Shown here piece by piece: positions 1 to 32,296 of a DNA stretch of 32,296 bases. Positions within the stretch are counted from its first letter, which is position 1. Every line of letters begins with the position of its first letter. The stretch lies in the NCBI GenBank assembly GCA_024278215.1, contig JAJRTR010000014.1, positions 1 through 32,296 on the forward strand. The letters are read 5' to 3'. The notes under the pieces are model-generated. The model made no database searches. It was not told the DNA's origin and saw nothing but the letters and a program-made list of their open reading frames with translations. Made by a program: the position numbers and the translations under genes. Origin of the DNA: a bacterium. GTDB taxonomy: Bacteria; UBP15; UBA6099; JAJRTR01.

Positions 1-233
1 GTTCCGACCTGAACGCGATACTCGACGACTCGACGATTTCCGGACCCGGCATATATCTCGAAAAACCCGTTACCGCTACGTCTTACGTAAATGCCGTCAA
101 GAAGACACTCGGCCTGAAAGTGGAAGAAAAAGAAGATGACCCGGTGAAGTTGAAAGAAGAACTCGCGAATCAGCTCAGGAACACCGACCCTGAAACGCTC
201 AAGAAGATGCTCGACCTTCTGAAAAATGACTGA
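1..233 (+). CDS. Response regulator receiver domain, C-terminal end (partial)
   Basis: This is the last 76 or so codons of a gene that begins left of the window; the frame runs from base 3 to TGA at 231-233. The segment YLEKPV followed by a helix ending KKTLGL matches the beta5-alpha5 end of CheY-like receiver domains, where the Lys of the K-P pair contacts the phosphorylated Asp. An acidic tail with many Lys and Glu follows, ending MLDLLKND. No output domain follows, so the protein is either a single-domain regulator or one whose receiver is C-terminal. The phosphoacceptor Asp lies outside the window. The assignment rests on the KP motif and its surroundings only. Confidence 0.7.
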   Translation, partial: SDLNAILDDSTISGPGIYLEKPVTATSYVNAVKKTLGLKVEEKEDDPVKLKEELANQLRNTDPETLKKMLDLLKND

Positions 234-247
234 CGGCGGTTGTGGGG

Positions 248-958
248 TTATTCGCCGGTTGCCCGGCTTCGGGGATTTCGCTCATTGTGTTGCTCAAAAC
301 GTTTCGCGATAATCCTTATTAAAATCGACAGAAGGACGACACCGACTATCATGCTGATAGACAGCATGAACTCGGGGCGAAGCAGATCGTTCAGACTCGA
401 CAGTTTCGAGAAGGCGTTGCCGAGATACACGTGAGCGAATATTCCGGGAATGACGGCGAGCATTGTGGCCAGCATATATGTGCGAAAAGAAATATCGCAT
501 AACCCCGCCACGTAACTCAGAGGATCATAAGGCATTATCATACGCATATAGAAAACTACCGAGAAACCTTCATTCATCAGCAGCTTGTCGATCTTCGACA
601 TTCTATCTCCGAGAATCTTAACCACAAAATCGCGTCCGAGAAATCGAGCAAGGAAATACGCCAGGATCGCACTTGTGATCGATCCGATATAGACATACAG
701 GAACCCGTGCCACACGCCGAACGCAAGCCCGCCGACTACCATGAAGATGCTCGCCGGAAACATCACCAGCGGTCTGAGCGTATACAAAAGGATGAATATA
801 TATGGTGAAAGCACACCGAACGACAGTATCCACCCTTTTATATTTTCGGGCGCAATTTCACTGATGTCATATTTAAAGAGCATGAATCCCACAAGACATG
901 TGAGCACTATAATAACCGCTGCTTTTGTGAGAGGATTGTTTCCTTTATTCTCGTCCAT
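248..958 (-). CDS. TVP38/TMEM64 (VTT/DedA-like) family membrane protein
   Basis: A 236-residue integral membrane protein. It has an N-terminal membrane segment near residues 13-29, then hydrophobic stretches through the core and a last one near residues 197-217, followed by a basic tail. The family signature is visible: FPASIFMVVGGLAFG in the first half and MRMIMPYDPLSYVAG in the second, matching the re-entrant-loop motifs of the VTT domain (F-x-R-x-x-P then N/S-Y-x-x-G). Family members act in membrane lipid scrambling or small-molecule transport; the substrate here is unknown. The ATG is preceded only by a weak, distant AAAGGA. The lipid kinase gene upstream on the same strand ends 172 bases away. 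Length is normal for the family. Confidence 0.85.
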   Translation of the reverse strand: MDENKGNNPLTKAAVIIVLTCLVGFMLFKYDISEIAPENIKGWILSFGVLSPYIFILLYTLRPLVMFPASIFMVVGGLAFGVWHGFLYVYIGSITSAILAYFLARFLGRDFVVKILGDRMSKIDKLLMNEGFSVVFYMRMIMPYDPLSYVAGLCDISFRTYMLATMLAVIPGIFAHVYLGNAFSKLSSLNDLLRPEFMLSISMIVGVVLLSILIRIIAKRFEQHNERNPRSRATGE

Positions 959-1105
959 ATATCTTGATGTACGTTCCTTTGCTAGTTGTTTATTTGTGAT
1001 TCAATACATTTCCGATGTTCACATTCTACACTCACTTTTGCACAAAACCAAACAATAATAAAGGCGTTTGATCCACGCCCCGGCAGGAGCGATAAACCCC
1101 GGATT

Positions 1106-1120
1106 TGTGATCGGATCACA
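1106..1120. promoter_or_regulatory. Perfect 15-bp palindrome, possible operator
   Basis: TGTGATCGGATCACA is a perfect inverted repeat (7-bp arms, 1-bp centre) between the end of the lipid kinase gene and the start of the TVP38 gene. It resembles a CRP/FNR-type half-site pair (TGTGA...TCACA) but with 5 rather than 6 central bases. No T-run follows on the minus strand, so it is not a typical terminator. Binding by any regulator is inference. Confidence 0.35.
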
Positions 1121-1130
1121 GGTTCACACA

Positions 1131-2108
1131 TTATTTCTTTTTGACAAGATTGATTGTATTTGACTTATTGAAACCGACCCGGACAGCCGAATGCTTCTGC
1201 TCCAGCACATCGCCTGATATCTGTATATGAAGCGGCTTGTTGAAAGAACAGTCGAGCACCATATCCGTGTCTACCTCGTAGTCGAACATAATGCGATTCG
1301 GTTTTCTTGTAAAAACCCATTTTGTGAATTTGAATACAGTCGGCATCAGGAGCGCGCCGAAAAGAACGAAACGTATATGCGCGTTACCTTTCACCGCAAG
1401 CGGATAAGGTCTGAAACCGTAGCCTACAAAAGGAATCGCCGATATACCGCCGCCCTCGTGGCGGCCGTGATGGATGTGCTCGCCGTCTCGGTCGATGTCG
1501 AGATCGTAATTCTCGTCGTTTCTCCTGAAAACAGGATTATAAAGTTTTCTCCCGAACGAATATCTCAACACGGCCCAAATATAGCCGATGATGCCCTTCA
1601 ACTTCTGAGCCTGGTACATCTCGATGATCTCGCCGTCCGCCCCGAAACTTGTGAAATGAGAGAGTTCTCTTCTGTCTCCCGCCGTCACCTCGAGCAGGGT
1701 CAGTTTTTCGGTCGCATACTCTCCTGCACAAAAGTGATCGAGTGCTTCCGCCACAGACCTGAAGCCCGAACAGTAAGATATCGCGTTTCCGCTTCCGCCC
1801 TTGAGAAATAGCAGGTCGGGAGCGTAGTCCGACCGCCGCGCCGATGTTTTCAGTGCGTCGAGCCGGTTGAAAAACAACGCCGCGAAACCATCACCGCCAT
1901 GAACGGCGACTTTTCCGACATCTTCGCTGATCAAGCGGTTGATAATCGCATCAAGGCTGTCGATCGAACCTGTGTTTTCGATACGGTATTCGTTAGCCGA
2001 AGCCCCTGCGCCAAGGGCGTCTTCCACCATTTTTTGAAACTTTCCGGTCTTTTCTTCAATGTTATATTTCCCTGACTTTGTGCTGTTGACAATTACAATA
2101 TCGGTCAT
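1131..2108 (-). CDS. Diacylglycerol/sphingosine kinase-family lipid kinase
   Basis: A 325-residue protein with the DAGK catalytic fold. It opens TDIVIVNSTKSGK, the typical first strand and P-loop-like turn (canonical NPxSG). The nucleotide-binding GGDG is at residues 71-74, followed by FAALFFNRL. A second conserved site, GGSGNAI near residues 104-110, is closer to the GSGNA of sphingosine kinases than to the GTGND of bacterial DgkB/YegS. The C-terminal half is rich in beta strands and ends with a QISGD segment, as in the family. The start at 2108 is chosen because the protein then begins at the first strand of the fold; upstream in-frame starts at 2201 and 2243 would add a non-conserved leader. 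The enzyme should phosphorylate a lipid with ATP in the cytoplasm at the membrane; the substrate is unknown. It is divergently arranged with the glycosyltransferase gene. Confidence 0.8.
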   Translation of the reverse strand: MTDIVIVNSTKSGKYNIEEKTGKFQKMVEDALGAGASANEYRIENTGSIDSLDAIINRLISEDVGKVAVHGGDGFAALFFNRLDALKTSARRSDYAPDLLFLKGGSGNAISYCSGFRSVAEALDHFCAGEYATEKLTLLEVTAGDRRELSHFTSFGADGEIIEMYQAQKLKGIIGYIWAVLRYSFGRKLYNPVFRRNDENYDLDIDRDGEHIHHGRHEGGGISAIPFVGYGFRPYPLAVKGNAHIRFVLFGALLMPTVFKFTKWVFTRKPNRIMFDYEVDTDMVLDCSFNKPLHIQISGDVLEQKHSAVRVGFNKSNTINLVKKK

Positions 2109-2300
2109 CGTTTCATCATCTTTCAAGTTGTATTTACCTGTATAATATCCACATGGATGATGATAATTCGACACACCCTGAAAGGAAAATTGCCCGGACA
2201 TTATGAAAAGGCCGAAGCTTTCGCGGGGAAAAAATGGCAGCACAAACGGTCAATATTTTTTGGAATTGTGTAAATGGTCAACCAAGCTTGATATTTTGTG

Positions 2301-2331
2301 CCTGTGAATACAGGGGCAGGTACTTTATAAT
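2301..2331 (+). promoter_or_regulatory. Possible promoter with inverted repeat, upstream of GT2
   Basis: A perfect -10 hexamer TATAAT lies at 2326-2331. The hexamer 17 bases upstream (TGTGAA, 2303-2308) is a poor -35. The small inverted repeat CCTGT-GAAT-ACAGG (2301-2314) covers the -35 position, which is a common place for an operator. It points toward the glycosyltransferase start about 35 bases downstream. Evidence is by eye only. Confidence 0.35.
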
Positions 2332-2366
2332 AGTAAAAAGCAGTGCAGAAAAAAACATGGACAAAC

Positions 2367-3095
2367 ATGCTGCCATCGGGTGAAAAGATATCTGTTGTTA
2401 TGCCGGCATACAATGAGGAGGCCGGTATCGGCGGCGTGATCGAATCATTCGTCGCGCTCGGATATATCGACGAGATTGTGGTCGTCGACAACAATTCCAC
2501 AGATTCCACCGCCCGCATCGCTGCAAAGTTGGGTGCACGTGTGGTTGTCGAGCCGCGGCGGGGTTACGGCAGCGCGTGCATAAGAGCCCTGAACGAAGCG
2601 ATGACAGACATTGTGGTGCTGGTCGAATCCGAAGGCACATTCGACGCTGCGGACCTCGGCATACTCCTAACCCATTTGCAATATGCGGATGTCGTTTCAG
2701 GCAGCCGCATACACAGCCGGTGCAATAAACCCGGCGCAGATATGACATGGTACAAGATACTCGGAAATAGAGCGCTCGGCGCACTCGCAACATTGCTTTA
2801 CGGCAACAAGTACATGCTCGACGATATCGGTTCCAGTTATGTGGTCGCGAGAAAAGAAATCGTTGATAAAGTAAAGGAAAAACTCCGGGTGACGGACTCA
2901 TCGTTTTCGGCTGAACTCTACATCGGTCTTATCGGTAGCGGTGCGAGCATAAAACAGGTTCCAATTTCATACGGCCCCAGAATCGGCTAGAGCAAATTAT
3001 CGAAATCTCACATTGACAGCCTGATGATAGGAATAAAACATTTCCGGCATATTTTCTCCAATATACTAAGATACGGAAAACATCACCCCTCGTGA
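2367..3095 (+). pseudogene. Family 2 glycosyltransferase interrupted by in-frame TAG (2988-2990)
   Basis: The protein opens ISVVMPAYNEEAGIGGVI, then VVDNNSTDSTARIA, the GT-A nucleotide-sugar fold of polyprenyl-phosphate sugar transferases. The DxD position reads VESEGTFDAADL, resembling the ESDGTF variant of one GT2 subgroup; VVSGSR follows. The frame stops at TAG at 2988-2990 (208 residues) exactly inside the conserved motif Y-x-x-R-x-G-x-S-K. After the TAG the same frame continues SKLSKSHIDSLMIGIKHF and on to TGA at 3093-3095, giving 34 more residues that look like the natural end of this family. A GAG or CAG to TAG change would explain it. Whether the 208-residue product works is unknown. 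The ATG at 2367 is chosen; a GTG at 2343 is in frame, and neither has a clear Shine-Dalgarno site. The product would use an NDP-sugar or polyprenyl acceptor at the inner membrane face. Confidence 0.75.
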
Positions 3096-3262
3096 TCGAT
3101 TCGTTCGAGCCGGCCAACAATGAGTTGGTTCTGTTTACTGTGCCGAGAAAAAATAAATCTATGTTCCATCATTGGATATGGTCTTTATTGAATGGGAAAG
3201 CCAAGTATGATACCATGAACAAGCATCGGCGGTAATATCTCAGCCGGGGTGCAGGAGTGCAG
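3096..3262 (+). other. Intergenic stretch with one weak 47-codon frame
   Basis: Between the glycosyltransferase and the phosphatase I see no confident gene. A GTG at 3092 overlaps the TGA at 3093-3095 as GTGA and opens a frame of 47 codons to TAA at 3233-3235. It has no family motif I recognise and only a distant purine-rich stretch upstream, so it is not called as a gene. Confidence 0.4.
3253..3257 (+). promoter_or_regulatory. Ribosome binding site deciding the phosphatase start
   Basis: AGGAG at 3253-3257 is five bases before ATG at 3263. An in-frame GTG at 3257 overlaps the site itself, so the ATG is the better start. Confidence 0.7.
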
Positions 3263-4033
3263 ATGAAGAGTGAGAACAACCGGCAGAGGACGTCACTTAT
3301 CAGCATCGCAGATGTGCTGAAAACGGGTGACCGCATGAGTACGCAGGACAGTGGTGTACTCGGTTTCCTGGTGCCCGGTTTTGAAATCGCTGTAAGTGTG
3401 CTTCCAGCGTCACACCAGGGGGGCGATGTTTACGGGATAATTTTTCTCGGACAGAGCAGGACTGCTGTTTTCATCGGCGATGTGGCGGGCCATGATTTTT
3501 CTTCGTCTATTCTCGCTACAAGCGTCATTGATTATTTCGAAAAGAATATGGAAGATTTGCAGTTCCCAAATATTTTTTATAAAAAGGCGAACCGGGACCT
3601 TTACCGCAGTTTTTCTTCGGTCGGTCGTTTTTTCACGACGGCTTTGTGCGTGCTGGATGCAGAAAACAGTATGGTGACTTACTCGAGCGCAGGCCACCCG
3701 CCTGCCCTGATATTCCGCAGTGGAGATAACGGTAAGATCGAAGCTATTGGTGAAAAAATGTTGCCGATCGGTTTTGAAAAAGAACTTTCATTTCCCCTGA
3801 CAGACACACACTTCGGGCCGGGAGACAGGATTATGATGTACACAGATGGCATATCTTCCGGTCGCAACAGCGACAACGAGGAGTTCGGTATGGACCGCAT
3901 TGCGGCTTCTTCGTCAAAATGCGACGGCGCCCGCCCAAGTGTCAAGTCGCTTCTTTCCGCTCATGATGAATTCTGCCTGGACACACCGGAAATAGATGAT
4001 CGTACAATAATTTGTGTAATGCGAAAAGATTAG
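3263..4033 (+). CDS. PP2C-family (SpoIIE/RsbU-type) serine/threonine phosphatase
   Basis: A 256-residue single-domain phosphatase. The SpoIIE/PP2C motifs appear in order: GGDVYG, GDVAGHD, FTTALCVLD, SAGHPPALI, MYTDGISSGR and IDDRTIICV. The metal-binding Asp residues of GGD, GDV, TDG and DD are present, so it should be active. Two positions differ from the usual pattern: GGDxYD has Gly instead of the second Asp, and GHG reads GHD. There is no PAS, GAF, HAMP or receiver domain, unlike many RsbU/SpoIIE proteins, so any sensing partner must be separate. Such enzymes typically dephosphorylate anti-anti-sigma (STAS) proteins; no STAS or anti-sigma gene is in this window. It stops with TAG at 4031-4033, 20 bases before the first possible start of the mannosidase. 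Confidence 0.88.
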   Translation: MKSENNRQRTSLISIADVLKTGDRMSTQDSGVLGFLVPGFEIAVSVLPASHQGGDVYGIIFLGQSRTAVFIGDVAGHDFSSSILATSVIDYFEKNMEDLQFPNIFYKKANRDLYRSFSSVGRFFTTALCVLDAENSMVTYSSAGHPPALIFRSGDNGKIEAIGEKMLPIGFEKELSFPLTDTHFGPGDRIMMYTDGISSGRNSDNEEFGMDRIAASSSKCDGARPSVKSLLSAHDEFCLDTPEIDDRTIICVMRKD

Positions 4034-4092
4034 ATATATAATGGCCGCCGGTAGTGAAGGCAACAATACGGTGGTTGGAGGAACAACAATCC

Positions 4093-6777
4093 GTGCAAGA
4101 CATGAATCCGCTCAAGAAGTTTGCAAACAGGGCTGTAAACAACGCCTTCGATTTCCTGATGAAAGTTCAGGATGTGCCGAAGGAAAGATATAAATTCTAC
4201 GCAATCGGAAACAGCCATCTCGACGCTGCATGGCGCTGGCGTGTTGTGCAGACACAGAGCAAGGCGAAACACACATTCAAAAATGCACTCCGGCACATCG
4301 CTCTTCATGAAGCATTTACCTTTTCGCAATCGCAACCAGCATTCTATGAATGGATGAAGGACCGGCACCCGGTAATCTTCAGGGCGATCCAGGATCAGGT
4401 AAAGTCAAAACACTGGGAACTTGTCGGCGGGATGTGGGTCGAGCCCGACCTCAACATGCCCGACGGCGAAAGTCTCGTGCGCCAGCGCCTCTACGGGCAG
4501 CGTTTCTATCTCGACCACTTCGGTCGCATCAGCGAAGTCGAGTGGATGCCCGATACATTCGGGTTCGCGCACTCGCTGCCCCAGATATTTGCAAAAAGCG
4601 GCGCGAAATATTTCTGGACATCGAAACTCCTGTGGAACGACACGACCAGGTTTCCTTTTAGTACTTTTAAATGGAAGAGTCCCGACGGAAGCGAGGTTCT
4701 GGTGAACATAAGCCCGATACAGGGCCTGTCGTTCGCAAACATGAGCAACTTTAAAAAGCGCAACCGGCTCGTGCACTTCAACGAAAAACTCGAAGCTTGT
4801 TATGCCTCACGCCCCGGCGACATCCGCAATAAAATGTCGCCAGACATCATCCCCGAAATCGGCGTTTTCTACGGGCTGGGCGACGGTGGCGGTGGTCCCA
4901 ACGAGATCGAAATCGAGATCGGTCGCATACTCAGGGAGCGTGGTGTCGTCGAAGTTTCGCTCGCAAAAGATTTTTTCGACCGGCTTGCCGCCCACGAGAA
5001 ACGCCTGCCGGTGTGGAACGACGAACTCTATCTCGAGTACCATCGCGGCTGTCTCACTACGCAGGCATGGATCAAAAACGCCAACCGGCGGGCCGAGATC
5101 GCCCTGCGAAACGCTGAGATTATACACTCGATGAATTCTCTGTTCAGCAAACCCTATCCGGGCGAAATTCTCAGAGCAAACTGGAAGATTCTGCTATTCA
5201 ATCAATTCCACGACATACTGCCCGGCAGCAGCATTCCCGAAGTGTACGAAGACGCGCGCGACGATTTCGACAGCCTGTTTGCATCGACTTACCGGCTGAT
5301 TCAGGACGGTATAAAATCGATCGGAAAGTTCATCAATACTATAAATGACAAACTGCCGGATACTACTCCACTTATTGTATATAATCCCGTCTCCTGGCCG
5401 CGTTCGACCACCGCGTTTCTGCGGCTCGACGACAACGAAAAGAATGTCGCGGTCTTCGACACAACCGGCAGGGCGGTTCCTTCTCAGGAAATGAACCTGA
5501 ACGGTCAGCGCGCGCTCGCTATCACTTCGTCGGATGTGCCGGACCTCGGGTATCGCACCTACTATATGAAGCCCGACAGCGACGACAGTTCTGCATTCGA
5601 CAATCTGCCCGATATGGCTACAGTGCAGGAAGACGGCTCTATTGCGCTCGAAAACGACCTGCTTAAAGCAATTGTAGACGGCGTTACCGGCTGCGTAACG
5701 AGTCTTGTTGACAAACGGACGGGTTTCGAAACGCTCGCCGGACCCGCTAACCACCTGCGGCTATATAGAGACGAAAGCCCGATATTTCCTGCATGGAATA
5801 TTGACAGGAACTACAAGAAGAAAGAAATAAAACTGGACCTGCCGACCGAGCCGCCGCGCATTTTCGCCAACGGGCCGGTCGCGGCGACTGTCGAAGTCGA
5901 TCTGCCGCTAAACAAGTCGGAAGCACGAGCGCGTATTACTATATTCAGGTCACGTCCGCTGCTAATGTTCGAAATGAAGATCGACTGGCACGAGAAAAAA
6001 GCTATCCTGAAATCGGAATTCAACACATCTATAAAGACAGAAACAGTCGCAAGCGATGTGCCCTACGCGGCAATCGAAAGGCCCACCCATCCACGCTATC
6101 CTGCCCAGAAAGCGCAGTGGGAGCTACCCTGCCAGAAGTGGATCGATCTCAGCGACGGCAGAAACGGTGTCGCACTCGTCAACCAGGACAAATACGGTTT
6201 CTCCGTGGCAGACGAAACAATCGCTCTGACGCTACTGAGGGCGCCGGTTTATCCAAAACCTATATTCGACGCATGGGGCCTGCGCCCCAAAGATGAGCGC
6301 CCGAAATATACAGACCAGGGCATACACCGCATCAGGTACGCACTATATCCTCACACCGGCGACTGGCGCGAGGGCCGCGTCTGGCAGCTCGCCCACGAAT
6401 TCTGCGACACTCTCCTTGTCGTGCGTTCCGACCATCATCGTGGAATATTGCCCCGTGAAGCCACCGCACTCTCATGCCGCAGTCGCAGCACTTATGTCGG
6501 CGCAATAAAACGACCCGAAGACAACCCTGACAAAGCAGATACTAAATACCACCAGATAGTTGTCCGCCTCGTCGAAGCCGCCGGTCATCCGGACACCGTA
6601 ACGCTCAAATTCGGCACCCAGATGACCATCACAGACGTTAAAGAAACCGACCTTCTCGAATTCAGCGTCAACCCCATTAAAGGTGATACACGTGACGGCG
6701 AAGTCGACATCCGAATGATGCCCCACGAAATAAAAACCGTCAAAATCACGCTGGTGGAGAATCGCTTTATTGATTGA
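4093..6777 (+). CDS. Glycoside hydrolase family 38 alpha-mannosidase
   Basis: An 894-residue protein from the GTG at 4093; an earlier in-frame GTG at 4054 would add 13 residues. The 4093 start has GGAGG at 4077-4081, the 4054 start has none. The GH38 catalytic domain begins with GNSHLDAAWRWR (residues 39-50; His and Asp bind zinc) and has the nucleophile Asp in WMPDTFGFAHS (Asp about 154). NQFHDILPGSSIPEVYEDA near residue 380 carries the third zinc ligand region and the middle helical domain. The C-terminal beta-sandwich domains follow (for example TTAFLRLDD, then NDLLKAIVDGVTGCVTSLVDK). No signal peptide is seen, so it is probably cytoplasmic and retaining, cleaving alpha-mannosides. Length is normal. 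It is the last gene of the plus-strand run and is convergent with the rhomboid gene. Confidence 0.93.
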   Translation: MQDMNPLKKFANRAVNNAFDFLMKVQDVPKERYKFYAIGNSHLDAAWRWRVVQTQSKAKHTFKNALRHIALHEAFTFSQSQPAFYEWMKDRHPVIFRAIQDQVKSKHWELVGGMWVEPDLNMPDGESLVRQRLYGQRFYLDHFGRISEVEWMPDTFGFAHSLPQIFAKSGAKYFWTSKLLWNDTTRFPFSTFKWKSPDGSEVLVNISPIQGLSFANMSNFKKRNRLVHFNEKLEACYASRPGDIRNKMSPDIIPEIGVFYGLGDGGGGPNEIEIEIGRILRERGVVEVSLAKDFFDRLAAHEKRLPVWNDELYLEYHRGCLTTQAWIKNANRRAEIALRNAEIIHSMNSLFSKPYPGEILRANWKILLFNQFHDILPGSSIPEVYEDARDDFDSLFASTYRLIQDGIKSIGKFINTINDKLPDTTPLIVYNPVSWPRSTTAFLRLDDNEKNVAVFDTTGRAVPSQEMNLNGQRALAITSSDVPDLGYRTYYMKPDSDDSSAFDNLPDMATVQEDGSIALENDLLKAIVDGVTGCVTSLVDKRTGFETLAGPANHLRLYRDESPIFPAWNIDRNYKKKEIKLDLPTEPPRIFANGPVAATVEVDLPLNKSEARARITIFRSRPLLMFEMKIDWHEKKAILKSEFNTSIKTETVASDVPYAAIERPTHPRYPAQKAQWELPCQKWIDLSDGRNGVALVNQDKYGFSVADETIALTLLRAPVYPKPIFDAWGLRPKDERPKYTDQGIHRIRYALYPHTGDWREGRVWQLAHEFCDTLLVVRSDHHRGILPREATALSCRSRSTYVGAIKRPEDNPDKADTKYHQIVVRLVEAAGHPDTVTLKFGTQMTITDVKETDLLEFSVNPIKGDTRDGEVDIRMMPHEIKTVKITLVENRFID

Positions 6778-6813
6778 TATTTTTCTTTACCGCTTTTTGA
6801 ATTCATGCGATTA

Positions 6814-7908
6814 TCACTGCAACATCGCACCGCCGCGGATGCGCTGGAGAAGCATTCGGGCTTCACTCGCGATGCGGCCCGTGGTGTCGGCGTTTATCAC
6901 CCATTGAAGATAAGACACAGCCGTCTGCTTGTCGCGTGCCCTGAACGCGGCAATGCGGGCAATGTCCATGCAGGCTCTATGGGAGAGTGGGTTTTCCGGA
7001 TAGCGCTCGAGCATCTTGCGATATGCGGTCACTGCCATATCGAAATCCTGTGCTTTCGATGCGATACGCGCAACCTGCATCTGCTTCTCGGGCTCAAGCA
7101 CGACATGAGGCTCGGCTGCCATCAATGCACGGTATTCGACAGGAATTCCAGCGAAGTTCTTCTTTTCCGTTGCAGTTGCAAGTCTGCCGATAAACTTCTC
7201 TTCTCTGCTGATATTGGCGTATTCGCCTCTTTTAACTTTGTCGAAATTCGGCACAATTACGGCTCTTGTCGCTATAAGCAGATATAATATTCCCGCGCCG
7301 AAACCGAATCCGCCGATGTGTGCCCAGTGTGCCACGCCAACCCCGGCCCCGATCGTCGAAAGACCGTAATATACCTCGCGTGCGAACTGCAATCCGATGA
7401 AGAACAGCGCCGGCAACTGAAATGATACTATCGGGAATATTATAAAAATCAGAATTACTCTTACGCTCGAACGCGGGAACAACACAAAATATGCGCCGGT
7501 GATTCCGAATACCGCACCGGACGCACCGATCATCGGCACATCCGCGCCCGCGCCCATCGATGTGGATGCCCAGTGCAGCAGGCCGGCGCATATTCCGCAC
7601 ACGAGATAGAAGGGCACGAATGCTACCGGCCCCATAAGGTCTTCGACATTGTTTCCGAACAGCCACAGAAACAGCATGTTGAAAACTATGTGCAGATGCA
7701 GGAAGCCGGGACTGTGAAGAAATTGATATGTTATCAGGGTGAGAAATGACGGATCAGACGGAACAAAGCCGTACTCGCCGATGAATTCGCTGTAGTTGCC
7801 GCTTCGTATGCTGCCCATGTATACAATGACATTCAGTATAATAATTGTAACAGTAACATAGGGGAATCTCCGTGTGGGATTATTTGTTCCGAACGGCAGC
7901 AGAAACAT
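6814..7908 (-). CDS. Rhomboid family intramembrane serine protease with C-terminal helical extension
   Basis: A 364-residue protein. Residues about 15-215 are the rhomboid domain with six or seven membrane segments. The catalytic Ser is in GASGAVFG (Ser130) and the catalytic His in AHWAHIGGFGFG (His197); the oxyanion-side helix HLHIVFNMLFLWLFG is also typical. The soluble C-terminal 140 residues contain helical pairs such as FDMAVTAYRKMLERYPENP that look like TPR units, usually a protein-binding part. It should cleave membrane-spanning substrates. The start codon is 20 bases from one end of the divergent intergenic repeat copy at 7928-8093, so that repeat probably lies in its promoter or leader. 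Confidence 0.92.
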   Translation of the reverse strand: MFLLPFGTNNPTRRFPYVTVTIIILNVIVYMGSIRSGNYSEFIGEYGFVPSDPSFLTLITYQFLHSPGFLHLHIVFNMLFLWLFGNNVEDLMGPVAFVPFYLVCGICAGLLHWASTSMGAGADVPMIGASGAVFGITGAYFVLFPRSSVRVILIFIIFPIVSFQLPALFFIGLQFAREVYYGLSTIGAGVGVAHWAHIGGFGFGAGILYLLIATRAVIVPNFDKVKRGEYANISREEKFIGRLATATEKKNFAGIPVEYRALMAAEPHVVLEPEKQMQVARIASKAQDFDMAVTAYRKMLERYPENPLSHRACMDIARIAAFRARDKQTAVSYLQWVINADTTGRIASEARMLLQRIRGGAMLQ

Positions 7909-7927
7909 ATCGTCAGTTCAGCCTTTC

Positions 7928-8093
7928 GAGCCAATTGCAAAAAGTGGGTATCCACATCACTCAAGTCAGAACTTTATGTTGTGTGCATGACGACGAAATA
8001 GTGACGAGATATTGTGGCTACCGTAATCAAACGGATACACCACTTTGCGCGATTATGCCCGACTTCGCGTCGAACATAATTTTGCAACTGGCT
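7928..8093 (-). repeat. Intergenic repeat, divergent copy A
   Basis: Left end GAGCCAATTGCAAAA and right end CGAACATAATTTTGCAACTGGC match the ends of the two full copies elsewhere in the window; the right-end match extends over about 22 bases. The interior (about 120 bases) does not resemble the interior of those copies and lacks the central hairpin. Its GAGCC end faces the rhomboid start. It could be a subfamily with another core or an old, decayed copy. Confidence 0.55.
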
Positions 8094-8198
8094 TTTTTCA
8101 TCGTTTTGATTAATATGAATATATATCTTAGCTTGTGCGTTTTCAAACATTTGCCTGATTACCATTGGTTGCTCCGTGGACACATACGCAACGCAGTA

Positions 8199-8217
8199 GA
8201 GCCGATTGCAAAATCCG
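8199..8217 (-). repeat. Loose end of the intergenic repeat
   Basis: GAGCCGATTGCAAAATCCG matches the GAGCC end of the full repeat copies at nearly every base, but no partner end is visible before galT. It is probably a remnant. Confidence 0.45.
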
Positions 8218-8245
8218 GATTATGCTTATGTGATAGATGCTTCCC

Positions 8246-8274
8246 TATACATGGAAATGGAAAATCTCTATAAT
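8246..8274 (+). promoter_or_regulatory. Putative sigma70-type promoter for the galT operon
   Basis: TATACA (8246-8251) and a perfect TATAAT (8269-8274) are separated by 17 bases. The predicted transcript would start near 8281, leaving a leader of about 24 bases before ATG at 8305, which has GAGG upstream. Confidence 0.5.
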
Positions 8275-8304
8275 ATCCTTGCAAATGAATTGTGAGGGCT
8301 GATA

Positions 8305-9339
8305 ATGTCGGAACTTAGACGCGACCCTGTGCTGGGCCGCTGGGTGATAATATCAACAGAACGGGCAGGGAGGCCGACGGATTTCGAGCCGGCGAAACCG
8401 CGTCCGCCGGGTGGCTTCTGTGCCTTCTGTCCGGGCAATGAAGATAAAACGCCACCGGAAATACTTGCCCTGCGTGAACCGGGGACTGCCCCGAATACCG
8501 AGGGCTGGCGTATTCGCGTAGTCTCCAACAAGTATCCCGCCCTGGCCATAGAGGGGGAGCTCAACAAAAAGGCGCGCGGTATTTACGATATAATGAACGG
8601 GGTCGGAGCGCACGAAGTTTTTATCGAAAGTTCGGATCATAAAAAGACAATATCCACGATAAGCAGTAGCAATATGCGTGAGTTGATGTGGGCCTACAGG
8701 CAAAGGCTCATCGACCTGGAGGGCGACGAGCGTCTGAAATACATTCTGATTTTCAGGAACGCGGGCGTTGCTGCCGGGGCCTCCCTGTCTCATCCTCACT
8801 CGCAGCTTATTGCGACACCTATTGTTCCAAAACGAATAACGGAGGAACTCAGCGGCGCGCAGGCTTATCTGGATTTCAAAGACCGTTGCGTTTTCTGCGA
8901 CATGATCGACGAGGAACTTGATTTCGGTAAGCGCATCGTCGAAAATAATGAACACTTTGTAGGATTCACGCCTTTCGCCGCGAGGTTTCCGTTCGAGATG
9001 TGGATTCTGCCGCGAAAGCATCAGGCGAATTTCCACAACCTGACCGATGAGCAGATGCCTTTTCTCGCGGATTGTCTCCAGAACTGCATCAAGCGGCTCG
9101 ACACAGCTTTGGAGTTCCCGCCGTATAATTACATACTGCATACTTCGCCTTGTAATACAGATCGGGAATATCATTTCCACTGGCACATCGAGATACTTCC
9201 GCGCCTCACGCATGTCGCCGGATTCGAGTGGGGAAGCGGCTTCTATGTCAACCCGACTTCTCCCGAGAATTCGGCGGAGATACTGCGGGAAGTAGAATTG
9301 GGCGAAAGGAATAACGGAGAAACGGATGCCTATGAGTGA
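8305..9339 (+). CDS. galT: Galactose-1-phosphate uridylyltransferase
   Basis: A 344-residue HIT-superfamily nucleotidyltransferase. It opens LRRDPVLGRWVIISTER, typical of GalT, has NKYPAL near residue 76, and the active-site SHPHSQL with His163-Pro-His165, the second His being the nucleophile that carries UMP. Cys residues in FCAFCPGN and CVFCDMI fit the structural metal site of the family. It exchanges UDP between glucose and galactose 1-phosphates (Leloir pathway). No galK or galE is in the window, so the annotation could also be read as a related hexose-1-phosphate nucleotidyltransferase. It overlaps moaC by 14 bases and begins an operon-like run that ends with ligA. Confidence 0.92.
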   Translation: MSELRRDPVLGRWVIISTERAGRPTDFEPAKPRPPGGFCAFCPGNEDKTPPEILALREPGTAPNTEGWRIRVVSNKYPALAIEGELNKKARGIYDIMNGVGAHEVFIESSDHKKTISTISSSNMRELMWAYRQRLIDLEGDERLKYILIFRNAGVAAGASLSHPHSQLIATPIVPKRITEELSGAQAYLDFKDRCVFCDMIDEELDFGKRIVENNEHFVGFTPFAARFPFEMWILPRKHQANFHNLTDEQMPFLADCLQNCIKRLDTALEFPPYNYILHTSPCNTDREYHFHWHIEILPRLTHVAGFEWGSGFYVNPTSPENSAEILREVELGERNNGETDAYE

Positions 9340-9811
9340 ACTAAGCCACATCGACGAAAAAGGACGCGCGTCCATGGTGGATGTCTCGGCGAAAGAGCGC
9401 ACGGCGCGCCGTGCTGTTGTATCCGGCGAAGTGCTGCTGAGGCCTGATGTGCTGGCGATGATTATTGAAGGGAATATGCCGAAGGGCGACGTCTTTCAGG
9501 TGGCGCGCATCGCAGGAATCCAGGCCGCGAAAAAAACCGCCGACCTGATTCCTCTTTGCCACCCGCTTTCGGTTACCAACATAACAATCGAGTTCAGCCC
9601 TGTTGAAGACAGCGGCCTGATAAGAATCACAGCGGAAGTGCGTGCCATGGACAGAACCGGCGTCGAGATGGAAGCGCTGACTGCCGCATCCGTCGCGGCC
9701 CTTACGATCTATGACATGTGCAAAGCAGTCCAGCGCGACATCCGCGTCGGCCCGTTTGTGCTCGAAGAAAAAGAAGGCGGCAAGAGCGGCCACTACAAAC
9801 GCAATGCCTGA
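9326..9811 (+). CDS. moaC: Cyclic pyranopterin monophosphate synthase MoaC
   Basis: A 161-residue protein, the normal length. MoaC features are clear: SMVDVSAKERTARRAVVSG at the N-terminus, GDVFQVARIAGIQAAKKT, LIPLCHPL, VEMEALTAASVAALTIYD and MCKAVQRD with the conserved Asp and Lys, ending SGHYKR. With MoaA it converts GTP-derived 3',8-cyclo-GTP to cyclic pyranopterin monophosphate, the first stage of molybdenum cofactor synthesis. GGAG sits six bases before ATG at 9326, inside the end of galT; a second ATG at 9332 is possible. No other moa or moe gene is present here. Confidence 0.95.
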   Translation: MPMSELSHIDEKGRASMVDVSAKERTARRAVVSGEVLLRPDVLAMIIEGNMPKGDVFQVARIAGIQAAKKTADLIPLCHPLSVTNITIEFSPVEDSGLIRITAEVRAMDRTGVEMEALTAASVAALTIYDMCKAVQRDIRVGPFVLEEKEGGKSGHYKRNA

Positions 9812-9877
9812 GAAAAGCCGTGTCGCGAAATACGAAGATTAGTCAGTTTATATAACAAAGATCATAACAACTTAATT

Positions 9878-12587
<2,710 letters not shown>

Positions 12588-12588
12588 G

Positions 12589-13680
12589 CAAGTCTTTCAA
12601 AGCACGAAGTTCTGCCTCATCGCTGCGTATGGACACTCGCGAGATAAACGCCGCGACAAGAAACAGGTGGTGCTTGCGCTGGTGTGCGACCGCTTCGGCT
12701 TCCCCTTCCACTCCGAGGTGCTTCCCGGAAACACTGCCGACAAAAGCACGGCGTCCGCCCTTATCAAAAAATCAAAAAATGAATACGGCCTCAACGACTG
12801 CATTGTCGTCGGCGACAGAGGCATGATAAGCAGCGGCAACTTCAAATCAATACAGGCGGCTGACATGGGCTACCTCATGGCGCTGACCCGCGCCCACATG
12901 GCCTCGGATCTAAAAGAACACGAAGACGACATCCTCGCCATGAAGCACGAGCAGACACTGCTCATAGACGAAGGCAAGGCGTACTACATCGTATATTTCA
13001 ATCAGGAAGAGAAAGACGAAAAAAGCGCAGGGCGCACCCGCCGCCTGAGCCGCATGTGTGAAGCCTTCCGCGCCATAGAAAAAATGATCGCATCCGGCAG
13101 AATCAAAACACCGCAGGAAATCGGCGAACAGGTCGGAAAAGCAAAACAAAAGCACAAATGCGGCAAGTACATCAAATGGACCTACGAAGAAAAAAGCAAA
13201 GAACTTTCATTCGAAATCAAGAAAGAAAAAGTGAAAGAGGACGAAAAATGGGACGGGCTGCTCGTACTAAAATCCAACAGAAAGAAAATGAAAACCCCCG
13301 AATCAGTGGACACCTACAAAGGCCTGCAGAACGTCGAACAAGCATTCAGATCGCTCAAGTCCATCCTGGACATCCGCCCGATCCACCACCACAAAGACCT
13401 CTACGTGCGCGGCCACATCTACATCTGCATCCTGGCATATCTCCTCGAAAAATACATCGGCTTCGTCCTCCATGAACACGGCATCAACACCCGTGTCGGC
13501 TCGATCCTCAAAACACTTTCAACCATCAACATCAGCGAAATCGTCTCGCCTGACGGCAGCGTTATAAAAAAAACCATCTCCAGCGTCTCGGACGAACAAA
13601 ACGAAATCCTCGCCCACTTCGGGATAACCCGCCGGCAGATGACAAAAGAAATCCTGGGGGGAAAAATGCCTGGCTACTGA
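12589..13680 (+). pseudogene. 5'-truncated IS1634-type (IS4 superfamily) transposase
   Basis: The open frame enters from the end of ligA without its own start and runs to TGA at 13678-13680; the first internal ATG is at 12667. From about 12601 it reads like the second half of an IS1634 transposase: AYGHSRDKRRDKKQVVLAL, then EVLPGNTADKST, VVGDRGMISSGN (second catalytic Asp) and VEQAFRSLKSILDIRPIHH (catalytic Glu). The N-terminal part, including the first DDE Asp that normally lies about a dozen residues before the GYSRD-like motif, is missing. About 360 of a usual 500-550 residues remain, so it cannot be active. I could not identify terminal inverted repeats or a target duplication. It is flanked by an RHS fragment. 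Confidence 0.85.
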
Positions 13681-13740
13681 TATTCATTTTTCCCACCACT
13701 ACTGGCTTTATACCCATTTCCCTCTTCGCTTCGCGTCCAT

Positions 13741-13953
13741 GTTACGTTGTACGAATTCGAGCGACAGGCAAACGGAACCGATACCCTCGCTGCCCGCCAC
13801 ACACACGGACCCGGCGTGGATGATCCGCTCTACACCCAGACCAGAGCGACGGATTATTACTACTACCACAAAGATGGGTTAGGGAGCGTGCGTGAAATTA
13901 CAAATGAAGTCGGAGAAGTCGTCCAGAGAAACGAGTATGATTCATCCGGCAAC
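13741..13953 (+). pseudogene. RHS-repeat protein fragment
   Basis: An open frame continues from the transposase stop. From about 13744 it reads LYEFERQANG, then HTHGPGVDDPLY, YYYHKDGLGSVREITNE and VGEVVQRNEYDSSGN, which is the conserved RHS core-associated segment (Y-x-Y-G-P-G-x-D-x-P, then H-x-D-x-L-G-S-V, ending Y-D-x-x-G-N). Both ends are cut: upstream by the transposase remnant and downstream by the end of the phosphohydrolase gene at 13954 on the other strand. About 70 residues of what is normally a protein of more than 1000 remain. No toxin or immunity gene is visible next to it. Confidence 0.75.
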
Positions 13954-15666
13954 TCATATATAGCCCAGATTTCGAAGATTTTCTTCAACACTCTTTCGCT
14001 CTTCTTCCGTATAGGTATAAGTTTCAGTGGCTGGTTGATCTTCATGATGGTAGTAAGAAAGTTCATTCTTTTCCAAAAAGCATTTATCAAAAATATTCAG
14101 CAGCACATTGCCGTCCAGGTCGTCGGGGACTGGAGCTCCAGCCAGGTGAATCAGGGTAGGTGCAATGTCTGTGATGTGCGCCCCTGATATAGTCTCGCGT
14201 GTCTTGAAAGAAGGGCCGCTTGCAATAAATATTCCATTCATTCTGTGCGTGGCACTTTCTCCGATGTCAGGCTCGCCGAAAAGCGATGTTTCCTGGTGTC
14301 TTGCAAACTGGCGTGTGATGTATTTCATTCCATCCATGGAAAACAGGATGTCGGGAGCTGCATCCATATATGGTCCATTGTAGACATTCTCTTTAAAACG
14401 GATGTCGTCAACAAGAGGCCGTGTGCCGTCCGGTGTTTTGAGTTCTTTTAATTTGCTTGCGATTTCATCGCGAAGGTTTTCATATTCGTAGCCCGGTTCC
14501 ACAATCCCTGAAGGGAACCGTTTCTTATCATTTATGAATATCCTACCTATATAGCCATGAGAGAAAGCTTTTGTCCTGGTCCAGTCTATGTACTCCTCTT
14601 GAAGTAATGAAGGAGAAACTACAGACCAGAAAAGTCTGTCCACAATTCTTTCGTTTGTAACACTACAGAGATTATCGAAACAATCGGCAATCAGCGCAGT
14701 CAGGTCGGGATCATTATCAAGGTGCAGCCATTTCATCATTTTACTGGATCCGAGCAATGTCTCAGCGAACTCGCCGGGACTACGGATTTTTTTCTTATTG
14801 AAACGAAGGTATCCCATGGCGCTCAACCATTGATTGATGTAGACATCTTTATATAGGGGGCCGAATCCATGATCTGAAACGATCACGATATCAGTTTCTT
14901 CTGGGAGGTCATTGACTATCATGCCGACGTGCGAGTCAAGTCTGCTCCAGAAGGTGGGCAGCAGTTTTCCGTACAACATGGAATTTATGGAAGTGTTTGC
15001 GGGGTGAGTGTGGTCCCAGTATTTCCATAGAAAATGCTGCACTCTGTCAGTGGAAGTAAATACTCCCATAAAAAAGTCGCAGGAGTTGTTGTTGATTAGC
15101 CATTGAAAAGCTTTTTTTCTGTTTCGAGTGACTTTCAGCGCGTCATAATAAAAACTGAAAACATTTTTTTGTACAAGCTTATGATTCCCTTCAACAGAAT
15201 AACTGGGGACTGCTTTTTTCAAACCGCCTATCAGGTTGGCCGGATAAGTCGCCGGTTCGACGTTGCCCGGTGTTCCCATGCCGGTGACCATAAAGCCGTC
15301 TACTTCATGGGGCGGATATGTAAGGGGTAGATTGAAAAGACCTGTGGAAATGCCGTGAGAGTTCAGGTGTTTCCAGAACATTCTATGAGCTATCGAACTG
15401 TAGTTCGCGGGGGCGAGCTTGTAGGTGTTTTCGATGTGCTGCCAGAAATCATAAATTCCGTGTCGCCCCGGGTTGAGTCCTGTGTACATCGATATCCATC
15501 CCGGCGGTGTCATGGGTTGCACAGTTGATTCAAGATTGCCGTGCACACCGTTTTTTATAAGACGGTTCAAGTGTGGCAGTACTCCTCTTTTTGCCAGGGG
15601 CATAATCACATCAAAAGTTGCTCCGTCAAGCCCGATTACAACGATTCGAGGAAATTTTTTATTCAT
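13954..15666 (-). CDS. AlkP-superfamily phosphohydrolase/phosphomutase (COG3379-like)
   Basis: A 570-residue enzyme of the alkaline phosphatase superfamily. It opens RIVVIGLDGATFDVI (first metal Asp14), has the nucleophile region PMTPPGWISMYTG with Thr53, then GRHGIYDF, STDRVQHFLWKYWD (Asp and His metal ligands), IVIVSDHGFGP (Asp-His) and a late His in ATHRMNGIFI. No signal peptide is seen. This type is repeatedly found beside glycosyltransferases and may act on nucleotide-sugar or lipid-linked phosphates; the substrate is unknown. ATG at 15666 overlaps the upstream gene by 8 bases; a GTG at 15675 is an alternative. It is the last gene of a coupled trio and ends directly at the RHS fragment. 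Confidence 0.88.
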   Translation of the reverse strand: MNKKFPRIVVIGLDGATFDVIMPLAKRGVLPHLNRLIKNGVHGNLESTVQPMTPPGWISMYTGLNPGRHGIYDFWQHIENTYKLAPANYSSIAHRMFWKHLNSHGISTGLFNLPLTYPPHEVDGFMVTGMGTPGNVEPATYPANLIGGLKKAVPSYSVEGNHKLVQKNVFSFYYDALKVTRNRKKAFQWLINNNSCDFFMGVFTSTDRVQHFLWKYWDHTHPANTSINSMLYGKLLPTFWSRLDSHVGMIVNDLPEETDIVIVSDHGFGPLYKDVYINQWLSAMGYLRFNKKKIRSPGEFAETLLGSSKMMKWLHLDNDPDLTALIADCFDNLCSVTNERIVDRLFWSVVSPSLLQEEYIDWTRTKAFSHGYIGRIFINDKKRFPSGIVEPGYEYENLRDEIASKLKELKTPDGTRPLVDDIRFKENVYNGPYMDAAPDILFSMDGMKYITRQFARHQETSLFGEPDIGESATHRMNGIFIASGPSFKTRETISGAHITDIAPTLIHLAGAPVPDDLDGNVLLNIFDKCFLEKNELSYYHHEDQPATETYTYTEEERKSVEENLRNLGYI

Positions 15667-16159
15667 GTTTTTCACCGCCGATTTTCAGCCCGATATCAGA
15701 AGCGGTTTTAAGAAGTGAAGAAAGGATTTTCAATGGCGGTATGAGAATTATATTTTTCACAACGAGAGATGCGCGTTTCTTCATTTTTCTCTCGAATCGA
15801 TTCTCAATTGTTACTGTCCGGTCCGCATCGAAAAACAACACAGTATCACTTTCAATAGAATCAACGATTGCATGGATTTGAGAATAACCGGATTTCTCGG
15901 GATTATTATAGATGAATGCGACAATGGTATAATGGCGTTCTTTCAGTTCCGGCAGAACAGTATGAAGTGCTTTGTCGAAATCAAAAAACTCGTGTGGATA
16001 TGAAATAACTTTATCGACATCGGGCATGCTCAGGAAATGGGCCTCGGAATCGCCACGAGTAAGAACGTCAAGTCTGCATCCCGGGTACTTCTCTTTGAGC
16101 CATAGTATGGCCCAGTCCATTACGGAAAGCGGCGCGGTTCTAATCAGTAATATTTTCAT
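15659..16159 (-). CDS. Short GT9/heptosyltransferase-like N-terminal domain protein
   Basis: A 166-residue protein beginning MKILLIRTAPLSVMDWAI, then a strand-helix pattern with YPGCRLDVLTRGD and MPDVDKVISYP. This is the layout of the N-terminal Rossmann domain of family 9 glycosyltransferases (heptosyltransferases), where ADP-heptose enzymes have about 350 residues. The C-terminal nucleotide-sugar-binding half is absent; instead there is a basic, hydrophobic tail (ERKMKKRASLVVKNIILIPPL) that could bind membrane. No frame remnant of the second half is evident. The start is fixed by an ATGA overlap with the GT4 gene, indicating translational coupling, and its end overlaps the phosphohydrolase start. 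Confidence 0.6.
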   Translation of the reverse strand: MKILLIRTAPLSVMDWAILWLKEKYPGCRLDVLTRGDSEAHFLSMPDVDKVISYPHEFFDFDKALHTVLPELKERHYTIVAFIYNNPEKSGYSQIHAIVDSIESDTVLFFDADRTVTIENRFERKMKKRASLVVKNIILIPPLKILSSLLKTASDIGLKIGGEKHE

Positions 16160-17328
16160 ATCTGTTTTAGTTTTCCGGCAGTGTCCATGAAAGCACTTTC
16201 CATTCTGTCCACATATCGGTTCCATGAAAGATGTTCTTTGACAAAGATTTTTGCATTTTCTCCAATATTGCGCATTACAGCCAGTTCTTCATATAAGTAT
16301 ATAATGTAGTGTTTCAGAGCGTTGATGTCGCCGGCGTTGAATGTGAATCCGTTTTCACCGTCTGTGATAACCTCGGAGAATCCGTTGTTTCTTGAAGCAA
16401 TCACGGGAATGCCGGCAGCCATTGCCTCTGCTGCCGCAAGGCCCCATGTCTGCTCGGCAGGGTAAAGAAAAATATCCGAAGCAGCTATGCAATCATTTAG
16501 GTATCCATCGTCAACAGGACCTGTAAAGATCACTCTATCACCGATTCCCAGGTCTTCCGCCTTCTGCCTGTATCTCGTCAGCAGGCCCTCCCCTACGAAC
16601 AAAGCTTTGATCCTGCTTTCCCTAATGCCGGCAAGAGCCTCCAGTGTATGATCGACTTTCTTATGCGGCACAACCGCTCCGACCTGGATGATAAGGAAAT
16701 CATTATCTTCAATAGCAAGCCTCTTTCTTGCGGCAAACCTATCAATTGAGCCGAGTGGTTCGTCCGTACCGCTTCTTATGACAGTGAAGTCGGCACCGTA
16801 AGCATCCGAGACAAGACTGCCGGCGAAATTGCTCAAGACAATTATTCTGTCTATAGCAGACTTTACAGCCTTTCTGTCGAATATCTCAAACAGCGGCCAT
16901 TCGAGAAGATATCTCATGCCCCGTGGTTTCAGAGCATCGCTCCAGTAGTAATATGGCGGCTCGTTACACATCCATACAACAGGCGCCCCCGTCCTCTTTT
17001 TTGCGACGTATGCCGCCCATTGCGTCGGGAAATTGTGCGGATTGATAATGTCAAACGAATCATCAACAGCGTTGCCTATTCCCTTCATTCTTACAAGGTC
17101 GGCATAGCAACTGAACTCAGGTCGGCGAAGTTCTTCGGGTATCCGGGCATTTACAATCCTGATGTCAAGTCCATCAAGCAGGTCAGTGAAAGTGTTCTCT
17201 GCTTGAAGTTCACACGTAAAAACCACAGGATCGTGCCCGCAGTCCTTAAGTCCACGCGCAAGCATAAGTATCTGACGGATTCCTCCCCCGAGTCTTACTA
17301 TGGGCGTATGGAGCATTGCGATTTTCAT
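16156..17328 (-). CDS. Family 4 (GT-B) glycosyltransferase
   Basis: A 390-residue GT-B enzyme. The N-terminal domain starts KIAMLHTPIVRLGGGIRQI with the glycine-rich acceptor loop. The C-terminal domain has VGAVVPHKKVDHTLEAL, the donor-site PAEQTWGLAAAEAMA (E-x7-E) and GIPVIASRNNGFSEVI. It should transfer a sugar from a nucleotide donor to a cell-surface glycan or lipid on the cytoplasmic side. No clear Shine-Dalgarno site precedes the ATG. It heads a three-gene coupled unit, and the full intergenic repeat copy B ends 50 bases before its start codon. Confidence 0.92.
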   Translation of the reverse strand: MKIAMLHTPIVRLGGGIRQILMLARGLKDCGHDPVVFTCELQAENTFTDLLDGLDIRIVNARIPEELRRPEFSCYADLVRMKGIGNAVDDSFDIINPHNFPTQWAAYVAKKRTGAPVVWMCNEPPYYYWSDALKPRGMRYLLEWPLFEIFDRKAVKSAIDRIIVLSNFAGSLVSDAYGADFTVIRSGTDEPLGSIDRFAARKRLAIEDNDFLIIQVGAVVPHKKVDHTLEALAGIRESRIKALFVGEGLLTRYRQKAEDLGIGDRVIFTGPVDDGYLNDCIAASDIFLYPAEQTWGLAAAEAMAAGIPVIASRNNGFSEVITDGENGFTFNAGDINALKHYIIYLYEELAVMRNIGENAKIFVKEHLSWNRYVDRMESAFMDTAGKLKQI

Positions 17329-17376
17329 ATTAAGCTATATTTTCTGAATAAAGTTTTCCTTCAAAATGCTGTATTG

Positions 17377-17558
17377 TTGAGCCAATTGCAAAATTCTGAG
17401 CCTGCTGCGGTCGGCTGCAATTGTCCATAGCTGCGTTGTCGGCACAAAATCTTCCTCGACGTACTCTACAAGTACGCCTGCGAGGATTTTACACCTCCGC
17501 ATTGATCCGAACAATTTCGCTCGACCTCGCTACGAACATAATTTGGCAATTGGCTCAA
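17377..17558 (-). repeat. Intergenic structured repeat, full copy B
   Basis: About 182 bases bounded by TTGAGCCAATTGC and its inverse GCAATTGGCTCAA, a perfect 13-bp terminal inverted repeat. In the middle, 17446-17490 folds as a nested hairpin: AAAATC..CCTCG pairs with CGAGGATTTT, and inside it CGTACT pairs with AGTACG. The reverse complement of 31003-31178 matches it with about 13 differences. It stands between two genes of the same strand, with its GAGCC end 50 bases before the glycosyltransferase start. No transposase is inside, so it fits a non-autonomous palindromic element or a mobile structured RNA. Confidence 0.85.
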
Positions 17559-17604
17559 GAGTACAGGTGTTTTTTTGTTCATAAAACCTCACGTCTTTGG
17601 TCCA

Positions 17605-17624
17605 CCGGCGCTTGCCGTCGCCGG
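17605..17624 (-). terminator. Inverted repeat after the solute-binding protein gene
   Basis: CCGGCG and CGCCGG pair perfectly around an 8-base loop, 13 bases past the TAG stop. No immediate T-run follows on the minus strand, so it is at best a weak or factor-dependent terminator. Confidence 0.3.
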
Positions 17625-17637
17625 ATTCGGCAGGCAG

Positions 17638-18981
17638 CTACCACGCAGCCCGTGCGAGTACCTTGTTTGCGCGGTCAGCCTGTCGTTTGCAGTGTTCGCG
17701 CAGCTGCGCCATTGTCAGCTTCTGCCAGCCGTCCTGCTGCACAGGATACAGTATCTCGCGCATAACTACTTCGATGAACCTGTATTCGGGGATGCAGGGT
17801 TTTGGAACAGCCCAATCGAGCTCTTCGATAAAAGCTTCTATCTGCGGATTTTTCTTCCTGTACGCGGAGTATCTGTCCGAGTTCAGGATCGAATATCTGA
17901 GAGGAAGCATCCGCAGATATGGCAACATCTTGAAAAACATATTTGCGCCGAGCATGTATTCGACAGCTTTCCAGGCGGCGAATGTGGTGTCGGCATCGAA
18001 GCCGGCGGCGAGCGCGAAAGCGACGATGCCGTCGGAGTCGCCGAAGGTGTTTGCTCGGCAGCGGCCTTCGGGTATGCGTGTCGGGGTGTAGTCGAGGTGT
18101 CTGTATTTGCCGTGCGCGTTGGTGACGACGCTCATTTTCATAGCGATGTCGCCGTTTTCGAAATTGATATGCGAGGGCGACGAAGCGCGGCAGCGGCGGT
18201 AAATATCGAGAGCTTCGACACCTGCGTCTGTATCAAAGAGAACCTTCTTGTTTTTCAGGTTGACGAGGTCGATTCCGGCAGTAAGCAGTTGAAGGGGATA
18301 CTGGAATGAGCACTGCTGGTAGCCGAAGACGTCGGGTTTGCCGTCGCCGTCCGTGTCGCGGGTGAGTTTGCGGGCCGTGTCGATTACTTGTTCCCATGTG
18401 ACCGGTTTTCGGGCAATGCCGGCGTCACGGTACAATTGATTATTGTGGAAAAGAGCGTAGGTGTCGCCGATGAGCGGGATTCCCCATAGTTTTTCCCTGT
18501 AAGTTGCCGAATCGAGCACTGAACCGTAGCGGCTGGAATGGAAGTCCTCGCGGTCGAGCACGCGCGAATTCTCGATGAATGTGTCGAGAGGGATGATCAA
18601 GCCGGCGTCGGCGAGTTGCGCGAGGGCAGGGCCGCGTGCCATAAAAATCTGGCACGGCTCACCTTCGGAATACCAGGATGGGACTTCGAGGCTGTGGTCG
18701 CGTTCGTAGGCCCAGCCGAGGTCGCTGTCGACGTACGACGATTTCACTTCCAGCCTCTTGCTTTTCGAGTTCAGTTTTTTCAGGAACATATCCATCAGGC
18801 CGTCATATATGTAGTCCTGTCTGAGTTTCAGCCTGAATTTCGCCGGGGGCCGGGTCGCAGCCCATGCTTCGACCGTGGATAAGCCGCCTGCCGCAACCGC
18901 AAATGCGGCGGACGCGCCTGCTTTAATGAATTCGCGCCTGCCGGTGGTGGAATATTCTTTCACGTTATCATTTTCTTTCAT
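17638..18981 (-). CDS. Tat-exported extracellular solute-binding protein (family 1 type)
   Basis: A 447-residue protein with a twin-arginine signal, GRREFIKAG followed by an Ala-rich hydrophobic stretch ending near AWA (residues 41-43). The mature part has the pattern of ABC sugar-binding proteins: LAQLADAGLIIPLD, LWGIPLIGDTYALFHNN, AGIARKPVTWEQVIDTARKL and DTDGDGKPDVFGY. It should bind a carbohydrate-like ligand in the periplasm. No ABC permease or ATPase gene is adjacent, so it is an orphan here. GGAGAG is six bases before the ATG. It is last in a run of five minus-strand genes. Confidence 0.87.
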   Translation of the reverse strand: MKENDNVKEYSTTGRREFIKAGASAAFAVAAGGLSTVEAWAATRPPAKFRLKLRQDYIYDGLMDMFLKKLNSKSKRLEVKSSYVDSDLGWAYERDHSLEVPSWYSEGEPCQIFMARGPALAQLADAGLIIPLDTFIENSRVLDREDFHSSRYGSVLDSATYREKLWGIPLIGDTYALFHNNQLYRDAGIARKPVTWEQVIDTARKLTRDTDGDGKPDVFGYQQCSFQYPLQLLTAGIDLVNLKNKKVLFDTDAGVEALDIYRRCRASSPSHINFENGDIAMKMSVVTNAHGKYRHLDYTPTRIPEGRCRANTFGDSDGIVAFALAAGFDADTTFAAWKAVEYMLGANMFFKMLPYLRMLPLRYSILNSDRYSAYRKKNPQIEAFIEELDWAVPKPCIPEYRFIEVVMREILYPVQQDGWQKLTMAQLREHCKRQADRANKVLARAAW

Positions 18982-19005
18982 CGTATGCTCTCCATGAACG
19001 GTGGA

Positions 19006-20124
19006 TTAACTCTGAAAAAAATAGCAGTCGGAGTGGTCGGCGATGGTTTCGGGAGAAGTGCGCAGGAGCCGGTCGAGCCGTTTCTCGCCGGTCGGTCGTT
19101 TTTCGAGCCAGGGGCCTAAGATGTGGTCCCACAGCATCTCGCACTTGCTGCCGAGCAGGGGAAGGTGTCCGAGGTCGCGAATGACGACATACACGTAATC
19201 GGGATAACGGTGAGTACGCAGTTTTCGAGGAAAACCACGCAGTGCGTTATAAGTGTAAAGCTCGTCGCCATTGCCCGAAACGCTGAGAACGGGCATCCCG
19301 GATTCGGACGCGACCGCGCCGATCTGTCTCGTGCAGTCGATCCCTTTTATGTTGAGCCTGCCGGTCTTGAAGTACTTCCCGTAAATGTCGATTATGGATT
19401 TGGGGACATTGCTATATCCGTTCATGTTTTTGTTCTTTATATATTCGTACAGGAGCGGGTCGCCGTCACTTTTTTTAATAAGCTGCTCGGCGCGGCCCAG
19501 CCATTTGAAGAAGTATTTGTTTCTCGTGTGCGGATACAGCAAAGTAATCATATCCCATGTGAGAAGAAAGGCGCGTTCCTGTGTGAAGTCGAAGGGCATG
19601 GAAAGAGTGATGAGTCCTTCGAGTTTCGAGAGGATTGCGGAGGCGGAGGCATCGCCGTCGAGACAGCGCCGGGCGAGATATGAGACAGTCATAAGGGCAC
19701 CGCCCGCGCCGCCGCATACGCCGCCGATATATATCGTTTCGCCGCAGATTTCAGAGAGCAGATTTATTATTGCGGGTATGTCGGTGGAGGCATAGTTGTC
19801 GAAGGAAGCGGCCGCGCCGCTCCTGCGCGCGCTGAGGCCGAGTCCGCTGAGGTCGGGTACGAAAACATTGTGTCCGTGCAACGCGCCGAGGCGGGTGAAA
19901 TAGAGAAGCGTGTGGTGATTGCCGGGGGGGCCGGGGAAAAAGAGGAGCGTCTTTTTTCCGGTGTCTTTTTCCGGGGCGGTGTGCAGGAGAAAGATGCTGT
20001 TATCTCGCGCGGGCGCGGATCGGGGCGTGTCGGGGTCGAAATAGATATAGCGACCTTCGACGCCGCTGCCTACGACGAGCCGCCTGATACCCGCGGGTAA
20101 GTTTTCTTCCTTGTATTCGGTCAT
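19006..20124 (-). CDS. Alpha/beta hydrolase with Cys nucleophile (PhaC-like elbow)
   Basis: A 372-residue alpha/beta-hydrolase-fold protein. The oxyanion-region strand reads TLLFFPGPPGNHHTLLYF and is followed by VFVPDLSGLGLS. The nucleophile elbow is IYIGGVCGGAGGAL, with Cys137 where most esterases have Ser; G-x-C-x-G-G is the elbow of PHA synthases. The acid is probably the Asp in SGNGDELY and the base the His in LGHLPLLG. No signal peptide is seen. It may be a hydrolase or an acyltransferase; the substrate is unknown. The start at 20124 is chosen because GGAG lies five bases before it; upstream in-frame codons at 20139 and 20259 would add residues that fall partly in the previous gene. Confidence 0.75.
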   Translation of the reverse strand: MTEYKEENLPAGIRRLVVGSGVEGRYIYFDPDTPRSAPARDNSIFLLHTAPEKDTGKKTLLFFPGPPGNHHTLLYFTRLGALHGHNVFVPDLSGLGLSARRSGAAASFDNYASTDIPAIINLLSEICGETIYIGGVCGGAGGALMTVSYLARRCLDGDASASAILSKLEGLITLSMPFDFTQERAFLLTWDMITLLYPHTRNKYFFKWLGRAEQLIKKSDGDPLLYEYIKNKNMNGYSNVPKSIIDIYGKYFKTGRLNIKGIDCTRQIGAVASESGMPVLSVSGNGDELYTYNALRGFPRKLRTHRYPDYVYVVIRDLGHLPLLGSKCEMLWDHILGPWLEKRPTGEKRLDRLLRTSPETIADHSDCYFFQS

Positions 20125-20161
20125 ATTCGCTCCGGTCATTGTGTGTGCGGGCACAGGATGC

Positions 20162-20866
20162 CTATTGAGTTCTTTTCTTCTCGATGTTCTGCTGTTGCCG
20201 CAACTTGATAATCCGCCCGCTCCCGACGATGCCGCGCAGCAGGACACACGGATAGACAAGCGTGTTTTTTCCTATAATAGTACCCGGCATAGTCACCGAG
20301 TTGCAGCCGATCTCCGCGCCGTCGCCGAGAATAGCGCCGAGTTTGCGCAACCCGGTGGCGATCACTTCGCCGCCGATCGTAAGCGACACGTTCCGTTCGC
20401 CGGTATCAATTTTGAAGTTTGCGAGTTTTGTGCCCGCGCCGAGATTCACGCCCACGCCGAGTATGCTGTCGCCGACATAGGCGAAATGTGCCGCTTTCGC
20501 ACCGTTGAGAAAGACCGAGTTTTTCACTTCCGTCGTGTGGCCGATCACACAACCGTCGCCCGCGACGAGATTGCCCCTGATGTACGCGCCCTGCCGGATC
20601 ACACAATCGCGACCGATTATTGCCGGGCCGGTGATTGTCGCTCCGTTCTCGATGACTGTGCCTTCGCCGACAGCGATTTTGTCTTTATTCGCAAGCCATG
20701 CACCGGCGGGCACAGCGCACTCGATGTTATACTCATTATATGCCGCAAGGTAACTTTTTATCGCGCTGAGTGTTTCCCAGACATTCGCCACTCCGTCGAA
20801 AAGGCCGCGAAACGGGAATCTTTCAAGGTCGAAGTATTTATCTACAGGTTCAATAGCTGATGTCAT
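20162..20866 (-). CDS. Left-handed beta-helix (hexapeptide) acyltransferase-like protein, GlmU C-terminal type
   Basis: A 234-residue protein. After a 55-residue head, hexapeptide turns run through the sequence: IAVGEGTVIENGATITGPAI, VIRQGAYIRGNLVAGDGCVI and SILGVGVNLGAGTKLANFK, ending with a loop and MPGTIIGKNTLVYP. The order and the GHTTEVKNSVF segment match the acetyltransferase half of GlmU-like enzymes, but there is no N-terminal nucleotidyltransferase domain. It could acetylate an amino-sugar phosphate or be a related carrier-binding protein. AAGGA precedes the ATG by eight bases. It is 12 bases from the PrmA-like gene and probably in one operon with it. Confidence 0.85.
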   Translation of the reverse strand: MTSAIEPVDKYFDLERFPFRGLFDGVANVWETLSAIKSYLAAYNEYNIECAVPAGAWLANKDKIAVGEGTVIENGATITGPAIIGRDCVIRQGAYIRGNLVAGDGCVIGHTTEVKNSVFLNGAKAAHFAYVGDSILGVGVNLGAGTKLANFKIDTGERNVSLTIGGEVIATGLRKLGAILGDGAEIGCNSVTMPGTIIGKNTLVYPCVLLRGIVGSGRIIKLRQQQNIEKKRTQ

Positions 20867-20878
20867 CGTGAGTTCCTT

Positions 20879-21715
20879 TCACCCGGCTGAAATATTGCGT
20901 TTCGTCAAATAAGTAAACCATGTATCTTTTTCATAGATTTTAAGGCATTTTCGCCCCGATTTGTCTATCAGCGCGGAAATTTCATCATGTTGTTCGCTGC
21001 CGTGGATACCCGAAATGAGCAGCCAGTCTCTATTGTAATATTCGGGGTAATCGAACAACTTTTCAATTACCTGGAGATAAATGTTTGAAATCACGAGGTC
21101 CGCGTCATGATGCAGGTGCGAGAAGACATCGTCGTTGTGGAGAGTCACCCTGTCGGCGACGCCGTTGAGATCGAGGCATACGCGGGCGGCATCGGTGGCC
21201 ATCGTGGTGTAATCGACCGCGGTCGAGTGAGACGCGCCGAGCCTGAGCGCGGCGATGCTGAGGATGCCTGTGCCGCAGCCGAGGTCGAGAATACGGCGCG
21301 GCGCGGCGAGCGAGAATATCTCGCGCAGGGCTTCGAGGCAGCAGAATGTGGTAGCGTGGAAACCTGTGCCGAAAGCGACGCCCGGATCAAGGGTTATGGG
21401 GATTTCGCCCTCTTCGGGTTCACGCATATCCCACGTGGGGCACACGAGAAAGCCCGCGATCCTGCGGGCGGTGATCGGTTGGCCCGCCTCCCAGTTTTCA
21501 TAGTCGATTTCAGTCTCGGAAAGATACTCGGCGCTGTCGAGACCGGCGACGAATTCTTTCACCTGCGCCTCGTGTGGAGATTCGAAAAACAGAAGAGTAG
21601 TGCCGCTGTCTTCCCAGCGAGCGAGCAGCGCGTCGCCGAAACGTTCCGCGGCGCCGGGCGTGTCGCCCTGCACGGTGTAGATAAAGAGCTTTTCGTAGGA
21701 TTTAAGACGTGGCAC
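20879..21715 (-). CDS. prmA: PrmA-like ribosomal protein L11 methyltransferase
   Basis: A 278-residue SAM-dependent methyltransferase. The PrmA signature is clear: ITLDPGVAFGTGFHATT, then ILDLGCGTGILSIAALRLGA (SAM-binding motif I), AVDYTTMATDAAR and DLVISNIYLQVI, where the usual motif is D-L-V-x-A-N-I-L. The N-terminal substrate-recognition domain, about 110 residues, is diverged. It should trimethylate L11, though the NIYL change leaves room for another protein substrate. The start is a GTG with no clear ribosome binding site, 21 bases after the DUF4013 gene's stop, so translation may depend on coupling. Confidence 0.82.
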   Translation of the reverse strand: MPRLKSYEKLFIYTVQGDTPGAAERFGDALLARWEDSGTTLLFFESPHEAQVKEFVAGLDSAEYLSETEIDYENWEAGQPITARRIAGFLVCPTWDMREPEEGEIPITLDPGVAFGTGFHATTFCCLEALREIFSLAAPRRILDLGCGTGILSIAALRLGASHSTAVDYTTMATDAARVCLDLNGVADRVTLHNDDVFSHLHHDADLVISNIYLQVIEKLFDYPEYYNRDWLLISGIHGSEQHDEISALIDKSGRKCLKIYEKDTWFTYLTKRNISAG

Positions 21716-21736
21716 GTGTATATGGTGGAGCGCCGT

Positions 21737-22624
21737 TCATAATTTCGTATGTGATCTCATCACCCGGCCAAGCTGTCCGAAAAGATGCGCCGAGATGAAG
21801 AGGGCTATCCCGGATGTCAGGATGTAGCCAATACCGAAAAGTATCGTTCCGGCGGAAGCGATTATCATTACCGGAATCATGAGAAACATTGTGACAATAA
21901 CCGGAGTCGGACTTTGTTGTATCGCCTCGAAACAAGCCGGGAACTGGAAAACCACCCAGGGATTGCCTTCGATGATAGCCAGCGATGCTGCCGCAATGAA
22001 ATAAATATTGAAAGCGATCAGAAAAACGAAAAGTAGCAATCCCGCGAAAATCGCAATGATTTCGATACTAAGAAGTGAACCCAGAATGGCCAGAACCGAC
22101 CCTGTGAAAAGACCGACAAGGATGTAAACCAGGGAATACATCAAGCCCGATTTCCAATGGTCGCCGAGATTGAATTCCGGGACAGGCGAATCGATGGCGT
22201 TGCTTACCCTGCGGGCGAGTTCCACAAAATAACCGACCACCGCGAAGTTCAGCACCGGCACTATCAGGACCAGGCCGAGAAGCAGGCATTTCTTCAGCCA
22301 GTCGGGCTCTTTGAAGATATAAGAAAACGCCCGCGAACTGTCGATGCCTGCATCATCCGCGCGTGGAATGAATTCGGGTTCTATGCTCGGATCGGGCGCT
22401 TCCGCACGCGGGATGCTGCCTGGCGATGTATCTACCAGAGGCGGTAGAGTCCTTTTCTTTGCGGCCTTTTTATGTGATTTCGCAGGAGCAGCAGTTGCCG
22501 GTTGCGCCGGTATCGCGGCAGCTTTTTTCGTCGTCGGGCGCTTCGGTGCCTTGAACACTTTACCGCAATAAGGGCATTGTGTCGATCCATCCTTAAGTTG
22601 TTTTCCGCATCCTGTACAGAACAT
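21737..22624 (-). CDS. Zinc-ribbon plus DUF4013 membrane protein
   Basis: A 295-residue protein. The N-terminus is a zinc ribbon with CxxC pairs (Cys3, Cys6, Cys17, Cys20), then about 75 residues of low-complexity Ala/Pro/Lys linker. The second half has the DUF4013 pattern: a helix around FKEPDWLKKCLLLGLVLIVP, then NFAVVGYFVELARR and several membrane segments to the C-terminus. The function of DUF4013 is unknown. It is the first gene of the five-gene minus-strand run and has a plausible promoter at 22695-22722. Confidence 0.87.
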   Translation of the reverse strand: MFCTGCGKQLKDGSTQCPYCGKVFKAPKRPTTKKAAAIPAQPATAAPAKSHKKAAKKRTLPPLVDTSPGSIPRAEAPDPSIEPEFIPRADDAGIDSSRAFSYIFKEPDWLKKCLLLGLVLIVPVLNFAVVGYFVELARRVSNAIDSPVPEFNLGDHWKSGLMYSLVYILVGLFTGSVLAILGSLLSIEIIAIFAGLLLFVFLIAFNIYFIAAASLAIIEGNPWVVFQFPACFEAIQQSPTPVIVTMFLMIPVMIIASAGTILFGIGYILTSGIALFISAHLFGQLGRVMRSHTKL

Positions 22625-22672
22625 ATTATTATCTTATTTCCTATACAATATAAGTGAAATGTTTTCGGCTCC

Positions 22673-22694
22673 CCCCGGATACTTACTTCCGGGG
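22673..22694. repeat. Inverted repeat at the DUF4013 transcription start
   Basis: CCCCGGA and TCCGGGG form a perfect 7-bp inverted repeat with an 8-base loop. It directly follows the predicted -10 box on the minus strand, so it would cover the transcription start or form a 5' hairpin in the message. This placement suits a repressor operator or a leader hairpin. Confidence 0.45.
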
Positions 22695-22722
22695 AATATA
22701 ATAGCTGACTTCCAGTTTTCAA
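22695..22722 (-). promoter_or_regulatory. Putative promoter for the DUF4013-prmA run
   Basis: On the minus strand TTGAAA (22717-22722) and TATATT (22695-22700) are 16 bases apart, each one base off consensus. The transcript would begin near 22688, about 64 bases before the start codon. Confidence 0.45.
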
Positions 22723-22909
22723 TTCGATTTCATGTCTATTATAGCACAACAGACTATAAACTAATCAACCTTTAACCGTAAAGAATTATTGCATCGGGGT
22801 CAATTAATAATGAGAGGTATCCCTTTTAATCAAGCATATTGTGTAGTTGTTGTAACAAAGAACGCTGTAAGCAGCAATGCTTACCTGACTTAAGTGGATA
22901 CCCCCTTGA

Positions 22910-23074
22910 TATATTTCTTACGCGGGGAACCAGTACGTGAGACACGATATCGCAGCAAGCCGGTTTGATAATTGTTATCCCGGAGCTATCGACGAATACC
23001 GGAACCTCACAAATGGAGAAGATACATTAGGCACCGGTCTCGGCGTGAGCTTCCATTTAAGTCCAATGTTTTAA
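22910..23074 (+). pseudogene. C-terminal remnant of an outer-membrane beta-barrel protein
   Basis: A 54-codon frame, with a stop just before it and no start codon near its beginning, reads YISYAGNQYVRHDIAASRF, then GAIDEYRNLTNGEDTLGTGL and ends GVSFHLSPMF before TAA. Alternating hydrophobic strands, D/N/G turns and a terminal Phe are the signature of the last strands of an outer-membrane barrel. I find no upstream part in any frame, so it looks like the end of a deleted gene. The family cannot be named. Confidence 0.45.
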
Positions 23075-23191
23075 CAACATCATATTCTCTCAGACAGCCT
23101 CCGGCGGTCGGTGCTCCCGTGCGTCATAAGCCTTGCTCGTTACACCTCCACGCAGCAATGACACTTCGTAATATCCGCACTGCTTCTCCTG

Positions 23192-23220
23192 TTGAAACAT
23201 GCAGCTGAATAAAGTATCAT
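23192..23220 (+). promoter_or_regulatory. Putative sigma70-type promoter for the ceramidase-like gene
   Basis: TTGAAA (23192-23197) and TATCAT (23215-23220), each one base off consensus, are separated by exactly 17 bases. Transcription would begin near 23227, giving a leader of about 50 bases before ATG at 23278. Confidence 0.55.
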
Positions 23221-23277
23221 CATATAAACTTCTGGGAATTCATCGGCAGAGGAAATGAAGGTGGAGAGCGTATTATA

Positions 23278-24657
23278 ATGAACATTATCAAAGTGATATT
23301 AACAGCGGTAATCGGAGTACTGGTGTATGCGACAATTTCGGTGACGCCCGTGCGGGCCGAACTGCGCGCGGGGGCGGCGAAGGCGGTCATTACGCCCGAC
23401 AACCCGGTATATCTCGGCGGCTATTATTACATCAACACCCGCTCCAAAGGCGTACACGACGACATCTACACGCGAGTCCTGACCCTGAACAACGACGGCG
23501 AATCAATCGTTCTCATCGAAGTGGAACTTGTCATTGTCGGCGGCTATTTCGCGCGCGAAATAAGGCAGATGGTGAACAAAGAATTCGGGATACCACAGGA
23601 GAATGTACTCGTGAATGCGATCCACACGCACACTGGACCGGAGGGCTACTACGAGGAGTTCGGCAAGTACCCCAAGGAGTACGACCCCGAGATGAAGAAA
23701 ACAATGCAAAAGCGGATATTGAACGCCGTTCGCGCGGCGATAGCGAACCAGCAGCCCGCGACCGCCGTCGTGAAGGAAGTCGAACTCAAAGGCTTCTTCA
23801 GCAACAGGCACAACCCCGACGGACCGGTGGACTACAGGGGTATCATACTGCTGGTGCGCGACGCGGACGGCAAACCGCTGACGGGTTATCTCAACATGCC
23901 CGCCCACGCGACATCCGCGCCGGCGGAACAGTTGCTGATAAGCTCCGGATGGCCGGGCTTCTTCGCCGAAGCCATGCAGAACAAGATCGGGCCCGACGCC
24001 ACGTTCCTGTTCCTGCAGGGTGCCGCGGGCAACATCAGTCCGCGGGGCACAGGCGGCGGCGAAACGCCATGGGACGGCATCAAAATATACGGCGACAAAC
24101 TCGCCGACACTGTCTGGAACTATATTCAGGATATGCCCGCCGGCGCCTCGCAGTTCCCGCTGGCCGCCAGGATGGAAACTCTCATTGTTAAGGTTCGCAA
24201 GGGCAGCTCGGTAAGGAAATTCGCAAAAGCAATCCCCGAACGAATAAGGCAGATAAAGGAATCGGACCTTACTAAAGATGAAAAAGACAGACGGATAAAC
24301 TGGCTTACCGAACGCATGGGGATAGAGAACTTCATGCAGCCGATGATCAAGACAATGAGCCGGGTGCACAAAGGCCGAACGCGCACCTACGCGCAGGCGA
24401 TGCAGCTTGGGGATACGCTGCTGGTGGCCTTCCCCGGCGAACCCCTGTCGCAGGTGAGCATCGAGATGCGTCGTCGCCTCGCGCCGCGTGTTGTTTCCGT
24501 CCTCGGCTATTCCAACGACCACCTCGGCTACCTCACCACACAGGAAGTCTACGAAGAGGGCGGCTATGAAGCCGGCATGGGCATTTGCTATCCCGAGACA
24601 ACCTACGAGTTAATGGATGTCACGGAAAAAATGGCACGCGAATTGATTGCCGAATAG
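23278..24657 (+). CDS. Secreted neutral/alkaline ceramidase-like protein (N-terminal domain)
   Basis: A 459-residue protein with a signal peptide, cleaved probably after VRA at residues 25-27. Neutral ceramidase motifs follow: LRAGAAKAVITPD at the start of the mature part, NAIHTHTGPEGYY (His116 and His118 in the zinc site region), MPAHATSAP (a second zinc His), SSGWPGFFAEAM, and LQGAAGNISPRGTG in the position of the catalytic Ser region of the family. The C-terminal immunoglobulin-like domain of long ceramidases is absent, as in many bacterial homologues of unproven substrate. It may cleave an amide in ceramide or another lipid or glycoconjugate in the periplasm. GGAGAG lies about ten bases before the ATG. 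It is convergent with the propeller gene. Confidence 0.87.
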   Translation: MNIIKVILTAVIGVLVYATISVTPVRAELRAGAAKAVITPDNPVYLGGYYYINTRSKGVHDDIYTRVLTLNNDGESIVLIEVELVIVGGYFAREIRQMVNKEFGIPQENVLVNAIHTHTGPEGYYEEFGKYPKEYDPEMKKTMQKRILNAVRAAIANQQPATAVVKEVELKGFFSNRHNPDGPVDYRGIILLVRDADGKPLTGYLNMPAHATSAPAEQLLISSGWPGFFAEAMQNKIGPDATFLFLQGAAGNISPRGTGGGETPWDGIKIYGDKLADTVWNYIQDMPAGASQFPLAARMETLIVKVRKGSSVRKFAKAIPERIRQIKESDLTKDEKDRRINWLTERMGIENFMQPMIKTMSRVHKGRTRTYAQAMQLGDTLLVAFPGEPLSQVSIEMRRRLAPRVVSVLGYSNDHLGYLTTQEVYEEGGYEAGMGICYPETTYELMDVTEKMARELIAE

Positions 24658-24723
24658 AAGTAACACAGCAGCTATCTGAAGCTACACCTGGCGTTCATAC
24701 GACAACACAAAGTCGACACGGCA

Positions 24724-27075
24724 CTATTCGCCTTCGATGTTGACAGATGCGGAGCCGATGTTGCCGACAAAGTCGCGAGCGCGCAACAGTAGTGTATGTT
24801 CGCCCGGCCCCGGATTTTCAACCTGGAACTTTACCTGCTCGTTCATCGAATCGAGTATGGCGTCTTCAGGAAACACCGTATGCCATTCGAGATCGTTCAT
24901 CGAGTACTCGATCAGTGTTATTGTGCTTGTGGGATCAGTGACAACGGCCTCGATTTCATAGCCTTAGAGCGGTTTTTTCCATTTTTTAACCGGAGTTTTT
25001 GACAACATCCGGATCTCGGGTCGTGTGTGGTCGATGATGAACGGCTCTGAAATCTTTTCGTCGGTTAATGCGCGCGCCTTCGGGTTGGAGTTTTCGTCTG
25101 TAACTCTGAGCCTGACTTCATACGTGCCGTCGGGCAGCGAGTCAGTGTCCCACTTGTAGTCGGAGCCGTATAGCTCGTCCTCGAGTTCGACCCAGGCGCT
25201 GTCGGGCAACCTGCGAAAATCGAGGCTGAACTTGAGGTCGTCTTTGTCGGGATCGTTGGCGGTCCAGTGGAATGTAATTTGATTGGAGACTGAAACCGAG
25301 CCGACGATAAGATTGTTTTCAGGCGGCCCGCTGTTTGCTTTGTTTTTTGCGGCAGCGGCTTTTAAAGCCGCGGGCAGATTGTTGTTTTTTTGTTGTGGAA
25401 CAGGTCTGCCGGCAGGTTGCGGAAGAGCAGTGATTTTTGTTATATAGGGAGCGCGGTTGTCCGTGAGGTAGTAGATACGCACTTCGCTGAGCAGAGGTGT
25501 TTTGCCTTCCGGCGAGGGCATGATCACAGCCTGGTACTGAATGTAGCGGCCTGGCGCGCTATCTACTTTGAAGGGCCATCGGCCCTGCGGCTCGGACCAG
25601 GTGTTCCAGGTGCCGTCCGTGGGGTCGGGTGTGTTGCCGGTGCGTGTTCGGAACTCGAGGGCCGCTTTCATGGGTACATAAGCTATCGCGTCGAGGTTTC
25701 CATAAGTTGCAGTTGTTTCGGCATCGTTGACACTGGAAATGAAGACGCCTTTGGGAAGCCTGGCGGGCGACACTTCGAAAATTGCGCCGGGATTGCCGGT
25801 TGCTATCTTGAGTTTTTCGCCGCTGCCGGTTATCGAGAGGACATATTTAGCGGGTATGCTCTGGAGCAGCGATTCTTCAGTTTCCGTATCGAAGATGTAT
25901 ATGCGGCCTTCGTCTCCGGTGCCGATGACCACTTCCTTTTCGCTTGCAAGATGCATGTCGAGGATGTAGGGGTCGGGCACTTCGAGCAGGAGCCGCGGCC
26001 GGCCCTCGGGCGTAACGAGATAAAGCCGTGCCGGTCTTACGGGTTGCTTATTGTCGCCCGGCATAGCGGGCGAGGCCGGGAAACTCATGGGTTGGCGTTT
26101 CACCGCCTGTCGCGGTGGCTGGCCCTGTGCGACCGAGGGCATCTGGTTCTGGTTTGCGGCCACGAGAAAGTTGCCGTCCGGCAGCGGCAGGAGCCTGTAT
26201 GCCTCTTCCTCTTCCATATCCAGAATCACCTTCACGCGCGGGTCCTGCGGAACACTGTCTTCTTCATCTGTCTTACCGGTATTTTCGCTGGTTGCGATAT
26301 CCGATTTTTCGATTTCATTTTCGCTGGTCTCGAGGTCTTCGATTTTCCCCATATCACCAGGAAAATCAGGAATCGACATCTTCGGCTGCTGTTTTTCAGC
26401 TTCTGCGATGTTTATTTTAAGTATCATTCCGCTGGGGCTGGAGCCTGTGTAGAGCCCTCCCTTGCCGTCGAGAAACATCGAAAGGAAGTGCTTTTCCGAA
26501 CTGGTGTACAGTGCAATGACTTTCTTTTCCTTATCTATCTTGTATACTCCGGCACCCGCGCCTGTGACACAGAACAGGTTGCCGTCACTGTCGAATTCCA
26601 TGTCCCACACATACATTGCAGGTAAAGTTGCGTATATTTCTTTCTTTCCTTTTTTATCTATTGAAAATATCTTGCCGCCGGGGAATACCGCGGCGAACAG
26701 ATTGTTGTTTTTGTTCACGGCCAGCGCGCTTATCCCGACACCCGGCAGTACGGCGTACTCGTCGGAATTTCCTTTTTTATCGATCCGGTAAAGTATCGCC
26801 TTGTTGCCGCTTCCGGCCCAGAGCACGCCTTTGTTGTCGTATGTCATCGACCAGAAATAAGGTTCTGTGGACGTAACGAGTTTCTCCATCTTGTAGCCCA
26901 GGGAGACACGGCCGTCTTCCGTCAGGGCGGTGCCGTTGAACTTCCCTTTGAAGAACATGTCGCTTCCGGCCTGCTTCCAGTAGCTTGTCGTATTCGCCAC
27001 AGCTGCCACGCAGGACAGAACGACAGATAGTATCGCAATCGCCGCCGCAGCCTGATATTTTCTGTTAGCAATCAT
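24724..27075 (-). pseudogene. Secreted beta-propeller protein with Ig-like end, interrupted by in-frame TAA (24964-24966)
   Basis: The frame begins with a signal peptide (residues about 10-27) and contains propeller blades with repeats such as FWSMTYDNKGVLWAGSG, GISALAVNKNNNLFAAV, YVWDMEFDSDGNLFCV and FLSMFLDGKGGLYTGS. A Glu/Asp-rich insertion follows, then ILDMHLASEKEVVIGTGDEG and beta-sandwich segments. After 703 residues TAA at 24964-24966 stops it. The same frame continues after the stop with 79 residues, GYEIEAVVTDPTSTITLIEY to TAG at 24724-24726, including EWHTVFPEDAILDS and HTLLLRARDFVGNIG; this is a standard Ig-like/fibronectin-like last domain. A GAA or CAA to TAA change fits. Loss of this domain could leave the propeller functional. 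The ATG overlaps the S55 peptidase stop as TAATG, with AAGGAG nine bases upstream. Confidence 0.8.
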
Positions 27076-28829
27076 TACCGGTACTCCTTTTCGATTTTGA
27101 TGCCGACGGGATAAGTGCCCGCGATGATGTTGTCGGCGTGAAACCTCATTCTCGTGTAAGCGTCGAATATTCCCGATTTCCCGGTAACATTTTCAGCCAG
27201 TGTGTTTTTCATGGAAAGCGGTAGCCCCTGGAGTTCCTGCCCCATGATCCCGATTTCTTTCATTCTGTAAATTATTCTTACGCAGATCGTGTTTTCAGGT
27301 ATCCACCTATGCAGAACATCCCACATCTGGTCGAAGTTGGAAATGGGTATATCCTGTGGATAGCCGTCCTTGAAACCGCCGCCCTCGAACGACAGTATCG
27401 CCGGTCCTTCGGGCGCGACGGTGGGGATCGGGAATGTTATTTTCTTAACGACTTCATCACCGCCGTATGGCTTGAGCCTCAGGAACGCCGTTACATTGTC
27501 GCCCGGATGGAAAGTGCTGCGATCCACCGTTACACTGACGATGTCCATAACGTCCTGTGTGTGACTGATTGTAACCTTCACCACAGCTTCTTCGATCGCG
27601 ACGTCACGGTATGGGTTTGTCAGAAGGTTTGTGATATAGCCGAGAGGCGCGCGCGCGGAGAATCCTGACTGGCTGTATGCCATATCTTCGAAATGGAAAG
27701 GTTTGTCGTAGTCTTTTATGCGACCGTCGAGTGTAAATCGCACAGTGACCTCGTCGCTGCCGCCGGAGACTTCCGAGACAGCCTGCGCCACCGCTCCGAT
27801 CAGCAGGTAAGGTGCCAGAGATTCAATCTGCGCGATATCGACATTGAAGGTGCGGCTGCGCGCGAGTTCGGGATCGTCCACTTCGATTGTCAGAGGAAAC
27901 ATCTCGCTTTTACCGCCGATAGTGCCGGCGATGGCCGTGCGCTGGTCACGTTCGATCACGCCGAGCACTTTGCCCGGCGAACCCATTTTAAAAGATACCG
28001 ATTGGTTTGCGATCACCGTATGCACTTTGCCGCCGCCCATCGGGATAGCGGTGGGGCCGACATTGAAGAAAGGGTGTCCGAAGGCCAGGATGCGGTCGCC
28101 TTCCCGGGCTGTGATCGTGCCGAGGGCCGCCGCGCGCAAGTCGCCCGACATCAGCGGTGTGGTGATCACTCCACCCGGCTGCATATCGTTGACACCCGGC
28201 ACATCGTCGCCGATCATGCCGCTTCCGCCCGCTATGGGCATAAGGTTGTACTCCGAGAAATGCTGCTGAAAAAAGTCGATAGTTTCAGGGCTGAAACCGG
28301 CAAAGTATATCGGGGTGGCGATGGGCTGGAGCCGCGACGCGCCGCTTGCGGCGGGCAGCGCCGCGTTCAAGTCAGTCGAGCCGCCGGGGTCCTTTTTCTG
28401 AAGCTTTCTCCTGATCGCTTTTTTGTTTTTCGAATCGTCCATATTGTCCCAGAGTTCGGTCATGGCCTCGATAGGCGTGATGCCCGCGATGGGCTCTTTG
28501 CTCCACGGAAAAGCATAGGCTACGGCACCGATCAACTTGCCGTCGATATAAACAGGGCTGCCGCTCATTCCAGCTATAATGCCTGTAAATTCGAGATTCG
28601 CGCCGGATAGCCGGGCGAGTATCAGGTCGTGTCCGGCAATCGCGTTCGGCATAATATCGATTATGGTGGCCTTGAATTTTTCAGGTTGCGTGCCGCTGAA
28701 AACACTGTAGCCGGTGCCGATCATGCCCGGTTCGATCGCGTCTACCGGCATCACCTCGAGCGCCGCCGCGCACACGGCAACAGACAGCGCCGCAAACACC
28801 GCAAATAATAATGTATAAATTCGTCGCAT
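27075..28829 (-). CDS. SpoIVB/S55-family serine peptidase-like protein
   Basis: A 584-residue exported protein with an N-terminal signal (LLFAVFAALSVAVCAAA). The S55 peptidase core is evident: GMIGTGYSVFSG, the nucleophile motif GIIAGMSGSPVYIDG with Ser91, GAVAYAFPWSKEPIAGITP, and AFGHPFFNVGP with His252. SpoIVB cleaves SpoIVFA during Bacillus sporulation, but S55 domains also occur in non-sporulating bacteria, where the target is unknown. The long C-terminal part is beta-rich (HPGDNVTAFLRLKPYGG). GGAG precedes the ATG by six bases, 11 bases after the TIM-barrel gene. The end overlaps the propeller start by one base, so the two are translated together. Confidence 0.88.
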   Translation of the reverse strand: MRRIYTLLFAVFAALSVAVCAAALEVMPVDAIEPGMIGTGYSVFSGTQPEKFKATIIDIMPNAIAGHDLILARLSGANLEFTGIIAGMSGSPVYIDGKLIGAVAYAFPWSKEPIAGITPIEAMTELWDNMDDSKNKKAIRRKLQKKDPGGSTDLNAALPAASGASRLQPIATPIYFAGFSPETIDFFQQHFSEYNLMPIAGGSGMIGDDVPGVNDMQPGGVITTPLMSGDLRAAALGTITAREGDRILAFGHPFFNVGPTAIPMGGGKVHTVIANQSVSFKMGSPGKVLGVIERDQRTAIAGTIGGKSEMFPLTIEVDDPELARSRTFNVDIAQIESLAPYLLIGAVAQAVSEVSGGSDEVTVRFTLDGRIKDYDKPFHFEDMAYSQSGFSARAPLGYITNLLTNPYRDVAIEEAVVKVTISHTQDVMDIVSVTVDRSTFHPGDNVTAFLRLKPYGGDEVVKKITFPIPTVAPEGPAILSFEGGGFKDGYPQDIPISNFDQMWDVLHRWIPENTICVRIIYRMKEIGIMGQELQGLPLSMKNTLAENVTGKSGIFDAYTRMRFHADNIIAGTYPVGIKIEKEYR

Positions 28830-28840
28830 CTTTTACTCCG

Positions 28841-29614
28841 TCAACCGGCGAGAACTCCGCGCAGGTACTCGACGCACTTCGGCGCCGCCTCTTTTTCGTC
28901 TCCCTCGCCTGCATATTCCACCGCAATGAAACCGCGGTAATTCAGTTCCTTTATTATCTTCGCATACCTGCCGAAATCGAAATAGCCGCCACCGGGCTCC
29001 GTCTCCGCGCCCGTCATAACGGCGTGAGTATGCACTGTATAAAGCGTGCTTTTTTCAATTGATTTCATATCGTCCGTGAAAGCGTCGGTACGCAGATTCA
29101 GCCGCAGCCATTCCGAACCCACCTCATGCACTATCCGGTCCACATCGCCGTAAGACTCCACGAACGCGCCCCTGCCGCCGTTCACCATCCCGAGCACCAC
29201 ACCGTAGCGCTCGCCCATCATGCACGCCACCTGCATGCAGCGTATCATCTCGTCCCACTGCTCATGCCTGTTGTAGGCCGGCGTTCCGGCGGACATGCAC
29301 ACAACGGGCGCGCCCAGCACCGCGGCCACACCGCATACCAGCTCGATCTTCTCCATCTCCCCGTTCCTCGCCTCGTCCGAATCGAGGCCGAAATCCGTAT
29401 CCAGGGAAATCGCCGAAATCGTCAGGTGGAGGTCCACCGCAATACGTTTCACTGTCTGGAGATAATCCTCGTCGAGGCTGAAAAGATGCTGATCGGCTAT
29501 GGAGATTCCGCCGACCTTGAGGTCTTTCGCACACAGGGCCATCCACTGCAATAAATCCAGCTCGCCGCTCTCAAAACAGCGCCTGTACGACATCGAACTA
29601 CAGCCCAGTTTCAT
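28841..29614 (-). CDS. Sugar-phosphate isomerase/epimerase-like TIM-barrel protein
   Basis: A 257-residue xylose-isomerase-like TIM barrel (AP endonuclease 2 fold). It begins KLGCSSMSYRRCFESGELDL, has strand-turn units such as LTISAISLDTDFGL and GAPVVCMSAGTPAYN, and ends with YRGFIAVEYAGEGDE, the usual last strand. Likely metal ligands are the His in TVHTHAV and the Glu in VEYAGEG. Substrates of such proteins vary among sugars, inositols and others. The start has GGGAG 11 bases upstream. It begins a three-gene minus-strand unit with the S55 peptidase and the propeller protein, but a shared function is not obvious. Confidence 0.87.
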   Translation of the reverse strand: MKLGCSSMSYRRCFESGELDLLQWMALCAKDLKVGGISIADQHLFSLDEDYLQTVKRIAVDLHLTISAISLDTDFGLDSDEARNGEMEKIELVCGVAAVLGAPVVCMSAGTPAYNRHEQWDEMIRCMQVACMMGERYGVVLGMVNGGRGAFVESYGDVDRIVHEVGSEWLRLNLRTDAFTDDMKSIEKSTLYTVHTHAVMTGAETEPGGGYFDFGRYAKIIKELNYRGFIAVEYAGEGDEKEAAPKCVEYLRGVLAG

Positions 29615-29777
29615 ATATTCAGAGTGTCTCCCGCAATCCTGTTCGACATCTCCGCAAACGGTTTTGTTCCGACCCCCGGCATAATGAAACAGGTTCTCGT
29701 TTTGTATGTATTTTTTTCACAAAGATCATTTTCATACGTTCCAACAATAATAGCACATAGTCAGCGGTAATTCTATT

Positions 29778-29791
29778 GAGCCAATTGGCTC
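29778..29791. repeat. Perfect palindrome formed by fused repeat ends
   Basis: GAGCCAATTGGCTC is a perfect 14-bp palindrome, flanked by ATT and TATT. It equals the two outer ends of the intergenic repeat joined with the interior removed, suggesting an excision footprint or a minimal target site. Confidence 0.55.
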
Positions 29792-29907
29792 TATTATAAT
29801 GATACCATTGGTTGTGCGACATAAAAGTGGATTTTTATAAATCTCAGCGCCCTGCCCATTTCGACGATGTACTGTCCATTTGCTACGGAATCAATTATGG
29901 GTGAGTG

Positions 29908-29937
29908 TTGATACCGGTGTGTATTTGGATTTATACT
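29908..29937 (+). promoter_or_regulatory. Putative promoter for the cyclase-like gene
   Basis: TTGATA (29908-29913) and TATACT (29932-29937) are 18 bases apart, each one base off consensus. Transcription would start near 29944, giving a leader of about 80 bases. Confidence 0.45.
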
Positions 29938-30024
29938 GATCCTGTGCGTTTTTTGCAGGACAACCGAATTTCCGGGATCATAGCCGGGATTTTTATTTGA
30001 ATCCGGAACAGTGTGGTGAACGGT

Positions 30025-31002
30025 ATGGAAAAAAGACCACCGATGGACAAACTATTCGACTCCGCCAGGAACAGGGCGAAGCTCAAGCAGTTGAAAGAAA
30101 AGCTCGCGCAGAAGGAGTTCGTGCAAGCGGAAAAGATATTGCAGCAATACCAGTTGGGAGAGCAGGTGAACAGTGATTCCGACAGCGAGATTGTGCCGGA
30201 AGCTGAAGAGGCGCGGCAGCAGCCACCGCCGGAAATGGTAGAACCCGAGGCGCCTACATATAAAGATATGGCTAGGGATGCCGCACTCAAACACCAGTAT
30301 GTGCAGCAGCGCCCAAAGATCAAGAAAACGGATGATCCGTGCCTGATCTTTTTCAGGGAACATTGCTCGCGTGATGTTTTCAGCCGTATTTTGGCGGATG
30401 AACCGCGCATGAGGCAGCTTATCAGGGGTGTTCGAGAGGAGATCGTCGTCCTCGACTGCGGTATCAGGAATTTCTCATCTACAGTTCGCGAGATTCCGCC
30501 TGACAGGGTCGTCTCGTTGTTGCAGGCCTATCTCGGCGACATCATCCCCGTCATCGTCACCGAATACGGCGGCTGCATCGGCGAGGTGACGGGCGCGGGA
30601 GTGACGGCATATTTCGGATTGCCGTATAAAGATGAATGGTTCGCTGCTTCGGCTGCCGGAGCCGCGACGGCGATAATGCGGCGTCTCGCGACAATCAACG
30701 AACAACTCGCGCGGCAGGGATTGCCTGCGATCGGTCTTTCGCTCGGACTCGCGCTCGGCCCGGTCTGCGCCGGGTTCCCTGTGACGGAGCATCTGGAGGG
30801 AAAATTTATGGTTTCCGGCGACGCGGTATTCATGGCGCGCGAACTTCAGCGTGTCGCCGCGTTCGACGAAATACTCGCCGGGCCGAGGATCGCAACACAG
30901 ATAAAAAATAAGTGTCAGTTCGAACCTGTGGGCATCACCATTGAATTTATCGACCGGACGGGGATACTGAAAAATTACTCTGCGAACAGGATAGTATGGT
31001 AA
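30025..31002 (+). CDS. Class III nucleotide cyclase homology domain protein, likely inactive
   Basis: From ATG at 30025 it has 325 residues; in-frame GTGs at 30013/30016 and an ATG at 30043 are alternatives, and no start has a strong ribosome binding site. Residues 1-45 form a charged helix, 50-95 are a Pro/Glu-rich linker, and 110-325 are a cyclase homology domain: FSRILADEPRMRQLIRG, EEIVVLDCGIRNFSS, LLQAYLGDIIPVIVTEYGG, EVTGAGVTAYFGLP, GLSLGLALGPVCAGF and KFMVSGDAVFMARELQ. The two metal-binding Asp positions are Gly146 (CGIRNF for xDIxGF) and Ala191 (TGAG for xGDx). The catalytic Asn-Arg pair of V-N-x-A-x-R reads V-F-x-A-R-E. It therefore probably binds a partner or nucleotide without making cyclic AMP. 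Its TAA stop directly abuts repeat copy C. Confidence 0.82.
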   Translation: MEKRPPMDKLFDSARNRAKLKQLKEKLAQKEFVQAEKILQQYQLGEQVNSDSDSEIVPEAEEARQQPPPEMVEPEAPTYKDMARDAALKHQYVQQRPKIKKTDDPCLIFFREHCSRDVFSRILADEPRMRQLIRGVREEIVVLDCGIRNFSSTVREIPPDRVVSLLQAYLGDIIPVIVTEYGGCIGEVTGAGVTAYFGLPYKDEWFAASAAGAATAIMRRLATINEQLARQGLPAIGLSLGLALGPVCAGFPVTEHLEGKFMVSGDAVFMARELQRVAAFDEILAGPRIATQIKNKCQFEPVGITIEFIDRTGILKNYSANRIVW

Positions 31003-31178
31003 GTCAATTGCAAAATTATGTTCGTAGCGAGGTCGATCGAAATTGTTCGGAGCAAGGCGGAGGTGTAAAATCCTCGCAGGCGTACTTGTAGAGTACGTCG
31101 AGGACGATTTTGTGCCGACAACGCAGCTATGGACAATAGCAGCCGACCGCAGCAGAATCGGAATTTTGCAATAGGCTC
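31003..31178 (+). repeat. Intergenic structured repeat, full copy C
   Basis: This is copy B in reverse orientation, with about 13 differences over 176 bases. The end near the cyclase-like gene is degraded (GTCAATTGCAAAATTATG), the other end reads GGAATTTTGCAATAGGCTC. The central hairpin (31067-31111) is kept, with the CGTACT/AGTACG stem intact. It begins at the base after the TAA stop of the preceding gene. Its GGCTC end faces the next gene downstream, the same relative orientation as copies A and B. Confidence 0.85.
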
Positions 31179-31296
31179 TGGTAAGTGATGGTGTATCGCC
31201 GGAGCAGCAGGCAGCCGGCAAAAACATACCGGTTGAATACAATTTAGTTGTTTATACTGGCACAAGTTGCATTTTTCAAATATTATATTGTGATAT

Positions 31297-31307
31297 GCAA
31301 TAGGCTC
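31297..31307 (+). repeat. Second loose end of the intergenic repeat
   Basis: GCAATAGGCTC here is identical to the last 11 bases of copy C at 31168-31178, including the T-to-A variant inside GCAATTGGCTC. Shared variation suggests a local duplication of the end or a nested element. Confidence 0.4.
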
Positions 31308-31367
31308 AATAAGTAAATTTGTTGCTCGGAATCTGTTGCCGAATCCGCAACAAGCCGGGAAGATGAG

Positions 31368-31373
31368 AGGAGG
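31368..31373 (+). promoter_or_regulatory. Consensus Shine-Dalgarno site for a TTG start
   Basis: AGGAGG is seven bases before TTG at 31381. It overlaps the first codons after an in-frame ATG at 31363, whose own upstream sequence is poorer, so the TTG is the better start. Confidence 0.7.
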
Positions 31374-31380
31374 CGTCCGG

Positions 31381-32296
31381 TTGAGACATTTCAGAAGTGC
31401 CGGATTGCTGACAGCAATTGTAATACTACTTGCGGGTGCCGCCTGCGCGGCAGACCTCACAGCGAGGATCAATGTCGTGCTGGACGACGGCACGATCATG
31501 CTTTACGCGGGCGCGAAAAAAGGCATCGGCATCGGCGATGAATTCGAAGTGACAAGGGGCGGCGACGTAGTCGGCCACATAAGGACGATACGTGTGAAAA
31601 ACCTTTTCTCTTACGCCGAACTCATTGACGGCGATGTCCGGGAAATGGACCTTGCAAAACGCACGAAAAAGGGTGCCCCCGCAAAGGTGGAAAAAGAAAA
31701 GGAAAAACCTGCTGAAAAAAAGGCGGAAAAACGGTCGCGACGTTCCACCACGAGCGATGACAATGAAGAAAAGGAAGTGAAGAAAGAAAGCGGTGCGAAA
31801 ACTTCGTCGCGTTCGAAAAGACGCAAGGAAGCAAAGGAAGAGCAGGAAACAAAGAAGAAAACACGAAAACGTGTTTCGAGAAGGAAAGATGCCGTAGAAG
31901 AGAAAAGGGCGGAGAAGCCGGAAGAAAAACCTGTGCTCGACCTGAAAGCCGTCGAGAAAAGCAAGGCGCTCGCTCCGCTTGGTTCCGTGCGGCCCGCCGG
32001 ATACGGCCTCACCGGCCTGATATATATGCCTACGGCGGATACATTTAAGAAAGGCGCAAGTTCGGTCCATTTCGTCTATACGGACTCCGACTCGGACGAA
32101 ACGATGTTCAGGGACCTCGGGTTCGGGATCACTTACGGACTCGGCGACGACATCGAAGTGGCTTTCACACTGCTCAACTCGGAACTCGACTCGCCTGTCG
32201 CGCTTCCCGCCGGCGCTCAGACAGAACGAAAATCAAATATCTTTTCATTCAAATACCAGTTGAAAAACACGCGGCCGCTTGCGTTCTTCGGTGATA
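31381..32296 (+). CDS. Exported protein with charged linker and YjbH-like barrel start (partial)
   Basis: The frame is open from TTG at 31381 to the window edge (305 complete codons, no stop). Residues 1-24 are a signal peptide (LLTAIVILLAGAACAA). Residues 25-94 form a small beta-rich domain (VVLDDGTIMLYAGAKKGIGI, then GDEFEVTRGGDVVGHIRTIR), similar in pattern to periplasmic domains that read G-x-K-x-G-x-x-x-G-D-x-F. Residues 95-194 are a linker of almost only Lys, Glu, Arg, Ser and Ala. From about 205 comes GYGLTGLIYMPTADTFKKG, resembling the start of YjbH-type and related outer-membrane barrels, then strand-like stretches. It is probably an outer-membrane or surface-glycan-related protein. 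The charged linker is unusual for the periplasm. Confidence 0.75.
   Translation, partial: MRHFRSAGLLTAIVILLAGAACAADLTARINVVLDDGTIMLYAGAKKGIGIGDEFEVTRGGDVVGHIRTIRVKNLFSYAELIDGDVREMDLAKRTKKGAPAKVEKEKEKPAEKKAEKRSRRSTTSDDNEEKEVKKESGAKTSSRSKRRKEAKEEQETKKKTRKRVSRRKDAVEEKRAEKPEEKPVLDLKAVEKSKALAPLGSVRPAGYGLTGLIYMPTADTFKKGASSVHFVYTDSDSDETMFRDLGFGITYGLGDDIEVAFTLLNSELDSPVALPAGAQTERKSNIFSFKYQLKNTRPLAFFGD

What the first reader, a model, noticed from the sequence alone, without database searches (positions are those of the whole stretch)
17377..17558. A structured, palindrome-ended intergenic repeat family with two 93%-identical full copies
Copies B (17377-17558) and C (31003-31178, opposite strand) share about 180 bases with only about 13 differences by eye, although they lie 13 kb apart between unrelated genes. 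Copy B has a perfect 13-bp terminal inverted repeat; both copies keep an internal nested hairpin. No transposase is inside. It could be a non-autonomous palindromic mobile element or a mobile structured RNA.
Basis: seen in the sequence. Interest (0 to 1): 0.6.

Follow-up and report, generated by a model that had tools for sequence, protein, structure and literature searches.

The report
Mobile hairpin with borrowed transposon ends
The repeat is one of more than 200 copies of a 178-base jumping DNA element without genes, whose long hairpin interior is conserved in very distant bacteria while its ends match those of unrelated transposons, so a shared folded module seems to travel on many different jumping genes.

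Summary
Copies B (17379-17556) and C (31001-31178) belong to a 178-bp family with 234 core copies in this 4.55-Mb genome. The copies are bounded by GAGCCAATTGCAAAATT inverted repeats and flanked by 4-bp target duplications: 29 of 41 copies have a duplication of at least 4 bp, against 3.6% by chance. So it is a transposase-mobilised MITE.

The larger result goes beyond the window. The roughly 140-nt interior is found, with overwhelming compensatory change, in 35 of 386 genomes sampled and in named genomes of about nine phyla. Its consensus is TTCGTCGCGAGG–GCAAGG–AGGCGTA..TACGTCGAGG–ACGCnGC–CCGCAGCAGAA. Its ends differ between hosts. In some they are those of IS1380-family elements, in others those of IS1182-family elements, whose own subterminal DNA lacks the interior motifs.

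G·U pairs outnumber A·C mismatches about 3:1 on one strand. Selection or recognition therefore acts on one folded strand, RNA or single-stranded DNA, and not only on a DNA palindrome.

Rfam and the searchable literature hold no such family. What the hairpin does, and which transposase moves it in this genome, remain unproven.

The parts
17379..17556 (-). Copy B, full-length 178-bp element (minus strand is the strand that folds best and carries the motif order TTCGTAGCGAGG ... GCAGCAGA)
17379..17395 (+). Terminal inverted repeat of copy B, GAGCCAATTGCAAAATT
   Evidence: 0 mismatches
17540..17556 (-). Opposite terminal inverted repeat of copy B (1 mismatch)
17397..17537 (-). Conserved structured interior of copy B
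   Evidence: Covariance model R1, 161.9 bits; R1 was built from a set that includes this copy
31001..31178 (+). Copy C, full-length 178-bp element
31020..31160 (+). Conserved structured interior of copy C
   Evidence: Covariance model R1, 166.9 bits; R1 was built from a set that includes this copy
30997..31000 (.). Left target-site duplication of copy C, TGGT (insertion at the TAA stop of the upstream ORF 30013-31002, which stays a TAA)
   Evidence: sequence
31179..31182 (.). Right target-site duplication of copy C, TGGT
   Evidence: sequence
7928..8094 (-). Decayed or divergent copy A: both end repeats and one arm recognisable, interior mostly lost
   Evidence: interior alignment only marginally above shuffles
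8199..8215 (+). Solitary end repeat, GAGCCGATTGCAAAATC
   Evidence: 2 mismatches

Best explanation
Copies B and C are members of a non-autonomous DNA transposon (MITE) family of this genome. Its 17-bp ends are cut and joined in trans by a DDE-type transposase that makes 4-bp target duplications at sites resembling C-NNNN-G (shown by anatomy; the transposase itself is inferred). The interior is not random filler. It is a roughly 140-nt module with a conserved, imperfect, strand-specific hairpin that is shared by MITEs of at least nine bacterial phyla. Their ends belong to different transposon families, IS1380 and IS1182 among them (shown by sequence). Most likely mechanism (inferred): when the motif-bearing strand is single-stranded, during replication or as a transcript, it folds from end to end. 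The fold pairs the two terminal repeats and presents the conserved internal loops to a host factor or to the transposition complex, which favours mobilisation or survival of the element. The module has gone from one transposase to another by exchange or divergence of its ends.
For: 234 core copies, control 0. 41 unique copies with both ends: 27 with a 4-bp and 2 with a 5-bp direct duplication, 3.6% expected; symmetric target preference. A sister copy in G005 of the same order has 179 bp and about 71% interior identity, with wholly different but self-matching ends. CM R1 finds it in 18 genomes outside the order (the weaker ones doubtful); R2 in 35 of 386. A strict two-box DNA pattern gives at least 112 stretches in GTDB genomes, about 4 expected by my own arithmetic. 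1404 both-side changes against 518 shuffled, covariation 0.655 against 0.187, slid controls at most 0.104. Inside helices G-U 236: A-C 71, in 22 representatives below 75% identity 55:18, p=1.7e-5. IS1182 and IS1380 elements on plasmids carry the same 18-19 bp ends. In genome G277 an intact IS1380 transposase gene is followed by the end TAGCCCGCATTTCTCACCA, the same as that genome's MITE ends, with unrelated DNA beyond it.
Against: No intact transposase with this genome's ends was found; only decayed IS1182- and IS1380-type fragments. Empty sites could not be compared. Copies are not oriented with neighbouring genes (10:9 in this genome), which gives no support for a cis-acting transcript role. 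The step from structure to function is inference. In the G277 element only one end was found within the fetched stretch.
Confidence: 0.68

Rival explanations
1. The interior is a small structured RNA (transcribed from some copies) with a host or selfish function, such as protein binding, RNase III processing or regulation in trans; mobility by IS transposases merely spreads it.
For: One-strand G-U excess, a G-U pair kept in 57 of 93 sequences, purine-rich conserved loops, covariation.
Against: No orientation bias relative to neighbouring genes. No promoter or expression evidence was obtained. The representative set shows the same G-U excess in the end regions (21:5), which fits folding of the whole DNA element. 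Not in Rfam.
Confidence: 0.35
2. An ordinary MITE: the interior is a leftover palindrome kept symmetric by template switching (quasi-palindrome correction), with no selection on its structure.
For: MITEs are commonly hairpin-forming, and template switching can create complementary changes without selection (general knowledge). Deletion derivatives with little or no interior exist: 46 bp in L038 and 106 bp in L051, and a 63-bp pair of ends in L160.
Against: Template switching is strand-neutral and removes mismatches. Here G-U exceeds A-C three-fold on one strand, and the same unpaired or bulged boxes persist across phyla.
Confidence: 0.15
3. The interior is the fused left and right subterminal region of one ancestral insertion sequence, conserved because the transposase binds it.
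For: Conserved boxes lie next to the ends in both arms.
Against: IS1380 and IS1182 elements with the same ends do not carry the boxes in their subterminal DNA. The central hairpin, which such a fusion would not keep, is also conserved.
Confidence: 0.08
4. A REP/REPIN-type element moved by a REP-associated tyrosine transposase or another single-strand HUH enzyme.
For: Strand-specific hairpin.
Against: 4-bp target duplications and long end repeats; no GTAG or CGTC tag with an 8-9 bp stem as REP families have (PMC3733652).
Confidence: 0.03

Closest known systems
Prokaryotic MITEs (reviewed in PMC10969869, e.g. Chunjie, Correia/NEMIS, ERIC)
   Same: Short, non-coding, end repeats, target duplications, many copies, stable hairpin transcript predicted
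   Different: Interior conserved in sequence boxes and structure across phyla, with ends that match different IS families; the passages of the review that were read mention neither IS1380 nor IS1182 nor phylum-wide interiors
IS1380- and IS1182-family insertion sequences
   Same: The relatives' ends CTAGCCCGCATTTCTCACC and CTAGCAGCCTGTCGGACTT are shared
   Different: Only the terminal 18-19 bp are shared; no transposase gene in the element; the ends in this genome, GAGCCAATTGCAAAATT, match neither
IStrons (group I intron plus IS; PMC4227781)
   Same: One structured module joined to different IS families in separate events
   Different: IStrons carry a ribozyme and a transposase gene and are limited to two phyla (abstract); here there is no intron core and no gene
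REP, REPIN and CGTC/GTAG palindromes (PMC3733652)
   Same: Intergenic palindromes in several phyla
   Different: 178 bp against 20-40 bp, target duplications, no tag motif, no RAYT dependence

Membership tests
Bacterial MITE | Terminal inverted repeats at both ends | tested here: met
   17-bp repeats, 41 unique copies with both ends
Bacterial MITE | Target-site duplication | tested here: met
   29 of 41 at least 4 bp, 3.6% by flank shuffling
Bacterial MITE | No transposase gene inside, short, multicopy | tested here: met
   178 bp, 234 core copies
Bacterial MITE | Autonomous partner with the same ends | tested here: inconclusive
   Met in relatives (IS1380 and IS1182); in this genome only decayed fragments
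IS1182- or IS1380-derived MITE (this genome) | End sequence and CTAG/TTAA target of those IS elements | tested here: not met
   Ends GAGCCAATTGC..., duplications varied
REP/REPIN | 20-40 bp palindrome with GTAG or CGTC tag, no target duplication | tested here: not met
   178 bp with 4-bp duplications
Known Rfam RNA family | Score above a family's gathering threshold | tested here: not met
   No match in the window or in 15 loci holding relatives
Structured RNA (in general) | Compensatory changes with wobble tolerance on one strand | tested here: met
   also compatible with single-stranded DNA
Structured RNA (in general) | Transcription | not testable with these tools
   No expression data available

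The most novel reading that the evidence does not exclude
An ancient, bacteria-wide mobile module, a single-strand-specific hairpin of about 140 nt with conserved loops, that is not tied to any one transposase. It repeatedly acquires the ends of unrelated insertion sequences and carries a function of its own, as RNA or folded single-stranded DNA, that has kept its motifs across phyla.
Probability: 0.45. Interest if true: 0.85.

Novelty: new variant of a known kind. Interest (0 to 1): 0.66.

Why it matters
MITEs are usually taken to be decayed insertion sequences with filler between the ends. A filler that keeps the same sequence boxes, bulges and one-strand wobble pairs across about nine phyla, while the ends change to those of different transposases, would mean that the inside of some MITEs is a functional module in its own right. 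It would also give a covariance model with which such elements can be annotated in bacterial genomes, and a direct test of whether folding of one strand matters in transposition.

Tried and rejected
Rfam at gathering threshold: none. Blastn against plasmid and phage collections with whole elements: none. DDE_Tnp_1 genes of this genome, including the one in the window: only three, none framed by the element's ends, though one has a copy nearby. A 1.4-kb pair of ends at C14:10139 as an autonomous element: the ORFs between them do not look like a transposase (by eye). Weak R1 hits below about 40 bits in several genomes (e.g. L077, L079, L082-L086) look like unrelated hairpins by eye and were not counted as members. 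L147 is a chance pattern match. Acinetobacter 17-bp match to the end repeat: chance level, no transposase nearby. Orientation bias with genes: none in this genome; ORF calling in the high-GC loci was too crude to be useful. Sequence-string and keyword searches of open papers found no description of the family; the library lacks most subscription journals and ISfinder was not available, so an unseen earlier description cannot be excluded. One pattern search was badly designed and uninformative.

Full report
**Observation.** Copy B and copy C are real and 94% complementary over 177 nt. The element is exactly 178 bp in nearly all intact copies: 17379-17556 and 31001-31178 in the window. It is bounded by GAGCCAATTGCAAAATT. 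Seven such ends lie in the window against 0.16 expected, the other three marking a decayed copy at 7928-8094 and a solitary end at 8199-8215. The whole 192-nt stretch folds end to end, z -6.2 on the minus strand and -3.7 on the plus strand.

**Genome-wide.** The core GCGTACTTGTAGAGTACGTCGAGGA occurs 234 times (up to 3 mismatches) in the 4.55-Mb genome, with 0 control hits. Many contigs end inside a copy. The 24 full-length copies compared differ from each other by about 7 of 178 bases on average, so amplification is fairly recent. Of 41 unique copies with both flanks, 27 have a 4-bp and 2 a 5-bp direct duplication, against 3.6% when flanks are shuffled. Rebuilt targets show a symmetric preference, C before and G after the duplicated four bases. 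Copy C has TGGT on both sides and sits on the TAA stop of the upstream ORF, which remains a TAA. Copy B has no duplication. Short derivatives of 46 and 106 bp that keep both ends exist. This is the anatomy of a MITE moved by a DDE-type transposase.

**A relative with other ends.** In the same order only G005 gave a BLAST match. It is 179 bp, with about 71% interior identity but a different, self-matching end, GAGGCTCTAACAAAA. Sixteen of 67 consensus pairs show a change on both sides.

**Across bacteria.** A covariance model of the interior (R1) hit 21 of 290 genomes, 18 of them outside the order; the low-scoring ones are doubtful. A strict two-box pattern, TCGTCGCGAGG-N(95-125)-CCGCAGCAGA, was scanned over GTDB genomes and returned at least 112 stretches. 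My estimate of the chance number is about 4. Named records include Planctomycetota, Gammaproteobacteria, Acidobacteriota, Nitrospira, Thermodesulfobacteriota and other Deltaproteobacteria, Verrucomicrobia, Myxococcales, Methylomirabilota and Eisenbacteria. Because the pattern fixes only two boxes, the rest of the motif is an independent check: GCAAGG, AGGCGTA..TACGTCGAGG and ACGCnGC recur, and R1, built without these sequences, matches most of the pattern loci it was tried on. A second model (R2) hits 35 of 386 genomes at E<=1e-5.

**Structure under constraint.** On 48 sequences all 46 pairs show changes on both sides; covariation is 0.642 against 0.184 shuffled. On 99 sequences there are 1404 cells changed on both sides against 518, and 82.7% of cells are paired, against 31-44% in slid controls. 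These alignments were fitted to the model structure, which inflates the numbers. The following test does not depend on that fit. Each element was aligned to its own reverse complement with all transitions scored alike, and mismatches between two Watson-Crick neighbours were counted. On the motif-bearing strand G·U outnumbers A·C 236:71 (all) and 55:18 in 22 representatives under 75% identity, p=1.7e-5, although base composition predicts equality; in this genome 58:8. A palindrome that matters only as double-stranded DNA, or that is kept symmetric by template switching, should show no such asymmetry. One G·U pair is itself conserved (57 of 93). So one strand is folded and recognised. RNA and single-stranded DNA are both possible.

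**Ends belong to different transposons.** In relatives the ends are of several kinds. Two kinds were matched to annotated elements on plasmids. CTAGCAGCCTGTCGGACTT flanks IS1182-family transposase genes (L208, L212). CTAGCCCGCATTTCTCACC flanks IS1380-family transposase genes (L209, L210). Subterminal DNA of these insertion sequences lacks the interior boxes. In G277 an intact IS1380 transposase gene (476-codon frame) is followed by TAGCCCGCATTTCTCACCA, the end of that genome's own MITEs, with unrelated DNA beyond. Relatives' duplications are CTAG or TTAA where visible. Thus one interior is carried by at least two transposase families, plus the unassigned ends of this genome, G005 and others.

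**Partner in this genome.** None proven. There are three DDE_Tnp_1 genes, two decayed DDE_Tnp_1_6 (IS1182-type) tails and one decayed IS1380-type tail. A copy of the element lies about 10 bp from one tail and about 145 bp from another.

**Mechanism.** Shown: copy number, boundaries, target duplications, interior conservation, strand asymmetry, shared ends. Inferred: the transposase acts in trans, the folded strand pairs the ends and shows its loops to a host factor or the transposition complex, and the module has changed ends over time. Absence of orientation bias with genes (10:9) and the G·U excess in the end regions of the representative set (21:5) lean slightly toward DNA folding rather than read-through RNA, but do not decide it.

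**Comparison.** It is a MITE by every tested feature except a proven partner. It is not a REP-type repeat and not a known Rfam family. The nearest precedent for one structured module with several IS families is the IStron, which carries a ribozyme. No description of this family was found in open papers; subscription papers and ISfinder could not be searched.

Noticed in passing
12590-13990: A DDE_Tnp_1 transposase gene that lacks its start follows ligA directly, with an RHS-like fragment downstream; its flanks do not carry the element's end repeats.
   Followed up: partly
L237:1447-1704 and L243:1179-1653: Two decayed transposase tails (IS1182-type and IS1380-type) of this genome lie within about 10 and 145 bp of a copy of the element, more often than its density suggests.
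   Followed up: partly
L038:1473-1518 and L051:1501-1606: Miniature derivatives of 46 and 106 bp that keep both end repeats but little or none of the interior.
   Followed up: no
L004, L010, L023, L030, L041, L044, L055, L058, L059: A second repeat containing TGTTGACACGACAC lies in several loci with copies of the element in this genome, in some directly beside it.
   Followed up: no
L057:1520-1680 and L238:1780-1800: Another hairpin-forming sequence (ATTCCGGCGCAAAAAGTCC ... GGACTTTTTGCGCCGG) lies next to an end repeat in L057, with a similar start in L238; possibly a different repeat family.
   Followed up: no
L085:1501-1626: In genome G124 a palindrome with long near-perfect ends (GGGTCCGGAARGAAACAAACGTGTC) but a different interior, possibly another MITE family.
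   Followed up: no
L148:5017-5338: Two members in tandem in an Acidobacteriota genome, adjacent copies sharing one end repeat.
   Followed up: no
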